This document shows, in pieces, positions 1 through 64,000 of a stretch of DNA of 64,000 nt. The stretch lies in contig VXNJ01000010.1 of the NCBI GenBank assembly GCA_009840625.1, positions 186,001-250,000 of the forward strand. Reading direction: 5' to 3'. The position numbers were made by a program, and so were the translations under genes. The notes beneath the pieces are model-generated. The model was not told where the DNA came from. It worked only from the letters and a program-made list of their open reading frames with translations, and did not search any database. The stretch comes from Chloroflexota bacterium. Lineage in GTDB: Bacteria; Chloroflexota; UBA11872; VXNJ01. How positions within the stretch are numbered: the first letter of the stretch is position 1; each line of letters opens with the position of its first letter.

Positions 1-108
1 GCCGGACTGCTCGTGAATTTGGGATCCGAGCAGGGCGTTGCCGGCCAGGTCCTTTTGATCGAAAAGGGGGCCGGCGAAATAGACGGTGTACGAAGGGTCG
101 TCGCTCAT
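1..108 (-). CDS. Nucleoside 2-deoxyribosyltransferase-like protein, N-terminal fragment
   Basis: The frame starts with ATG at 108 and runs off the left edge, so only 36 N-terminal residues are visible. Residues 9-16 read VYFAGPLF, the opening strand and glycine-rich turn typical of nucleoside 2-deoxyribosyltransferases, which swap the base on deoxyribonucleosides; this motif precedes the substrate pocket in the family. The catalytic Glu lies further on and is outside the window. It is 43 bases downstream of the sulfatase stop on the same strand and could be co-transcribed with it. The family call rests on one motif. Confidence 0.6.
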   Translation of the reverse strand, partial: MSDDPSYTVYFAGPLFDQKDLAGNALLGSQIHEQSG

Positions 109-151
109 TGCTTCGCGGTCGGATCCCAGCCCGGCGGGCGCCGGGTCGGGG

Positions 152-1582
152 TCAGGGGTTTCCCGGCTTCCAGTATCCCGCCGGGGTGTGGCCCTGGCCG
201 GCGTCGATCAAACGGCGCTTTTGTTGCGAGCGGAGGACCCGGGCGCAGATCCGGTCGGGATCGTAGTCGCGCATGGCCCGGGCGCGCAGTTCGGCGAGCG
301 CTGCGGCGAATTCGGGGTTGCGGACCTGGTCTACAAGCTCGCGGGGGTCGCTGGCCAAGTCAAACAATTCCTCGGAATCGTTGCCGTGGCCGTGATAGTA
401 GTTGTATTTGAGCTCGCCGACGCGCACCATCCGGCAGGGGCCCTTGGCGGCGACCGCGGTGTAGTCGGCGATCACTTCGCCGGCCGTCTCCGGGGCTCCG
501 TCGGCCAACGGCAGCAGGCTCTCGCCCGCCCAGAAGTCGGGCGAATCGGCGCCGGCCGCGTCAAGGATCGTGCGCGTCAAATCGACCAGCGAAACCGGCT
601 GCTTTATGCGTAGCCCGGATCGAGCCCTGCCCGGCCAGCGGATATGCAGGGGAACCCGAACCGAATCCTCGAAAAACGTTTGCTTGGTCCACATGCCGTG
701 CTCGCCGGCGCTGTCGCCGTGGTCGGACGTGTAGACGACCAGAGTCTCGTCGAGTTGTCCGGATTCCTCGAGGGCGTCAAGCACCTGCCCGAGACGGAAG
801 TCGCAGTAATCGATCAGTCCGTAGTAGGCGGCCCGCGAGCGAGCGGTCAGATCCGGGTCGACGCCGATGTAGGAGAACCACTCGGCCATGCGCCGGTTAT
901 GGGGGTGCATGCTTTCAAAATGCGCCGGAATTTCCGGCTGGTCGGCGTGCTCGGGGTAGTACTTGTTCCAGTAGGGGCGGCGCACCACGAACGGGAAATG
1001 CGGGGTTATGAATCCGACCAGCATGGCCCAGGGGTGATCGCTGTCGGCCCGGCCCCGAATGTACCCGCTGGCCCGGGCGGCGGCGGCCTCGTCGTAGGCC
1101 GAGAAATCGTCTTCGCCGGGACCGGCCACGGTGAAGAGGTTCTTGCCGAACGCGGCGTTTTCGGGGCGCCACTCCGACCAGTTGGCGGTCAGCCGCAGAT
1201 CCCAGTCGCCGTGGCAATCCGAGAGGATGCGGCGCTTGAATCCGTGCGATTGATCGGGGCCCTGAAAGTGCATCTTGCCGCACAGAACGGTCTCGTAGCC
1301 CGCGGCATTTAGCAAATGCGCCCAGGTGGCCTCATCGCTGCTCAGGGAGGCGGCGTTATCCCACACCCCGACGCTCGGCAACAGCTGGCCGGCCATGAAC
1401 GAAGCCCTGGACGGTGCGCATACGGGGGAATTGCAGTAGGCATTCTCGAAGGTGACTCCCTCGTCGGCCAGGCGTTGCATGTTCGGCGTATCGATGAACG
1501 GATGGCCATAGGCGCCGCTGAAGCGCGGTGAATGCTCATCGCTCATCACGATCAGGATGTTGGGCTGCTTTGGCATGACCAC
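152..1582 (-). CDS. Type I sulfatase (formylglycine-dependent)
   Basis: 476 residues, the usual length for arylsulfatase/choline-sulfatase-type enzymes of the alkaline phosphatase superfamily, which hydrolyse sulfate esters. The N-terminal NILIVMSDEH strand carries the metal-binding Asp15. The sulfatase signature C55-A-P-S-R59 gives the Cys that would be converted to formylglycine. Further metal-site motifs are GKMHF and TSDHGD near residue 285. No signal peptide is visible, which suggests a cytoplasmic enzyme. The start could be ATG 1582 or the ATG two codons on. It is the first of three sulfatases in the window, and their substrates cannot be told from sequence. Confidence 0.92.
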   Translation of the reverse strand: MVMPKQPNILIVMSDEHSPRFSGAYGHPFIDTPNMQRLADEGVTFENAYCNSPVCAPSRASFMAGQLLPSVGVWDNAASLSSDEATWAHLLNAAGYETVLCGKMHFQGPDQSHGFKRRILSDCHGDWDLRLTANWSEWRPENAAFGKNLFTVAGPGEDDFSAYDEAAAARASGYIRGRADSDHPWAMLVGFITPHFPFVVRRPYWNKYYPEHADQPEIPAHFESMHPHNRRMAEWFSYIGVDPDLTARSRAAYYGLIDYCDFRLGQVLDALEESGQLDETLVVYTSDHGDSAGEHGMWTKQTFFEDSVRVPLHIRWPGRARSGLRIKQPVSLVDLTRTILDAAGADSPDFWAGESLLPLADGAPETAGEVIADYTAVAAKGPCRMVRVGELKYNYYHGHGNDSEELFDLASDPRELVDQVRNPEFAAALAELRARAMRDYDPDRICARVLRSQQKRRLIDAGQGHTPAGYWKPGNP

Positions 1583-1724
1583 CTCTTGGCCGAGGAATTG
1601 GTTGGCGGTGGGCGTTGCGACGCGCCGATTCGCATCGGCCGGCGCCCCGTTGACGGGTTACCGGTCCGGTGCACCGAAGGGCAAGGTAGCTAGACGAATG
1701 TCTGAGCCGGACCTCGCCTCCTTA

Positions 1725-2615
1725 CTACCAGACTTCGCCCTTGGCGTAGAGTTTTTTTGCGGCGCCGATTAGTTTGGGGTCGGGCTTGGCCACGCGTTGA
1801 GCCACGTCCGGCTGGTATTCGAAGCTGCGCAGGACGTAGCGCATGCAATTGAGGCGCGCGCGCTTCTTGTCGTCGGACTTGATGACGACCCAAGGCGAGG
1901 CCTTGGTATCGGTGGCTGCAAACATTGCCTTCTTGGCCTCGGTGTACTCATCCCAGAGGGGCAGAGATCGAAGATCGACGTCGCTGACCTTCCACTGCTT
2001 TAGCCGGTCGCGGGCGCGGGACAGGACCCTCCTGAGCTGTTCTTCCCGGCTCACCGAGAACCAGAATTTGAAGAGGTGAATTCCCTCATTGATGAGCATT
2101 TCCTCGAAGACAACCGCGTGTCGGAGGAAGCGCAGAGTCTCGGCGGGAGTGCAAAACCCCATCACCGGCTCGACCACGGCCCGGTTGTACCACGAGCGGT
2201 CGAAGAAGACTATCTCCCCGCCGGCGGGCAAATGTTGCACGTAGCGCTGGAAGTACCACTGGGCCCGCTCGCGCTCGGTCGGTGCAGGCAGCGCGACCAG
2301 CGTAGCCCCGCGGGGATTGAGATGCTCCATGAATCGCTTTATCGTCCCGCCCTTGCCGGCGGCGTCCCGCCCTTCGAAGATCAAGACGATGCGCTGGCCG
2401 GTCTCCTGCACCCACCGCTGCAACTTCAGGAGCTCGGCTTGCAACTCGGCTTTTTGGGTTTCATACATTCGCCGGGACAGCTTGGTCGGATACGGATAGG
2501 TGTCGCTGATGATCTGCTGGCGGCTAGCGCCATCCACTTTTTGGAGTACGTCCAGAGGTATCCCGTCGGTCGGGATCAGGTAGCCGGCCGGTGTCTCGGA
2601 GTTGGGATTTGCCAT
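1725..2615 (-). CDS. ppk2: Polyphosphate kinase 2 (PPK2 family)
   Basis: 296 residues, full length for a one-domain PPK2. The enzyme transfers phosphate between polyphosphate and nucleotides. The Walker A motif GRDAAGKGG is at residues 82-90. The Walker B/lid region FFDRSWYNR is near residues 137-145, followed by the family's VEPVMGFC segment. The ATG at 2615 gives a normal N-terminus, with about 50 residues before the P-loop domain. It stands alone between the sulfatase and a 333-base gap before ubiX, so it is probably its own transcription unit. Whether it makes NTP from polyP (class I ADP-type) or acts on AMP cannot be settled by eye. Confidence 0.95.
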   Translation of the reverse strand: MANPNSETPAGYLIPTDGIPLDVLQKVDGASRQQIISDTYPYPTKLSRRMYETQKAELQAELLKLQRWVQETGQRIVLIFEGRDAAGKGGTIKRFMEHLNPRGATLVALPAPTERERAQWYFQRYVQHLPAGGEIVFFDRSWYNRAVVEPVMGFCTPAETLRFLRHAVVFEEMLINEGIHLFKFWFSVSREEQLRRVLSRARDRLKQWKVSDVDLRSLPLWDEYTEAKKAMFAATDTKASPWVVIKSDDKKRARLNCMRYVLRSFEYQPDVAQRVAKPDPKLIGAAKKLYAKGEVW

Positions 2616-2948
2616 GAAGGCAGATTACTACTTCGGCCCACGCCCGTCAAAGGAGGCCGATCCGGAGCACGGCGTCCGAGCGGGAGCGGGGTGTCGGCGA
2701 ACCGTGCCAATCGGGCCGAAAAATTGCGGCGGAATCGGGTCGGGTACGGGACTTTGGCCGTCAAGCGGACGTTGCGCCGCCGAATCTCCCGGCAAATACA
2801 AACGTTCGCCGCCGGACGCCGTGATTCAGTCCTTCAAAGGTCGCGCCGGCGGGCCTTCGCCGCCCCTGTTGCACAGCAGGAAGCGCAGCCCCAGGGCAGC
2901 TGCAGAATCCGAATTCCAACTATCACCGGCGATTCCGATTGATTCCGC
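2616..2948. other. Intergenic gap without a recognisable gene
   Basis: 333 bases between the ppk2 start and the ubiX stop. The open frames here are short or antisense continuations without family motifs. No tRNA fold or convincing terminator is visible. It presumably holds the ppk2 promoter. Confidence 0.6.
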
Positions 2949-3548
2949 TTACTGGCCAGACCGCCATTGTCGGTCTGGTGGCAGGGTGGTCCTGACACCG
3001 GTCCAGAGCATCAGTCGGTCGACGGTCGCTTCGATTACCTCGTCGAGCGAGTCTGGGCGCTCATAGAAAGCCGGCATGGGCGGGGCAATGATCGCCCCGA
3101 CTTCGGCCAGGCGCAATAGGTTGGCCAGGTGGATCGGCGAGAGCGGACTTTCCCGAGGAGCTAGCACCAGTCGGCGCCGCTCTTTCATGGCCACGTCACC
3201 CATGCGGTGGATCAAATTGGAGCCGACCCCGCTGGCGAGCGCGGCGACCGTGGCCATTGATGCCGGAACGATCGCGTAGGCGTCGACCGGATAGGACCCG
3301 GAGGCCAGCGGCGACGCCAGGTCGCCCGGCTTGTGCGCGCGGACCGGACCGGCGGCCGAAAGTTCTTGCAGGTCCTCCTCGAAGGGTCGACCCAGTTCGG
3401 ACCGCCACATCAGGCGACCGAACCCCGAACAAACGATTTCAAGTTCCCAGCCCGCGGCCAGGACCGCCTCGGCTAGGCGGAGCGCCAGGACGGCGCCGGA
3501 GGCCCCGGATACCCCGAGCGCAATGCGGCCTGAAGGGGTGACGCTCAC
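2949..3548 (-). CDS. ubiX: Flavin prenyltransferase UbiX
   Basis: 199 residues, standard length. UbiX attaches a dimethylallyl group to FMN, making the prenylated FMN cofactor that UbiD decarboxylases need. The N-terminal GVSGASGAVLALRL (residues 13-26) is the family flavin-binding start. The motif VPASMATVAALASGVGSNL and the C-terminal APPMPAFYERP segment are also typical. Its start overlaps the end of ubiA by 4 bases, so translation is coupled. It is last in the operon with ubiA and ubiD, which supplies its obvious partner. Confidence 0.96.
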   Translation of the reverse strand: MSVTPSGRIALGVSGASGAVLALRLAEAVLAAGWELEIVCSGFGRLMWRSELGRPFEEDLQELSAAGPVRAHKPGDLASPLASGSYPVDAYAIVPASMATVAALASGVGSNLIHRMGDVAMKERRRLVLAPRESPLSPIHLANLLRLAEVGAIIAPPMPAFYERPDSLDEVIEATVDRLMLWTGVRTTLPPDRQWRSGQ

Positions 3549-4417
3549 GGCACCAGCAGCGCGATCACGACGGCCGCCAGCAGGGCCAGAGAAACGTAGC
3601 TGTTGAGTTCAAAGAAAGCTTTCTGCAGGCGAGAAAGGTCGTCGGGCCGCACCAGCAGCGCCTCGTATACAAGGATTGCACCCACCACCGCTACTCCCGT
3701 CCAGAACGGCCAGGCCAGCCCGAGCAGCAGGCCCACACCGGTCAGCGATGCCACGGTTACGAGGTGCGAGGCGCGCGAGAGCCAGAGCGCCGTGCGTAGC
3801 GAGAACCGGGCCGGTATCGAATGCAGACCCTGGGCGCGGTCGACGCTTATGTCCTGGCAGGCGTAGATGATGTCGAACCCGGCGATCCAGAACGCCATCG
3901 CCAGGGCCAGCAGTGCCCCGGCTGGTTCAAGGCTGCCGGCGATGGCGATCCAGGCACCGGCGGCGGCGATCGAATCGGCCAGCCCCAGGAGCCAGTGCGA
4001 AAGGTAGGTGAAACGCTTGGCGTAGGGGTAGAGGGTCACCATTACGATCGCCAGCGGGCTCAACGCCAGGGCCAGCGGGTCGAGCAGGGCCGCGCAGACC
4101 ACCAGGACCGTAAACCCCGCAACCAGCAGGGCGGCCATCTCCAGGCGCCGCATGCTGCCGGTAACCAGGGCCCGGTCGGCGGTGCGCGGATTGCGGGCGT
4201 CGATCTCGGCGTCGATCAATCGGTTGGCCGCCATGGCGCCGGTTCGCGCGCCGGCCATGGCCGCGGTTATCAGGAGCGCGTCTCCCCAGCCCGGCCAGCC
4301 GCCCGCGGCCAGCAGCATGCCCATGTAGGCGAACGGAAGGGCGAAGACCGTGTGTTCGAAGCGGATCGCGGCGGCATATACCGACAGGCGGCGCGGCGCG
4401 GCGCGCAGGGCGGCCAT
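3545..4417 (-). CDS. ubiA: UbiA-family prenyltransferase (quinone biosynthesis)
   Basis: 290 residues with about eight membrane helices. These proteins join a polyprenyl chain to an aromatic acid in the membrane. The first Mg-diphosphate motif NRLIDAEIDARNPRTADR is at residues 65-82. The second Asp-rich site, FDIIYACQDISVDRAQG, lies in the C-terminal half. UbiA, UbiD and UbiX grouped together occur both in ubiquinone synthesis and in the futalosine menaquinone route, where this role is called MqnP. A Chloroflexota-like host would fit menaquinone, but the mqnABCD genes are not in the window. It starts 7 bases after the DM13 gene. Confidence 0.93.
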   Translation of the reverse strand: MAALRAAPRRLSVYAAAIRFEHTVFALPFAYMGMLLAAGGWPGWGDALLITAAMAGARTGAMAANRLIDAEIDARNPRTADRALVTGSMRRLEMAALLVAGFTVLVVCAALLDPLALALSPLAIVMVTLYPYAKRFTYLSHWLLGLADSIAAAGAWIAIAGSLEPAGALLALAMAFWIAGFDIIYACQDISVDRAQGLHSIPARFSLRTALWLSRASHLVTVASLTGVGLLLGLAWPFWTGVAVVGAILVYEALLVRPDDLSRLQKAFFELNSYVSLALLAAVVIALLVP

Positions 4418-4424
4418 TTGCGGC

Positions 4425-5090
4425 CTACACCGCGTTTAGCGGGGCAACGGCGAAGATCACGTGAAATGGCGCGCAGTAGATGATCACCGATCCGATCGAT
4501 TCGGTATCGACATCGGGCGGAATGTCGTAGTTCTGGTTCCCGATGTTGCCTTTCAGGCGGCCGAGTTCGGTGTAGCCGGCCTCGACCAGGGCGGCGTGAT
4601 CGAAGGGGTTGGGATCGGGAGTGACCAGTACCCGCAGGTCGGGTCCGTTCGTGACCTCGAATTCCTCGAACCGGAGCACCCGGCTCCCGTCGCCCAGGTC
4701 GTAGACGGTAGCCGACCCGTCTCCCTGATGGAACGCGTCGGCGCCAAAGAACCCGCCTTCCAGCAGGGCGACCGGGTCAGCCGGCACTTCGGCGACATCC
4801 GGAGCCGCGACCGACGGGGCCGGCGTGGTGACCGGCTCCATCATCGGTTCGGCCACCGGGTTGGAGATCTTCTCCATGGTCATCATCACGACCTCGGCAT
4901 CGGCCGGATTGATGTTGCCGGGTACGGTGGCGTTGACCAGGCGCGGGAACTCCTCGTTGACTCTCTGGTCGATGAATAGCGGAGAGCCCAGCCACCAGGC
5001 CAGGCCACCGGCGGGCACAAATATGATCAACGCGATCAGCAGCGCCCAAAAAGGGTGTGCGGCGATCGTCGATCTTGCAGTAGCTATCAC
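4425..5090 (-). CDS. Membrane-anchored DM13-domain protein
   Basis: 221 residues. One membrane helix lies near residues 15-37 (FWALLIALIIFVPAGGLAWW). A Pro/Ala-rich linker follows, then a DM13 domain from about residue 105 to the end. The domain shows the pattern GG-F-GADAFHQGDG-S, LRFEEFEVTNGPDLRV, LKGNIGNQNYDIP and the closing IIYCAPFHVIFAVA with its conserved Cys. DM13 domains are proposed to have redox or electron-transfer roles, but this is not firmly shown. The start overlaps ubiD by 4 bases and the stop is 7 bases before ubiA, so it is embedded in the quinone operon. The domain would face the outside. Confidence 0.85.
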   Translation of the reverse strand: MIATARSTIAAHPFWALLIALIIFVPAGGLAWWLGSPLFIDQRVNEEFPRLVNATVPGNINPADAEVVMMTMEKISNPVAEPMMEPVTTPAPSVAAPDVAEVPADPVALLEGGFFGADAFHQGDGSATVYDLGDGSRVLRFEEFEVTNGPDLRVLVTPDPNPFDHAALVEAGYTELGRLKGNIGNQNYDIPPDVDTESIGSVIIYCAPFHVIFAVAPLNAV

Positions 5091-6541
5091 AGTCCGTACT
5101 CCTCCCAGCGGCGATCAACGAGCTTGGTGATTGTTGGGTCCATTACGATGTCGGGCGGCCAGCGCCGGCGGAAACCTTCCGACTCCAGCTTGATGGTTGC
5201 GTCGATGCCGATTTTGCCGGCGTAATTCGGTTCGCGGGCGGCGTGGTCTAGCGTGTCGGTCGGCCCGGCGGAGAGTTCTATGTCGTAGGCCGGATCGACG
5301 TTGTTGCCGACCCGCCAGAGGACCTCGCGCAGGTTCTGAACGTCAACGTTCTCGTCGACCACGATTACGAATTTGGAAAACATCAACTGGCCCAGCCCCC
5401 AGATTGCGTGCATCACCTTGCGGGCGTGGCCGGGATAACGCTTCCGGATCGAAACGATGGCGAAATTGTGGAACACCGAGTCGTAAGGCAGGTGCATGTC
5501 CACCAGCTCGGGGATCATCAGGCGCACCAGCGGCAGGAAGAGGCGTTCGGTGGCCCCGCCCAGGAAGCGGTCCTCCTTGGGCGGCTTGCCCACGATGGTG
5601 GAAATGTAGACCGGGTCGCGACGCCGGGTTACGGCGGTCACGTGCAACACCGGGTAGGGGTCTTCGAGCGAGTAGACGCCGGTGTGGTCGCCGAACGGTC
5701 CCTCGATGCGCATTTCGGCCGGATCGACCCAGCCCTCGATGACGAATTCGGCGCTGGCCGGGACCTGGACGTCGACGCTGACCGCTTTTACCATCTCGAC
5801 CGGACGTTGGCGCAGGAACCCGGCGAAGACCGTCTCGTCGATTCCGGGCGGCAGCGGAGCGGTCGCCGCGTAGATCATGGCCGGTTCGGCGCCGACCGCG
5901 ACCGCGACCTCCAGGCGCTCGGTGCCTTGCGAACGGGTGAAATGTTCCTGCCCGCCCTTGTGCAGCTGCCAGTGCAGGCCCAGGGTCTGCTCGTCGAAGA
6001 CCTGCAGTCGGTACATGCCGACGTTGCGCTTGCCGGTCGCGGGGTCATGGGTGAAAACCAGCGGCATGGTGATGTAGCGGCCGCCGTCTTCGGGCCAGCA
6101 CTTCTGGATCGGGATCTGGGACAGCGAAGGGTTCTCGGTCTCGACCACTTCCTGGCAGGGCCCGGAAGAGACCTGGCGCGGCTGGATGCGGGCGACCTTG
6201 GAGAGATCGCCGAGGGCGGCCAGCTTGGCACGGATGCCCTGCGGCGGCCCGCCCATGACCAGGTCCAGCAGGGCGGCGATGCGGTGCTCGAGTTCGCCCC
6301 ACTGCTCGGCCCCGAGCGCCCAGGCGGTGCGCTGGGCCGAGCCGAAGACGTTGATCGCCAGCGGGAAGGGCGAACCCTTGACGTTCTCGAATAGCAGCGC
6401 CGGTCCGCCGTCGGGCGCGGCCATCACCCGGTCGGCGATCTCGGTGATTTCCAGATCGGGATCGACCTGCGCCTTTATCCGGCGCAGCTCCCCGGCCTTG
6501 TCGAGGTGGTCCAGGAACTGGCCCAGGCTGTCAAAGCGCAC
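5087..6541 (-). CDS. ubiD: UbiD-family decarboxylase
   Basis: About 484 residues, near the family norm of 450-500. UbiD enzymes use prenylated FMN to decarboxylate aromatic or alpha,beta-unsaturated acids. Seen are the N-terminal LGQFLDHLDKAGELRRI, the central GGRYITMPLVFTHDP (prFMN/metal region), EGPFGDHTGVYS with the catalytic Glu, and a C-terminal DVQNLREVLWRVGNN. I prefer the GTG at 6541 because GGAAAGGG stands 8 bases before it and the protein then begins MRFDSLGQF as in relatives. A GTG at 6580 would add 13 residues but has no ribosome site. With UbiX and UbiA next door, quinone synthesis is the likely role. Confidence 0.95.
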   Translation of the reverse strand: MRFDSLGQFLDHLDKAGELRRIKAQVDPDLEITEIADRVMAAPDGGPALLFENVKGSPFPLAINVFGSAQRTAWALGAEQWGELEHRIAALLDLVMGGPPQGIRAKLAALGDLSKVARIQPRQVSSGPCQEVVETENPSLSQIPIQKCWPEDGGRYITMPLVFTHDPATGKRNVGMYRLQVFDEQTLGLHWQLHKGGQEHFTRSQGTERLEVAVAVGAEPAMIYAATAPLPPGIDETVFAGFLRQRPVEMVKAVSVDVQVPASAEFVIEGWVDPAEMRIEGPFGDHTGVYSLEDPYPVLHVTAVTRRRDPVYISTIVGKPPKEDRFLGGATERLFLPLVRLMIPELVDMHLPYDSVFHNFAIVSIRKRYPGHARKVMHAIWGLGQLMFSKFVIVVDENVDVQNLREVLWRVGNNVDPAYDIELSAGPTDTLDHAAREPNYAGKIGIDATIKLESEGFRRRWPPDIVMDPTITKLVDRRWEEYGL

Positions 6542-6619
6542 CGCCGCGGCCCTTTCCGGGGGTTTGAAAATTCGATTCACTCATTCAATCAAAAGTACGT
6601 TCAGATCAGGTGGGGCGGT

Positions 6620-7444
6620 TCAGGGCCCGGCCAGCTCCTCCCACGGGAACCGTGAGAGGTCGGGAATCGCGAAGTCGGGCCGATCGGCCGCGGCGGTGCG
6701 CTCCAGATCGGCCCGGTCGGAAACTCCGGTAAAGACCAGCACCGAGCGCGCCCCCAGCGCCTTGGCGGCGCCGATGTCGGTCTCCAGGTTGTCGCCCACG
6801 AGCACCAGGTCGCGGGGCCGGGCGTTCTCGCGCTTGAGGATCTCGTCGAACATCCGGGTGGCCGGCTTGCCGACCATGATCGGGTCGACTTCGGCCGAAT
6901 AGGACAGCGCCGTGGCCAAAGCGCCGCCGCCGGGCAGCGAGCCCGACGACCAGGGGAAGTTGCGGTCGTGCGATGGCACGACCAGCCGCGCTCCGGCGTG
7001 GCGCAGGGCCCAATGGGCGTGCGAGAGCACGCGGAAGCTCAGGTCCAGGTCCAGACTAGCCACGACCACGTCGACCGACCCGTCGTCGAGGTACCGCACC
7101 GTTTCGATGCCGGCCTTTTCGATCTCCTCGGCCAGGTGCTCGGTCCCCATGACCAGCGCCCGCCGGGCCGGCGGGTCCAGCTCGGCCAGGACCCAGGCGG
7201 TGGCGTCGGCGGCGCAGACAACGTTTTCGGGCCGGGCCGAAATACCCAGATCGCTGAGCCGAGCGGCAATCGCCTCGGCCCCGTAGTGGGTGTTGTTGGT
7301 CCCGAAGTAGACCGGATATCCGTGCCGGCGGGCCTGATTGACCGCGGCGGCGGCGTGCTCGATCAGGTTGCTGCCGCGGTAGATGACCCCGTCAAGATCG
7401 AACGAGAGGATCACGGCCGGGCCCAACTGCCCGGTGGTGCGCAC
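6620..7444 (-). CDS. HAD superfamily phosphatase, NagD-like (subfamily IIA)
   Basis: 274 residues. The catalytic motif I, FDLDGVIY, has Asp16 and Asp18 near the start. The capped-domain marker FGTNNTHYG is motif II. Motif III/IV is VGKPATRMF followed by LVGDNLETDIGAAKALG. These features define HAD-IIA enzymes such as NagD and 4-nitrophenylphosphatase/phosphoglycolate phosphatase. In this setting a phosphoglycolate or sugar-phosphate phosphatase is possible. It starts with GTG 21 bases after the dehydrogenase gene and ends 78 bases before the preferred ubiD start, so it probably belongs to the same leftward operon. Confidence 0.9.
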   Translation of the reverse strand: MRTTGQLGPAVILSFDLDGVIYRGSNLIEHAAAAVNQARRHGYPVYFGTNNTHYGAEAIAARLSDLGISARPENVVCAADATAWVLAELDPPARRALVMGTEHLAEEIEKAGIETVRYLDDGSVDVVVASLDLDLSFRVLSHAHWALRHAGARLVVPSHDRNFPWSSGSLPGGGALATALSYSAEVDPIMVGKPATRMFDEILKRENARPRDLVLVGDNLETDIGAAKALGARSVLVFTGVSDRADLERTAAADRPDFAIPDLSRFPWEELAGP

Positions 7445-7465
7445 ATCAGGGCCGGCGGCACACCG

Positions 7466-8455
7466 CTAGTGGCTGTAGACGCCGTTCACGACGACCTCGC
7501 GCGGCCACGAACCCGACAGCACGTCGACCACGGTATGGGCCGCGTCCTCGGCCATGCGCATGGTCGACTCCGACGTGACCCCGGCCACGTGCGGGGCCAT
7601 GATCAGGTTGTCAAGCCCGCGCAGCGGGGAGTCGTCCTCGAGCGGCTCGGACTCGAATACGTCCAGGCCGGCTCCGCCGATCTGCCCGGAACGCAGGGCC
7701 GCGGCCAGCGCCTTCTCGTCGATGAGCTGGCCGCGCGCGGTATTGACCAGGATGGCGGTCGGCTTCATCGTCGCCAGTCTTTCGGCATTGATCAGGTGGT
7801 AGGTCTCGGGGGTGTTCGGGGCATGCAGGGTAACGACGTCGGCGCGACTTACCAGGTCGTCGACATCGGTCAGTTCAATGCCGCGCGAAGTGACGAACTC
7901 CATGTCCGGGTAGGCCTCGTTGGCGATCACCTTCATGCCGAAGGCCTGGGCGCGTTCGGTGACCCGGCGCCCGATCCGGCCCAGTCCGACAATGCCGATG
8001 GTCTGGCCGAAGATGTCACGCCCCATGACGCGCTTGAACGATCCCGAGGCAACGCTCTTGTGGTTGCCGGGCAACTGCCGCGATAGCGCCAAGGCCAGCA
8101 GCATCGCGAACTCGGCCACCGAATCGGCGTTGGCGTACGGGGTGATGGTCACCGCCACGCCGTGCTCGGCGGCGGCCTCGTGGTCGACGGCGTCGAATCC
8201 GACCCCGGTGCGGGCGATCACCTTCAGTTCGGGAGAGCGCTCGATGACCGTGCGGTTGACCGGCTGGCCGCCGAGGATGACTCCGGCGATTTCGGGCATG
8301 ATCTGAAGCAGGCTGTCGGTGACGTCTTCTTCGCTGGGAATCCCGAAGTAGGACGGACCCTGGACGTATTCGTGTCCGGCGCCGGTGACGATGTCGCGAA
8401 TGCGGTCGACGAGCGGACCGGAAATGGACGAGGTGAACCCCAATACCTTGGCCAT
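7466..8455 (-). CDS. D-2-hydroxyacid dehydrogenase, phosphoglycerate dehydrogenase-like
   Basis: 329 residues. The Rossmann motif IVGLGRIGRR is near 155-164, inside the split catalytic domain. The active-site Arg and Glu regions are NTARGQLIDEKAL and LDVFESEP, and the catalytic His is in APHVAGVTSES. It lacks the C-terminal ACT domain of E. coli SerA, like many short enzymes of the family, so the substrate may be 3-phosphoglycerate or another 2-hydroxyacid such as glyoxylate or hydroxypyruvate. The start is ATG 8455, with CAGGAG 5 bases upstream. It is first in the operon leading to ubiX and is divergent from aroD. Confidence 0.9.
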   Translation of the reverse strand: MAKVLGFTSSISGPLVDRIRDIVTGAGHEYVQGPSYFGIPSEEDVTDSLLQIMPEIAGVILGGQPVNRTVIERSPELKVIARTGVGFDAVDHEAAAEHGVAVTITPYANADSVAEFAMLLALALSRQLPGNHKSVASGSFKRVMGRDIFGQTIGIVGLGRIGRRVTERAQAFGMKVIANEAYPDMEFVTSRGIELTDVDDLVSRADVVTLHAPNTPETYHLINAERLATMKPTAILVNTARGQLIDEKALAAALRSGQIGGAGLDVFESEPLEDDSPLRGLDNLIMAPHVAGVTSESTMRMAEDAAHTVVDVLSGSWPREVVVNGVYSH

Positions 8456-8568
8456 GGGTGCTCCTGGGGAAACGCGGCCCGAACGGGCCAGCGCAAAATG
8501 ATCGCGGGCCCGGCCGGATCGGCAGGGCGCCGCAACTATTTTCCGCCTTACCGCCTCCAACAACGCAG

Positions 8569-9495
8569 ATGAGCGCAATTGCGGTGGCCATAGGCCCCGC
8601 CGATACCGATGCGGCACTGGTGCGCCTAGGGGAACTCTCCGGGCGCGCCGATCTGATCGAGCTGCGGCTGGACATGATGGGCAGCTACGATCTCCCGGTC
8701 CTGGCGGCCGCCCAGGGGCCGCCGCTGCTGATCACCAATCGCGCCCGTGCCGAGGGCGGATTTGCCGACGGCGGTCCGGACGAACGCCTGCGCCCGCTCA
8801 GGCAGGCCATCGAACTGGGTTGTGCGTACGTCGACGTGGAGGCCGATCTGTATCCGCTGCTGGGAGAACGCGGTGGGACCAAGATCGTAGTTTCCGAGCA
8901 CGATTTCAATTCCACCCCGCCGGATCTTGAATCGCGCTTCGAGCGCCTGGCCGCGCTCGGAGCGGATATTACAAAGATCGCGGTCCTGCCGCAGCATCCC
9001 GGGGAAGCGCTCCGACCGTTGGAGATCCTGGCGCGGGCCACCGGCCCAACCGTAGCGATAGCAATGGGCCCGCTGGGGCTTGTCTCGCGGGTTGCGGCGT
9101 TGCGCTTTGAAGAATGCGCGTTCACCTATGCGACCGCCGACGATGACGCCGGCACGGCTCCGGGCCAGATCCCGGTCTCGCGGATGCAGGGCGCCTTCCG
9201 GGCCGGCTCGATCTCGCCCGCCACCCAGCTCTTCGGCCAGTTCGGTGGCGGCTCCAGGACCCTCTGGTTGGCCGCGCGGGTCACCCGCCTGCTGGCCAAC
9301 GCCGGCTGCGATGGAGTCTGCATCCCGCTGGAGCCGGAGCTTTTCGAAGGCGATTCCCTGTTGCGATTGGCCGGGCTGGGCTTTGCCGGATTCTGGGAGG
9401 TCGGCGGTTACTGCTTCGACCCGTCCGGGCACCGGACGGGTGGGCGCGCGGTCGATCCCGAGGAGGCCGCGGGGCTGCTCGGGCGCCTGGCCTGA
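8569..9495 (+). CDS. aroD: Type I 3-dehydroquinate dehydratase with degenerate shikimate dehydrogenase-like tail
   Basis: 308 residues. Residues 1-215 match the class I dehydroquinase barrel: ELRLD at 31-35, the catalytic His111 in SEHDF, the Schiff-base Lys136 in DITKIAV, Arg174 in LVSR and Gln200 in GQIP. It converts 3-dehydroquinate to 3-dehydroshikimate. The 90-residue remainder (TQLFGQFGGG onward) has the spacing of the N-terminal half of shikimate dehydrogenase. However, the Ser-x-Ser substrate motif and the catalytic Lys are absent and there is no NADP domain. A lost fusion partner is my inference. The start is ATG 8569; an upstream in-frame ATG would lie at the serA-like start region. 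Confidence 0.88.
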   Translation: MSAIAVAIGPADTDAALVRLGELSGRADLIELRLDMMGSYDLPVLAAAQGPPLLITNRARAEGGFADGGPDERLRPLRQAIELGCAYVDVEADLYPLLGERGGTKIVVSEHDFNSTPPDLESRFERLAALGADITKIAVLPQHPGEALRPLEILARATGPTVAIAMGPLGLVSRVAALRFEECAFTYATADDDAGTAPGQIPVSRMQGAFRAGSISPATQLFGQFGGGSRTLWLAARVTRLLANAGCDGVCIPLEPELFEGDSLLRLAGLGFAGFWEVGGYCFDPSGHRTGGRAVDPEEAAGLLGRLA

Positions 9496-9528
9496 ACGCC
9501 ATCGGACTTTGCCGGCGCGGCGAAAATT

Positions 9529-12123
9529 GTGCGTGTCGCAATTGACCCAGAACTCCCCGCGGTCGTGACCGTCGGCCGCACCGGCATCGTCCGGCGTCTG
9601 CTGCTGCTGGCATCGGGGGCGCTGGCGCTGGCCCTCCTGTCCACGCCGGCCAGCGCGCTGGTGGGGGTCGGCGGCTCGCCTGGCATCTGCGGTTTCGAGG
9701 CCAATTTGAAGGCCGCCATTGAGGACGCGCTAGACATCCACTGGTCGCAGTGCGATGAGGTCACCAACCCGCAACTAGCCTCGATCGGCGAACTGGACCT
9801 GCGCGACAAAGGCATCACCCGCTTCGCTCCCGACCCCGACCAGTTCACCGGCTTCAGTCCATTTCTGATCATTGACCTGCGCGGCAACCCCGGCCCGGAC
9901 GGCACCGGCTTGACCGTCGCCGACATCGATCCCGATTCGATCCCGCTCAGCCACGACGGCGACGACGTTTCCTACACGCTGGTGCTTGACGGCGGCGGGA
10001 CATTCAACGGGCTGACCCAGGATCGCTACACCACGACCGAGGGCCAGGCGGTGCTTGTGGCGGTGAGCTGGGGCGACCGACCCGACGCTCAGGCGCTGGC
10101 CGACGCGCGGCGCATCGGCGCCGCCACCGAGCTTTACTTCGGACACCGCATCTACTCCGAGCAAAACGACGAATCGCAGCGCGACGACGCCGAGTACGTG
10201 CGCTGGCTCTACGCCCGCTCTGGCGACGGCCCGGGCGCGCTTTACGCGGGCTTGATTCCGGTCCACGACGACGACGAGATCGAAGGCGTCTCGCGGCCCG
10301 ACAAGATCGAAATCACGCACCTGGTGGTGGCCGACGACAGGGCCGAAATGGGTAAGCTGGCGCCGGCCCGGGCGGACCTGCTGTTCGGCGACAGCGACGC
10401 CCCCCTGCACGACTATGTCGACGGATACCTGCGGCGCGCGGGCAGCCGTGACGAAGCCGACCTCATCGTGGTCGACGACGATTCCCCAACCACCCCGGTC
10501 TGCGCGCGCACGATCCTCGACCACATCGAAGAACTGCTCGACGAATCGCGCTGCCGAGACATCTCGCGCGCCGACCTTGCCGGATTGGGCGAATTCGACC
10601 TGTCCGACGAAGAGATTCGATCGCTGGCCGCCGGCGACCTGGACGGTTTCACCGGGGTCCGCCTGCTAGACCTGTCCGGCAACGAACTCTCGACCCTGCC
10701 GCGTGGGATCTTTGCCGACATCGGCACCGACCGGATTCTTGGTTACCCCGAGGAGCTTGAGCAGGAGGTGCTGATCGATCTGCGCGGCAACCACGGTCCG
10801 CGAACCGGCGACAAATTCCTGGCCGCCGATTTGCCGGCCCATGTGCTCGGGGACCTCAAGGAACACCAGCGGATAGCGCTTGACAGCAGCCAGTTCATCC
10901 GGCCCGGCGTCGAATACGGCTTTGACCGATCCAGTTACGAGGTTGCCGAAGGCGGGACGCTCGCCTTCATCGTGAGCTTTAACAACGTGAACCGTCCGGC
11001 GATCGATTTCGAGGTCCTGGCCTCGGACACGGCCGAGGACAACCCGTTTGCCGAGGACGCCAGCGTCGACCTGCCGGGGTTGATCGAGGGCCGGGCCCGG
11101 CCGGCGACCTACCGGCTCTACGCCGAAGGCGACCGCGAGCGCAACTTCTCCGGGACCTACGCGGTGGCGGTCGACATACCGGAGGAGACGATCGACGACG
11201 GCCTCGACGACACCTTCACGATGCGGTTGTCAGGCCTGGATGGGACCGGTACGACGATCGCTATCGCCAAGGTGACGATCCGCGAGGACGGGGGCGGCAC
11301 ACCGCCGGTCGCCGGCCCGGCGCCGGCACCCTTCGGTAGCTGGCTGATCGAGGACTCGCATTACCAGGAAGACCCCTCCGGCGAAAACCCCAACCTGGCC
11401 CACAACATTCCACGGCTTTCTGCCACAGTAGACGGGCAGCGGCTTACGGCCGACTTTATGGACCACTACACCCGTACCGGGGGAGTGACCCGTTGGGGCC
11501 TGCCGACCTCCGAGGTGCTGGTGATTGAGGAGAACACGCTTACCCAGTACTACCAGCGCGGGGTCGTCGATTTCCACCGCCGCGGCGACCTAGGCGGGAT
11601 CTGGGTAATCGAGCGCCGCCTGGCCTGGGACTACTTCGGCGGTGGCGAAGACGGATCCCCGGACCTGGGGGTCGAGCCCGGCAAGTTCAACAACTTCCCC
11701 GGGACCCTGCTGGGCCCCTGGGGGCACAAGGTTTCCGACTACGCGGTTGACGGGACGATTGTCGGATTCGCCAAATTCTTTGAAGACTTGGGCGGAGTGG
11801 AGTCATTCGGGTTCCCCAAGACTGAAGCGCGTGCCGACAACAACCTGCCCGGCACCCTGCACATTCCGACCAAAACGACCGGTTTCATCCGCCAGTACTT
11901 CCAGGCCGCGGTGATGGAATTCCATCCCGGCGTTCCCGCTGCTCCCATCCAGCTGGGCCTCCTGGGAGATGACCTGCGCAACCGCCAGTTCCCCAACGCC
12001 GCCTACGCCAACATTCCTGCCTTCCAGGCCGCCGAAGAGTTCGTGGACGGATCGTTCTACGAACCCCCGGCGGTTGGCACGTTCAAGCAGTCACGGGATT
12101 CGTCTCCGGCGACGGTCGGCTAA
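9529..12123 (+). CDS. Secreted repeat protein with LRR-like and Calx-beta-like modules and a Chloroflexota-type C-terminal region
   Basis: 864 residues. A hydrophobic signal segment runs from about 20 to 43 (RRLLLLASGALALALL, then ASA). Residues 52-122 hold a short Cys-bounded leucine-rich module (ELDLRDKGI, IDLRGNPG). It recurs at about 323-400 (EFDLSDEEI, LLDLSGNEL). Each copy is followed by a Calx-beta-like strand region: YTTTEGQAVLVAVS, and YEVAEGGTLAFIVS near 469. From about residue 604 the tail has repeated GGVTRWGLPTSE and GGVESFGFPKTE units with tyrosine-rich QYYQRGVVDFH and RQYFQAAVMEFHPG. Such tails are common in secreted Chloroflexota proteins. The likely location is the cell surface or medium and the function is unknown. 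The GTG start at 9529 lacks a clear ribosome site. Confidence 0.75.
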   Translation: MRVAIDPELPAVVTVGRTGIVRRLLLLASGALALALLSTPASALVGVGGSPGICGFEANLKAAIEDALDIHWSQCDEVTNPQLASIGELDLRDKGITRFAPDPDQFTGFSPFLIIDLRGNPGPDGTGLTVADIDPDSIPLSHDGDDVSYTLVLDGGGTFNGLTQDRYTTTEGQAVLVAVSWGDRPDAQALADARRIGAATELYFGHRIYSEQNDESQRDDAEYVRWLYARSGDGPGALYAGLIPVHDDDEIEGVSRPDKIEITHLVVADDRAEMGKLAPARADLLFGDSDAPLHDYVDGYLRRAGSRDEADLIVVDDDSPTTPVCARTILDHIEELLDESRCRDISRADLAGLGEFDLSDEEIRSLAAGDLDGFTGVRLLDLSGNELSTLPRGIFADIGTDRILGYPEELEQEVLIDLRGNHGPRTGDKFLAADLPAHVLGDLKEHQRIALDSSQFIRPGVEYGFDRSSYEVAEGGTLAFIVSFNNVNRPAIDFEVLASDTAEDNPFAEDASVDLPGLIEGRARPATYRLYAEGDRERNFSGTYAVAVDIPEETIDDGLDDTFTMRLSGLDGTGTTIAIAKVTIREDGGGTPPVAGPAPAPFGSWLIEDSHYQEDPSGENPNLAHNIPRLSATVDGQRLTADFMDHYTRTGGVTRWGLPTSEVLVIEENTLTQYYQRGVVDFHRRGDLGGIWVIERRLAWDYFGGGEDGSPDLGVEPGKFNNFPGTLLGPWGHKVSDYAVDGTIVGFAKFFEDLGGVESFGFPKTEARADNNLPGTLHIPTKTTGFIRQYFQAAVMEFHPGVPAAPIQLGLLGDDLRNRQFPNAAYANIPAFQAAEEFVDGSFYEPPAVGTFKQSRDSSPATVG

Positions 12124-13499
12124 CGCCCAACCCACTGAAGCGGCCGGTTCAGCACCGCGCCCGGATCGGCGGCGTCGCGCAAACGCTGGAACACGGCCAG
12201 GGTGTCGGAGTCGAAAGCCGCCTCCAGATGGTCGCGCTTGACCCGACCAAGCCCGTGCTCCCCGGAGAGAACCCCACCCAGTTCGATGCTGGTCTCGGCA
12301 ATCCGGCCCAGCGCCGCGGCCGCCCTGTGCCGTTGGTCCTCGTCCAGCGGGTCGTAGAGAACGTTGGGGTGCAGGGTCCCATCGCCGATATGACCGAACA
12401 GCGCGATCGGCAGGTCCAGCTCGGCGGCGATCTGCTTGATCCGGTCGACCGCATCGGGCAGGCGGGTGCGCGGCAGGCAGATGTCCTCACCGATCTTGCC
12501 CGGCCGCACCCGGGCCAGCGAGGAGGTGATCGCGTGGCGGGCTTCCCAGTAGGATCGCTCGCGTTGACCGGCGACCTTTTCGGCATCGATTCCGCCGGTT
12601 CCCTGCAACGCTTTGAGCGCCGCCTCGACCTGGCGCTGGGGGCGCGATCCCCGGCCGACGAATTCGATCAACAGGTAGGCCCCGACCGACAGGTCGAGCC
12701 CGCGGTCGCGAGCCGCCTGAACGGCGCGCACCGCCACATCGTCCATGAATTCGATCCGGGCCGGCAAGAACCCCCGTTCCAGGAGGGCAATCGTGGCCCG
12801 GGCCGCGGCAGCGGCGTCGACACAGCGGGCCACCAGGCTGTGGCGGCGGGGCGGGGCCGGCAGCAGCGCCAGGTCAACCGCAGTAATCAGGCCCAATGTG
12901 CCCTCGGATCCAATCAGCAGGTCGACCATTCCCTCGTCGGCGCCGCCGCGCCGCACATGGTGGATGTGGCCGTTCACGGTTGCGTATTCGAGCCCTAGGA
13001 CGTGGTGGCGGATCACGCCGTACGCTAGGCCCAGCGCGCCGCCGGCGTTGGTGGCAACGTTTCCCCCGATCACCGATATGGCGCGTGCGCCGGGGTCCGG
13101 TGCCAGAAAAAGGTCGAATTCGGCAGCGGCGGCATCGATCTGGGCGGTCTTTACGCCCGCGCCGCAACGCACGCTCAGGGCATCCGGATCGACCACCAAC
13201 GGTTGATCGATCAGCTCGGTGCAGATCACGATCGACCCGTCCAGCGGGGTCGCGCCGGCGGCCAGCGAGGTGCCCCCGCCGCGCGCGGTTGCGGCCAGGC
13301 CGAGCGATCCGGCCAGGGCGAGAGCGGACGCCGCCGCCGCCGCGGTGGTTGGGAAAACCGCCAGCGCCGGATAACCGCGGTAACCGACCGTGGCATCGAT
13401 GCCGTAAGCGGCCAGCGAAGACGGGTCGGAGCGCACCCGCCGGGGCCCGACGATTTCGGCGAACCGGGCCTGCAGATCGCTGCCGGATGCCTGTCGCAC
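12120..13499 (-). CDS. glcD: FAD-linked oxidase, glycolate oxidase GlcD-like
   Basis: 459 residues from GTG 13499. It has the vanillyl-alcohol-oxidase-type FAD domain: ARGGGTSLAAGATPLDG near residue 70-85, then GGNVATNAGGALGLAYG and LIGSEGTLGLIT. The C-terminal half carries FGHIGDGTLHPN and LSGEHGLGRVKRDHL, typical of GlcD/D-lactate dehydrogenase. It oxidises a 2-hydroxyacid such as glycolate or D-lactate. Starting at ATG 13535 would place the first 12 codons inside tRNA-Arg, so the GTG just after the tRNA is the sensible start. No GlcE/GlcF partners are adjacent. Its stop overlaps the end of the convergent secreted-protein gene by 4 bases. Confidence 0.92.
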   Translation of the reverse strand: MRQASGSDLQARFAEIVGPRRVRSDPSSLAAYGIDATVGYRGYPALAVFPTTAAAAASALALAGSLGLAATARGGGTSLAAGATPLDGSIVICTELIDQPLVVDPDALSVRCGAGVKTAQIDAAAAEFDLFLAPDPGARAISVIGGNVATNAGGALGLAYGVIRHHVLGLEYATVNGHIHHVRRGGADEGMVDLLIGSEGTLGLITAVDLALLPAPPRRHSLVARCVDAAAAARATIALLERGFLPARIEFMDDVAVRAVQAARDRGLDLSVGAYLLIEFVGRGSRPQRQVEAALKALQGTGGIDAEKVAGQRERSYWEARHAITSSLARVRPGKIGEDICLPRTRLPDAVDRIKQIAAELDLPIALFGHIGDGTLHPNVLYDPLDEDQRHRAAAALGRIAETSIELGGVLSGEHGLGRVKRDHLEAAFDSDTLAVFQRLRDAADPGAVLNRPLQWVGR

Positions 13500-13503
13500 T
13501 ACC

Positions 13504-13578
13504 TGGTACCCCCTAGGCGATTCGAACGCCTGCACCCGGCTCCGGAGGCCGGTGCTCTATCCACTGAGCTAAGGGGGC
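13504..13578 (-). tRNA. tRNA-Arg (anticodon CCG)
   Basis: The cloverleaf folds by hand. The acceptor GCCCCCT pairs with AGGGGGT, with a G-U first pair. The D arm is GCTC/GAGC, the anticodon stem CCGGC/GCCGG has loop CTCCGGA giving anticodon CCG, and the T arm AGGCG/CGCCT has loop TTCGAAT. The discriminator base is A at 13507 and CCA is encoded at 13504-13506. It decodes the CGG arginine codon, useful in this GC-rich genome. Its 3' end is 4 bases from the GTG of the GlcD-like gene on the same strand. Confidence 0.96.
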
Positions 13579-13690
13579 TGGCCCGCCAAAGAGTACGCGA
13601 AAGGGCATTCGGCGAGGGCGCCAACCGACCCGGCGAGGCAAAATATCGCCCGCCGGCACGAGCTGGCGCGCAGCAACAGGTGGAGCCAAT

Positions 13691-14914
13691 TTGAACCGGG
13701 AATTTTCTTGGCATCGGCCTGGCTTGGATCCGGACTGTACGGCTTTGGCGATCCAGCTTGAGGGCTGTGGGATAACGCTACCCGAACTCGGCGGCGATGC
13801 CAGCGAGGCGATGCTTTTCGGAATCGGGGGCGGCATCGGGTGCGGCGTGTTTCAGTTCGTCTACGAGAAGAACGATTTCTCGTCCTTCTACCTTGCCGGA
13901 CGCTGCCACTGGGATGATTCGCTGGCCTGGTACCGGGGCGTGGCCGGCCGGCTGGGCCTCGAATGCGAGGTTTTTGAATCCGGTGGAAAAAAGGCGGCCG
14001 CCAAGACCCTAGGGCAATGGCTGGAACGCGGCCGGCCGGTGGTTGCCTGGGTCGACGCCGGTTCGCTGCCGTATCGCGGCCTCGGCGGGTTTTTGGAAGG
14101 CGGCGGGTACCACACCCTGTCGGTCTACGGGGAGGCCGGCGGACAAATCTGGCTGGGCGATCTGGCGCCGGACCCGATCGGCATCGAAGCAGGGTCGCTG
14201 GCCGAAGCCCGGGCGCGGATACGCAAACACCGCAACCGCCTGCTGCAAATAGCCCCCGGACCGGTCAACGCCGGCTTACAAGACCTGGTATGGGGCGGAC
14301 TGGAATACGGCTGGCGGGCGCTGCAGAACCCGCGCGTGGCCGGTTTTTCGCTGGCGGCGCTGGAGACCTGGGGCCGGCGCCTGGCCGGATCCGGCGGCAA
14401 GCACGCCTGGACCACGGCGTTTCCGATCGGCCACCGCCTGCTTGCCGGACTCGCATCGATCACGCGCTTTATCGAGAGTTATGACGGCGACGGCTGCCTG
14501 CATCGCCGCCTGATGGCCCAATTCCTGCGCGAGGCCGGCGTTCGGCTGGAGGAAAAGGAGCTGGTGAAACTGGCCGGCGATTACGACGCGCTGGCGGACT
14601 CCTGGCAGGAACTGGCCCGCGCGGCCCTGCCGGATGAAGTTCCCCCGCTGGCCGAACTGCGGCGCGGGCTGGCCGCGGCGCGCACCGGCTACCTGGATTC
14701 CGGTCCCGACGCCGGCGAGCAGAACCTGGCGGCGGCCGCGGCGATCGAGGAACTCGGTGCCGAACTCGCGGACGGGGCGTCCTTTCCGATCGCCGATTCA
14801 GAGGTCCCCGGTTTCCTGGCCTCGCTCTCCGAATCGGTCCTGGAAATCGCAGCCGCCGAAAACGCCGCCCAGGAAAAGATCGGAAGCCTGCTGTCGGACC
14901 GCGGACGCGTTTGA
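13691..14914 (+). CDS. BtrH N-terminal-domain / DUF4872-like protein
   Basis: 407 residues. The N-terminal 170 residues resemble the BtrH fold: His8 and Cys16 in WHRPGLDPDC, then SEAMLFGIGGGIG (38-50), RPVVAWVDAG and a GGYHTLSVYG segment with a likely catalytic His. BtrH in butirosin synthesis is an acyltransferase; most relatives are uncharacterised. The C-terminal half is helical, like DUF4872. The family normally shows GSC before the nucleophile, while here it reads DPDC, so catalysis is unsure. The start is TTG 13691, with AGGTGGAG 6 bases before it. It ends 9 bases before the epimerase gene, suggesting an operon. Confidence 0.65.
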   Translation: MNREFSWHRPGLDPDCTALAIQLEGCGITLPELGGDASEAMLFGIGGGIGCGVFQFVYEKNDFSSFYLAGRCHWDDSLAWYRGVAGRLGLECEVFESGGKKAAAKTLGQWLERGRPVVAWVDAGSLPYRGLGGFLEGGGYHTLSVYGEAGGQIWLGDLAPDPIGIEAGSLAEARARIRKHRNRLLQIAPGPVNAGLQDLVWGGLEYGWRALQNPRVAGFSLAALETWGRRLAGSGGKHAWTTAFPIGHRLLAGLASITRFIESYDGDGCLHRRLMAQFLREAGVRLEEKELVKLAGDYDALADSWQELARAALPDEVPPLAELRRGLAAARTGYLDSGPDAGEQNLAAAAAIEELGAELADGASFPIADSEVPGFLASLSESVLEIAAAENAAQEKIGSLLSDRGRV

Positions 14915-14923
14915 CCAGAATCG

Positions 14924-15847
14924 GTGGTGCCGCGCTCCCTTTCAGCCAAACGGACGAGCCAGTTGCCTGAGAACAACCCGACGATTGCGATCACCGGCGG
15001 CGCCGGGCGCATCGGTCGCCTGGTGGCGGCCGACCTGCGCGCCTGGGGGGCACGGCTGAGGATCCTGGACCTGCCGCAGGCCAACTTCGAGGGCCTTTCC
15101 GGTGAAGCCGGCATCGACGTATTCCCCGGCGACATCACCGACCGTGAATACGTGGCCGGCGCCCTCGCGGGCTGCGATGTGGTCGTCCACCTGGCGGCGG
15201 TCCTGCCGCCGGTGGCCGACGAGAACGAGGCGCTGGCCCTGAAGGTGAACGTCGGCGGTACGGCCAGCGTGCTGGCGGCGATTGCGTCGAGCTGCCCGGA
15301 TGCACGCCTGGTGTTTTCCTCGTCGGTGGTCGTCTACGGCAACACGCAGGCGGGCGCGCCTCCGGTGAGCTGCGACCGCGAGCTGGCCGGGGTGGGCAGT
15401 TACGCACGCTCCAAGGTCGAAAGCGAGGCTCTGATCGCCGAATCGCTAATCCCGGTGACGATCCTCCGGGTCTCGGGCGTAGCCGTGGCTGAGGCGCTCA
15501 TGCCGCCGCAGCCCTGGCCGTTTACCGCCGATCAGCGCATGGAATTCGTGCTGTTGGAGGACGCGGCCGGCCCGCTGGCTAAGGCCGCCAAGGACCCTTC
15601 CACGGTCGGTCGGACCTACAACGTCGCCGGCGGAGAGAGCTGGCGCATGCGCGGGAGCGCTTACTCGGCCGACTATTACGGGCTGCTGATGATGGCGCCG
15701 GAGGATGCCGGATTCCTCGAAGAATCGCGGGCTTTCGACTACTACGACACGACCGATACGGTCACCGACCTGGGATTTGAACCGACACCGTACGGCCAGT
15801 ATCTGGAGCGAACCGGCGCCGCGATCCGCGAGATGTTCGGGATCTGA
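14924..15847 (+). CDS. NAD-dependent epimerase/dehydratase (extended SDR)
   Basis: 307 residues. The nucleotide motif GGAGRIGRLVAADL follows a short N-terminal extension. Then come VVHLAAVLPP and the catalytic segment SSSVVVYG...YARSK. It acts on a nucleotide sugar or a related substrate; uronate dehydrogenases have a similar layout but the exact reaction is not clear. The start may be GTG 14924 or 14927, or TTG 14963, which would give MPENNPTIAITGG without the extension. It is probably co-transcribed with the BtrH-like gene. Confidence 0.85.
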   Translation: MVPRSLSAKRTSQLPENNPTIAITGGAGRIGRLVAADLRAWGARLRILDLPQANFEGLSGEAGIDVFPGDITDREYVAGALAGCDVVVHLAAVLPPVADENEALALKVNVGGTASVLAAIASSCPDARLVFSSSVVVYGNTQAGAPPVSCDRELAGVGSYARSKVESEALIAESLIPVTILRVSGVAVAEALMPPQPWPFTADQRMEFVLLEDAAGPLAKAAKDPSTVGRTYNVAGGESWRMRGSAYSADYYGLLMMAPEDAGFLEESRAFDYYDTTDTVTDLGFEPTPYGQYLERTGAAIREMFGI

Positions 15848-15952
15848 TCCGGCCCATTTGCGACGGTCGGAGCGCGCCGGCCCTAAACTTGGCCCTGTTC
15901 GAAATCTTTGGCGACCGCGCAGGTCGCACTCACCGGCGAAGGAGGGCCCGCA

Positions 15953-16132
15953 TTGCTAGGCAGGTTAGTCGTTGCGCTGTTTACCTTGGTCGGCATGGTT
16001 GTCGTTGGCCTTCTGGCGATCGCCGTAGGCCTGTTCGTTTATGACGAATACCGCCGCAAACTGGATGCCGACGAGGAGCCGGACGAACCGCTAACCGGCC
16101 CGCCGACCGAGCCCGAACCGGAATCGGTATAG
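15953..16132 (+). CDS. Small single-pass membrane protein
   Basis: 59 residues from TTG 15953, chosen because a near-perfect ribosome site AAGGAGGG at 15939-15946 stands 6 bases upstream. A single hydrophobic helix (LFTLVGMVVVGLLAIAVGLF) fills most of the N-terminal half. An acidic, proline-rich tail DEEPDEPLTGPPTEPEPE follows. No family is recognised. It is 69 bases before the hydrolase-like gene on the same strand. Confidence 0.7.
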   Translation: MLGRLVVALFTLVGMVVVGLLAIAVGLFVYDEYRRKLDADEEPDEPLTGPPTEPEPESV

Positions 16133-16201
16133 GGCCGGACCGGGTGGCTCGGATCGGCCGACCCCGGAGTTAGCCAAACGGGACGCGGTCCCGAGCGAGC
16201 G

Positions 16202-17290
16202 TTGCGCTGGCTGCTGCTGCCGCTCGCAGTGTGCCTGCTGCTCCTGATCCCGATCGACCGCAAGCTTCGCGGGATGGAATTGGTGGCCCTTAACGCCACC
16301 TCGGGCAATGTCGCACTGGTGACCCGGCACGCCCCGGCGCCGCAGCTCAAGATCGACACTCTGCGGGTGGCCGGGACCGATCTTCCGGTCAGCGTTTGGG
16401 GGTCGGGACGCTGGTTGGCCGGTCCGCGCCTGGTTCTGGCCAACGGGGTAGTCCGCGACGGGCGCAACTACGGCCCGCTGGTGGTGCTGGCTCGGTCGCT
16501 GGCGCGGGTCGGGTTCGAGGTCGCGGTCCCGGAACTGTTCGCCTACCGCGAATTGCGCCTGCACGCCCAAGACGTGGGGGTTATGGAAGCGGCGATCGGC
16601 GGCGCTGATCCGGCCGACGCAGTGGTGGGAATCTCGGTCGGCGGATCGCTGGGCATGATCGCCGCCAGCCGCCGCGCCGACCCGCCGCCGGTGGTGGCGA
16701 TTGGCCCCTACGGCGAACTGCAGCAGCTGCTCGCGGCGGTGCTGACCGGACAATTCGAGCACCGCGGACAACCCGTTCCCTACCGGCCCGCCGGCTTCGT
16801 CGGGCAGGTCGTACGCGACACCGTGCTGGCCCAAATAAGTCCCGCCGACGCGGTTCGCCTCAAACCCGTTTTCAACGACCCGGGTTCGGCCGGCCCGGAA
16901 CTGACGGGACACCTGAGTAGCAGCGGAAGGGCGGTGCTGGAGTTGTTCCGGGTAACCGACCACCGCCATGTGCCAACGGTCGTCGCCGGCCTGCCGCCGC
17001 GCCTGAGGATGCTGCTCTCGGAACTCTCGCCGACCTTCTGGGTCGGTGGCGGAACCGGCCGCGCGGTGGTGTTCCATTTCAGCGGCGACCCCTACTTTCC
17101 GCATCAGGGCTCGCAGTTGTTGGTCGAGCAGTTCGGACCGCGCGGGCAGCTATTTGATTCCGGTTTGATCGACCACGGCGAATTGGTCCTGCCGGCGATC
17201 TCGCCGCAGAGCCTGGCGGACCATTACCTGCCGGAAACGGTCCGGTTTCTCGGGTTTGTGGACGCGGCGCTGGAAGCTACCGGCTTCTGA
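16202..17290 (+). CDS. Membrane-anchored alpha/beta-hydrolase-like protein
   Basis: 362 residues. An N-terminal hydrophobic stretch (LLLPLAVCLLLLIPI) could be an anchor or signal. The middle contains VVGISVGGSLGM, a GxSxGG nucleophile elbow as in alpha/beta hydrolases. Asp and His that could complete a triad are in HFSGDPYF and LIDHGELVL near the C-terminus. The substrate is unknown. The start is TTG 16202 with only a weak GAGCGAG upstream. It converges on the aminotransferase gene with a 16-base gap. Confidence 0.65.
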   Translation: MRWLLLPLAVCLLLLIPIDRKLRGMELVALNATSGNVALVTRHAPAPQLKIDTLRVAGTDLPVSVWGSGRWLAGPRLVLANGVVRDGRNYGPLVVLARSLARVGFEVAVPELFAYRELRLHAQDVGVMEAAIGGADPADAVVGISVGGSLGMIAASRRADPPPVVAIGPYGELQQLLAAVLTGQFEHRGQPVPYRPAGFVGQVVRDTVLAQISPADAVRLKPVFNDPGSAGPELTGHLSSSGRAVLELFRVTDHRHVPTVVAGLPPRLRMLLSELSPTFWVGGGTGRAVVFHFSGDPYFPHQGSQLLVEQFGPRGQLFDSGLIDHGELVLPAISPQSLADHYLPETVRFLGFVDAALEATGF

Positions 17291-17306
17291 CCTTCTCCGG
17301 CTGATG

Positions 17307-18473
17307 TCAACCGGCGGTGATAACCGCCGAAGCCGCCGCCGCGGCCGCCCCGGGCCGGATCTGAACCCCGCGCTCGGCCAGAAGCACTTCGAAGGCGTTC
17401 AGCACGTGGTAGACGTTCTTGGGGTCGGATCCGTATCCCATGAGCCCGATCCGCCAGACCTTGCCGGCCCAATCGCCCAGCCCGCCGCCGATTTCGGTAT
17501 TGAAGCGTTCGAGCAGTTCGGCCCGGAACTCGGCGTCGGCGACCCCGTCGGGAATCCCTACCGGGGTCAGCATGCCCAGTCGCCGGCCTTCCAGGCTGGC
17601 TATCTCCAGGCCCATCGCCTCGAATCCGGCGCGCAGGGCCGCGCCGTTGCGCTCGTGGCGGAGGGCGCGTTCGGCGATCCCTTCGGCCACGATCAGCTCC
17701 AGGGCTCGCTTCAGCCCGACGATCACCGGCGAAGAGGTCGTGTGGTGATAGGGGATCTCGCCGGTCCAGTAGGCGGCGATGTCCAGGGCCGATAGGTACC
17801 AGGAACCGACCGGTGTGCGCCGGGCCTTTATCGCCTCCACCGCGCGCGGCGAAAACGTGATCGGTGCGGTCCCGGGCGGGGTGCCGATGCACTTCTGGCT
17901 GCCGGCGTAGGCCACGTCCACGCCCCACTCGTCAGCCTTCACCTCGGCGCCGCCGAGAAGGGTGACCATGTCGGCGATCAGCAGCGCGCCGCGGGCGTGG
18001 CACGCCTCGGCTATGTCGGCCAACGGCTGCCGCAGCCCGGCCGAGGTCTCGGCCGCGACCACGAATACGGCCTTGGCGCCGGGATTGGCGTCCAACGCCT
18101 CAACGACGTCCTCGGTCTCCACCGGGCGGCCGAAGCCGGCCGTGGCCACCACCGTGTTTGCCCCCATCCGCTCGCAGATCTCCTGAGCTTTGACCCCGAA
18201 GAAACCGCTGATACCGACGATGACGGTATCGTCCGGTTCGATGACGTTGATCAGCGCCGTCTCCATCCCCGAAAAACCAGTTCCGGACACGGCAAATGTG
18301 ACCTCGTTGGCGGTGCCGAACACCTGCCGCAGCAGATCGGCCGTTTCACGCAGGGTCCTGGCGAATACCGGGTCCACGTGCGAGATAACCGGCTCGCCCA
18401 TGGCGGCGGTAATTCGCGGGTCAACCGGTGAGGGTCCGGGACCCAGCAGAAGGCGGGCGGGATTGTCGACCAT
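17307..18473 (-). CDS. Class V aminotransferase, alanine-glyoxylate/serine-pyruvate type
   Basis: 388 residues from ATG 18473 (MVDNPARLLLGPGPSPV), the usual N-terminus of this family. The PLP region AETSAGLRQPL, the Asp in LLIADMVTLLG and the Schiff-base Lys in AGSQKCIGTPPG are visible. It moves the amino group of alanine or serine onto glyoxylate. With the GlcD-like and SHMT genes it could handle glycolate-derived carbon. An upstream in-frame start at 18548 would reach into the transposon end and is an artefact. The transposon inserted 43 bases upstream of the start codon, so the native promoter may have been displaced. Confidence 0.93.
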   Translation of the reverse strand: MVDNPARLLLGPGPSPVDPRITAAMGEPVISHVDPVFARTLRETADLLRQVFGTANEVTFAVSGTGFSGMETALINVIEPDDTVIVGISGFFGVKAQEICERMGANTVVATAGFGRPVETEDVVEALDANPGAKAVFVVAAETSAGLRQPLADIAEACHARGALLIADMVTLLGGAEVKADEWGVDVAYAGSQKCIGTPPGTAPITFSPRAVEAIKARRTPVGSWYLSALDIAAYWTGEIPYHHTTSSPVIVGLKRALELIVAEGIAERALRHERNGAALRAGFEAMGLEIASLEGRRLGMLTPVGIPDGVADAEFRAELLERFNTEIGGGLGDWAGKVWRIGLMGYGSDPKNVYHVLNAFEVLLAERGVQIRPGAAAAAASAVITAG

Positions 18474-18515
18474 GGGGCGGCTCGTGCTCTTGGAGGAAGG
18501 GTTCGGGTCGCGGCT

Positions 18516-18523
18516 AATATCAA
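18516..18523. repeat. Target-site duplication, left copy
   Basis: AATATCAA directly precedes the left terminal inverted repeat and is repeated exactly after the right one. An 8-bp duplication is characteristic of IS1595-family insertions. Confidence 0.93.
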
Positions 18524-18547
18524 GGGGCTTATATACCAAAGTTGACA
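18524..18547 (+). repeat. Left terminal inverted repeat
   Basis: 24 bases beginning GGGGCTTATATACC and ending TTGACA. They match the reverse complement of 21306-21329 without a mismatch; similarity stops just inside. Confidence 0.95.
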
Positions 18548-18551
18548 AATC

Positions 18552-18677
18552 TCACTTCTTCGCTTTCTTCTGCTTTGGCTTCGGTCGGTAGTTGAGCAAT
18601 GCAGCTCCGACTTGCTTGGGTGTAGCAGCACCGTAATTAGCTCTCCGTCCGCGCTTGCGCTTCTTCTGTTCAGACAT
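18552..18677 (-). CDS. Very small basic protein of the transposon (41 residues)
   Basis: ATG at 18677 and TGA at 18552-18554, just inside the left inverted repeat. The 41 residues are highly basic: they start MSEQKKRKRGRRANYG and end PKPKQKKAKK. The middle reads ATPKQVGAALLNYRP. The start overlaps the preceding gene by 8 bases, so coupled translation is likely. The composition suggests nucleic-acid binding, but no family is recognised. Confidence 0.65.
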   Translation of the reverse strand: MSEQKKRKRGRRANYGAATPKQVGAALLNYRPKPKQKKAKK

Positions 18678-18939
18678 GAATAAAACTGCTTTCTCTTTCT
18701 TGGCTCACTGCACGATACAGCGTGCCGAATTCACTTTGTTTTGAGACGGCTTTGCCCTCTTCAACGCACGTATCTAGCACGGCGACGACAAAGCCGTAGC
18801 CATCACTTCCAGCATTCATCTCGTGCGCAACTTGCGCTGCTGGGAAATACCAATCCTGTTCAGAATCAAGTTCGCACAAGTCGATAAGTGTTTGAAGCAC
18901 TTTCGCTACCGTTACGCGTATCTTGTCAGGACCCGCCAT
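18670..18939 (-). CDS. Small unknown protein of the transposon (89 residues)
   Basis: I choose ATG 18939 because it shares one base with the HNH stop codon (TGATG), which means coupled translation. The protein begins MAGPDKIRVTVAKVLQTLID and looks like a compact mixed alpha/beta or winged-helix-sized domain. Segments LDSEQDWYFPAAQVAHEM and FVVAVLDTCVEEGKAV are seen. No family is recognised. An upstream ATG at 19029 would overlap the HNH gene in another frame and is less likely. Position between the HNH and the 41-residue gene suggests a partner role in the passenger unit. Confidence 0.65.
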   Translation of the reverse strand: MAGPDKIRVTVAKVLQTLIDLCELDSEQDWYFPAAQVAHEMNAGSDGYGFVVAVLDTCVEEGKAVSKQSEFGTLYRAVSQERESSFIHV

Positions 18940-19196
18940 CACGCACCACCTTTCACCATGTATCCACGCTGACGATTCACGCGCCGCAAACCAGAAAGCG
19001 TGTAGATATTCGACTTGACTTGATTGCACGGCCCACAGAGCAATACACGATTGGTGATGTGGTTCATTCCGCCGTCTGCTCGTGGAGTGTTGTGATCGAG
19101 TTGCAAATAGCGCGGATCGTCAAATTCGCGGTCGCAACCCTGGCACTTCGAGCCGTGTTGAGCGATCAGAAAATCAAGTATTTCAGCACGAGTCAT
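18939..19196 (-). CDS. HNH endonuclease (possibly the C-terminal domain of the methyltransferase)
   Basis: 85 residues from ATG 19196. A zinc-bound HNH nuclease core is clear: C18-x2-C21, LQLDHNTPRADGG with Asp34-His35, then Asn49 and LLCGPCN with C54-x2-C57. There is no ribosome site before the ATG. The frame is open upstream as far as a 9-base C run (minus strand) at 19283-19275, where the methyltransferase frame ends just beyond. Skipping one base of that run joins the two proteins in frame. A separate gene is possible but a methyltransferase-HNH fusion is likelier. It would cut or nick DNA. Confidence 0.85.
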   Translation of the reverse strand: MTRAEILDFLIAQHGSKCQGCDREFDDPRYLQLDHNTPRADGGMNHITNRVLLCGPCNQVKSNIYTLSGLRRVNRQRGYMVKGGA

Positions 19197-19263
19197 ACGC
19201 TTGCCGGGAGGCTCTGCGTAACGCTCTGTGACTTGAAATGCAGGAACTGCTGGAGCGCCATTG

Positions 19264-20307
19264 TCAGTGCGGAAGGGGGGGGGTATTTTGATAGTGGATT
19301 TGACCGAAATTGATCAGCCACTCGCGTTCGCCTTCGGGACCTAGTAGTCCTTCATTCTGTAAACGGTCAATTACGATTTGATGCGCGTGATTCCAAATAT
19401 CGACACCAACCCATTGACGCTTTAAGCGTTCAGCAGCTATCAAAGTAGTTGCGCAACCACAGAACGGGTCAAGCACTATGTCGTTTTCGTTCGAGCTAGC
19501 GACAACTACGCGCTCAAGTAGTGCTAACGGTTTCTGAGTTGGATAGCCAGTAGATTCACTTCTTAGGGGTGTATTGGCAAGCATTGAGGGAATGTCGCCC
19601 CACAGATTGCCGATAAATCGTCCGTGATCAGCGTAGTATCGATACTTTTTGCCGCGAATCACGCGCTCTCGATAACGTCTGCCGTGTTCATCTCGCGCAT
19701 TGAAATGCATTGAGAGGCTTGTTTCTGCGAAGGGGCGGCGGCACATCGGTTCATCAGGATTAAACGTGTGCTTTGACATGCGCACGCAATAGACGAGCAG
19801 CATGTCATTTTCGTTGCCCCACCGACGACGACTTTTGACTCCGTTTTGCTTGTTCCAGACGATTTCGCCAAGAAATTGCTTGATGCCAAAAATCGCGTCA
19901 AGCAGTGCTTTCAGGTAATGATTGGCAGTTGAATCGCAATGCAGATAAAGTGTTCCGTCTTTTCTAAGCACTCGATGCATTTCCAATAAGCGCACTCCCA
20001 TGAAGCACAGAAATGCGCCCATATCGTCGCCCCAAGTAGCGCGAGCAGCGTCAATTACTTCCCAAACGGCGGGGCAATCGTCTCTGATTTGATCAATCCA
20101 CTCGCCCTCAACATCGTTTTTCCAAGACCATCGATCTTGAAATTTCGCGCCAGCAGCAAGACTGTCTGGAGTCGCGTGAAAATCGCGCCCCTTGTTGAAC
20201 GGCGGATCAGTCGCAATTAGATGAACGCTCTCTGAATTCATTCCGCGCAGAACTGCTAAGTTGTCGTGATGAAAGAGCGTTCGATTTGCCCAGTTTGGCT
20301 CAGCCAT
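19264..20307 (-). CDS. Beta-class DNA methyltransferase (N6-adenine or N4-cytosine)
   Basis: 347 residues as read. Motif order is that of beta-class enzymes: catalytic motif IV DPPF at 34-37 (TDPPFNKGRDF), a target-recognition region between about 140 and 250, motif X TQKPLALLERV at 257-267 and the AdoMet motif I DPFCGCATTLIAAERL at 280-295. The catalytic DPPF does not decide between adenine and cytosine. The start ATG at 20307 overlaps the transposase stop by 8 bases. The last residues (TPPLPH) come from reading through a C9 run and probably result from a shift; one base fewer continues into the HNH domain. No separate restriction enzyme gene is present. Confidence 0.92.
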   Translation of the reverse strand: MAEPNWANRTLFHHDNLAVLRGMNSESVHLIATDPPFNKGRDFHATPDSLAAGAKFQDRWSWKNDVEGEWIDQIRDDCPAVWEVIDAARATWGDDMGAFLCFMGVRLLEMHRVLRKDGTLYLHCDSTANHYLKALLDAIFGIKQFLGEIVWNKQNGVKSRRRWGNENDMLLVYCVRMSKHTFNPDEPMCRRPFAETSLSMHFNARDEHGRRYRERVIRGKKYRYYADHGRFIGNLWGDIPSMLANTPLRSESTGYPTQKPLALLERVVVASSNENDIVLDPFCGCATTLIAAERLKRQWVGVDIWNHAHQIVIDRLQNEGLLGPEGEREWLINFGQIHYQNTPPLPH

Positions 20308-21256
20308 TCGAGATCAATTCCCTGTAGCGTAGTCTCTTGCCGACCATCCCGCGAGAGATGATCGCCATTTGCTCTACAGTGTCGCGATCACGAATGTTGT
20401 GGCGGCCCGCGAACTCGTTGACGTAGCGCTGAACGTGCTTGGCCGAAAAGTGGTGGAACGTTCCGTGATAACCACGCTTTAGCGTTGCCCAAAACGATTC
20501 AAGTCCGTTCGTGTGAGCTTGCCCATTGACGTATTCGCCAACCGAGTGCTTGACTGCTTGGTGATTCGGAAGTCCCTGGTAAGCTCTCGCGTCGTCTGTG
20601 TAGATAGTCGCGCCGCGCTGAGTTCGTTCGTGAATGAATCCGCGCAGTGTCGAGCCGTCCGTCCGTTCAACGACAGAAGCAACGACAGAAGCAACGACAT
20701 GACCAGTGTTGCGATCTCTGATTCCGGCGACGGCGGTCTTGCCAACCGCGCCGCGCCCAGTCAGCAAATTGCGCCGACTTTTGGGCATGTTCTTGCGCTT
20801 GCCGCCGATGTAGGTTTCATCGACTTCCACAGGACCTGCGAACGGGGTTATTGGGCCCTTGGAAAACGCTTCACGAATGCGCTGCTGCATGTGCCAAGCA
20901 GCTTTCTGCGTGATTTTCAAGTCGCGGTGCAACTTCATGGAGCTAACGCCCTTGAGCGAAGTAACGTCTAAGTAGATTGCGTAAACCCACTTGCGAAGCG
21001 GGAGCGGAGAGCCTTCCATTACAGTGCCAGTCTTGACACTGAAATACTTCTTGCAATCACGGCAGCGATAAGGCATCGTTTTGTGATTGGCTTCGTGCGT
21101 ATTGACTGATCCGCAGCGAGCACAGGGGCGCTCATCGTTCGGCCACAGAATGCATTCAAACCACTCACGAGCAGCGTTTTCGTCTGGAAACATGTCTGCT
21201 AATTCAAGCAGCGAGATTCCATCGCGGTAATGTCGTCCGGGAGCTTTCTGTGTCAT
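20300..21256 (-). CDS. IS1595-family transposase
   Basis: 318 residues. The N-terminal zinc ribbon has C45-x2-C48 and C65-x2-C68 in CARCGS and CRDCKKYFSVKTGT. The ISXO2-like catalytic domain follows with Asp146 in VEVDETYIGGK, Asp221/222 in IYTDDARAY, and Glu253 with Lys260 in HTNGLESFWATLKRG, then HGTFHHFSAKH. All active-site residues are present, so it looks functional. GAAGGG lies 7 bases before the ATG. A 12-base tandem duplication gives the repeated SVVASVVA near residue 190. It moves the element by cutting at the 24-bp ends. Confidence 0.95.
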   Translation of the reverse strand: MTQKAPGRHYRDGISLLELADMFPDENAAREWFECILWPNDERPCARCGSVNTHEANHKTMPYRCRDCKKYFSVKTGTVMEGSPLPLRKWVYAIYLDVTSLKGVSSMKLHRDLKITQKAAWHMQQRIREAFSKGPITPFAGPVEVDETYIGGKRKNMPKSRRNLLTGRGAVGKTAVAGIRDRNTGHVVASVVASVVERTDGSTLRGFIHERTQRGATIYTDDARAYQGLPNHQAVKHSVGEYVNGQAHTNGLESFWATLKRGYHGTFHHFSAKHVQRYVNEFAGRHNIRDRDTVEQMAIISRGMVGKRLRYRELISNG

Positions 21257-21282
21257 CGTTTTACCCTTCGTCTATATACCTG

Positions 21283-21311
21283 AGTTTACAGTGCCAGAGA
21301 TGATCTGTCAA
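21283..21311 (-). promoter_or_regulatory. Probable transposase promoter with -35 inside the inverted repeat
   Basis: Reading leftward, TTGACA at 21311-21306 is the inner end of the inverted repeat. After exactly 17 bases comes TAAACT at 21288-21283. The transposase ATG is 27 bases further on. Confidence 0.55.
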
Positions 21312-21329
21312 CTTTGGTATATAAGCCCC
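21306..21329 (-). repeat. Right terminal inverted repeat
   Basis: Perfect inverted copy of 18524-18547. Its inner end supplies TTGACA, which is also a consensus -35 box reading into the transposase gene. Confidence 0.95.
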
Positions 21330-21337
21330 AATATCAA
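21330..21337. repeat. Target-site duplication, right copy
   Basis: AATATCAA, identical to 18516-18523, directly follows the right inverted repeat. Confidence 0.93.
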
Positions 21338-21412
21338 CCATAATGCCGCAGACGCGCCGGCCGCTGCGCCGATCCTGATGGCTGCGCTTCCGATCCCCCG
21401 ACCGCTCCAGGT

Positions 21413-22357
21413 ATGGCTATGCCGATTTCACTCGTAGCCGGGGGTGCCGGTCTGATCGGGTCGCGGCTCTGCCGGCGGCTGCTCGGCGGCGGCCACCGGG
21501 TAATCTGCGCTGACAACCTGGCCACTGCCACGCAGGCCAATCTCAACGGCCTGCGCGCCGAAGCCGGGTTCGAATACGTTGCCTGCGACGTTACCGGCGA
21601 ATTCGAGTTCGGGCCGGTTGACAACGTTTTCCACTTGGCATCGCCGGCCAGTCCGCGACACTTCAGCGAGATTCCGGAAGCGATCATCGCCGCCAATTCG
21701 AGCGGGACCGCCAACCTCATCGAGCTGGCCCTGGAGCGCGGCGCGCGCTTCCTCTTCGCCTCGACCTCGGAGGTGTACGGGGATCCCCTGGAGCACCCCC
21801 AGCGCGAGGACTACTTCGGGAACGTGAACCCGGTCGGGGAAAGGGCCTGCTACGACGAGAGCAAGCGCTTCGGGGAGGCGCTGACCATGACCGCGGTGCG
21901 CCGCCGCGGCCTGGACGGGCGGATCGTGCGGATCTTCAACACCTACGGGCCGGGCATGAACCCCGACGATGGCCGGGCTCTGATCGAATTCCTGCGCCGG
22001 GCGCTCGAGGGCCGTCCGTTGCCGATCCACGGCGACGGCCGCCAGACGCGCAGCTGGTGCTATGTCGAGGACCTGGCCGAGGGCATCGCGCAGGCGATGG
22101 AGGTGCCCGGGACCTGCGGCCGCGTCTACAACCTGGGCAATCCCGACGAGCGGTCGGTGCTCGATCTGGCCCGCGCGGTGCTGGCGGCCACCGGCTCGGA
22201 TTCGCCGCTGGAGTTCCTGCCCATGCCGCCGGACGATCCGGTGCGGCGCTGCCCCGACATCTCGCGGGCCCGCGCCGAACTCGGCTGGGAGCCCCGGGTT
22301 GAGCTTGAGGACGGCCTGCTCAAGACCCTGGCCTGGTTCCGCCAAGAGTTCACGTGA
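21413..22357 (+). CDS. UDP-glucuronate decarboxylase-like nucleotide-sugar epimerase
   Basis: 314 residues. The extended-SDR motif VAGGAGLIGSRL is near residue 10. HLASPASPRHF, ASTSEVYGDPLEHPQ and the catalytic YDESKRFGE match UDP-xylose-forming UDP-glucuronate decarboxylases and close dehydratases. RIFNTYGPGM and the C-terminal DISRARAELGWEPRV complete the family picture. It likely makes UDP-xylose or a related sugar for surface polysaccharide. It is the first gene right of the transposon and its stop overlaps the flippase start by 4 bases. Confidence 0.88.
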   Translation: MAMPISLVAGGAGLIGSRLCRRLLGGGHRVICADNLATATQANLNGLRAEAGFEYVACDVTGEFEFGPVDNVFHLASPASPRHFSEIPEAIIAANSSGTANLIELALERGARFLFASTSEVYGDPLEHPQREDYFGNVNPVGERACYDESKRFGEALTMTAVRRRGLDGRIVRIFNTYGPGMNPDDGRALIEFLRRALEGRPLPIHGDGRQTRSWCYVEDLAEGIAQAMEVPGTCGRVYNLGNPDERSVLDLARAVLAATGSDSPLEFLPMPPDDPVRRCPDISRARAELGWEPRVELEDGLLKTLAWFRQEFT

Positions 22358-23646
22358 ACCTCGGCGCGACGCTGCGCAAGCAACTGCGCTGGGCCTGGGG
22401 CAGCGGCAGCGGCGGGACCGCCTTTCTGTTGATGGCCTCGGTGGCCAACGGCCTGCAGTTCATCTACCAGGTCTCGATGGCGCGCCTGCTCCAACCGGAC
22501 CAGTACACCCAGCTGCTGGCGCTGGTCTCGTTCGTGACCATCCTGCTCTTTCCCGGGCACGCGTTCCAATCTGCGGTCGCGGTCGGGGCCGGGGCCCTGG
22601 CGGCGGCCCGGCAGCGCGCCGCGGTCTGGTCGTTCGCCCTGCGCGCCAACGCGGTCGGGGCCGGCACCGCCCTGGCGGTCAGCATCCTGCTGGCGCTGCT
22701 GTCGGAACAGCTGCGCGAGGTATTCGGATTCGAGAGCAACTGGGTGCTGGTCCCGCTGCTCTGCATCCTGCCGCTGTCGCTGGTGCTGGCCACCGCGCGC
22801 GGGGCGGTGCAGGGGACGGCGAGGTTCATCGCCCTGGGGATCAACCTGCTGGTGGATGCCAGCGCGCGCGTGCTGCTCGCGATCGGGCTGGTGGTCGCCG
22901 GGTTCGGCCTGACCGGCGCGCTTTCGGGTTTTTCGCTGGGAATCGTGGCCGGGATCGGGCTGGGGATCTGGGTGCTGCGGCCGCGCGGCGGCGACCGGGC
23001 GCCGGCCAGCCCCAACCTAGGGGCGCTGCTGCTAACCCAGCTGGGCACCGTCCCGGCCACGTTCGCGATCTTCGGGGCCCAGTCGGTGGACGTGATCATC
23101 GCCAACTGGCGCTTTCCCGGGGCCGGCCTGGAACCATTCGTGGCGGCGGCGTTCGCGGGCCGGATCAGCTTCTACGGGTGCTTCACCGTCGGGCAGTTGC
23201 TTTTGCCGCGGTTCCGGGACATGTTCGGCGAAGGACGGCTGGACCGAAACCTGCTGCTGCGCGGCTCGCTGGCGGCGGCGGCGATCGCCGCCGGGCCGTT
23301 GCTGGCGGCGCTGGTCGCGCCCGGATTCCTGCACCTGGCGCTGGTGGGGCCCAACTATGCCGCCGACGCCGGGTTGCTGCAGATCTATCTGGGCGGGGCG
23401 ACGCTGCTGTCGATCGCCCTTTACCTGGTCTACATGCTGATCGCCGCCGGCGTACGCTGGATCGCCTGGGTGCTGGTGCCGGCGGCCGCCCTGCAGACCG
23501 CCGGCTACCTTTTAGTGGCCGAATCGGCTTACGATTTGGCAGTCATCCTGCTGGCGTCGGCCGGGCTGATGTGCATCGCCTGTGCGATCGCCACCGCCAC
23601 CCTGCTGCGCGAGCGGGCCGCGCTGGCGGCGAAGATGAGATCCTGA
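22354..23646 (+). CDS. Polysaccharide flippase-like membrane protein (MATE/Wzx type)
   Basis: 430 residues with roughly 12-14 membrane helices and few charged residues. The segment FLLMASVANGLQFIYQVSMARLL near residues 25-47 resembles the first helices of Wzx/polysaccharide transporters, including the ARLL..DQYTQL part. It probably moves lipid-linked glycans or related molecules across the membrane. The GTG start at 22354 overlaps the epimerase TGA (GTGA). GDP-mannose dehydratase follows 17 bases later, so the three form a polysaccharide operon. Confidence 0.8.
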   Translation: MNLGATLRKQLRWAWGSGSGGTAFLLMASVANGLQFIYQVSMARLLQPDQYTQLLALVSFVTILLFPGHAFQSAVAVGAGALAAARQRAAVWSFALRANAVGAGTALAVSILLALLSEQLREVFGFESNWVLVPLLCILPLSLVLATARGAVQGTARFIALGINLLVDASARVLLAIGLVVAGFGLTGALSGFSLGIVAGIGLGIWVLRPRGGDRAPASPNLGALLLTQLGTVPATFAIFGAQSVDVIIANWRFPGAGLEPFVAAAFAGRISFYGCFTVGQLLLPRFRDMFGEGRLDRNLLLRGSLAAAAIAAGPLLAALVAPGFLHLALVGPNYAADAGLLQIYLGGATLLSIALYLVYMLIAAGVRWIAWVLVPAAALQTAGYLLVAESAYDLAVILLASAGLMCIACAIATATLLRERAALAAKMRS

Positions 23647-23654
23647 GGAAATAA

Positions 23655-24632
<978 letters not shown>

Positions 24633-24636
24633 TCGC

Positions 24637-25674
24637 TCAGTTCGGCCCGGGCAGGAATTCTCCAACCGAGACCGCCCGGCGGCTGTGCCCGGTGGCCCGG
24701 GCGGCAAACATCAAGGCCACGCTCTTTAGGTTGTCGGCGAAGGTGCATTCGGGTTCTATGTCGCGCTCCAGCCAGTTAAGGAACTGCTCGAGCACCCGGG
24801 CGTGTCCCTGGCGCGGATCCTCGCCGACCGGGATCTCTTCCTCGACGGCGCCGGCGCGAGTGACGACGATGGTGTCGCCGTCAACGCTGGTGATCGCCCC
24901 GTCCTCGCATTCGGCCCGGTAGTACTCCCGGTACCAGCTGTTGGGTTCGCCAGCCGATTGCAGGTTGGCCTCGTAGGCGGCGCGGGTGTCGTTGTCGAAT
25001 TCGATCACGTAGAGGCCGGCGGAATGCCCCTTGAAAGAAGACCAGGCCGGGTTGAACGCGCTGCCGTATACCTGCTGCGGGTCGCCGCCGGTCAGGTAGC
25101 GGAGCATGTCGAGGTGATGGATCGAACCGTCCAAGACCATCGGGTCGTCCATCTCGTGGCGGAACGGGTTGGGCCCGCCCCATGACCCGTAGGCGCGGTA
25201 GTCGTCGGCGAATCTCGCCTGCACGTACTGCAGGCGCCCGACCCGACCTTCGCGCAGTAGGTCGCGGAACCTGAGCATCCGTTTGGTGTAGCGGTAGTTC
25301 TGCACAACCTGGCAGCGGATTCCGGACCCGGCCACCGCCTTGGCCATAGGCGCGAGCTGGTCGAGTTCGGAGGTAATCGGCTTTTCCATCAGGACCGGCA
25401 GCCCGGCCGCGCAAGCCTCCAGCAGTGGTTCTAGGTGGTACCAGGGCTGGGTCGTTATCAGACAGAAATCTGCGTCCGCATCGGCAATCGCGGTCCTTGC
25501 GTCGGCGTAACGCCGCTGGGGCGGCAGCCCCAGGCGGTCGCCCAGGGCATCGCGGGCCGCCGGAACGATGTCGCAGACTGCCCCGATACGGGCGCGATCG
25601 GCAACGTGAGAGAAGAACCGGGCGGCATAGGCGTTGCCTATCCCGCCGGCCCCGATCAGGAGCGCCGATTTCAT
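24637..25674 (-). CDS. Gfo/Idh/MocA-family oxidoreductase
   Basis: 345 residues. The Rossmann start IGAGGIGNAYAARFF and the family segment GLPVLMEKPITSEL with its EKP motif are clear. The C-terminal alpha/beta domain carries DGSIHHLDMLRYLTGG, the position of the catalytic His. Such enzymes oxidise sugars or inositols with NAD(P). The stop lies 4 bases beyond the convergent gmd stop. It follows the SDR gene by 13 bases on the same strand, so the two probably act in one sugar or alcohol oxidation route. Confidence 0.92.
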   Translation of the reverse strand: MKSALLIGAGGIGNAYAARFFSHVADRARIGAVCDIVPAARDALGDRLGLPPQRRYADARTAIADADADFCLITTQPWYHLEPLLEACAAGLPVLMEKPITSELDQLAPMAKAVAGSGIRCQVVQNYRYTKRMLRFRDLLREGRVGRLQYVQARFADDYRAYGSWGGPNPFRHEMDDPMVLDGSIHHLDMLRYLTGGDPQQVYGSAFNPAWSSFKGHSAGLYVIEFDNDTRAAYEANLQSAGEPNSWYREYYRAECEDGAITSVDGDTIVVTRAGAVEEEIPVGEDPRQGHARVLEQFLNWLERDIEPECTFADNLKSVALMFAARATGHSRRAVSVGEFLPGPN

Positions 25675-25687
25675 GGCGTTGCGGCTG

Positions 25688-26461
25688 CTAGGCCCCCATC
25701 CAGCCGCCGTCGACCGGGATTACGTGGCCGGTGACGTATTCGGAGGCAGGAGAGGATAGGAACACTGCCGTTCCGCCAAGATCGGCGGGCTCGCCCCAGC
25801 GCCGCATGGGCACCCTGGAAAGCACCCACGAAGAGAACTCGTCCTGGTGGTAACGGGCCTCCGTCATCGCGGTGCGGATGTAGCCGGGGGCAATCGCGTT
25901 GACGCGGATCGGGGTCTCGGCCAATTCGGTGGCGATCGCCTTGGTCATCTGGGCCACGCCGCCTTTGGACGCCCCGTACATCGAATTACCGGCCATGCCG
26001 ATGAAGCTGGTCAAGGAGGCGGTATTGATGATTCGCCCGTAGCCGCCGGACAGCATCGGCCCGATCGCGTATTTCATGGCAAAGAACGCCGCCCGCAGGT
26101 TCACGTCGTGGACCGCATCCCAGTCGTCGGGAGTGGCCTCGGCGATCGGCAGGCGGCGGTTGGTGCCGGCGTTGTTGAAAAAGATGTCGAAGCGCCCCAG
26201 CTCCTCGGTCGGCAGCTGCATCAGGGACCGGACCTGGTCCAGGTCGGAGACGTCGGTGGGCGCGACCACAACCCGTCGGCCCATTGCCCGTATGTCGTCG
26301 GCGACCGATTCAAGCTGCTCCTTGGACCGGGCGGCCAGCACGACGTCGGCGCCGGCATTGGCAATCGCCCTGGCAAAACCGCTGCCGATGCCGCGGCCGC
26401 CGCCGGTGACAAGCGCCACCTTGCCGGTCAAGTCAAAGGGATTCCCAAGCTCCCAAGCCAT
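25688..26461 (-). CDS. SDR-family oxidoreductase (gluconate 5-dehydrogenase-like)
   Basis: 257 residues, classical SDR length. The cofactor motif TGGGRGIGSGFARAI, the NNAG signature in FFNNAGTNRR, catalytic Ser in NTASLTSF and YGASKGGVAQ with Tyr and Lys are all present. It ends with YVTGHVIPVDGGWMGA. Sugar-acid or polyol oxidation is likely. It sits between NIPSNAP (12 bases upstream) and the Gfo/Idh gene, forming a three-gene leftward operon. Confidence 0.92.
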   Translation of the reverse strand: MAWELGNPFDLTGKVALVTGGGRGIGSGFARAIANAGADVVLAARSKEQLESVADDIRAMGRRVVVAPTDVSDLDQVRSLMQLPTEELGRFDIFFNNAGTNRRLPIAEATPDDWDAVHDVNLRAAFFAMKYAIGPMLSGGYGRIINTASLTSFIGMAGNSMYGASKGGVAQMTKAIATELAETPIRVNAIAPGYIRTAMTEARYHQDEFSSWVLSRVPMRRWGEPADLGGTAVFLSSPASEYVTGHVIPVDGGWMGA

Positions 26462-26473
26462 AGCCGGAGACCC

Positions 26474-26797
26474 TTAGGCGAGCGGGGAGTAGTCGGTCGG
26501 CCGCATCAGGCGGTTCTCGACCCAGGACACGAATTGCCCGTCGGCTTCGGTCTCGGCCTTGACCCGCTGCCATTCGGGGTCGCTGATGAATGCCCCCCAC
26601 TTGGCCTCGCGGTCGGCCATGTCATTGAAGCGGATGATGTAGGTGAGCCGCTGGTTGTTGCCGACCAGCTCTTCCCAGAACCCGACCACCTCAATGCCCA
26701 GGCGATCCCAGATCGCCAGCGTGTGGTTGCGGAAGCGGGCATGTAGCTTGTACATTAGACCCGGTTCGGTGTAGTACTCGCGAAGTTCGTAGAGCAT
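26474..26797 (-). CDS. NIPSNAP-family protein
   Basis: 107 residues of ferredoxin-like alpha/beta type. MLYELREYYTEPG, ELVGNNQRLTYIIRFNDMADRE and a WGAF...PEW segment match the NIPSNAP family, whose bacterial role is poorly known but which is often next to catabolic oxidoreductases, as here. GGAGGG stands 5 bases before the ATG. It is first in the operon with the SDR and Gfo/Idh genes and divergent from the nucleotidyltransferase gene. Confidence 0.88.
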   Translation of the reverse strand: MLYELREYYTEPGLMYKLHARFRNHTLAIWDRLGIEVVGFWEELVGNNQRLTYIIRFNDMADREAKWGAFISDPEWQRVKAETEADGQFVSWVENRLMRPTDYSPLA

Positions 26798-26885
26798 TGG
26801 ACCCTCCGCTTCAAATCCAAATAAATCGTAAGCCGAGCGGCCGGATTCAAACCGGCTGTCGGCGCCCCGGCAACCACCCTAGACC

Positions 26886-27827
26886 TTGAGCCAAGACGTT
26901 TTGCAACGGTCGGCACCCGACAACCCGCACAGCCGCCGCAAGATCGGCCAAGTGCGCGACTTCATCGCCGCGCGCCTGGCCGGCGAACCGAGCTTTCGGG
27001 GCGCGGTCGTAACCGATTCGGTCGCCCACGGGGACGCCCGCGCCGATTCCGACGTGGACATGTTCCTGCTCTTTCGCCCGCTGGACCTGGCAGTAGTGCC
27101 GGGCGATTTCGTCTGGTCGCCGCGGCTCGAACGCTATTTCGGGCGCTCCGAGCAGCTGCCCAAGGACCCTGACCTATTGCACATGGACGCGCAGCGGGTC
27201 GACCTGGATCGCCTGGCGGCGGGCGAAGCATCCGAACTCGAGCGCCACCTGCTGGCCGGCGGCCTGCTGGTCTGGGAACGTGACGGCTCCTGTGCCGAGA
27301 TCCTGGAGCGGGTCTCCGAATATCCCGCCCGGCTGCGCCGCGAGCGTCTCATCGATCTCTACTACCAGGTCAACTACCACCTGCGGCCGGCCAAGGCGCT
27401 GGCCTGGTACGAGCGCGGCGACGGGCGTCTGGCGCACGCGCACTTCGCCGCCGGGATCGACTACTTCCTCAAATTCATGTTCGCCTGGCACGGCGCCTGG
27501 CTCACCTGGCCCAACAAGCGCGTTCAGTACCTGCGCGCCCGCCCCGATCCGGTCGGCGGATTCGAGGAATGCCTGGGGCAAATCATGCTGGTGCGGGACT
27601 TTGGCGAGGCGGAATTGAATCGACGGATCGGCGCCCTGACCCAATACATGGAAAAAATGGAATCGCTTCTGCAAAGCGCGCAGATCCTGCCGCCTGAGGC
27701 ACCGCTGGACTTCGCCTACGGACAGGCCCATCCCGAAATCGGCCTGCGGCACAGCATGGAGGAATGGCGGCGCGCGAACGCGCAGCGTTTGCGCAAGAAT
27801 CGGGCGGAACCAAAACCGGATAAATGA
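26886..27827 (+). CDS. Nucleotidyltransferase-domain protein
   Basis: 313 residues. The N-terminal 100 residues carry AVVTDSVAHGDARADSDVDMFLLF, close to the GS-x10-DxD pattern of the pol-beta/MNT fold with both Asp residues. The rest is helical, with LIDLYYQVNYHLRPAKALAW and a segment like helical partner domains of such transferases. The substrate is unknown; aminoglycoside-type or toxin-antitoxin-type enzymes share this fold. TTG 26886 is the first in-frame start and has no clear ribosome site. It lies 20 bases before the TrkA pair. Confidence 0.7.
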   Translation: MSQDVLQRSAPDNPHSRRKIGQVRDFIAARLAGEPSFRGAVVTDSVAHGDARADSDVDMFLLFRPLDLAVVPGDFVWSPRLERYFGRSEQLPKDPDLLHMDAQRVDLDRLAAGEASELERHLLAGGLLVWERDGSCAEILERVSEYPARLRRERLIDLYYQVNYHLRPAKALAWYERGDGRLAHAHFAAGIDYFLKFMFAWHGAWLTWPNKRVQYLRARPDPVGGFEECLGQIMLVRDFGEAELNRRIGALTQYMEKMESLLQSAQILPPEAPLDFAYGQAHPEIGLRHSMEEWRRANAQRLRKNRAEPKPDK

Positions 27828-27847
27828 ACCAGTCGGGGTGAGCCCGG

Positions 27848-28273
27848 ATGAGCGATCGGTCGCGCCGCAAATACGTGATCGTAATTGGCTGCGGGCGCGT
27901 CGGCGCGCAGCTCGCGAACCTGCTGGACGCGGCCGGCGACGCGGTCGTGATAGTGGACCGCTCGGCGGATTCGTTCAAGCGTCTGTCGCCCGATTTCGGA
28001 GGGTCGACGATGGTCGGCGACGCCAAGAACAGCAAGCTCCTTGAGCGCGCCGGCATCCGGAGCGCCGACGCGCTGGTGACCGCCACCCAGGGCGACAACA
28101 CCAACATCATGATCGCCCAGATCGCCCAGCGCGTGTATGACGTCCAACAGGTGGTTGCGCGCTGCTACGATCCGGTGCGCTCAGACGCTTACGCCGCGCT
28201 CGGGCTGCGCACCGTTTGCCCGACGCGGATCGGCGCGCAGATGCTGCGCGACGCGCTGCAGGATTCCGGCTAG
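27848..28273 (+). CDS. TrkA-N-domain potassium-transport regulator (first of a pair)
   Basis: 141 residues, a single Rossmann domain. VIVIGCGRVGAQLANLL binds NAD(H), and IVDRSADSFKRL and DALVTATQGDNTNIMIAQIA are typical RCK/TrkA-N features. It would sense nucleotides and gate a K+ channel or transporter such as TrkH/KtrB. No such membrane subunit is in the neighbourhood. It lacks a TrkA-C domain. The second TrkA-like gene starts 4 bases after it. Confidence 0.9.
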   Translation: MSDRSRRKYVIVIGCGRVGAQLANLLDAAGDAVVIVDRSADSFKRLSPDFGGSTMVGDAKNSKLLERAGIRSADALVTATQGDNTNIMIAQIAQRVYDVQQVVARCYDPVRSDAYAALGLRTVCPTRIGAQMLRDALQDSG

Positions 28274-28277
28274 CGCG

Positions 28278-28967
28278 GTGTTCATCATCGTCTGCGGCGG
28301 AGGGACGGTCGGCTACCACTTGGCCCAGGAGTTGCTGGATCGCGGCAACGAGGTGGTGGTGTTGGAGAAAAACCCCGCCCGGGCGCGCGAACTGCACGCC
28401 GAACTCGGCGGCATGGTCCTCTCGCACGATGCCTGCGAGGGGCGCTGGCTGCAGGAGGCCGGGGTCAATCGCGCCCAGCTGGTTTGCGCGATGACCGGCC
28501 ACGACGAGGACAACCTGATCATCGCCCAGCTGGCGATGATGCTGGCCGGCGAGAACTGCCGCATCATCGCCCGGGTCAATGACCCTGAAAACGCGGCGGT
28601 TTTCCGGACCCTGGGCATCACCGAAATGGTCAGCGCGACCGATTTGGTGCTCTCGATGATCGAACGCGACGTGAGCACCGGCGGCGGGGTAGTCCACCTG
28701 ATGCGCCTGCAGGAATGCGGACACGAACTGGTCGAGTTCCGCTTCGCCCCCGAGTCGCGCGCGCTGAGTCGCCCGCTGCGCGAACTAAAGCTTGCCGATC
28801 ACGGCTGCAGTGTCTGCGCGGTCATCCGCGGCGGCAAGATCATTCCGCTGGAACCGAACCTGGAACTCGAAGTCGGCGACGAAATGGTCGCCCTGGTCGA
28901 GATCGACCGGTTCGACGAGGTTCGCCAGTACCTGATCGACCCGGAATTTAAGGTGGAGGTCTCCTAG
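28278..28967 (+). CDS. TrkA-family potassium-transport regulator with TrkA-C domain
   Basis: 229 residues. The start is GTG 28278, giving MFIIVCGGGTVGYHLAQELL with the NAD motif at once. A longer upstream frame only reads through the previous gene. The TrkA-N domain runs to about 135 (AMTGHDEDNLIIAQLAMML) and a TrkA-C domain follows, around LKLADHGCSVCAVIRGGKII. Two halves on separate genes are equivalent to one E. coli TrkA with duplicated domains. Its stop overlaps the convergent epimerase gene by 4 bases. Confidence 0.9.
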   Translation: MFIIVCGGGTVGYHLAQELLDRGNEVVVLEKNPARARELHAELGGMVLSHDACEGRWLQEAGVNRAQLVCAMTGHDEDNLIIAQLAMMLAGENCRIIARVNDPENAAVFRTLGITEMVSATDLVLSMIERDVSTGGGVVHLMRLQECGHELVEFRFAPESRALSRPLRELKLADHGCSVCAVIRGGKIIPLEPNLELEVGDEMVALVEIDRFDEVRQYLIDPEFKVEVS

Positions 28968-29902
28968 CCGCGGACCCCGCTGGCGGACTGCCGCCGCGCC
29001 CAGGCGATAGTGCGGTCCAATCCTTCGCCGAGAGGAATCCGGGGGGCCCAGCCGAGATCCCGCGCCGCGGCGCTGCAATCCAGCGCCATGTGGCCGACCT
29101 CGCCGGGGGAGAGCTCGGCCAATTCCGGTTCGACATCCAACCCCAGCCGGTTGCTGATTTCGTCGAATATTTGCCGGACCGAGGTCTGCCGGCCGGACCC
29201 GATGTTGTACGGCCGCGGCGCACCGCGCTCGGCCGCCAGCAGGATCGCTGCAACCACGTCGTCGACGTAGACGTAATCGCGCGTCGGCAGCCCGCGGCCG
29301 CGCAGCTGCGGAATCTTGCCGGTAAGCATCCGGTCAAGGAAGATCGTGACTACCCCGACCTCGGAGCTGGCGTCCTGGCCGGGACCGTAGATGTTGCCCG
29401 GGCGGACGATCGAATACGATAGCCCCCGCGTGCGCCCCAGAAGATCCAGGTACAGCTCGGCGCAGTATTTGGACAGTCCGTACGGGGAGACCGGCGCTGG
29501 CGGATAGTCCTCGCCGACCGGCAATTGGGCTGCCGCCGGATCGCCGTACATGGCGCCGCCGGTTGAGACGAACACGAACCGTTCCGCCCCGGCCGAGAGT
29601 GCCGCCAGCGCGGTAGTCAGGGTTCCGGCGGCGTTGACGTCCAAGTCGAACGCCGGATCCGCGTGGGCCCGACGCGGGTCGGCCTGGGCGGCCAGGTGAT
29701 ACACGATCTGCGGCCGGAAATCCCCCGCGATTTCAAACATCGCGGCCCTATCGCGCACGTCGGCGCGGACGTGGTCGACCGCTCCATCCACCGGGCCGGG
29801 GGCGGTGTCGACCACCAGGACGCGGTCGCCGAGCGCCGCCAGGCCGGAAACCAGGTGGCGGCCCAGGAAGCCGGCCCCGCCGGTCACCAGACTGCGTTTC
29901 AA
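28964..29902 (-). CDS. NAD-dependent nucleotide-sugar epimerase (GalE-like)
   Basis: 312 residues. VTGGAGFLGRHLVSGL at the start, YHLAAQADPRRAHADP, FVSTGGAMYGD and the catalytic YGLSKYCAE are as in UDP-glucose 4-epimerase relatives. The C-terminal LGWAPRIPLGEGL region is standard. GalE is somewhat longer, so UDP-glucose, UDP-GlcNAc or other nucleotide sugars are all possible. The ATG is at 29902 and it follows the enolase-superfamily gene in the opposite order, 66 bases away. Confidence 0.88.
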   Translation of the reverse strand: MKRSLVTGGAGFLGRHLVSGLAALGDRVLVVDTAPGPVDGAVDHVRADVRDRAAMFEIAGDFRPQIVYHLAAQADPRRAHADPAFDLDVNAAGTLTTALAALSAGAERFVFVSTGGAMYGDPAAAQLPVGEDYPPAPVSPYGLSKYCAELYLDLLGRTRGLSYSIVRPGNIYGPGQDASSEVGVVTIFLDRMLTGKIPQLRGRGLPTRDYVYVDDVVAAILLAAERGAPRPYNIGSGRQTSVRQIFDEISNRLGLDVEPELAELSPGEVGHMALDCSAAARDLGWAPRIPLGEGLDRTIAWARRQSASGVRG

Positions 29903-29968
29903 AACGTTGTCCGCCCCGCCCGAGCGGACCCGATGGCGGCCCCGTCCATCAGCGCGCGATTGACCCGG

Positions 29969-31066
29969 TCACGAAATCGTGGCGGTGTACTCGCGCCGCA
30001 CCAAGTCCATATCGATCTCGTAGCCCAGGCCGGGGCCGGTGGGAGCGTGCACGACCCCGCCGGTCATGTCGATGTCCTCCACCAGCCCGTACATGTTGGC
30101 CCCGGTGCAGGGGAAGAACTCGAAGAATTCGCAGTTCTGGACGGCCATCGTCACGTGCAGGTTGGCCACGTTGTTGAGCGAATTGCCACCGTGGTGGATC
30201 TCGCACTTCATGTTGAATCCCTCGGCCAGGTTGCACTGCCGCAGGAGCGGCGTGATTCCGGCGGTCACCGCCACGTCGCCGCGCAGGTAGTCGGTGGCGT
30301 ACTGGGTAATCCAGGTGGCCATCCCGTAGAACCGGCCCGGCGCCGACTCGGTGCTCATGATCGGGATGTCGAGTTTCTGGTGCAGCTTCACGTAGCTGTA
30401 GATGTCCTCCTCGACCAGCGGGTCTTCGTACCAGTAGAAGTCCAGCTCTTCGATCGCCCGGCCCACCCGCAGGGCGTCTTCGTACTGGTAGGCCCACATC
30501 GAATCGAGCATGAGTTTCATATCGTCGCCGACCGCGTCGCGCACCACCTCGCAGAGCCGGATGTCGGCGGCCGGCTGGCCATGCGGATGAATCTTGTGGG
30601 CGGGCCAGCCCTGCTCCTTGAACCGGAGCGCCTCCTCGACGTACTCGGCGTCGGAATCCCAGTGCGCGGTCGAGGAATAAACCGGCACCGAATGGCGGCA
30701 GGTGCCCAGCAGGCGGTGGATCGGCTGGTTGGCGATCTTGCCGTTGATGTCCCAGAGGCAGATGTCGACCGCCCCGATCGCCTGGACCGAAGCTTTCCGG
30801 TTCTGCTTCCACATCTCCCACCAGATCGCGCCGATGTCCTGCGGGTCGCGGCCCAGCAGCAGCGGCTTGAGGAACTTGACGAGCCCCTTGGCGTAGTGAT
30901 CGGCACCCACATGCAGGCTGCCGAGGAAAGCGTTGCCGGTCACGCCGGCATCGGTCTCCACGCTGACCAGGCCGAGCTGGCTCTCGCTGAACTGGGTTCC
31001 GACGCCGGTTTGCCACGGCTCGGAATGCCAAGTGAAGAGATCCACCTTAACGTCGGTGATTTTCAA
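29969..31066 (-). CDS. Enolase-superfamily enzyme (mandelate racemase/muconate lactonizing type)
   Basis: 365 residues. The N-terminal capping domain is followed by a barrel with KIHPHG (K-x-H in place of K-x-K), LMLDSMWAY with the first metal Asp, YEDPL with Glu, STES with the third metal ligand and EIHHGGNSL holding the likely catalytic His. These enzymes abstract a proton next to a carboxylate; acid-sugar dehydratases are the best guess. The start is TTG 31066, chosen for AAAGGAGC 7 bases upstream. Such genes are multiplied in some SAR202 Chloroflexota, which is known biology rather than something visible here. Confidence 0.9.
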   Translation of the reverse strand: MKITDVKVDLFTWHSEPWQTGVGTQFSESQLGLVSVETDAGVTGNAFLGSLHVGADHYAKGLVKFLKPLLLGRDPQDIGAIWWEMWKQNRKASVQAIGAVDICLWDINGKIANQPIHRLLGTCRHSVPVYSSTAHWDSDAEYVEEALRFKEQGWPAHKIHPHGQPAADIRLCEVVRDAVGDDMKLMLDSMWAYQYEDALRVGRAIEELDFYWYEDPLVEEDIYSYVKLHQKLDIPIMSTESAPGRFYGMATWITQYATDYLRGDVAVTAGITPLLRQCNLAEGFNMKCEIHHGGNSLNNVANLHVTMAVQNCEFFEFFPCTGANMYGLVEDIDMTGGVVHAPTGPGLGYEIDMDLVRREYTATIS

Positions 31067-31249
31067 TTTGTTGCTCCTTTAGGCCCATCGCGGTCGGGAG
31101 GAATCGCGAGTCCGGGGAATCGTTACCGCCCGCCACCGATCGCCGGAATCATTTTGCTACGCCTCGGCCGGCGGAGCGCCATTCCCCGGGCTGGCGCCCG
31201 GCAGGCGTCGGGCACGTGCCGTCGGCGCTGGTGGCTGCATCTCCGCGGG

Positions 31250-31993
31250 CTAGGAGTCGGCGATTCGCCCTCCCTGGGCAAATATGAAGAACCGGGCCGT
31301 GCGCTGCACCTGAATGTCCCAGCCGATTCCGGCCAGCCGCTGCCGCAGCCATCCGGGTTCGAAGTAGCGCTTGACGACATCAAAGCGCCGACCGTCGTTG
31401 AGTTCTCGCCGCTCGGTCTCCGGAGTCCCCGCCAGGTCCCCGATTCGACTGGAACCGGTCGATTCGGCCGAATCGACGAAGAAGACGCGCCCACCGGGCA
31501 GCAGGGCGCCGTCAACCAGTTCCCAGAAGCTGTCGAAGCGAACCTCGGGAACGTGCGAGAGCCAGAATCCGAAAAACACCGCCTCAAACCGGCGTTCGGG
31601 AAGCCATTCCCATATGTCGGACTGCAGGTACTCCAGCTTCGCCGCATCGCTCCCGGCGGCCGCCATGCGGGCCCGGCAGCGCGCGAGCATCTCGCTGGAG
31701 GCGTCGATCACCGTAACCTGCTCGGCGCCGGCGGCCAGCTGCGGGGTCCACCAGCCGGTGCCGCAGGCGATTTCGAGGATCCGGCCGCGTAGGCCGAATT
31801 CATCGAGCGCCGCGCGAACCTGGTCGGTCTCCTCGTCCCAACTCCGCAGAAAGCGGGGACCGCGGTCGTATTTGCCGGCGCGCAGCCACCACTGGTCGTA
31901 TTCCGGCGAGCGTGCCCGGTAGTAGGCCATCTGCTCGTCAAGCAGCGCGGCCGTATCTCGGCCCGCCGGTCCCGGCCGGCCGCTCTTTTGCAT
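31250..31993 (-). CDS. SAM-dependent methyltransferase (class I)
   Basis: 247 residues from ATG 31993. The AdoMet motif ILEIACGTGWWTPQLA is near residue 75, followed by VTVIDASSEMLARCR and the motif FFGFWLSHVPE. The C-terminus PGGRVFFVDS is typical. A longer frame reaches 32224 but its extra residues are unlike any domain. The substrate is unknown. It is divergent from the DUF6941-like gene. Confidence 0.85.
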   Translation of the reverse strand: MQKSGRPGPAGRDTAALLDEQMAYYRARSPEYDQWWLRAGKYDRGPRFLRSWDEETDQVRAALDEFGLRGRILEIACGTGWWTPQLAAGAEQVTVIDASSEMLARCRARMAAAGSDAAKLEYLQSDIWEWLPERRFEAVFFGFWLSHVPEVRFDSFWELVDGALLPGGRVFFVDSAESTGSSRIGDLAGTPETERRELNDGRRFDVVKRYFEPGWLRQRLAGIGWDIQVQRTARFFIFAQGGRIADS

Positions 31994-32142
31994 CGATCCC
32001 GAATCGCGGCCGGAGCGGTTATCCGGATCGCGGCTGCCACCGCTGCTCACCGGGTCCGGACCGCCGGAATTGGCCCGGCCGACGTTCGACCGGTTACGGA
32101 CATGAACCGCCGCCCGATATCCGCAGAATTGGAAAAGCTCCC

Positions 32143-32541
32143 ATGGATATTGACTTTGCATTCCTTTGCGACCATGCCGAAAAAGCCGGCAAGGTCTCGG
32201 CCCTCGGCATCGGATTCGACACAATCTACGCGGCCGAGCTTCCCCAGCGCCACCATCGACTGTGCGTGGTCGCGCGATTCAGGGCCCACAAGACCGAGGC
32301 CGGGCGCAAGCGGGTTCAGTTTGACATCATCGACGCCGACGGGGGCGAACTGGTGAGCATCAAGGGGGCGATCGAGATCCCCGAGCCGACCACCAAGCTG
32401 GAAACCGCGCAGACCCTGATATTGAATTTCGACGATCTGGAGATCCAGCGCTACGGCCCCCATTCGGTCCACATCCTGGTCGAGGGAATCGAAATGAAGC
32501 GGATCGGCTTCAGCGTGCTGGTACCGCCCGCGGAGGGTTGA
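32143..32541 (+). CDS. DUF6941-like protein
   Basis: 132 residues from ATG 32143. The protein reads MDIDFAFLCDHAEKAGKVSALG..FDTIYAAELP, then VARFRAHKTEAGRKRVQF. It is a compact beta-rich domain resembling the DUF6941 family, small proteins of unknown function. It overlaps the extended reading of the convergent gene only. It is directly before the sulfatase gene with stop and start touching, so the two are probably co-transcribed. Confidence 0.65.
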   Translation: MDIDFAFLCDHAEKAGKVSALGIGFDTIYAAELPQRHHRLCVVARFRAHKTEAGRKRVQFDIIDADGGELVSIKGAIEIPEPTTKLETAQTLILNFDDLEIQRYGPHSVHILVEGIEMKRIGFSVLVPPAEG

Positions 32542-32546
32542 GCACG

Positions 32547-33989
32547 ATGAACGGCCCGAACGTTTTGCTGATCCTCGCCGACGACATGGGCTACGGCGAT
32601 TTCGGGGCGTTCGGCAACGACCTCATCCGGACACCCCACCTCGACCGGTTGGCCCGGGAGGGGTTGTGCCTTACCCAGCAATACGCCGGCTCGCCGGTGT
32701 GTTCGCCATCGCGCGCGGCGCTGCTGACCGGCCGCTATCCGCACCGCACGGGCGCGATCACCCCGCAGGAAACGCGCGGCCTTGACCGGATCTCGCCCCG
32801 CGAGGTGACTCTGGGCGATGCGTTCAAATCCGCCGGTTACGCCACCGGGCTCGTCGGCAAGTGGCACAACGGGGCGCTCGATCCGCTGCACCACCCCAAC
32901 GCCCGCGGATTCGATGAATTCGTCGGGTTTCGCGGCGGCTGGGCCGATTACTACCGCTGGCGGCTTGACGTTAACGGCACCTTCCGACCGACCGACGGAC
33001 GCTATCTGACCGACGTCCTGACCGAGGAAGCGCTGTCGTTCATCGCCCGGCACGAGGCCGACCCTTTTTTGCTGGCCGTGATGTACAACGCGCCGCATTC
33101 ACCGCTCCAGGCGCCCGAGCCCGAAGTTGCACGTTACGAGGCCATGGGGCTCTCGCGGGGAGTGGCGCTCACCTACGCCATGATCGAGGTCATGGATCGC
33201 GGGATCGGACGGATCCTGGAGGAAATCGACCGCCGCGGCCTGACCGAGAACACGCTGGTGATGTTCAGCTCGGACAACGGTCCCGCGTTCCGATTGCGCG
33301 ACGACCAGGTACCCGCAGGCGTCAGCGTCGACACTACGCGGTTCAACTGCGGGTTCAGCGGTTGCAAGGCGCTGGTCCTGGAGGGCGGCATCAGGGTGCC
33401 GATGTTGCTGCGCTGGCCCGACGGCCTGCCCGGGGACGGCCTGCGCGTCGGGGAAATGGTTCACTTCTGCGACTGGCTGCCGACGCTGCTTGACGCCGCC
33501 GGGATCGAGCGGCCCGGAGGCCTGCCGCTGGACGGTGCGAGCGTGCTCGGGCAGCTGCGCGGAGAGGGCTCGCGGCCGGCGCCGGCCCGCTTCTGGCAGT
33601 GGAACATGTATCAGCCGATCGCCGAAACAAATGCCGCCATGCGCGACGGCGACTGGAAGCTGGTGCGCCCGGTTCTTGACATCGGCTACCGGACGGCGGC
33701 CGACGAGGCGGCCTTCCGGCGTTATGTGGAGACCGACATCGAATACAAGTACCACCCCGAGAACGTCACCGGATTGATGGATGATCCCGATCCGCGGTTG
33801 GTGATCCCCGACCCGCCGCCGCCGCGGCTCTACAACATCGCCGAAGACCCGTTCGAGGGTACCGATCTGGCCGCCGAACACCCGGACCGGGTCGCGATGA
33901 TGGGCGCCCGCCTGCAGGACTGGTTCGAGGCGGTTGACGAAGAAAGAACCCGTGCCCACGAACTCACGCTCGCCGAACGCTCCGGATAA
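32547..33989 (+). CDS. Type I sulfatase
   Basis: 480 residues from ATG 32547, with GGAGG about 10 bases upstream. TTG 32538 would overlap the previous stop. Metal Asp residues are in LILADDMGYGD, the signature C52-S-P-S-R56 is in SPVCSPSRAALLTGRYPHR, and GKWHNG, FSSDNGPA and KALVLEGGIRVP complete the arylsulfatase pattern. The Cys should become formylglycine. No signal peptide is visible. Its neighbours suggest no specific substrate. Confidence 0.94.
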   Translation: MNGPNVLLILADDMGYGDFGAFGNDLIRTPHLDRLAREGLCLTQQYAGSPVCSPSRAALLTGRYPHRTGAITPQETRGLDRISPREVTLGDAFKSAGYATGLVGKWHNGALDPLHHPNARGFDEFVGFRGGWADYYRWRLDVNGTFRPTDGRYLTDVLTEEALSFIARHEADPFLLAVMYNAPHSPLQAPEPEVARYEAMGLSRGVALTYAMIEVMDRGIGRILEEIDRRGLTENTLVMFSSDNGPAFRLRDDQVPAGVSVDTTRFNCGFSGCKALVLEGGIRVPMLLRWPDGLPGDGLRVGEMVHFCDWLPTLLDAAGIERPGGLPLDGASVLGQLRGEGSRPAPARFWQWNMYQPIAETNAAMRDGDWKLVRPVLDIGYRTAADEAAFRRYVETDIEYKYHPENVTGLMDDPDPRLVIPDPPPPRLYNIAEDPFEGTDLAAEHPDRVAMMGARLQDWFEAVDEERTRAHELTLAERSG

Positions 33990-34049
33990 CGAACTCCCCG
34001 GTACCAGTACCGGCAGGTCCTCCGAAACCGACCGGGCCCCGCGGTCGCC

Positions 34050-34523
34050 ATGATGCTGTATCTGAAGTCCGCCATCTTTGCGGTCATTTCGCAGGGCGTT
34101 TTCGCGGTTCTTGTGCCGCTGCTGCTTGCCGGCGATAGGTCCGTGTCGGCCGGCCCGGCGGCCGCGGCCGCCGGGCTTTTGTTCGCCCTGGGCGTTGCCG
34201 TGTATGCGCGCTGCGCGTGGGACTTTGTCCGGTTCGGCCGGGGAACGCCGGCGCCCATGGACGCTCCCCGGCAATTGGTCACGCGTGGTCTTTACCGGTA
34301 CGTTCGCAATCCCATGTACTTGGCGGTGCTGGCCATCATTGCCGGCTGGGCGGTGCTTTTTGGGTCGGTCGCGGTGGCGATTTACGGGGTTGCGATATTT
34401 GCCTTTTTGTCTCTATCTCTTCGCATATACGAGGAACCGCGCCTGGCCAGGCAGTTCGGCGACGAATACGCGGGATACTGCGAACGGGTCGGACGCTGGC
34501 TGCCGCGCAGGCGGAATCCATAA
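34050..34523 (+). CDS. Isoprenylcysteine carboxyl methyltransferase-family protein
   Basis: 157 residues with about four membrane helices. The AdoMet motif RGLYRYVRNPMYLAVL and the later EEPRLARQFGDEYAGYCERVGRW are the ICMT/PEMT signature. Bacterial members methylate unknown small lipids or proteins. The ATG at 34050 sits 60 bases after the sulfatase stop. Confidence 0.85.
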   Translation: MMLYLKSAIFAVISQGVFAVLVPLLLAGDRSVSAGPAAAAAGLLFALGVAVYARCAWDFVRFGRGTPAPMDAPRQLVTRGLYRYVRNPMYLAVLAIIAGWAVLFGSVAVAIYGVAIFAFLSLSLRIYEEPRLARQFGDEYAGYCERVGRWLPRRRNP

Positions 34524-34656
34524 ACAGCGGCAAAATCAAACGTCGCTGGCCCTGCGGCATGGTTTGCAGCCCGAGATTGGAATCCGCCCTCACCCGCTAC
34601 CGGCAAACGAGCCAGCTGGTTTCGATCAGCTTCCTCGCCCGGAAAGCGGCGCCTGC

Positions 34657-35808
34657 TCAGCCAAAGGGTTCCGGCCACGCCGTGAACTGGTCCATGATCT
34701 CAAGCTGGGCGCGGACAATGCCGGATTCCACGACGATTAGATCCATATCCTCGAGCTCACGCAGGTCGCGGCGCAGCGTCCGGGAACCGACGTGCCGGTG
34801 GATTAACGCAAGCGGATGGTGTCCGCCCAACAGGTCGGCGAAGGCAACCGTTCCAGAACCGAGTTCGAGCAGGAATGACAATTGACGTTCGCCGGGAGAC
34901 GTCCCGAGCCTTCCCGCGATCCGCAACCGGTCGATCGCGTAGTCGCGGAATGCGCTGATTCGTACCTTGTCGATCAGCGTTCTGCGCACTTCCTCAAGCT
35001 CGGCAATCAACCCCTCGAGTGCGAAGTCGATGAACGGGCCGATGTCGGGGTCCGATTCGAATCGGACTTGATTCAACCGGTTGACGTATTCGTTTCGATT
35101 CTGGTAGTAGAAGTTGGCCAGCGAGTAGAACCCGGTCACGTTGATGCGTGCCTGAAAAAGCAGGTAACACTCGACGGCCCGTGCGGTGCGTCCGTTGCCG
35201 TCTCCAAACGGGTGGATGCTCACCAACAGGAAATGGGCCGCGACCGCCCGCACGATCGGGTCCAGGGACCGGCCCCTGCCGCGATTCAGCCAGTCCATGA
35301 ATCCAGTCATCAGACCCGGGATCTCACCCGGCGCCGGGTAGCGAAAAGAACCCCCGCTCTCGACGGCCGAGTGGCGGCGGTACCTGCCTGGATCGTTGTC
35401 GGGGTAGCTGATGTATTGGCTAAGGACCTGATGGAATTCGCGGATCAGCTCCTCGGTCAGCGGCCGGTCGGGCTCGGCCGTCAATAGTCCCTGGATGCGT
35501 TGTATCAGCGCGTAAGCATTCCGCACCTCAGTCTGTTCGCGCTCACGGCCGACCGGCAGCACAGGGGCGCTAGGTTCGGAATTGACTACATCTGCCACTT
35601 CCTCTTCGGTGAGTTCGACCCCTTCAATTCCGGTCGTGCCGCGGACTGCCCTAATGATGTTCAAGTTGTTCAGGCGCTCGCGCACATGCGGAGGGATGGG
35701 AATGGCAGTCAATACCTGAGTGACTGCGCAGATCGCGGCGATTTTTTCGCGCCGCCCTTGGCGGGAGAGGTCCGCAACTAAGTCGAAATGGACCTTCCAA
35801 CCCGGCAT
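34657..35808 (-). CDS. Fic-domain protein (AMPylator-type, self-inhibited)
   Basis: 383 residues. The Fic core motif HPFGDGNGRTAR is at 199-210, with the catalytic His199 and Arg210 and the anion-binding GNGR. An inhibitory helix motif [ST]xxxE[GN] appears earlier as TTGIEG (58-63), so the protein should hold itself inactive. The C-terminal 100 residues look like a winged helix (GTSPGERQLSFLLELG, RTLRRDLRELEDMDLIVV). The role is attachment of AMP or a similar group to a target protein. ATG 35808 is 19 bases from an array of palindromes that may be its operator. Confidence 0.94.
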   Translation of the reverse strand: MPGWKVHFDLVADLSRQGRREKIAAICAVTQVLTAIPIPPHVRERLNNLNIIRAVRGTTGIEGVELTEEEVADVVNSEPSAPVLPVGREREQTEVRNAYALIQRIQGLLTAEPDRPLTEELIREFHQVLSQYISYPDNDPGRYRRHSAVESGGSFRYPAPGEIPGLMTGFMDWLNRGRGRSLDPIVRAVAAHFLLVSIHPFGDGNGRTARAVECYLLFQARINVTGFYSLANFYYQNRNEYVNRLNQVRFESDPDIGPFIDFALEGLIAELEEVRRTLIDKVRISAFRDYAIDRLRIAGRLGTSPGERQLSFLLELGSGTVAFADLLGGHHPLALIHRHVGSRTLRRDLRELEDMDLIVVESGIVRAQLEIMDQFTAWPEPFG

Positions 35809-36127
35809 CCTGATCCTCCAAGTACGTTGACAATGTCAGTGACACTGTCACGAATCGTAATGACCGTCAATTGGACAACGATAAGTGGACATTGGGCTGA
35901 TGATCACGAAAACAGCGGTGACAACGACGGTGACGATGTCACGCTTGACGTCAATAGTCGTTGGACCTCCGGAAACCGAAATTCGGGACACTGCGGATCG
36001 AAGAAACCGGATCCCATATCGCCGGCTCACGGCAATTGGTTCCGGCGGATTGACCCTGTCGTGTTTACAGCCCCTGGGCCAAAAATCAGCGCAGGATCCA
36101 GGCCGAATGCGCCCGGAGGCTCATTGG
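35809..36127. other. Intergenic region with palindromes and no gene
   Basis: 319 bases between the Fic start and the stop of the oxidoreductase gene. It holds the palindrome array in its left part. The rest shows no tRNA, coding motif or terminator that I can support. Confidence 0.6.
35828..35953. promoter_or_regulatory. Array of TGAC...GTCA palindromes upstream of the Fic gene
   Basis: Five perfect palindromes of TGAC and GTCA are seen: TGACAATGTCA at 35828-35838, TGACACTGTCA at 35840-35850, TGACCGTCA at 35861-35869, TGACGATGTCA at 35931-35941 and TGACGTCA at 35946-35953. The two nearest the gene begin 19 bases before its ATG. They look like binding sites for a dimeric DNA-binding protein, possibly the C-terminal domain of the Fic protein itself. 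Confidence 0.55.
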
Positions 36128-37213
36128 CTAGGGCCGATCGAGATGGGCTTTGATGATTTCAATGATCAGATCGATGTCATGGCCGGTTTCACTGATCGGC
36201 GAACGGGGCCGCTCGCCGCGCGTGATGCACGCGTGGAAATGGCGTAGCTCGCGGCGGAAGGGGCTTTCCCAGTCCAGGGCCGGCTCGGTTGAATACGTCG
36301 AACCTGATTTGTCGATGCCGTGGATGCGGATCCGGGAGTGCGCGCGGGAGAACCCGGTTTCGTAGGAGATCAACACGCGTTTGCGGGGGCTGTAGACCTC
36401 CAGCGTTTCGTGAAAGTTCCACAGGTCGGGGAGATCTACCCAGGTGGCCACGCAGCGAAACCCCGGAGCGTACTGGAGGGTGGTTGATACGGCCAGCCCG
36501 TCCTGCCAGATCTCGGTGCTGGCTACCGTTGCCGGCCGCCCGAACAGGGCGCGCAGCCCGTATAGATCGTGGATCAGGCTTCCCGAAAGGAGCCCGAAGG
36601 CCCGAATGATCGCCGGCTCGACTTCACCAATCGCTTCGTGAATCGCCGCCGCGCGGGCGGCGCTGTTTTGCTCGACCACCGCCGGCGGGACATCGTCGAA
36701 GCTCCGAGTGCGGAACTGTGCCACGTGCAGGTCATTTCTCGGGTGCAGGTGGTTGACCTGCACGAAGCGCACATCCTTCATCGACGAAACTTCGCCCCGG
36801 GCACGCTCAAAAGCCGGTTCGTAGAGCTTGGTGTAACCGGCCAGGGCGACTTTGCCCGCGCTCGCGACCGCCTCGTTGATGGCGCTGGATTCGGCCCGCG
36901 AAAAGCAGATCGGTTTTTCGACCAAGACGTGCTTGCCGGCCTCCAGGCAGTCGATGATCGCCGCAGTCTTCGGATCCGACTGGCACAGCAGGACCGCGTC
37001 GATGTCGGCGGCCAGCATCTCGCGGTGATCGGTGAACTTCAAGGGCACGTGGAACAGCCGGGCGGCGTGGTCGACCGCGCCAGGGGAAACGTCGCAGACC
37101 GCTCTCAGTTCAAACTCCTCGGCCAATTCGGACAGGAACGGGAGGTGCTGGACCTGGGCGATGGCGCCGCAGCCGATGACTCCGATCCGGACCCTGGGCT
37201 CGGCCGCAGTCAT
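36128..37213 (-). CDS. Gfo/Idh/MocA-family oxidoreductase
   Basis: 361 residues from ATG 37213. The N-terminal Rossmann motif IGVIGCGAIAQVQHLP and the EKP motif in GKHVLVEKPICF are clear. A substrate His region occurs in GSLIHDLYGLRALFG. A longer frame to 37825 encodes nothing family-like. The start overlaps the cupin gene stop by 4 bases (ATGA), so the pair is translationally coupled. It oxidises a sugar or a related alcohol with NAD(P). Confidence 0.9.
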   Translation of the reverse strand: MTAAEPRVRIGVIGCGAIAQVQHLPFLSELAEEFELRAVCDVSPGAVDHAARLFHVPLKFTDHREMLAADIDAVLLCQSDPKTAAIIDCLEAGKHVLVEKPICFSRAESSAINEAVASAGKVALAGYTKLYEPAFERARGEVSSMKDVRFVQVNHLHPRNDLHVAQFRTRSFDDVPPAVVEQNSAARAAAIHEAIGEVEPAIIRAFGLLSGSLIHDLYGLRALFGRPATVASTEIWQDGLAVSTTLQYAPGFRCVATWVDLPDLWNFHETLEVYSPRKRVLISYETGFSRAHSRIRIHGIDKSGSTYSTEPALDWESPFRRELRHFHACITRGERPRSPISETGHDIDLIIEIIKAHLDRP

Positions 37214-37845
37214 GTTCGGCCCGCCCGCGGGGCGACGTGGTTCCAGATGTCCGCCAGTTCGGCCGACCGTCGGTGGACCTCTGACAGCGCGTCCCAGATC
37301 AGGTCGCGCCGTTCGTCGGCGCCTTCCAGGTCGCCGGCCTCGATCGCCCGCGTCAATTCCCCGGAATTGGCGGACTGGACCGAACCGGCGTGCTGGGCCG
37401 AGTCCCGCAGTGCCCTGGTCGCCGACTGCAGGCGGTTCAGGAGTTCTTGCAGCGGTGTGGCGCTGTCGGTCCGGTGACCGTACGCTGCCGACGGCGCGAA
37501 GCGGTGCGGAAGCCGTTGCCCGTCCGATCGCCAGAAGGTGTGCGTCGGCTGGATATGCGGGGTGACCGAAAGGTACATGGTCATTGGCTCCTCGCCCAGC
37601 GCGCGGACCGAGTGGAGCTGGTCGACCAGGGCGACGCAAAGCTGGCCCGGACCAACCTCGGCCACCTCGCCGGCGATTGTGAATTCGGCCCGGCCGGAGA
37701 GCACCAGGAAAACCTCCTGACCCAGGTCGTGCGAGTGGGTTGCAGCGATCTCGCCGGGTTCGAGGCGCATGAAGCGGGCGCGGATCTGCGGCGTTACCAG
37801 CAGGTTGGCAATGTCGGTCCGGCAATCGTAGACCGCCAGGGGCAT
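37210..37845 (-). CDS. Cupin-domain protein
   Basis: 211 residues from ATG 37845. The cupin barrel has metal-ligand pattern THSHDLGQEVFLVLSG, with GRAEFTIAGEVAEVGPG, then LVDQLHSVR for the second motif. A helical C-terminal half (residues 120-211) follows, with many Arg and Glu. The family binds metal and may act as isomerase or sensor. It is coupled to the oxidoreductase downstream, so it probably serves the same substrate pathway. Confidence 0.85.
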   Translation of the reverse strand: MPLAVYDCRTDIANLLVTPQIRARFMRLEPGEIAATHSHDLGQEVFLVLSGRAEFTIAGEVAEVGPGQLCVALVDQLHSVRALGEEPMTMYLSVTPHIQPTHTFWRSDGQRLPHRFAPSAAYGHRTDSATPLQELLNRLQSATRALRDSAQHAGSVQSANSGELTRAIEAGDLEGADERRDLIWDALSEVHRRSAELADIWNHVAPRAGRT

Positions 37846-38035
37846 CGGGGGCTCACTCTCGGAAACCGGTCGGCACGATATTCTGGGCGGCGCGCGGGGC
37901 GCCGGACTCCGGAACGGGCTCGCCGGTTTGGGGCCCGACCGAACCGGCGATTGCCGGGAACCGCATCGCGACCGAGAATCGATCCGATCGCAACTCCGGA
38001 ACCGTAAGGGGTTTGAGGAGACAAGGGAGGCGGCG

Positions 38036-38539
38036 GTGGACGGGTTTAAGGAAAGGCGAGGAACCCTGCTGGCGGCGGGCGGGGTGCTGCTGCTCGGGCT
38101 GCTGATGCTGGCCGCTGCAATCGCCGCCATTGTCGAGCGCGAAGCCGAATTCCCGAGAGGGTCGGCGGAGGCCTTGGTGCAGGAATATGAACTTGCGGTC
38201 GCCGCCGGCGATTGGGACGCCGCCTACGCGCTGCTGTCCGACGAGCTCCAGCAGGCATGCCCGCTGGAGGACAATTTGCCCTTCCGCGATCGAAGCTCCG
38301 CCGACGCGCGGGTCACGCTGCAGGGAACCGAAATGGTCGGCGACACCTTGATCGTGACGGTCCGGGTGACCGAATCAGAGTTTGAGGGGCCGTTTGCCGC
38401 CAATCAGTGGACCCACGAGCGCCGGTATCGGCTGGTCGGTGGTGACGGGGCATGGCGGTTCAGCGAGTATCCGCGGCCGTTTTACGGCTGCCCGGATCCG
38501 CCCGCGCCTCCCGAAGCGCCGGTTCCGCCGCAGCCGTGA
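38036..38539 (+). CDS. Single-pass membrane protein with NTF2/DUF4878-like domain
   Basis: 167 residues from GTG 38036, with AAGGGAGG 6 bases upstream. The N-terminal helix LLAAGGVLLLGLLMLAAAIAAIV anchors it, and the rest lies outside. ALVQEYELAVAAGDWDAAYALL suits the helix pair that opens small NTF2-like domains. A proline tail ends the protein. The function is unknown. It precedes the large multi-pass gene by 30 bases. Confidence 0.7.
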   Translation: MDGFKERRGTLLAAGGVLLLGLLMLAAAIAAIVEREAEFPRGSAEALVQEYELAVAAGDWDAAYALLSDELQQACPLEDNLPFRDRSSADARVTLQGTEMVGDTLIVTVRVTESEFEGPFAANQWTHERRYRLVGGDGAWRFSEYPRPFYGCPDPPAPPEAPVPPQP

Positions 38540-38569
38540 CCGGGCCGGGCGCAGATTGAGAGCGAACCG

Positions 38570-40399
38570 ATGGACCTAGACGTGGCGCTGGCGTTTCTCG
38601 TGCTGCTCTCGCCGCTGGTGATAGCGGTGGCGATCGCGTTTGCGATCTCCCGCCGGAGGGCTGCGGGCGCGGCCAACGGGGGCGAGCCGATCGCCGTGTC
38701 GGTGCGCCGCTGCTATTTCTACCTGGCCGCCCTGATCGGGCTCCTGGTCGGCGCCGGCGGGGTCTACTACATAGTTCGGTTCGCGCTCGAGGGCCTATTC
38801 GGCGAACTGGTGATCGCGGCCTCGCGCGAGCCGCTGGCGATTGGAATCTCGCTGACGGTCGTCGGACTGGCGGTGTGGGGGATCCACTGGCGCCATATCC
38901 AGCGCTCGCTGGACCGCCCGGCCGAGGCCCAGGCGCTGCTGCGCAGCCTGTACGTCTATCTGGTGCTGGCCATAGCCGGCGTATTCCTGCTGGTCGTCGC
39001 CTACGAGATCGTGCGTTGGTTGCTGGAGATCGGGCGCGGCGGGGAATTCGATCCCTCGGCCTGGTCGTTCGCCATAGTCTGGGGCGCGGTGTGGGTATAC
39101 CACTGGCACGTCGGCTCGGCCCCGGTGTCGGCCGGCCCCGGCGTGGCGGCGCGGCGCTTTTACGTCTACGGCTCCGCTGCAATCACCCTAATCATCGGCG
39201 CCACCGGGGTCGGAATGGCGGTATTCGCAGTCGTTGATGCCGGCTACCAGGCGGCATTCGGACCCGGCGATCTGCTTTCGACCGACGCCCGGCTTTGGGG
39301 AGACACCATGGTCTCGGGATTGGCATTGGCGCTGACCGGCGGTGCAGCCTGGAGCACCCATTTCCTGTACTTCGGCGCCGGTTCGGGGGATTCGGCGCTG
39401 CGGCAGGCGTATGTTTACGCGGCCGCACTGCTTGGCGGTTACCTCTTGTCGATGATCGCGGTTACCGCCGTCGGCGTGATGCTGCTTACCTGGCTGATCG
39501 GCAACCCGGCCGAAGAAACAGCGTCGCACTTTGCGGCCACGCCCAACTGGATCGCGACCCTGGTCGTCGGGCTGGCGATCTGGGTCTACCACCGCGCGAT
39601 TCTGCTGCGAGAAGTCGATGAATCGCCGCTGGCAGCGGTCTCCGGGTCGCGGGTCTACACCTACTCCCTGGCCGGGTTCGGGTTGGCCGCTCTGTCGGCG
39701 GCGATCGGCATCGCGACTGCGCACCTGGCCGAATCGCTCCTGCGATCTGACGAGGGGATCCTGGTCGGCGCCGGCTCGCAGCTTGACCCGCTCGCGACCG
39801 CGATCGCCCTGGCCCTGGTCGGGGCACCGGTCTTCCTGGGGTACTGGCGGCTCGCGCAGCAGAGGGCGGCGCTCCCGGGTGGTGAAGAGCAATCGGCGGT
39901 GGCGCGCAAGGTATTCGTTTTCAGCGTTCTCGGCGCCGCCGCGCTCGTCCTGACCGGCAGTCTCAGCTTCCTGCTGTACGTCCTGCTAAACGATGTCCTG
40001 GCCGGGGTTTTCGGATTGGAGTTCCTGTACGAGGGCCGCGGCGCCGTCGGGGCGACGGCGGCGACGCTGCCGTTCCTGCTTTACTTCTGGCACATAAACC
40101 GCAACGACCGGGAACTCGAGCCGGCCCGGGCCAAGCCACGGCGCCGATCGGTGACGGTGCTTTCGGGCCCCGGCGCCGAAGGAATAGTCGCCGATATCGA
40201 GCGGACGCTTGGTTACCGGGTCGAGACCTTTGCCTGGGCCGAAGCCGAAGGAACGGCCGGGACCATGGAGCCGGAGCAACTACGGGAACTGGCCGAACGG
40301 GTTTCCGGAGCGGGCGGATCGAGGGTACTGATCACGCTCGATTCAAGCGGTGCCCGGGTACTCTCCTACGGTGGCCGGGCGGGAGCGGACGGCGGCTAA
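38570..40399 (+). CDS. Polytopic membrane protein with six DUF5671-like repeats
   Basis: 609 residues. Six units of about 80-90 residues repeat with the pattern of a basic-aromatic start and a tryptophan/tyrosine-histidine end. Their starts are RRCYFYLAALIG, RSLYVYLVLAIAG, ARRFYVYGSAAIT, RQAYVYAAALLGG, SRVYTYSLAGFG and ARKVFVFSVLGA. The first, second and fourth end in GIHWRHI, VYHWHV and VYHRAIL. The unit resembles DUF5671. The total is about 18 membrane helices. A soluble C-terminal tail of some 85 residues (SVTVLSGPGAEGIV onward) follows. The function is unknown. It overlaps the convergent SDR gene by 4 bases. Confidence 0.7.
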   Translation: MDLDVALAFLVLLSPLVIAVAIAFAISRRRAAGAANGGEPIAVSVRRCYFYLAALIGLLVGAGGVYYIVRFALEGLFGELVIAASREPLAIGISLTVVGLAVWGIHWRHIQRSLDRPAEAQALLRSLYVYLVLAIAGVFLLVVAYEIVRWLLEIGRGGEFDPSAWSFAIVWGAVWVYHWHVGSAPVSAGPGVAARRFYVYGSAAITLIIGATGVGMAVFAVVDAGYQAAFGPGDLLSTDARLWGDTMVSGLALALTGGAAWSTHFLYFGAGSGDSALRQAYVYAAALLGGYLLSMIAVTAVGVMLLTWLIGNPAEETASHFAATPNWIATLVVGLAIWVYHRAILLREVDESPLAAVSGSRVYTYSLAGFGLAALSAAIGIATAHLAESLLRSDEGILVGAGSQLDPLATAIALALVGAPVFLGYWRLAQQRAALPGGEEQSAVARKVFVFSVLGAAALVLTGSLSFLLYVLLNDVLAGVFGLEFLYEGRGAVGATAATLPFLLYFWHINRNDRELEPARAKPRRRSVTVLSGPGAEGIVADIERTLGYRVETFAWAEAEGTAGTMEPEQLRELAERVSGAGGSRVLITLDSSGARVLSYGGRAGADGG

Positions 40400-41205
40400 G
40401 TCTGTGCCCCGGCGCCGCCGGCCCAGTTGCCCACGGCCAGGATTCCGCCATCGACATCGACGTGACTGCCGGTCATGAACGAGGCCTGCTCGCTGGCCAG
40501 GAACAGCGCTACCGCGGCAACTTCCTCGGGTTGACCGACTCTGCCCAGCGGATGGTCTTCCCCGTAATCGAGGAGCGCCAGATCGATGTCGCCGCCGACG
40601 TGGGTGGTGGCGGCGCGAACCAGCGGGGTGTCGATGGTCCCCGGGCAGATCGCCAATACGCGGATGTTGTCGCGGGCGAAATCGATCGCCAGCTGCCGCG
40701 TGAGCGATAGGTCGCCGCCCTTGCTGGCCGCATAAGCCGAAACCCCGGGCATCGACTGCAGGCCCTGGACGCTGGCGGTGTTGATGATCACCCCGCCGCC
40801 GCGGGCCCGCATGTGCGGGATCGCGAACTTGGCCATCAGGAAGCGGCTCTTGAGGTTGACCGCGATGATCCGGTCCCAGAGGTCCTCGTCCAGTTCGACC
40901 GCGTCCACGTAGGAATCCGGGGGCTGGATTCCGACGTTGTTGAAGACGATGTCGACGCTCCCGAACGCTTGCACGGTCGCATCCACCAAGGCCTTGCAGT
41001 CGGCGCTGTGCCCCATGTCGGTTTGAACGAATAGGCCCCGGCCGCCGCCGCCCTCGATGTCGGCGAGCGTGCGCCTGCCCTCAGGCTCGTTTATGTCGGC
41101 GATCACGACCGCCGCTCCGGCGCGCGCAAAGGCCAGGGCGCCGGCCCGGCCGATGCCCAGCGCGCCGCCGGTGACGATCGCGACCTTGCCCGAAAAATCA
41201 GTCAT
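40396..41205 (-). CDS. SDR-family oxidoreductase
   Basis: 269 residues from ATG 41205. The cofactor motif VTGGALGIGRAGALAF, FNNVGIQPP (NNVG for NNAG), catalytic Ser in INTASVQG and YAASKGGDLSLTRQL with Tyr and Lys are present. The C-terminus GSHVDVDGGILAVGNW is standard. Earlier in-frame starts add a basic tail without domain content. The substrate is unknown. It is divergent from the nitroreductase-like gene, with an 18-bp direct repeat between them. Confidence 0.9.
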   Translation of the reverse strand: MTDFSGKVAIVTGGALGIGRAGALAFARAGAAVVIADINEPEGRRTLADIEGGGGRGLFVQTDMGHSADCKALVDATVQAFGSVDIVFNNVGIQPPDSYVDAVELDEDLWDRIIAVNLKSRFLMAKFAIPHMRARGGGVIINTASVQGLQSMPGVSAYAASKGGDLSLTRQLAIDFARDNIRVLAICPGTIDTPLVRAATTHVGGDIDLALLDYGEDHPLGRVGQPEEVAAVALFLASEQASFMTGSHVDVDGGILAVGNWAGGAGAQT

Positions 41206-41310
41206 CGTCTCAGCTTTCCCGGCTGGGATTTTGTTGATGCCGTTCATTCTGCGGTTGGCGGTAAAGGTCCGGCGCGGGCGCGCCGCTAGGACTGGCAGCC
41301 GACGCGCCGG

Positions 41311-41370
41311 CGACCGATCCGGCCGGGCAATAGGATGATCAGGCGCGGACAACGACCGATCCGGCCGGGC
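41311..41370 (+). repeat. Pair of 18-bp direct repeats in a divergent promoter region
   Basis: CGACCGATCCGGCCGGGC occurs at 41311-41328 and again at 41353-41370, with 24 bases between the copies. Each contains the palindromic core CCGGCCGG. They lie between the SDR start and the nitroreductase-like start. Confidence 0.6.
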
Positions 41371-41456
41371 GATTCCCCGGGGCGGGTGCGTCGAGGCCTG
41401 TGGCGCAACGTCGCGGGGTCGTCGTGCGGCGACCCGGTCAAGGTGAGGAGGGACAG

Positions 41457-42770
41457 ATGGTAGGTCCGACCGACGATTCGGCGCACGTTAACCGGGTCTG
41501 GCAGTACCCGCTGTTCGAGGCCCTGTACGGGCGCCGCTCGCGCCGTTTCGGAATGGGGTTCGAACTGGACGAAGGACCCTTCCGCTACAAGTCCGAACAG
41601 CCCCCGCTGCCGCTCGACCCGCTGGAGGAAGCGCTGCTGGTCGCCGCCGGGATGGGGATTTCGGGAACGGTCCTTTCCGACCTGGCCCGCCCGGGGGCGA
41701 TGATCCGCGGCGCGGGCCGCACGTTCGGGAGCGCGCTTTCGGTCCATCGGACGCAGTTGTTCCTGACCAACGATTCCGGGGTCTACGTTATGGACTTGCA
41801 GGATTCGGCCGCCAAGCGCATGCGCGAGGTCGAATCGGAGGGCGATCGGTCGCAAGTCGTGGCGCAGTACCTTAAGAACCGCCGGAAACTAAAGGACGGC
41901 CGGCTTGACATTCCGCGTCGCGCGCCGCCCATGTTTGCCCACAACTACTGGGACAACAACCGTCCGGGCTGCACCCTCTTCATGCCGGTTTGCGACGTAA
42001 GCGCTTCGCTGATCAACCTGACCATCCAGATGGTCGACGGCGAGGGCGGCCGGTTCGCCGGGGGTACCGGCGGCGGGTTCTACGTGGTCGACGATCGCTA
42101 CGATTTCCGTCCCGCCGGGACCCAGGAATGGGCCGATAGCGGTTTCCTGGACAAGAAAAAAGCGCTGCCGCTGTCGGTCCTGGAGCGGGAAGCGATCTAC
42201 TTCACGTTCAACGAGGCGGCGATCGCCTGCCAGAACATGTTCCTGGCGACCGAGGCGATGGGCCTGGGCGGGTGGATGCACTGCGGCTTCCTGTCCCTGG
42301 AGGTCCTTGAGGAAATGGGGTTTCGTACGGTGGCTCCGAAGGGGATGCAGCTGGTACGCAACCCGGTGGGAATGGACGGGGTGTTCGAGGGCTACTGCCC
42401 GCCCTATTTCGCCGACATGGACGCCGCCGTGGATTCGATCATCGCGGGCACCCGCGGCGGACTCGGCGAGTTCCTGGAGCGCGGCGGCCAAGTCCCGCAC
42501 ACGATTTCCAACGAACGGTACGAGTCCGGCATCCCCGACACCAGCCCGGAGGGGGAAGCCTGCGCCAAGGCAGTCTGCAACTACATCTACGACACGTACG
42601 GGAAGTTTCCCGGGACCGTCGACACCATGCACCTTATGTGGTTCATGCAGGTCCACCACCTGGATCTTGACTTCTACGACAGGTTCTTCAAGCCCGGCGC
42701 CTACTCGCCGACGCACCGCGATCACCTATCGACCTGGCACCCCGACTTTCAGCCGGCTGAACCGGCATGA
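41457..42770 (+). CDS. Nitroreductase-like protein, uncharacterised
   Basis: 437 residues from ATG 41457, with AGGAGGG 5 bases upstream. The segment LFEALYGRRSRRFGMGFELD resembles the FMN-binding R-R-S-R-R start of nitroreductase-fold proteins. NEAAIACQNMFLATEAMGLGGWMHCGF resembles the family helix that packs on the flavin. The protein is nearly twice normal nitroreductase length, with long insertions and a C-terminal MWFMQVHHLDLDFYD region. The function is unknown. The family call is tentative. Confidence 0.55.
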   Translation: MVGPTDDSAHVNRVWQYPLFEALYGRRSRRFGMGFELDEGPFRYKSEQPPLPLDPLEEALLVAAGMGISGTVLSDLARPGAMIRGAGRTFGSALSVHRTQLFLTNDSGVYVMDLQDSAAKRMREVESEGDRSQVVAQYLKNRRKLKDGRLDIPRRAPPMFAHNYWDNNRPGCTLFMPVCDVSASLINLTIQMVDGEGGRFAGGTGGGFYVVDDRYDFRPAGTQEWADSGFLDKKKALPLSVLEREAIYFTFNEAAIACQNMFLATEAMGLGGWMHCGFLSLEVLEEMGFRTVAPKGMQLVRNPVGMDGVFEGYCPPYFADMDAAVDSIIAGTRGGLGEFLERGGQVPHTISNERYESGIPDTSPEGEACAKAVCNYIYDTYGKFPGTVDTMHLMWFMQVHHLDLDFYDRFFKPGAYSPTHRDHLSTWHPDFQPAEPA

Positions 42771-42828
42771 ACGGCCGTGCCGGCGGCCCCTCCGGAGGGC
42801 ATCTGGCCGCGGAGTCGAATGCTCCCGG

Positions 42829-44583
42829 CTAGCGCGTTTCGCGGTCAGCCGAGTCGATCCACGATCCGGTCATGTCGGTAAGGTTCTCCGACTGCGTCAG
42901 GATCAGGGCGCGGCTCAGCTCGGTGCGGATCGACGTGCCTTCCAGGCCCAGGGTCTTGAGCACGCAGGCGGCCATCTCGGCTCCGCTCTCGAGCTCCTCG
43001 CAGACGACGTGGCCGGCGCCGAGCCGGAGCAGCTGGTTGCGCTCGCGCAGGTTCCGGGCCCGGGCCAGGATCGGCAGCTGCGGCGACTCGGCATGGGCGG
43101 CCACCACGGCGCGCTGAATCGCGGACGGATCATCGATGAGCAGGACCATCACGCGGGCGAACTTGATCCGGGCGTGGGCCTGGGCTTCCGGGCTGGTAAT
43201 GTCGCCGTAGTAAACCGGTTCGTCGCGGGCCCGGCCGGCCCGGACTTTCTCGGTGTCGAGTTCGAGCACCAGATATGGAAAACCGGCCTGGTCCAGCGTC
43301 TGCGCCAGCAGTCGTCCGGCGACCCCGTACCCGGCGATCACGACATGGTCGCTTAGCGTCGAGTCCCGGGGGGTGGCTTCATCCACGCCGCGGGCGCGCA
43401 GCAGCCGCGCGAGCGGGCGCAGCATCGCCTCCCCGGCGTGCAGTCCCCCCGCCCAGTGCATCAGCAGCCGCGACAGCAGGATGCTCAGCACTCCGGTCGT
43501 GACGATGAGGCTTACCTCGGAGGATTCGATCAAACCGGCGCTGGCACCGAGCAGCAGGACCACGTAACCGAACTCGCCGAATTGGGCAAGGTGAATGCCG
43601 GACCGCCAGGCGACGCCGGCCGGGTTCCGCATCGCCAGCGAAGCCAGCGACGCGATCAGCGCCTTGCCGAAAACCAGGCCGGTGACGATCAGGATGGCCA
43701 GCACCGGCGATTCGACGAGGACTCGCCAGTCGAAGATCATCCCCAGCGAGATGAAGAAAAAGCTCGCGAACGCATCGCGCAGGGGAATGATGTCGCTGGT
43801 GGCACGATGCCCGTAATCGGTGTCGGCCAGCAGCATGCCGGCCAGGAAGGCGCCCAGCGCAAACGAGAGCCCCAGCTGGTTCATCCCCCAGGCCGAACCG
43901 AGCGCAACGGCCACGATCGCGAGCAGGAACACCTCGCGCGTGCGGGTGGCGTCGACGGCGCGGAATATTCGCGGCACCAGGTACTTGGCCACCGCCAGGG
44001 TGGCCACGACCACGATCGTGGCCCGGACAATGGCCCAGGAAGCATCAAGCAGGAAGTACTGGCTCGAAGTCCCGGCCAGCACCGGAATCAGCACGGTGAG
44101 CGGTATCACCAGCAGGTCCTGGAAGATCAGGGCGCCGACGATGAACCGGCCGTGCGGTGCGGCCAATTCGCCCCGCCCGGACAGGACCCGCAGCACGAGC
44201 ACCGTGCTGGAGAGCGCCACCGCGAGGCCGAAAACGATTCCGCGCTCGGCGCTTTCGCCGGCGGCCATCAGGATCGCCAGGGTTGCCGCGGTCGTGATGC
44301 CGACCTGCAGCGAGCCCCCGACCGCGACCGCCTTCCAGATGAACCGCAGCCGCGAGAGGGAGAATTCCAGCCCGATCGCAAACAACAGCAGGATGACGCC
44401 CAGTTCGGCGATCTGCTCGATGCGGTTGGTGTCGCCGATCAATCCGAGGCCGTGCGGACCGGCAATTGCGCCGGTCACCAGCAGGCCGGCTATCGGCGGG
44501 AGCCCAATCCGGTGCAAGCCGAGCGTGGTCACCACCGCCAACGCGCCGATGATCGCCAACTCGCCGATGAATTCGTGGTTCAA
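42829..44583 (-). CDS. Kef-type cation/proton antiporter with TrkA-N domain (CPA2)
   Basis: 584 residues. About 12 membrane helices come first, with the CPA2 segments IEQIAELGVILLLFAIGLE and FGLAVALSSTVLVLRVL, plus IFQDLLVIPLTVLIP and LSFALGAFLAGMLLA. A TrkA-N domain from about 410 (VVIAGYGVAGRLLAQTL) binds NAD(H) and gates transport. It expels K+ or Na+ in exchange for H+. It is the second K+-type system in the window after the TrkA pair, but is not near it. ATG 44583. Confidence 0.93.
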   Translation of the reverse strand: MNHEFIGELAIIGALAVVTTLGLHRIGLPPIAGLLVTGAIAGPHGLGLIGDTNRIEQIAELGVILLLFAIGLEFSLSRLRFIWKAVAVGGSLQVGITTAATLAILMAAGESAERGIVFGLAVALSSTVLVLRVLSGRGELAAPHGRFIVGALIFQDLLVIPLTVLIPVLAGTSSQYFLLDASWAIVRATIVVVATLAVAKYLVPRIFRAVDATRTREVFLLAIVAVALGSAWGMNQLGLSFALGAFLAGMLLADTDYGHRATSDIIPLRDAFASFFFISLGMIFDWRVLVESPVLAILIVTGLVFGKALIASLASLAMRNPAGVAWRSGIHLAQFGEFGYVVLLLGASAGLIESSEVSLIVTTGVLSILLSRLLMHWAGGLHAGEAMLRPLARLLRARGVDEATPRDSTLSDHVVIAGYGVAGRLLAQTLDQAGFPYLVLELDTEKVRAGRARDEPVYYGDITSPEAQAHARIKFARVMVLLIDDPSAIQRAVVAAHAESPQLPILARARNLRERNQLLRLGAGHVVCEELESGAEMAACVLKTLGLEGTSIRTELSRALILTQSENLTDMTGSWIDSADRETR

Positions 44584-44670
44584 ATCGAAGCCCCGGGCCC
44601 GGTCAGCGGGCCGCGCACCCTCCTAAATCGTAAGTTGGGCCCCGGCGCGGACAGCGCCGGACGACCGCGG

Positions 44671-45996
44671 TCAACCCCGCGAATCGGCTTCCGAGAACCC
44701 GTACACGCGCCCGGTGAACGACAGGACGTAGAGCTCGCCGTCGGGGCCTTCGGCGAAGGAGGCGATCTGCAGGTCGGTGTCGGCGATCAGGGCGTGCGCG
44801 GTGACTGACCCGGCTTCGTAGCGAAGGGCCCAGATCTTGCCCGAACAGAAATCGCCGTAAACGTAGGCACCGTACAGCGACTGCAGGCGCGATCCCCGGT
44901 ATACGTACCCACCGGTAACCGAACAGCCGTCCTCGCGGCCGTACTCGATCACCGGCAGCGTCAGACCGTCGCGGCTGCATTCGCTTGCCCCGTAGCAGTC
45001 GAATCCTTCTATCAGGTTCCAGCCGTAGTTGGCGCCAGGCAGGATCAGATCGATCTCCTCGTAGAGGTTCTGGCCGACGTCGGCCGTCCAGAGATCGCCG
45101 GTGAGGCGGTCGAACGAGAACCGCCAGGGGTTGCGCAATCCCCAGGCCCAGATCTCGCCCCGGGCTTGCGGATCGCCGGCGAAGGGGTTGTCCGGCGGGA
45201 CCGAGTACAGGCCTTGCTCGTCGAGGGGGGCAACGTCTATGCGCAGGATCGATCCCAGCAGGGTCGCCTTGTTCTGGCCGTGCCCCATCGGATCGCCGGC
45301 CCGACCTCCGTCACCGAGGGCGACGTAGAGGTAACCGTCCGGCCCGAACGCAATTTCACCGCCGTTGTGATTCGAATAAGGCTGACCGACTTCCAGCACC
45401 ACCAGTTCGCTCGCGTGGTCGACCTGCCCGCCCACTGCGGTAAACCGGGAAAGGATCGAGCGTCGCGGCCCGGCGGCGGAGTAATACACGTAAAAGTGGC
45501 CGCTGTCGAGGAATTGAGGGTCGAACGCCAGGCCGAGCAGCCCCTCCTCGTTGCCGGCCCGGCTGACCCGGTCGGTTATGTCCAGGAACACGCGATGCGA
45601 ATCGGCGTTCGCGTGGTTGGCGACCGAGACGATGCGGCCTTCCTGCAGAACAACGTAGAGGCGGCTCGGATCGCCGGCCGGATACTGCATGCCGACCATG
45701 CGCTCGAAAGCAAGGGCCGGAAAAACGGGCACCAGGTCCACGCTGCCGAGCGCGGCCGGGCGGATCTCGGCGGCCTCCGCCGCCGGCAACGGCCCGGCCG
45801 GGGGAGGGTCGGCAATCGGTTCGCCGGGGGGTGCCGGGGCCGAGGCTGGCGCGGTCTGCGGCGGCGGGGCTTCCGACCGTTGATTTGGCTTTTCCGCAAC
45901 CGGCGCGGCCGGTCGCGGGGATTGCTCGGGCGTCGGCCCGTTGCAGGCGCCCAGAAACAAGCCGCTAAGCCATAGGCCCGCTGCCGCCAATGCCAA
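44671..45996 (-). CDS. Secreted PQQ-dependent sugar dehydrogenase-like lipoprotein
   Basis: 441 residues. A lipoprotein signal ends in LFLGAC (Cys18). A proline-rich linker to about 85 precedes a six-bladed propeller of the GSDH/Yli aldose sugar dehydrogenase type. Typical segments are NEEGLLGLAFDPQF, NHNGGEIAFGPDGYLYVALGDGG, WAWGLRNPWRFSFDR and WTADVGQNLYEEID. It would oxidise aldoses outside the membrane using PQQ and pass electrons to the respiratory chain. TTG 45996 is the start. It follows the MFS gene by 44 bases on the same strand. Confidence 0.88.
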   Translation of the reverse strand: MALAAAGLWLSGLFLGACNGPTPEQSPRPAAPVAEKPNQRSEAPPPQTAPASAPAPPGEPIADPPPAGPLPAAEAAEIRPAALGSVDLVPVFPALAFERMVGMQYPAGDPSRLYVVLQEGRIVSVANHANADSHRVFLDITDRVSRAGNEEGLLGLAFDPQFLDSGHFYVYYSAAGPRRSILSRFTAVGGQVDHASELVVLEVGQPYSNHNGGEIAFGPDGYLYVALGDGGRAGDPMGHGQNKATLLGSILRIDVAPLDEQGLYSVPPDNPFAGDPQARGEIWAWGLRNPWRFSFDRLTGDLWTADVGQNLYEEIDLILPGANYGWNLIEGFDCYGASECSRDGLTLPVIEYGREDGCSVTGGYVYRGSRLQSLYGAYVYGDFCSGKIWALRYEAGSVTAHALIADTDLQIASFAEGPDGELYVLSFTGRVYGFSEADSRG

Positions 45997-46040
45997 GCGG
46001 CGCCATGATTCCGACCGGATTGACGGCGTCAGTCGCTTGC

Positions 46041-47306
46041 TTATTGACCCAACTCCTGGACCCGTCCGGCGATGCCGCGCCAGGCGATCGCAAATAAAAG
46101 CGCGCTAACGAGGGTACAGCAGCTGAAAAAGATCCCCATTGCCGAGTAGCCGCCCAGCGCCAGCGCCACTCCGCCTAGTGCCGACCCGAGCATGATCCCG
46201 GCCGAATAGCTCACCTGCATCAGGCCGGTGATCGCGCCGCGGTGTTCCGGGGCCAGATCCAGGACGGTGGCGTTGAGCGACGCCGAGCGCAGACCTACCC
46301 CGAACGACCACACCGCCGACATGGCGATCGCAAACCCCGGACCGACCGGGAAGTTGAGCAGGATCGCCAGCGGGGGCGAAAAGATGACGCTGGCCCCCAC
46401 CAATGCCCAACCGCGGCGCCGGGCCGGGATGCGGCCGGAAATCCAGGTCGAGATCATCGCGACCGCCGGCCCGACGGTGAGCAGCAGTCCGACCTGATCG
46501 GGCGAGAGTCCGTAGGAAAAGGCCACGAACGCCCCGAAATACACGTCGATGCCGTAGCCGCCTACTACGAACACGATGTTGGCGATCAGGGTCAAGGTAG
46601 TCACCCGGTCGCCGATCAGGTGCCGGTAGGCACCGGCCATGGTGGTGATGACAGCCGGCAACGAGCCGGGCCGGGTCGTCCCCCGCGGAGTGACGGACCA
46701 AGCCAGCACCAGGGCGGCGACCGAGACGAGCGAACCGGCCGCGAACGCGGCCGACCAGTGGAACGCCTCGGCCAGGAAACCCGAAGCCAGCGGGCCGGCC
46801 AGAAACGCAAACCGGGAGATTACCAGCAGCCAGGCGATGAGCCGATCGCGCGGCTGACTTTTGAAGAGGTCGCCGACGGTGGAGAAGATCTGCGGAAACA
46901 CGATCCCGTTGCCGAAACCGAGCAGCGCCGCGCCGATGAAAAGGGTCGGAATGCCGGGGAAGAGCCAGATCAGACCCGCCCCCAGCGTGCGCACGGCGAT
47001 TGCGACCAGGATTACCGGGCGGCGGCCGAGCGAATCGGCCAGCGGCGAGATCAACAGCGCGGCGGCGACCGAGAAGATTGTTTCCACCGTCAGCGACTGG
47101 GCCACCAGGGCCACCGAGGTCCCCAAGTCCGCGGCGATGAACTGCGGCAGCGGTCCGTAAATGCGCCGCAGCACCACCATCGCAAACATCACGTACATGA
47201 ATGCGGGGGTAAAGAGCGGACTCAGCCGGACTGCGGGTTCCGGCTTGTCGGGCGCGGTAGTGGTCGAGATGGCGGGCGGGGCTGGGACCTTGCGGTTGGC
47301 CGCCAT
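46041..47306 (-). CDS. MFS transporter
   Basis: 421 residues from ATG 47306, with 12 membrane helices. The MFS loop motif ISPLADSLGRRPVILVAI near residue 75 is in the normal loop 2-3 position, and LLGFGNGIVFPQIFSTVGDLF is the matching helix region. A second half with GALVG-like FSPPLAILLNF follows. The substrate is unknown. An upstream in-frame start would add 51 residues without features. Probably one transcription unit with the downstream sugar dehydrogenase gene. Confidence 0.88.
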   Translation of the reverse strand: MAANRKVPAPPAISTTTAPDKPEPAVRLSPLFTPAFMYVMFAMVVLRRIYGPLPQFIAADLGTSVALVAQSLTVETIFSVAAALLISPLADSLGRRPVILVAIAVRTLGAGLIWLFPGIPTLFIGAALLGFGNGIVFPQIFSTVGDLFKSQPRDRLIAWLLVISRFAFLAGPLASGFLAEAFHWSAAFAAGSLVSVAALVLAWSVTPRGTTRPGSLPAVITTMAGAYRHLIGDRVTTLTLIANIVFVVGGYGIDVYFGAFVAFSYGLSPDQVGLLLTVGPAVAMISTWISGRIPARRRGWALVGASVIFSPPLAILLNFPVGPGFAIAMSAVWSFGVGLRSASLNATVLDLAPEHRGAITGLMQVSYSAGIMLGSALGGVALALGGYSAMGIFFSCCTLVSALLFAIAWRGIAGRVQELGQ

Positions 47307-47751
47307 GATTATGCGGCTCGGAGGGGCGATGGCGGCGGGTGGAGATAATGCCGATTGCCCCACAAATTCACCTACATTGGCGCCGTTTGCCGGTCCACCC
47401 TGACCCAGGTGTTCATGGTCAGCGCCAAAGCCCGACGAAGAAAGTTGCAATGAGACCATGCGGCCCGATCGGCCTCAAACATGAATTTGCCGAGTTCGAT
47501 TGCGGGATTGGCCAGAACCAAATCCGGCCATGGTTCGGACTCGGATTTGGGGCCAGTCCGGACAAGGGGTGCGGGGCCCATTTCACTCGTATGGGGCAAC
47601 ATCCCGCCGGCAGCCGGGTAGCGCCCTGCGCGCATGAGCGCGCAGCGGGAGGAGACATCCCGCTCCCTTCCCGGGTTCGCCTAATGGTCAGCGTGGCATC
47701 CCGCTTCGCCCTTAGTCCGGGGTGGGACGAACCCCGCCGACCGCCGCTCTG
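47307..47751. other. Intergenic region with hairpins
   Basis: 445 bases between the MFS start and the amidase start, divergent. It contains no convincing gene. Two adjacent hairpins lie at 47626-47645 and 47645-47663. A long-range pairing GGGTTCG/CGAACCC follows at 47673-47734. Confidence 0.6.
47626..47734 (+). other. Possible structured RNA or leader before the amidase gene
   Basis: CTGCGCGC-ATGA-GCGCGCAG at 47626-47645 is a perfect 8-bp stem. GCGGGA...TCCCGC at 47645-47663 is a second stem. GGGTTCG at 47673-47679 pairs perfectly with CGAACCC at 47728-47734, around inner stems TCCC/GGGA and CCC/GGG. It ends 17 bases before the amidase ATG. GC-rich DNA often makes hairpins by chance, so this is only suggestive. 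Confidence 0.3.
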
Positions 47752-49176
47752 ATGATGTCGGAATTGTGCGGAACTGGGGCTCGAGAGCTGGCGCGATTGG
47801 TCGCCCGGCGCGAGGTTTCGGCCGTCGAGATCATGCATTCGCATTTGGCCCGGATCACGGCTGCGAATCCGCGCCTGAACGCCATCGTCACCCTTCTTCC
47901 CGAAAAAACACTGCTCCGGGAAGCGGAGAAGGCCGATCAGGCGGTGGCTGCGGGCGACCAGCTCGGCCCGCTCCACGGCCTGCCCGTTGCCCACAAGGAT
48001 CTGACGCTCACGCGCGGCATCCGGACGACCTTCGGGTCGCCGATCTTCGCTGACTTTGTCCCGGAAGAGAACGCATTGATCGTGGAGCGATTGCGGGCGG
48101 CGGGGGCGATCACCGTTGGCAAGACCAACACGCCTGAATTCGGGGCCGGCTCGCAGACCTTCAACCAGGTCTTCGGACCGACCCGCAACCCCTTGGACGA
48201 ATCCAAGACCTGCGGCGGCAGCAGCGGCGGTGCCGCGGCGGCGCTCGCCTCAGGAATGGTCCCGATAGCAGATGGCAGCGACTACGGGGGCTCGCTGAGG
48301 AACCCGGCAAGTTTCTGCGGGGTCGTGGGCCTGCGGCCAACGCCCGGCAGGGTCCCGGCCTGGCCCGACGCCGCGCCGTGGTTTCCGGTTCCGGTGCAGG
48401 GGCCGATGGCCAGAAGCGCGGCCGACGTCGCGCTGATGCTGAGCGCGATCGCCGGACCGGATTCGCGGGCGCCGCTCTCGCTGGCGGAACCCGGAGAAGC
48501 GTTCCGGCGGCCGCTGGACCGGGACTTTGGCGGCGCGAGGGTGGCCTGGAGCATGGACTTCGGCGGCCTCCCCTTTGACCCGGTGGTTCCGGCGTCGCTC
48601 GCCCCGGCGCGCCGCGTGCTGGAACGGCTCGGCTGCCACGTTGATGATGCGGGTCCGGACATGGATGGCGCCGCGATGGCGTTCGATCGCTGGCGGGGCT
48701 GGTTCTTCGAGTTCAACTGGGGCCCCCTGCTCGACCGGCACCGGGCGGACATGAAGAACACCGTCATCTGGAATATCGAGCAGGGCAGGGTCCTAGATGC
48801 GCAGGGGCTCGCCGAGGCGACCCGTTGCTGGACAGGAGTGCTTGATCGAATGAACGCGTTCTTTAAGCGCTACGAGTTCCTGGCCCTGCCGGTCAGCCAG
48901 GTGCCGCCATTCGACGTCGAGGTGGAGTACCCCACCGAAATCGCGGGTGTTGCCATGGGCAACTACACCGAGTGGATGGGATCATGCGCCTGGATTTCGC
49001 TGCTCGGAACTCCGGCCGCCTCCGTACCGGCCGGCACGACCCCTGAAGGACTCCCGGTGGGACTACAGATAGTCGGCCGGCCGCGCGACGATTTCGGGGT
49101 CCTCCAGCTCGCGCATGCGTTCGAAAAGGAGATGCGGACGGCAGGTCAGGAGACGCGGCGAAGCAGCCCACAGTGA
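47752..49176 (+). CDS. Amidase (AS family)
   Basis: 474 residues from ATG 47752. The Ser-cisSer-Lys triad is in place: Lys82 in PVAHKDL, cis-Ser157 in CGGSSGGAAAAL and nucleophile Ser181 in GSDYGGSLRNPA. The spacing matches GatA exactly. The family hydrolyses amides, from small nitrogen compounds to misacylated tRNA. No gatB or gatC is nearby, so a free-standing catabolic amidase is likelier. The start has no clear ribosome site. Confidence 0.92.
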   Translation: MMSELCGTGARELARLVARREVSAVEIMHSHLARITAANPRLNAIVTLLPEKTLLREAEKADQAVAAGDQLGPLHGLPVAHKDLTLTRGIRTTFGSPIFADFVPEENALIVERLRAAGAITVGKTNTPEFGAGSQTFNQVFGPTRNPLDESKTCGGSSGGAAAALASGMVPIADGSDYGGSLRNPASFCGVVGLRPTPGRVPAWPDAAPWFPVPVQGPMARSAADVALMLSAIAGPDSRAPLSLAEPGEAFRRPLDRDFGGARVAWSMDFGGLPFDPVVPASLAPARRVLERLGCHVDDAGPDMDGAAMAFDRWRGWFFEFNWGPLLDRHRADMKNTVIWNIEQGRVLDAQGLAEATRCWTGVLDRMNAFFKRYEFLALPVSQVPPFDVEVEYPTEIAGVAMGNYTEWMGSCAWISLLGTPAASVPAGTTPEGLPVGLQIVGRPRDDFGVLQLAHAFEKEMRTAGQETRRSSPQ

Positions 49177-49237
49177 GCCGCGCCTATGGCTACCGGTCGC
49201 GCCGCGACGACGGTAGGGGCAATAACATTGGTCGGAT

Positions 49238-50536
49238 TTGCCAGAACGGCCGGATGACACCTTGAAAACCCCCACCGCGACCCTTGCCGACCCGGGGCTT
49301 GCAACAGTCGATCCCGAGGTCAACGCCGCTCTGCGGTCGGAGGAGCATCGTCAGGTCAACGGGCTGGAGTTGATCGCCTCCGAAAACTATGCTTCGCGGG
49401 CGGTGATCGAGACCCTGGGCACGGTGTTTACCAACAAGTACGCCGAAGGGTATCCGGGCCGGCGCTACTACGGCGGCTGCGAGAACGTGGACGCCGTCGA
49501 GCGCCTGGCCCGCGAGCGCGCCCTGGAGCTCTTCGGCGGCGATCACGTGAACGTTCAACCGCATTCGGGTTCGGCCCCAAACATGGCCGTCTACATGGCG
49601 GTCCTTGAACCCGGCGACACCCTGATGGGACTCTCGCTGGCCCACGGCGGCCACCTCACTCACGGGCACCCGATGAACTTTTCGGGCGGCCTCTACGACG
49701 TGGTTTCCTACGGCGTCGATCCGGCGACCGAGCTGATCGACTACGACCAGGTCGAGGCGGTTGCGCTCGAGCATTGTCCCAAATTGATCGTCTCCGGCGC
49801 GACCGCCTATCCACGCACCATCGATTTCGCGCGCTTTGCCGAGATCGCCGACCGGGTCGGCGCCCTGCACATGTGCGACATGGCCCACATCGCGGGCTTG
49901 GTGGCCGGCGGGGTGCACCCCAATCCGGTCGAGCACTGCGATTTCGTAACCAGTTCGACCCACAAGTCGCTGCGCGGACCGCGCGGCGGCCTCTTAATCT
50001 GCCGGCAGGAGCATGCCAAGCAAGTCGATCGACTCGTGTTCCCCGGCATCCAGGGCGGCCCGTTCATGAACGTGATCGCGGCCAAGGCGGTCGCCTTCGG
50101 CGAGGCCCTGCGTCCGGAATTTGCCAATTACGCGGAAGCGGTCGTTAGGAACGCGGCGGTGCTGGCCGACTCGCTTTCCGAAGCCGGGCTCAGGGTTGTT
50201 TCCGGCGGCACCGACAACCACATCGTGCTGCTTGATTTCGGAGCCGACGGCCCCTCCGGCAAGAAGATGCAGCGGGTCTTGGAAGCGGCCGATATCACCA
50301 CTAACAAGAACACCGTCCCGCGCGAGACCCGCAAGCCCTACATCGCCTCAGGGATTCGGCTGGGGACTCCGGCGCTGACCACCCGAGGAATGGGGCCGGA
50401 CGAGATGCGGCAGATCGCAGCCTGGATTGCGCGGGTCGCTGCCGCCGCCGACGAGCCGGAAGAGCTTGCCGAGATCGCGCTGGAGGTCCGTGAGCTAGCG
50501 GGCAGGTTCCCGGTCCCGGCGATCGACCGGACCTAA
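49238..50536 (+). CDS. glyA: Serine hydroxymethyltransferase
   Basis: 432 residues. The full SHMT pattern is visible: [69 protein letters not shown] and the PLP Lys243 in [13 protein letters not shown]. It interconverts serine and glycine with tetrahydrofolate. The start is TTG 49238 as the first in-frame start; TTG 49262 is another choice. It follows the amidase by 61 bases and precedes an EamA gene by 15 bases. It links with the serA-like and aminotransferase genes elsewhere in the window. Confidence 0.96.
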
Positions 50537-50551
50537 ACCGCCACCGCACTC

Positions 50552-51442
50552 ATGCACGAGGCCGCGGTCATTGTGGCCGCGTTCTCCTGGAGCGCCGGAT
50601 TCGTAATCTCGCGCCCGCTACTGGCGCATCTGAGCGTGTTCAGGACCAACCTGCTCCGCCTGCTGCCATCGGCCCTGATCTTTCCAATCCTGCTCATGAC
50701 GCTGGGCCTGGGATCAACCCTGGGCGAATTCGGCTGGCACAACTACGCGGCCCTGATCGCTTCGGCCTTTGCCGGGATCGGACTGGCCGACGCCGGGATG
50801 ATCCACAGCATGCGTCTGATCGGCCTGGCCCGCGCCTATACCCTGGGGAACTTTGCCACTCTATTCGCGGTGCTGTGGGCCTGGTTGATCCTCGACGAGG
50901 CGGTCAGTCTGGCTCTAGTCTGGGCGGCGTTGATCACGGTCGGCGGTGTTGCCTTGGTCACGTCCCGGGGTGGCGCCGGACAGGGCGAGTCCGAATTCGG
51001 AACGCGTCGGTTCTGGCTGGGGGTGGCGCTGGCGAGCGGGGTGGCGGCGGTCTGGGGTCTGGACCTAGTGCTTATCCGAATCGGGATCGGGGACGGTCAC
51101 CCGGTGGCCGCCAACGCGGTGCGCATGCCAGCATCGCTGGTGGTGGCCGGTATTGCCCTGCTGGCGCGCGAGCCGCCCGGAACGCCTCGGCGAATGCCGA
51201 CCCGGGCTCAAACCCTGCGTGGGCTCCTGGGCGGAGCAGTGGGAATAACCTTTTCGGCATTGCTGATCTTTTTCGCAATCCAGGAAATCGGGGCCGCCCG
51301 GGTGGGGGTGCTGGCGGCGCTTTCACCGGTGTTTGGGCTGCTGTTAGCGACACTGTTTCTGGACGAGAAGCCCAGCCGCCGCCAGGCCCTCGGGGTGATC
51401 GTGGCCGTGGGCGGAGTGATCCTGCTGTTAACCGCCGCCTGA
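50552..51442 (+). CDS. EamA/DMT-family transporter
   Basis: 296 residues with ten membrane helices in two EamA halves. AYTLGNFATLFAVLWAWLILDEAV ends the first half and ALSPVFGLLLATLFLDEKPSRRQALGVI the second, the standard pattern for DMT exporters. Metabolite or amino acid export is likely. A glyA neighbour fits glycine or serine but does not show it. It is co-directional with glyA and the penicillin-acylase-like gene. Confidence 0.9.
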   Translation: MHEAAVIVAAFSWSAGFVISRPLLAHLSVFRTNLLRLLPSALIFPILLMTLGLGSTLGEFGWHNYAALIASAFAGIGLADAGMIHSMRLIGLARAYTLGNFATLFAVLWAWLILDEAVSLALVWAALITVGGVALVTSRGGAGQGESEFGTRRFWLGVALASGVAAVWGLDLVLIRIGIGDGHPVAANAVRMPASLVVAGIALLAREPPGTPRRMPTRAQTLRGLLGGAVGITFSALLIFFAIQEIGAARVGVLAALSPVFGLLLATLFLDEKPSRRQALGVIVAVGGVILLLTAA

Positions 51443-51519
51443 GGCCGGCTTGGCTCGGCACAGGGCACGGCGGCGAACATAGAGGCTGTTGCCGGATAGC
51501 GCGCGCAGGGACGGGACGG

Positions 51520-53865
51520 TTGAAGCTACTTGCCCGGATGTTCGGGTTTGCACTGGGGCGACGACTGCCGATTGCCTCCGGCGAACTCACAGTTTCCGGA
51601 GTCGGCGAACCGGTTTCGATCGGCCGCGACCGCTATGGCATCCCCTACATCCAGGCCCGGAGCGATCCCGACGCCTGGTTTGGAGTCGGTTTCTGCCAGG
51701 GACAGGACCGGGCGTTCCAGTTGGAGCTGATGCAGCGGGTATTCCGTGGGACCCTCTCCGAACTAATCGGTTCGGCCGGCCTGCCCCTGGACCGGGTCGC
51801 GCGGCGACTCGGGCTGGCGGATTCCGCACGCCGTCAGGCCGAACAAATCGACCCTGAGATAAAAGCCAACTTGGAGGCTTTTGCCAGGGGGGTCAACGCC
51901 GGCGTGCAACGGGGGCTGCGCCGTCGCCCGCACGAATTCCTGCTGCTGCGCTCGCGGCCGACGCCCTACACGCTCGTCGACGTGATCGGGGCCGCCAAGT
52001 TGCATGCTCTGGCGCTGGCTTCTAACTGGGATATCGAGCTGGCGCGCTTCCAGGTCCTATGCGCGGACGGACCGGCGGCGCTGGCCGATCTGGACCCGAC
52101 CTACCGCCCGGAGCATCCGGTGGCGGTCCCGCCCGGGGCGCCACAGGGCCAAATCGTGGACCGCCTGTCCCAGGACCTTGGGGCGCTGCGGGAGATCGTC
52201 GGCGGTTTCGGCGGCTCCAACGCTTGGGTGCTGGCGGCAACCAAGACCGCCGCCGGGAGCCCGATCCTGGCAAACGATCCACACCTGCGGCCGATGCTCC
52301 CGCCGCACTGGTATCTGGCCCGAGTGGGCACCCCGGACTGGTCGGCCGCCGGCGCCACCTACGTCGGCGGGCCGGCGTTTCCGGCCGGACACAACGGCCA
52401 CTGTGCCTGGGGCGTTACCGCCACCCTGGCCGATACCACTGACCTGTTCATCGAGCAGCTCTCACCGGATGGCCGGAGCGTGCGTGAAGGAGAAGGGTTC
52501 GTCGCCTGTTCAGAGCGGCGCGAGACCATTCGGGTCAAGCGGGCGGCCGACGTTGTCGAGCGCGTGCTTGAGACGCCGCGCGGGCCGATCGTGGCCCACG
52601 GCCCCGGCGGCGAGGCGCTCTCGCTGCGAGCCATCTGGCTCGATCCGCTGCCGGTCCGGGGCATGCTCGACATCCACCGGGCGCGGACGTTCGATCAGTT
52701 TCGCCATGCCTGCGCCGACTGGCCGCTCTCCACTCTGAGCATGGTCTTTGCCGGCCGGGACGGCCGGATCGGCTGGCAGATGATGGGAAGCGTTCCGATC
52801 CGCCGCCGCGGATTCGGGACAGTCCCGTTGCCGGGCTGGCCGGCGGGCGGCGGATGGGACGGGGAACCGGTCCCGCATTCCGAACTTCCCTCCGCCCGCG
52901 ATCCTGAGTCCGGGGTAATCGCCACCGCCAACAACAGTCCCGCCCGGGAGGGAGGCCCATGGCTGGGCGCAGATTTCGTCGACGGCTACCGGGCGCGGCG
53001 CATTCTCGATGCCTTGGGTGAACGCGACGGCTGGGGTGTGAAAGATACGATGCGCCTGCAGTTGGATGTTGAATCCGAGTCCTGGAAGGAAATGCGGAGC
53101 GCGGTGCTGGCGGTTTCGCCGCAAGATCGCGACGCCGCCGCCGCGCAGGCCCTGCTCGCGTCCTGGGACGGCCGGATGGACGCCCAATCGCCGGCGGCGA
53201 GCGTGTTTGCGCTTTTCTGTGGAGCAATGGGGACCGCGATCGTCAAAGCGCGGGCTCCCAAGGCCTGGGACTGGGCGCTGGGCCGGTCCAACGCCGGGAT
53301 CGCCCCCTTCACGCTGCTCATTGCCCGGCGCGACGGGCACACCGCGCGACTGCTGAAAGAACAGCCCGGTGGTTGGTTTGACGAGGGTTGGGAGGCGGTG
53401 ATCGGCGTCGCGCTGACCGACTCGTTGAGGACGCTCCGGAGGCGCGGCGGGCGGAACCCGAAATCCTGGAGCTGGGGCCGGATCCGGCCGTTGACGCTGC
53501 ACCATCCGATCGGGTCGGTACCGTTACTGGGCGCGATCTTCAACCGCGGTCCGCACCGGGTCGGGGGTGATGGAAATACGATTTTGCAGGCGCTCTCGCC
53601 CCCGGATGATCCGCTCGCCGAACCCTTAGTTAGTCCGTCGCTGCGGGTGGTCGTGGACACCGGCGAGTGGGAGAACTCGCGCTTCTGCCTTCCGGGCGGC
53701 CAGTCCGGGAATCCGGCCTCGCCGCACTATGACGATCAGCTGCGACTGTGGTTGCAGGGTGATGGCGTTCCGATTGCCTGGCGGCCGGAGGCTATCGACG
53801 AGGCGGTCGTCAGGGAGTTGTGGCTGCGGCCCGCGGAGATTGAATCGAGGAGCGCCGACGGATAG
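51520..53865 (+). CDS. Penicillin acylase-family hydrolase (Ntn)
   Basis: 781 residues from TTG 51520, which has CAGGGA upstream. A much longer frame reads back through the EamA gene and is rejected. The N-terminal part YGIPYIQARSDPDAWFG.GFCQGQDRAFQLELMQ is the family alpha-subunit start. The autocatalytic site is GGFGGSNAWVL with Ser233 as the new N-terminal nucleophile. ILANDPHLRPMLPPHWYLA and GWQMMGSVPIRRRG follow. It would cleave amides such as acyl-homoserine lactones or related compounds. No signal peptide is seen, unlike many family members. Confidence 0.9.
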   Translation: MKLLARMFGFALGRRLPIASGELTVSGVGEPVSIGRDRYGIPYIQARSDPDAWFGVGFCQGQDRAFQLELMQRVFRGTLSELIGSAGLPLDRVARRLGLADSARRQAEQIDPEIKANLEAFARGVNAGVQRGLRRRPHEFLLLRSRPTPYTLVDVIGAAKLHALALASNWDIELARFQVLCADGPAALADLDPTYRPEHPVAVPPGAPQGQIVDRLSQDLGALREIVGGFGGSNAWVLAATKTAAGSPILANDPHLRPMLPPHWYLARVGTPDWSAAGATYVGGPAFPAGHNGHCAWGVTATLADTTDLFIEQLSPDGRSVREGEGFVACSERRETIRVKRAADVVERVLETPRGPIVAHGPGGEALSLRAIWLDPLPVRGMLDIHRARTFDQFRHACADWPLSTLSMVFAGRDGRIGWQMMGSVPIRRRGFGTVPLPGWPAGGGWDGEPVPHSELPSARDPESGVIATANNSPAREGGPWLGADFVDGYRARRILDALGERDGWGVKDTMRLQLDVESESWKEMRSAVLAVSPQDRDAAAAQALLASWDGRMDAQSPAASVFALFCGAMGTAIVKARAPKAWDWALGRSNAGIAPFTLLIARRDGHTARLLKEQPGGWFDEGWEAVIGVALTDSLRTLRRRGGRNPKSWSWGRIRPLTLHHPIGSVPLLGAIFNRGPHRVGGDGNTILQALSPPDDPLAEPLVSPSLRVVVDTGEWENSRFCLPGGQSGNPASPHYDDQLRLWLQGDGVPIAWRPEAIDEAVVRELWLRPAEIESRSADG

Positions 53866-53869
53866 GCTC

Positions 53870-54745
53870 TCAAGGGAAAACCGCGATCGTGCCGATCCCC
53901 AGGACGATAAGGCAGGATCCCAGCAGGCGCCCGCGGCCAGAAGGTTCCTTCAGCACCAGGCTCCCCAAAACCACCGCGATTACGATTCCGATCTCCCGGG
54001 CCGGCCAGACGTAGCTTACCTGCGCCAGTTGCAGGGCCGAGAGGACCAGCCCATAGGCCAGGAAGGTCAGCACCGCAGCAGCGGCGATCGCGCGCGGGTT
54101 GGCCCGCCAGGCCGACCAAAGGGCGGGAATGCCGCGCCTGCGCACGATGTAGGGGGCGAGCATGATTGCGACCCCCAAAGACATCAGGTGCATGTAGAGA
54201 AAGGGGGCAACGTGCTCCACCCCGAGCTTGTCCCAGATCGAATAACCGGATATGCAGATCCCGGTGGCGATCGCGTAGCGGACGCCGGGCTCGCTTAAGA
54301 ACTGCAGGGGGTCGGTCAGGATGCTGGCCATGCGGCCGGTCCAGTAAACGAACAACACCCCGGCGACTATCGCGGCGATGCCCGCCACGGCGGGCAGCGA
54401 CACTTTCTCGCCCAGCAGCAGGACGCCCAGGATCGGAACGAGCGCCGGGCCGGTGCCGCGGGCGATCGGATAGACCTGAGAAAGATCCCCGCTGGCGTAG
54501 CCGCGCGCCAGGAACAAGAAATAGAACGTGTGTATCAGCGTGGTTCCGAAGACGAACAGCCATCCCAGCGGGGAGATCGGCTCAGACAGAAAAATCAGCA
54601 GCGCCAGCGGCGCGAACAGCACCGCCATGGCCACCTGCATCCACCAGACGAATGCCTCCTGATCGCCGGCTCGCGTCATCAGGTAGTTCCACCCGACGTG
54701 GGCCACTCCGGAGAGCAGAACCATGATCAGGGCCGGCGTCGACAC
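53870..54745 (-). CDS. EamA/DMT-family transporter
   Basis: 291 residues from GTG 54745, with GGGAG 8 bases upstream. A GTG at 54778 would add 11 residues. Ten membrane helices in two halves are seen, with SQVYPIARGTGPALVPILGVLLLGEKV marking the first and the repeated helix pattern in the second. Substrate unknown. The stop is 4 bases from that of the penicillin-acylase-like gene, convergent. Confidence 0.88.
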   Translation of the reverse strand: MSTPALIMVLLSGVAHVGWNYLMTRAGDQEAFVWWMQVAMAVLFAPLALLIFLSEPISPLGWLFVFGTTLIHTFYFLFLARGYASGDLSQVYPIARGTGPALVPILGVLLLGEKVSLPAVAGIAAIVAGVLFVYWTGRMASILTDPLQFLSEPGVRYAIATGICISGYSIWDKLGVEHVAPFLYMHLMSLGVAIMLAPYIVRRRGIPALWSAWRANPRAIAAAAVLTFLAYGLVLSALQLAQVSYVWPAREIGIVIAVVLGSLVLKEPSGRGRLLGSCLIVLGIGTIAVFP

Positions 54746-54791
54746 CGAGTCACTCCCTGCTTTCGGGGCCGGTCGCACGGGACATTTGCGG

Positions 54792-57449
54792 CTAGCGCCG
54801 TCTTGTCCCGGCCGGGAGTTCGATCACCGCCGGGGCCGGCACCGCCAGGTCGCGCGCGGCTCGATCGAATAGCTCGAGGGTCTGCGGGTGGCAGGTAAAT
54901 ACCAGCAGCTGGTTCGTCCGCGAAAGATCAAGCAGCGCGGCGGCCGACCGCAACGCCCGGTCGGGATCGAAATTGACCAGGATTTCGTCCACCGCTACCG
55001 GCAGCGCCGGCAATTTGCGACCAAGCTCGGCGATCAGCCCGAAGCGCAGCGCCAGGTAGAGCTGTTCGCGGGTGCCGCGGCTCAGCTGGCGCGGTTCTTT
55101 CCTGGAACCCTCCCGATCCAGCACGGCAATCTCGTCGGATCCCAGCGGCGCCAGTATCGAAGGGTAGCGGCCAGCGCTTAACTTGGCGAAGACCGACTGC
55201 GCGGTCCGGATGATGCCGGGCTGCCGATCGGTCTCGTAGCGCCGCCGCGCCTCGGCCAGGAGCTGTCCGGCCAGTGTCAGCACTACCCATTCGCGCTCGG
55301 CGTCCTCGATGCGAGACTGCAGCACCGCGCGCTCCTGGGCCAGCCGATCCGAATCCGACTCGGCAGCCAATTCCTGCAACTGGTTCCTGAGCGCACCCTG
55401 GCCGAGCGCGTTTTCTTCCAGCCGGGAATCCAGCTCCTCCAGCCGGGCGCGGGCATCGGCGGCCCGGTTTTGCAGTTCTTCGGGGCCGGATGCGTTCAGC
55501 TGTTCCTGGAGTTGCTCGACGGTCTGGCCGTCGGCGACCCGGTTCCGCAGCCGGTCGCGGGCCGCCGCCGCCGCGCTCCGCAGCCGCTCGCGCCGTTCCG
55601 ATTCGGACCGGTGCCGGCGCAGTTGATCGGAGTCCCGGACGCCCAGCTCGGCGAGCAGTTCGGCCCGCGACCGGCGCCCGGATTCGACGTAGTCGCAACG
55701 CCGCGCCAGTTCGGCTTGGGCCGCGTCTAGCGCACGCTGGCGGAGCGGGATTTGCCGGTGCAATTGGATAAGGGCGTCGGCAGTTCCCTCCGGGTCGTCC
55801 GTGCCGGCGCCGACGGCGAATGATTCGGCGAGGACCCCAACCAGGGCCGTGTAACGGGAGATGTCGCGCTCAATCGCCTCTATGCGCCCCCTCCAGGCGT
55901 GGGTGTTCTCGAGCGCCGCGCGGGCGCGCTCGAGTCCCGCTTGCAGGCCGGCCGCCCGGTCGGGGGCAAGGCTCGGATCGAGTTGCTTGCGGGCGAGCCA
56001 GGCGCGCCAATCGCCAAGCGCGCGTTCCCGTTCGCGCGAGGCCCGGCGCCGTCCGGGGCTGCCCAACAGCAGGGCCCCGAGACCGGCGGCGGCGATGGCG
56101 ACCATCGTCACCAGGGCAAGGTTGGCGGCGGTGGAGGGTTCGACATAGGCCGGCTGGGCCCAGAGCAGGCCGCCGGCGCCGCCGATTCCGATCAGGGTTG
56201 CCAGGGCTCCGGCGGTTGACCGGGCCCGGTTCCCGCCGCCCAAGCCCATGCCGCGGCCGTCGGGTTCCTCTCCGGCACTGCGGCCGAGTGCGCCGGAGAG
56301 CGTCGCCAGCTCTTCCCGGTCGCTCTCTGAAAACTGGAACGCGGCGGCCCGCTCGACGGTCCAGTCCGGTCCGAGCGCGGCCAGCGCTGCCGCCAGTTCG
56401 CGCTCGTGCCGGGCGAGTTCGTCCCGGCGTTGCGGCAGGTCCCGGACCGATGAGGTGAATGCGGATCGGCCGCGAACCAGCGACTCGAGCCTCTCCAGGT
56501 TCCCGGCCGGGGCCTGGGGATCGATCCCGCGTGGAATCGCGGCGCGCGCTTCCGCCAGCTCCCGCACGGCGCGGTCGTGCTCGGCGAGGCCGATCCGGAT
56601 CCGCTCGTCGATGGCGTTGAGGCGCGCGACTGCGTCCCCCGGCAGGGTTCCCGGATCGGGGGCCGAGGCCAGCTCCCGCTCGCGCGAACGCAGTTCGGCG
56701 AAATCTGCCCAAGCGGCCTGGAGGCGCCGAATGCCCTCAAGGCCGCCGGCGCACTCGGCGGAGTCCGCGCGCAGCTCGCCGGCACTCTGCTCGGAACGGG
56801 CCAACTCTTCCTTTATCCGGCCGTAGCGGCTGGCCAGGCCGCGGCTCTGTTCGAGCTGCAGGTCGATGGCCCTTATCTGTCGGCGCAACTCGGCCAGCCG
56901 GTGCTTGCGGCCGCGCGGCGAGTAGATTGCCTTGCGCCGGTCGTCCAGATCGGCGAGCGCCCGCGGGAGATTGCGCTCGCCCACGCCGGCGCTGTAAATC
57001 TGACGGTTTACGTTTTCGTCGCGCAGCAAGGCGTCGCTCTGCAGTTCTTCCAGGGTGAAAGCGTAGAGATTGGAGAACAGGTCTTCGCCCTGCACCGCCA
57101 GCAGTTCGGCCAGGTATTCTTCGTCCCGGACTTGGCCGTCGGCGGTGAAGATCTCGACCGGCCCGCGCCCCTTGCCCTCGTACCGAGTCACCGAAGTGAC
57201 TTCGCCGGCGCCGTTCGAAAGCTCTATGAGGCCCCCGTGACGCCCTCCGGCAAGCGGCGGGAACCAGCGGTCGCCGCGCCTTCGCGGGAACCCGAAGAGG
57301 ATTGTCCGAATGAACTCGAGCAGCGTGCTCTTGCCGGCTTCGTTCGGTCCTTCGAAGATCGTCACGCGCTCGTCGAGCGGGCCGATATCCAAGTCCCGGA
57401 AATGGCCGAAACCGTTGATCCGCAGGCGTCGAATGGAAAGCCGGCTCAT
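54792..57449 (-). CDS. YhaN/SbcC-like AAA ATPase
   Basis: 885 residues from ATG 57449. The P-loop is FEGPNEAGKSTLLEF (33-47). Long coiled coils with many Glu and Arg follow. Two membrane helices sit in the middle (GIGGAGGLLWAQPAYV and NLALVTMVAIAAAGLGALLL). The ABC-type signature LSRGTREQLYLALRF and Walker B AVDEILVNFDP close the head domain near the end. Members pair with a YhaO nuclease in double-strand-break repair or replication-end trimming. The start overlaps the nuclease gene stop by 4 bases. Earlier in-frame starts add a basic segment only. Confidence 0.88.
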   Translation of the reverse strand: MSRLSIRRLRINGFGHFRDLDIGPLDERVTIFEGPNEAGKSTLLEFIRTILFGFPRRRGDRWFPPLAGGRHGGLIELSNGAGEVTSVTRYEGKGRGPVEIFTADGQVRDEEYLAELLAVQGEDLFSNLYAFTLEELQSDALLRDENVNRQIYSAGVGERNLPRALADLDDRRKAIYSPRGRKHRLAELRRQIRAIDLQLEQSRGLASRYGRIKEELARSEQSAGELRADSAECAGGLEGIRRLQAAWADFAELRSRERELASAPDPGTLPGDAVARLNAIDERIRIGLAEHDRAVRELAEARAAIPRGIDPQAPAGNLERLESLVRGRSAFTSSVRDLPQRRDELARHERELAAALAALGPDWTVERAAAFQFSESDREELATLSGALGRSAGEEPDGRGMGLGGGNRARSTAGALATLIGIGGAGGLLWAQPAYVEPSTAANLALVTMVAIAAAGLGALLLGSPGRRRASRERERALGDWRAWLARKQLDPSLAPDRAAGLQAGLERARAALENTHAWRGRIEAIERDISRYTALVGVLAESFAVGAGTDDPEGTADALIQLHRQIPLRQRALDAAQAELARRCDYVESGRRSRAELLAELGVRDSDQLRRHRSESERRERLRSAAAAARDRLRNRVADGQTVEQLQEQLNASGPEELQNRAADARARLEELDSRLEENALGQGALRNQLQELAAESDSDRLAQERAVLQSRIEDAEREWVVLTLAGQLLAEARRRYETDRQPGIIRTAQSVFAKLSAGRYPSILAPLGSDEIAVLDREGSRKEPRQLSRGTREQLYLALRFGLIAELGRKLPALPVAVDEILVNFDPDRALRSAAALLDLSRTNQLLVFTCHPQTLELFDRAARDLAVPAPAVIELPAGTRRR

Positions 57450-58714
57450 TCTTCGAGCAGGTCGAGCGCGCGGTTTTCGGCGGACTCGATGAGGCCGGCC
57501 GGGTCCTCCGCCCAGGATCCCGGGCCGGCCAGGTAGGGCCGGTATTCGGCATTGCCGTAGAGCTCGTCCAGGGCTGCCTCCATCCGGGGAAGCCCGGATT
57601 CGGTGGCGGCCAGCTGGTCGCATACGGCCAGCAAATCGGCGATCAGGTCTCCGCCCGCCCGCCGGCGGGCCCGGTCGCGCGGGGCGGCGGTGGCCACCTC
57701 CACGCGGTCGCACCAGCTGAACGGGCCGTCGCCGGGCCGCGAATTCAGTTCGTCGGCCAGTTCAGCGGCCGCCCCGGCCGACTGCAGGTGCCGGTGCAGC
57801 GGCCCGCGCCCTTCGAGGACTATCCGATAGAGCAGGGAACGGCCGCCGGTTTTCGCTGCGGCCGCCTTGGCCGCGGCCTGCAGTTCGGCGAGCAGTTGGG
57901 CCGGAGTCTCGGCCGTGCCGACATCGTGGCTGAGGACTTCCATGCGCACCCGGTCGGTGGCCGCGAAATCGAAGCGCACCTCGCCGGCCCGATCGATCTC
58001 GACCAGGTAGACCCCCTTGGGACCGGTCTGGCTCCAGCGCAGACCCTGCGGACAACCGGCATATATCGCCACCGGGTTCCCGTCCAGCAATACCCGGCTG
58101 CGGTGCACGTGGCCGAGCGCCCAGTAGGCGATTCCGTTTCCCTGCAGGTCGGTCAACGAGCAGGGAGCGTAGCCGTCCTCGCCGGGATCGTCGCCGACCG
58201 CGCAGTGCAACAGCCCGATGGCCAGTTGGCCGCGTTCGATGCGGGGAAATTCGCGGGCCAGGTTGCGCCGACAGTGCTCGTGCAGGAACGAGACGCCGTA
58301 TACGGTTGCCCGGTCCGGGCGGCCGGGGACCAGCGGGGCGGACTCCAGGTCGGGCCCGTAGCGCTTGCAGCCGCCGGGAAACTCGAGTCCGGCGTCCCAG
58401 CCGTCCAGCGGGTCGTGGTTTCCGCAGATTACGTGGGTTGCAATTCCGGCCTCGTCCAGGCGCTCCAGCCCGGCGACGAAGCGGTGCTGGGCGCGCAGGC
58501 TCCGCTCGGCGTCGTCGTAGGCGTCGCCGGCCATAAGGACCGCCTCGACCGATTCCCGGATCGCCAGATCGACAATGTCGTCCCAGGCCCCGAAGGGGGC
58601 CTCGACCATCTCGCGGGCGATCGCGTTGGGCAGCTGCGAGCGCAGCCCGACGAAGGGGGACTGCAGGTGCAGGTCGGCTGCGTGGATGAATCGGATCGGT
58701 GCGTCGTCAGCCAT
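57446..58714 (-). CDS. YhaO/SbcD-like metallophosphoesterase nuclease
   Basis: 422 residues from ATG 58714. The Mre11-type phosphoesterase motifs are FIHAADLHLQSPF (Asp-x-His), AGDAYDD, ICGNHDPLDG, LLHCAVG and ALGHVHRSRVL. They bind two metals for DNA cleavage. The C-terminal half is a capping domain, as in the YhaO family. It forms a two-gene operon with the ATPase downstream. This pair is the SbcCD-like repair module. Confidence 0.92.
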   Translation of the reverse strand: MADDAPIRFIHAADLHLQSPFVGLRSQLPNAIAREMVEAPFGAWDDIVDLAIRESVEAVLMAGDAYDDAERSLRAQHRFVAGLERLDEAGIATHVICGNHDPLDGWDAGLEFPGGCKRYGPDLESAPLVPGRPDRATVYGVSFLHEHCRRNLAREFPRIERGQLAIGLLHCAVGDDPGEDGYAPCSLTDLQGNGIAYWALGHVHRSRVLLDGNPVAIYAGCPQGLRWSQTGPKGVYLVEIDRAGEVRFDFAATDRVRMEVLSHDVGTAETPAQLLAELQAAAKAAAAKTGGRSLLYRIVLEGRGPLHRHLQSAGAAAELADELNSRPGDGPFSWCDRVEVATAAPRDRARRRAGGDLIADLLAVCDQLAATESGLPRMEAALDELYGNAEYRPYLAGPGSWAEDPAGLIESAENRALDLLEE

Positions 58715-58752
58715 CGCCGGAACCGGTCCCCCCTCAGCCGATGGCACCGGCC

Positions 58753-59715
58753 CTACTTCTGGATGGGCAGGTCATCGCGCCAGGCCTCGACGTCGTCTGC
58801 GAAATTCGGCGGGACCACTTCTTCGAGCCTGGCCAGGAACCCCTGCGGCAGGCCCCGTTCCAAGGCGGCCACGGCGGATCTGACCTCGCCCACCGTACGG
58901 GCGCCGAAGCAGGTCGTATCGACCAGGCCGGAATCGGTCGAATAGGCGATCGCGGCCTGGGCGACCGGGATGTCGAATTCGCTGCAGACCTGGCCCAGGG
59001 CCTGCGCCCGGGTGCGCAACCGGTCGGGCGGCGGCCGGTAGGCGAGAGTAGCGTCCGGGTCCTGCGGGGCGGCCAGCAGGCCGCCGCCGAAGGGGGCGCC
59101 GTTGACGATTCCCAGATCCAGTTCGCGGGCGCGCCGGTAAAGATCGGTGGCGGCGCGGTCGAGCAGGGTGTAACGGTTGTGGTTCAAGAAGCAGTCGCAT
59201 TCGCCGGTCTCGATGTAGCGTCGGATAAGGTTCACCGGCCCGCCCGACACGCCGACGCTGCCGACTACTCCTTCATCGCGGAACTGGGCCAACGCCTTGA
59301 ACGCCCCGCCCATAACGTCGTCGAACTGGGCCCGCTCGACATCGTGAATTAGCACCACCGGCAGATGGTCCACGCCGAGGAGTTCCAGGCTGACCGGCAA
59401 GCATGCCCGGGCCTGTTCGTACGAGTAGTCGAATTCCCAGGGCCGGTAGCCGATCTTGGTGACCAGCACCAGGTCGTCGGGAACAATCGCCGAGAGCTCC
59501 TTTAGCGCGATGCCAAGGCGCTCCTCGGAGTCGCCGTACATCGGCGAGGTGTCGATGTAGTTGATCCCGCTGAGCAGTATCTCCCTTATCACCGCGATCG
59601 CGTCGTCGATGCTTTCAACGACCGGTGAAGAGGAAATGCGGGCCGCCCCCTGGGCCAAGGGCGTCACCGCCAGTCCGGTTCGACCGAAGCGCCGCCGCCG
59701 CATCAATTCCCCCAC
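58753..59715 (-). CDS. Aldo/keto reductase (D-threo-aldose 1-dehydrogenase-like)
   Basis: 320 residues. GRTGLAVTPLAQGAA at the N-terminus, the active Tyr in GINYIDTSPMYGDSEERLG, Lys in VLVTKIGY and HDVERAQFDDVM are as in fucose/aldose dehydrogenases of the AKR family. It oxidises aldoses with NAD(P). The start is ATG 59715 or the Met four codons on. It follows the 3-hydroxyacyl-CoA-dehydrogenase-like gene by 15 bases, same strand. Confidence 0.9.
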   Translation of the reverse strand: MGELMRRRRFGRTGLAVTPLAQGAARISSSPVVESIDDAIAVIREILLSGINYIDTSPMYGDSEERLGIALKELSAIVPDDLVLVTKIGYRPWEFDYSYEQARACLPVSLELLGVDHLPVVLIHDVERAQFDDVMGGAFKALAQFRDEGVVGSVGVSGGPVNLIRRYIETGECDCFLNHNRYTLLDRAATDLYRRARELDLGIVNGAPFGGGLLAAPQDPDATLAYRPPPDRLRTRAQALGQVCSEFDIPVAQAAIAYSTDSGLVDTTCFGARTVGEVRSAVAALERGLPQGFLARLEEVVPPNFADDVEAWRDDLPIQK

Positions 59716-59730
59716 ATCGCCGCCTGGGGG

Positions 59731-60708
59731 TCAGCCCCCGGGGATCTCGGCTTCGTCGGTTATGACGCTGCCAATTTCGCGCATCTGCTTGACCAGCCAG
59801 ATCATCTTTTCGTAATGAAAGTCGCGCAGCGTCTCCGGCGTTCCGGTCCAGGTGTGGAAGCCCTGTCCGGCACGCACCCCGTCTTTGCCCTGCTTGGACA
59901 TTTCGGCCAAATGATTGGCGGCCAGGTTTTCGGGGTCGTCGAGCTGGGCGTAGAGATAGGCGGCGACCTTGGCGTGGTTGATGATCCCGCCCAGGTCGCG
60001 CCCGCCCAGCGGACCGACCGAAATAAAGCGCGCCCCAAATCCGTAGCGGACCGCGTTGTCGATGTCCTCGGCCGAGGCGATGCCGGTCGCGAACAGTTCG
60101 ATCGCCTGGCGGGTCAGGCCGTGCTGGAGCCGGTTGTGGACGAACCCGGGAATGTCCACGTTCACGGTGATCGCCGACTTGCCCATCTTCTCCCAGGCCG
60201 CCCGCGTCACCCTGATCGCTTCCTCGTCGACCTTGGGGTGTTTGATCACCTCGACCAGCGGCAGTATGTGGGCCGGCAGGACGAAGTGCGAGCCGACCAC
60301 CCGCGAGGGGTGCGTGCAGGCGTCCGCCATGTGCCGTATCGGAATCCCGGAGGTGTTGGAGGCGATGATCGTCGCCGGATCGGTTATCTGGCCCAACTTT
60401 CCGTAGAGCGCCTCCTTGGCCTCGCGGTTCTCGAAGATCGCTTCCAGCACGAATTCAACTCCGTCGACCGCTTCTTCAAGGGACGTGGCCGCCTCGATGC
60501 GGGGGTAGACCGCGTCGGGATCGCCGATCAGCAGCCCCTCGGCGGCCAGCTCGTCGACGTAGGTGCGCATGTCGCGCAGCGCGCGCTCCACGTTGGCCGG
60601 GTTCTGGTCGAAAACCCTGACGCGTCCGCAACCCTGGGCCAGCACGACGCCGATCTGAGGGCCGACGAGGCCGGCGCCGATAAGGGCTGCGTTTTCAAAT
60701 ACGGACAT
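59731..60708 (-). CDS. 3-hydroxyacyl-CoA dehydrogenase-like protein (L-gulonate dehydrogenase-like)
   Basis: 325 residues. The Rossmann motif ALIGAGLVGPQIGVVLAQ is at the start. IIASNTSGIPI, VGSHFVLPAHILPLVEVI with the catalytic His region (SHF) and IPGFVHNRLQHGLTRQAI follow. In the family the Ser-Asn-His order places the substrate. Short proteins like this one that lack a hydratase domain include L-gulonate 3-dehydrogenase and carnitine dehydrogenase. Next to an aldose dehydrogenase, a sugar-acid route is attractive but unproved. Confidence 0.9.
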   Translation of the reverse strand: MSVFENAALIGAGLVGPQIGVVLAQGCGRVRVFDQNPANVERALRDMRTYVDELAAEGLLIGDPDAVYPRIEAATSLEEAVDGVEFVLEAIFENREAKEALYGKLGQITDPATIIASNTSGIPIRHMADACTHPSRVVGSHFVLPAHILPLVEVIKHPKVDEEAIRVTRAAWEKMGKSAITVNVDIPGFVHNRLQHGLTRQAIELFATGIASAEDIDNAVRYGFGARFISVGPLGGRDLGGIINHAKVAAYLYAQLDDPENLAANHLAEMSKQGKDGVRAGQGFHTWTGTPETLRDFHYEKMIWLVKQMREIGSVITDEAEIPGG

Positions 60709-60810
60709 TGGCGGTCTGATCCTGGTGATGAACGTAGGAACGTGATTGGGTGCGCCGAATCGACGGTGACTGCCCTGATTTTCGACTCCGGCCGGCGCCG
60801 GCCGGACGAC

Positions 60811-62100
60811 CTAAGGCAGGCCGGCGGGGCTCCGGGCCAGGAACGGCCAGTAGCTGGCCGGCGGTTCCACCGGCCCGGCCAGGATCGGGTCATCGGTTTC
60901 GGCGAGGTGCCGCCCGAGCAGCGCGGCGAGTTCCGCCATCGGGTCGGGTTGATCTCCATCGACGGCCAGGTTGACCTGCTCGCGTGGATCGTTGACCAGG
61001 TCGTAGAGCTCGTACTCGGGCCGTGGCAGCGAGCGCAGCTGCCAGCGCATGTGGGGAACGATCGGCGACTGGCGGATGTCGCCGGCCAGTTGCAGGCCCG
61101 GGCGCACCTCGAAATTGCGGATCAGCTTGTGGGTCAGGGTGCGGACCGAGCGCATCGGTTCGTAGAAATCGTGCCAGGTCGATTCGGCGAAGACGTGTTC
61201 GCGGGCCGCCGCGCCGCCGCGGATCGAATCCAGGAAACTGACCCCGTCGATTCCGGCCGGTATCCGGTGAGTGCTGCCGGCCGCTTGGAGGAAGGTCGGC
61301 AACAGGTCCACGTTTGAAGTCAGGCCGCCGTAGCGCGCGCCGGGCGGCAGCTGGCCGGGCCAGGAAAGGACGGCCCCGATATGGCAGCCGCGGTCGGATA
61401 GCGTGCCTTTGGCCAGCGGCATGGCGATGCCGTGGTCGGCCGTGAACACCGCCAGGGTATTGGCGGATTGCCCGGCGTGGTCCAGGGCCGCGAGAATCTG
61501 GCCCAGCGCCCAGTCGGCGCGGGCCACGTCGCCATAGAAGTTCGACATTTCTTCCCTGGTCTCCGGGATGTCCGGCAGGAAGTACGGCACCGGCAGGTTC
61601 TCCGGGTCGGGCCGGTCGGGCCAGCGGTCGGTGAACACGCGGTGCGGCTCAAAGAACCCGGCCATTGCAAAGAAGGGTTCGGTGGCGTCTCGAGTCCTTA
61701 AGAATTCCCCCACGTTGGCGGCCACCCGCTCGCACTCGGATTCGGGGTCGAATATGTCGAATCCGGAGGCATAGGGCCGGTCGTTTACGTGCCAGGTCCC
61801 GAAACAGGCAGTCTGGTATCCGCCATCGCGCAGGAGCGAAGCGATGGTCGGGATCGCCGCATCCATGTTCCAGAGCCCGTGGTTCTGGAGACCCATGAGA
61901 CCGTGACGGTGCGGAACCAGGCCGGTCACCATGCTGGCCCGCGAGGGTGAGCAGGTCGGCGCGGCGGCAAAATGGTTTTCCAAGACAACGCCGCCAGAAG
62001 CCATCGCGTCGACATTGGGGGTGACCGCGGCATTGTCCGGGTACGGGCCCATGTAGGCGCCGATATCGTGGCAATGCACCAGCAGAATGTTTGGGCGCAC
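60811..62100 (-). CDS. Type I sulfatase
   Basis: 429 residues. The metal site NILLVHCHDIGAYMG opens the chain, with Cys/His in place of the usual DD pair at the first strand, an odd variation. The signature C50-S-P-S-R54 is intact. GTWHVNDRP, TADHGIAMPLAKG and WPGQLPPG follow. Residue HDIG gives a single Asp where most sulfatases have DD. It may be a member of a divergent sulfatase subgroup. It diverges from the GH127 gene with a 125-base gap, so they may be co-regulated for one glycan. Confidence 0.92.
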   Translation of the reverse strand: MRPNILLVHCHDIGAYMGPYPDNAAVTPNVDAMASGGVVLENHFAAAPTCSPSRASMVTGLVPHRHGLMGLQNHGLWNMDAAIPTIASLLRDGGYQTACFGTWHVNDRPYASGFDIFDPESECERVAANVGEFLRTRDATEPFFAMAGFFEPHRVFTDRWPDRPDPENLPVPYFLPDIPETREEMSNFYGDVARADWALGQILAALDHAGQSANTLAVFTADHGIAMPLAKGTLSDRGCHIGAVLSWPGQLPPGARYGGLTSNVDLLPTFLQAAGSTHRIPAGIDGVSFLDSIRGGAAAREHVFAESTWHDFYEPMRSVRTLTHKLIRNFEVRPGLQLAGDIRQSPIVPHMRWQLRSLPRPEYELYDLVNDPREQVNLAVDGDQPDPMAELAALLGRHLAETDDPILAGPVEPPASYWPFLARSPAGLP

Positions 62101-62225
62101 GGGGCAAGGCCCTCCGGTGTTGGGTGGCGGCTTTCTCAGACCAAAAACATTTTGGACCCGGATGCCAGGAAAGGAACGCGGATGGAACTGCCTCGAGCGG
62201 AGCGCTTGGCAAGCGGCGGCGCGAC

Positions 62226-64000
62226 TTGACCGCCGGTCGGCCCGGACCGCTGCTCGAACTGACCCGAACCAAGCGCGCGGTGCAACGCCCGCTCGCCCTC
62301 GGAGAAGTCGAACTCGAGGGCGGGTTCCTTGACGACTGGCGGGCGCCGATGCTCGCAGAGGGTATCGATCACCAGTGGCGGCAGCTGCAGCGCGAAGGGA
62401 TGCTCGATCGGCTGCGGCTGGCCGGCGAGGGCCGCGCGCCGGACGAGCGGGGCCGGATATTTGCCGGTGAGGCGCGCCTCTACAAGTGGTTGGAGGCCGC
62501 CTGCCTGAAGCAAGCCGAGAATCCGGACCGTCGGACCGCGCGGCGCATCGAGGAAGCGGTCGCGGGGATCCTGGCGATCGCCGCCGACGACGGCTATCTT
62601 GGCCTGACCTACCCGGCCGACCTGGCCGGTTTACGCTGGCGCGAGAGGCCGCGCGGTCACGAACTATTTGCGGCCGGGCACCTGATCCAGGCCGGGCTGA
62701 CCATGGAGTCGGCGCTGCAGGACGACCGGCTGCTGCGGGCCGCCGAGGCGATGGCCGACCTGGTGGGTGAGAAAGCCCGGGCCGGTGAGTTAGGCGATTA
62801 CCGCGATCATCCGTGCTGCGAGATGGCCTTGATCGAGCTCTGGCGGCGGACCGGAGGTCGCCGCCATCTTGAAACCGCCGAGTACCTGATCTCGCTGCAT
62901 GCGGGCACCGCTGAATGGCCGGTCCGCGGGCATGCCGTCTGTCTGACCTACTTCGCCGCGGCCCTGGCCGATGCCTACCTGGAGACCGGGCGCGAGTCCT
63001 ACCTGGAGTGGTCGCGGGGCTGGTGGACGGACGTGCTGGCCCGCAACTCCTACCTAACCGGCGCGGTTGGGGGACGTCCCTCGACCGAGTCCTTTGGACG
63101 GCCCTACGAACTCCCCCACGAGGGGGCCTACGCCGAGTCCTGTGCGGCGATCGGGATGGTCATGTGGGCGCAGCGAATGCTGGCGGCCACCGGGCGCGCC
63201 GAGTACGCTGACCAGCTGGAAACCTGCCTCTACAACGCCGTCCTGGCGGGAGTCAGCCTCGACGGCGGTTCCTACTTCTACGACTGTCCGCAGGCCCGCT
63301 TCGAACCCGAGACCGATCCGCCCTGGCAGGAGCCGGCCGGCGAGCGCGTCGGCAGCGGACGGAGGCGCAGCGACTGGTTCTTCGAACGGGTGGCCTGCTG
63401 CCCGCCCAACCTGGCCCGATTCCTGGCCCAGCTGCCCGGTTACATCTACGGATTCGACGGCCGCGACCTCTGGTTCAACCTGTATGCCCCTTCCCGGATC
63501 GACCTGCCGACCGGCGGCCCAGGGTTGCGCGCTCGCGTCGAAACCGGCTATCCGTATGAGGAAAGCGTCCGGATAATGATCGAGACGGCCCCGCCGGAGT
63601 GCGGATTGCGTTTGCGCCTGCCGGGTTGGTGTCGCGGGGCCGGCTTGACCCGCAACGGGGCCACCCTGTCCCCGGCGGTTGGAGAGGGATTCCTGGTTGT
63701 TCCCGGGCCGCTGGCGGCGGGCGACCGGTTCGATCTCTGCCTGGACATGCCGGTGGAGCTGGCCCGGGCCGGACCGCAACTGCTTGAAGCGCGCGGTCAG
63801 GCTGCGGTAGTGCGCGGCCCGCTGGTCTACTGCCTGGAAAGCTCCGATCAAGCCGACGTCGACCTGCGCGAACTCCAGCTGCGGCCCGATGCCGCCCGGA
63901 CCGCCCGGTTAGAGCTCGGGCCGCTGGGCTGCCGGGCTATTCGGATCGCCGGCGCCCAGGCCCAGGCCCTGCCGCAGCTATACCAACGCGGTGGCCCCCC
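62226..64000 (+). CDS. GH127-like glycoside hydrolase (beta-L-arabinofuranosidase type), cut by the right edge
   Basis: 591 residues are visible and the frame runs out of the window. The zinc/thiol site of GH127 is intact: Glu304 and Cys306 in YAESCAAIG and Cys391-Cys392 in VACCPPNLARFLAQLPG. The nearer family parts include LYKWLEAACLKQAENPD and WPVRGHAVCLTYFAAAL. The N-terminus is tentative: TTG 62226 gives MTAGRPGPLLEL; there is no in-frame ATG before the domain. A ribosome site with ATG at 62182 exists in another frame (see findings). It removes arabinofuranosyl units or related sugars. Confidence 0.9.
   Translation, partial: MTAGRPGPLLELTRTKRAVQRPLALGEVELEGGFLDDWRAPMLAEGIDHQWRQLQREGMLDRLRLAGEGRAPDERGRIFAGEARLYKWLEAACLKQAENPDRRTARRIEEAVAGILAIAADDGYLGLTYPADLAGLRWRERPRGHELFAAGHLIQAGLTMESALQDDRLLRAAEAMADLVGEKARAGELGDYRDHPCCEMALIELWRRTGGRRHLETAEYLISLHAGTAEWPVRGHAVCLTYFAAALADAYLETGRESYLEWSRGWWTDVLARNSYLTGAVGGRPSTESFGRPYELPHEGAYAESCAAIGMVMWAQRMLAATGRAEYADQLETCLYNAVLAGVSLDGGSYFYDCPQARFEPETDPPWQEPAGERVGSGRRRSDWFFERVACCPPNLARFLAQLPGYIYGFDGRDLWFNLYAPSRIDLPTGGPGLRARVETGYPYEESVRIMIETAPPECGLRLRLPGWCRGAGLTRNGATLSPAVGEGFLVVPGPLAAGDRFDLCLDMPVELARAGPQLLEARGQAAVVRGPLVYCLESSDQADVDLRELQLRPDAARTARLELGPLGCRAIRIAGAQAQALPQLYQRGGP

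What the first reader, a model, noticed from the sequence alone, without database searches (positions are those of the whole stretch)
35828..35953. Five TGAC...GTCA palindromes before the Fic gene
Five perfect palindromes with 0, 1 or 3 central bases lie within 126 bases, two of them side by side next to the start codon. Their number and similarity exceed what a chance GC-rich stretch would give. They suggest cooperative binding of a regulator, perhaps the winged-helix end of the Fic protein. The chance expectation was not computed.
Basis: seen in the sequence. Interest (0 to 1): 0.5.

Follow-up and report, generated by a model that had tools for sequence, protein, structure and literature searches.

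The report
Self-control switch of a Fic enzyme
The palindromes are a local form of a repeated DNA tag, one copy every 12 bases, that stands before a family of Fic enzyme genes in many bacterial phyla and changes together with the enzyme's own DNA-reading helix, so the enzyme very probably switches its own gene.

Summary
In detail: five TGAC-N(0,1,3)-GTCA palindromes lie at 35828-35953, upstream of fic (34657-35808, minus). The 64-kb window holds three others; none of 5000 shuffles of the intergenic region gave more than 2. The basic unit is a GACA half-site repeated every 12 bp; palindromes appear where half-sites on both strands interleave. In 80 homologous loci from many phyla, 54 of 77 testable upstream regions hold a 12-bp GACA pair, against 0/69, 2/75 and 0/80 control regions. 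Fic paralogues of other subfamilies have none (0/20). The base before GACA follows residues 343 and 346 of the Fic protein's own recognition helix. A rule noted in advance predicted that base in 30 of 30 scorable new loci, 17 of 17 after redundancy removal; of 9 tree-independent contrasts, 5 fit fully. So the C-terminal winged helix very probably binds the array and autoregulates fic. The direction (repression) is inferred from CccR, an autorepressing Fic-HTH protein, and from site position. New variant of a known kind; binding was not testable.

The parts
34657..35808 (-). fic gene, 383 aa: Fic/AMPylase domain plus C-terminal winged helix-turn-helix
   Evidence: Pfam Fic E 2.2e-19; model pLDDT 91.6, pTM 0.86; structural relatives 4rgl, 8cil, 7xux, 3eqx
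35188..35214 (-). Fic motif HPFGDGNGR (residues 199-207), complete
   Evidence: translation; H199 to R207 invariant in 33 sequences
34708..34899 (-). C-terminal winged helix-turn-helix, residues 304-367
   Evidence: secondary structure of the model; Pfam HTH_DeoR below cut-off, E 0.095
34747..34785 (-). recognition helix, residues 342-354; R343 and R346 are the residues that covary with the operator
35828..35851 (.). start-proximal array: two GACANTGTC dyads 12 bp apart
   Evidence: the only place in the 2.27-Mb genome at up to 3 mismatches
35861..35891 (.). middle sites: TGACCGTCA palindrome (35861-35869) and two further half-sites (35874-35877, 35888-35891); assignment weaker
35918..35953 (.). 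upstream array: half-sites starting at 35920, 35926, 35932, 35937, 35947 and 35949 (6- and 12-bp steps)
   Evidence: lines up with the upstream array of relatives

Best explanation
The palindromes are the operator of a self-regulating Fic protein. Half-sites with core GACA lie every 12 bp (about one helical turn), in two arrays: one upstream and one close to the start codon. The C-terminal winged helix of the Fic protein reads each half-site with its recognition helix; residues 343 and 346 choose the base before GACA (R343 with R346 gives TGACA here). Neighbouring subunits on 12-bp-spaced sites should bind cooperatively. Shown: the array, its conservation, its restriction to this Fic subfamily, and covariation with the helix. 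Inferred: binding, cooperativity, and that the result is repression of fic.
For: 12-bp GACA pairs upstream in 54 of 77 homologous loci vs 0/69, 2/75, 0/80 controls; pairs peak at lags 12, 24, 36 (131, 54, 18). Loci with an [RK]TxxRD helix: array in 45 of 53; other helices 8 of 23 (L069 left out, protein short). Of 362 protein columns, R343 is the best predictor of the base before GACA. Rule noted, then tested on 79 new loci: 30 of 30 scorable majority bases right; 7 ties and 42 loci without array not scored; 23 of 23 after dropping 7 near discovery loci, 17 of 17 non-redundant. K/R at 343: array in 36 of 52 new loci; other residues 1 of 27. Near-minimal natural contrast: L067 SEKTARRDL with GGACA, L219 SERTARRDL with TGACA. 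Other Fic subfamilies: 0 of 20. G006: catalytic region of fic lost, winged-helix coding region and both arrays kept. CccR, a Fic-HTH protein, binds and represses its own promoter (PMC9755527, passages).
Against: No binding data. Six of 76 taxa break the rule (L037, L063, L076, L083, L096, L102), all discovery loci; only 5 of 9 tree-independent contrasts fit on both sides. In the test set the C rule was confirmed only in near-duplicates of a discovery locus. 8 of 53 loci with a matching helix lack an array, as do 16 of 52 in the test set. Array half-sites are not generally the -35 box: no peak at spacer 17 in 87 loci.
Confidence: 0.83

Rival explanations
1. The array is the binding site of another, unlinked regulator that controls fic; the link to the Fic helix is only shared ancestry.
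For: No binding was tested; helix and operator are both inherited, and only 9 independent contrasts exist, 4 of which fail on one side.
Against: Across phyla the shared feature is the downstream fic gene; other Fic subfamilies lack the array; in the own genome the start-proximal pattern occurs once; the best-covarying column of 362 lies at the start of the recognition helix; prediction 17 of 17 non-redundant.
Confidence: 0.1
2. The array is an allosteric DNA cofactor rather than, or besides, an operator: DNA binding switches AMPylation or deAMPylation on, as reported for Coxiella CbFic2.
For: CbFic2 activity is induced by DNA binding and DNA is bound through its HTH (PMC10628234, title and passages); the fold is related (8cil, Z 29.0, rmsd 5.0, 332 aligned); the inhibitory TTGIEG sequence and the complete Fic motif suggest a regulated enzyme.
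Against: CbFic2 was tested with random DNA; nothing here measures activity. Position just upstream of the start codon fits a promoter operator.
Confidence: 0.25
3. Chance cluster or remnant of a mobile element (terminal repeats).
For: The motif alone is only mildly enriched genome-wide.
Against: Shuffles; conservation in homologues and absence in control regions; the start-proximal pattern is single-copy in the genome.
Confidence: 0.01

Closest known systems
CccR of Yersinia pseudotuberculosis (PMC9755527; passages read; PDB 7xux is probably this protein, my inference from length and description)
   Same: Fic domain plus C-terminal HTH; binds inverted repeats in its own promoter and represses itself; S59/E63 inhibitory pair.
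   Different: Its operator is one pair of arms AGATAATCAT-N26-ATGATAATCT, not a 12-bp GACA array; secreted by a type VI system; no family-wide code in the passages read.
CbFic2 of Coxiella burnetii (PMC10628234; passages read; PDB 8cil)
   Same: Fic plus C-terminal HTH that binds DNA with nanomolar affinity; similar overall fold (Z 29.0, rmsd 5.0, 332 aligned).
   Different: Tested with random DNA only; no specific site given in the passages read; the authors state that SoFic DNA binding had not been shown.
SoFic (PDB 3eqx; NF046030)
   Same: Fic plus C-terminal winged helix.
   Different: Score 44.3 against a cut-off of 550.
NanR operator, three GGTATA repeats bound by three dimers (PMC8012715; search listing and start of abstract only)
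   Same: A short repeat array bound by several copies of a repressor.
   Different: Unrelated GntR-type protein, different site.

Membership tests
Fic AMP-transferases (Pfam PF02661) | Fic domain above Pfam cut-off | tested here: met
   70.5 bits, cut-off 24
Fic AMP-transferases (Pfam PF02661) | Complete HPFx(D/E)GN(G/K)R motif | tested here: met
   HPFGDGNGR, residues 199-207
Fic AMP-transferases (Pfam PF02661) | AMP-transferase activity | not testable with these tools
   needs protein
Class II Fic (built-in N-terminal inhibitory helix) | (S/T)xxxE(G/N) N-terminal of the Fic motif (motif recalled) | tested here: met
   T58-TGI-E62-G63 read from the translation; E62 and G63 invariant in 33 sequences
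Self-regulating Fic-HTH proteins (CccR-like) | C-terminal HTH | tested here: met
   model, residues 304-367
Self-regulating Fic-HTH proteins (CccR-like) | Repeats in own promoter region that go with the protein | tested here: met
Self-regulating Fic-HTH proteins (CccR-like) | Direct binding and autorepression | not testable with these tools
   needs gel shift and reporter
Self-regulating Fic-HTH proteins (CccR-like) | CccR-type site, two 10-bp arms 26 bp apart | tested here: not met
   sites here are GACA half-sites at 12-bp steps; so it works like CccR but does not have the same operator type
SoFic equivalog (NF046030) | score at or above 550 | tested here: not met
   44.3 bits; the PADLOC SoFic model hits at E 2e-45 without a curated cut-off
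Toxin-antitoxin module with separate antitoxin | adjacent antitoxin gene | tested here: inconclusive
   319-bp gap upstream to an oxidoreductase gene and a convergent methyltransferase-like gene downstream; small ORFs were not analysed

The most novel reading that the evidence does not exclude
A large, phylum-crossing subfamily of Fic enzymes carries a winged helix with a readable DNA code: residue 343 (K or R) and residue 346 set the base before GACA in a 12-bp iteron array at its own promoter. Several Fic subunits line up on the array, and this ordered assembly couples enzyme state (inhibited or active, AMPylating or deAMPylating) to its own transcription, so the promoter is both operator and sensor of the enzyme's state.
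Probability: 0.25. Interest if true: 0.8.

Novelty: new variant of a known kind. Interest (0 to 1): 0.6.

Why it matters
Many Fic proteins carry a DNA-binding domain whose target is unknown; the 2009 Fido paper guessed that such domains regulate fic (PMC2686095, passages), and in 2023 DNA binding by SoFic was still undemonstrated (PMC10628234, passages). A conserved operator and a residue-to-base rule give a direct, cheap test (binding, helix swap) for a whole enzyme family and let the operator of an unstudied member be predicted from its protein sequence.

Tried and rejected
Array half-site as the -35 box: true-looking in a few loci (TTGACA with 17 bp to a TATAAT-like box in L052, L053, L056, L088, L098; TTGACG-N17-NANNNT in 10 of 12 close relatives, L007-L016), but over 87 array-positive loci there is no peak at spacer 17 (7 loci; spacer 29 gives 10, 31 gives 9), so it is not claimed as a rule. 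In the window a TTGACG-N17-CAGTGT exists but is weak, and the promoter scan found nothing in the array region at its threshold.

Single palindromes as a regulon: GYGACANTGTCRC occurs at 33 places in 23 genomes (reversed control 7); 10 lie before intact fic homologues and 2 before the G006 remnant; of the other 21 places, 19 were fetched and 120 bp on each side examined: none has an array, one (L162) has a single 12-bp pair. Gene context was looked at only for L152 and L153.

Mutual information at other bases: at -3, -2 and +4 to +7 the top column is not in the recognition helix; only -1 gives a helix residue at rank 1. Seven base positions were tried, so the rank-1 result should be read with that in mind; the later test on new loci is the stronger evidence.

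RNA families: only a tRNA in the window. Viral contigs: 9 of 21 tested upstream regions have a 12-bp pair (22 of 37 loci examined, one too short). Plasmid and phage relatives: of 5 fetched (39 hits listed), one, Psychrobacter plasmid pA17P3 (L193), has a clear 12-bp array. Families or folds missing from the fold searches are not evidence of absence. Literature: seven searches showed no paper on a 12-bp array before fic genes; only open-licence papers are held.

Dropped rows: L006 (in-frame TAG) and L036 (stop in range) from alignments; L046 and L069 too short; L046, L113 and one more locus without 330 bp upstream not in the 77; L234 (two stops) from the test; L209-L214 as re-fetched discovery loci.

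Full report
OBSERVATION. The window fic gene runs 34657-35808 on the minus strand and has the Fic domain. The five palindromes are present at the stated coordinates; the 64-kb window has only three others of this form, and none of 5000 shuffles of 35809-36127 gave more than two. The next gene upstream, an oxidoreductase on the same strand, ends at 36128, leaving 319 bp.

UNIT. On the coding strand the half-sites stand in 12-bp register: -144/-132 and -41/-29 (GAC), -127/-115, -69/-57 and -36/-24 (GTC). The 4-mer self-match peaks at lag 12 (9 matches; 1 of 3000 shuffles reaches it at lag 12, 26 of 3000 at any lag from 5 to 39). So the palindromes come from half-sites on both strands of a 12-bp array.

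CLOSE RELATIVES. Of 61 genomes searched, 41 had some Fic match and 12 besides the own genome had a near full-length homologue at 40-45% identity, one of them (L006) with an in-frame TAG. Their upstream regions hold two arrays of (G)CGACA/TGTCG(C)-like half-sites around a conserved ACAGGTTT; the window sequence lines up with the same layout though it lacks that core. TTGACG-N17-NANNNT ends 7-8 bp before ACAGGTTT in 10 of 12 relatives, which fits a promoter between the arrays in that lineage. In G006 the catalytic part of the gene is missing while the winged-helix coding region and both arrays remain; the frame from the original ATG is broken, so whether the 120-aa TTG-started frame is expressed is unknown.

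DISTANT RELATIVES. The search for related loci returned 80 loci (532 confirmed relatives, best 80 kept), with record titles from Chloroflexi, Desulfobacterales, Verrucomicrobia, Planctomycetota, Acidimicrobiia, Chitinophagaceae, Acidobacterium, Gemmatimonadetes, Spirochaetales and others. In 77 with enough upstream sequence, GACA/TGTC density is 14.9 per kb against 5.3-6.7 in controls, and 54 hold a 12-bp same-strand pair against 0 of 69 far-upstream, 2 of 75 downstream and 0 of 80 in-gene regions. Pairs at lags 12, 24 and 36 number 131, 54 and 18; other lags from 4 to 39 at most 6. With refined start codons the count is 53 of 77: 42 on the coding strand only, 6 on the other, 5 on both. The mixed, palindromic form of the window is thus the minority arrangement.

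LINK TO THE PROTEIN. A model of the Fic protein (pLDDT 91.6) ends in a winged helix-turn-helix, residues 304-367, recognition helix 342-354. Loci whose helix reads [RK]TxxRD have an array in 45 of 53 cases, others in 8 of 23 (not corrected for relatedness). Fic paralogues of other subfamilies in the own and related genomes: 0 of 20, with different inverted repeats instead. Across 53 arrays, 41 with a majority base before GACA, the protein column that best predicts that base is 343, rank 1 of 362. The rule read from that table (K343: G; R343 with Q346: C; R343 with S346: G; R343 with another residue: T) was written down before the test loci were fetched.

TEST. 79 new loci (E up to 1e-40 in the phylum of L067, up to 1e-90 in four others): 52 have K or R at 343 and got a prediction, 27 got none. 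Arrays: 36 of 52 and 1 of 27. Of 37 arrays, 30 have a majority base and all 30 match (17 G, 11 T, 2 C); 7 are ties. Seven of the 30 are within 70% identity of a discovery locus (three identical); without them 23 of 23, and 17 of 17 when redundancy among themselves is removed, all G or T. Over discovery, test and a few further loci together (76 taxa), 6 break the rule. Nine tree-independent contrasts exist; 5 fit on both sides, 4 fail on one side. Control stretches of the test loci: 0 and 3 of 69 with a pair.

SPECIFICITY. The window's start-proximal double dyad is the only match in its genome at up to 3 mismatches. The relatives' upstream array pattern (up to 3 mismatches) was found in 11 of 20 genomes: before fic in 8, before the G006 remnant in 1, elsewhere with 3 mismatches in 2.

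MECHANISM. Most likely the Fic protein binds its own promoter region through the winged helix, several subunits side by side at 12-bp steps, and limits its own synthesis. CccR does this with a different site (PMC9755527, passages). That the effect is repression is inferred from site position and CccR. An additional role of DNA as activator of the enzyme, as in CbFic2 (PMC10628234, passages), is open.

KNOWN OR NEW. That HTH domains might regulate fic was suggested in 2009 (PMC2686095, passages) and shown for CccR. I found no paper on a 12-bp GACA array or a residue-to-base rule for Fic proteins in seven searches of an open-licence library; passages of five papers were read.

Noticed in passing
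window 18670-21256: Low-GC stretch (54-58% vs about 66%) with an ISXO2/IS1595-like transposase ORF (20300-21256, minus), a DNA-methyltransferase-like ORF (19264-20307, minus) and a small ORF (18670-19029); names are by eye and recall from the translations.
   Followed up: no
L152 (G006:C1:750300-753300): fic homologue that has lost its catalytic region but keeps the winged-helix coding region and the whole operator; a possible free-standing regulator or a young pseudogene.
   Followed up: partly
L173-L191: Other Fic subfamilies seem to have their own inverted repeats upstream (for example GTCGTAT...ATACGAC, GTTATT...AATAAC; read by eye), suggesting that self-regulation may be general among HTH-bearing Fic proteins.
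   Followed up: partly
L192 (Gordonia phage Marteena): Phage Fic gene 34 lies beside a tyrosine integrase gene, where a repressor often sits; helix GPRTPTRDL but no GACA array seen in the 260 bp upstream.
   Followed up: no
L280, L282-L294: Bacteroidota-phylum homologues with methionine, glutamine or leucine at position 343 (for example SEMTARRDL) lack GACA arrays; a different operator is expected.
   Followed up: no
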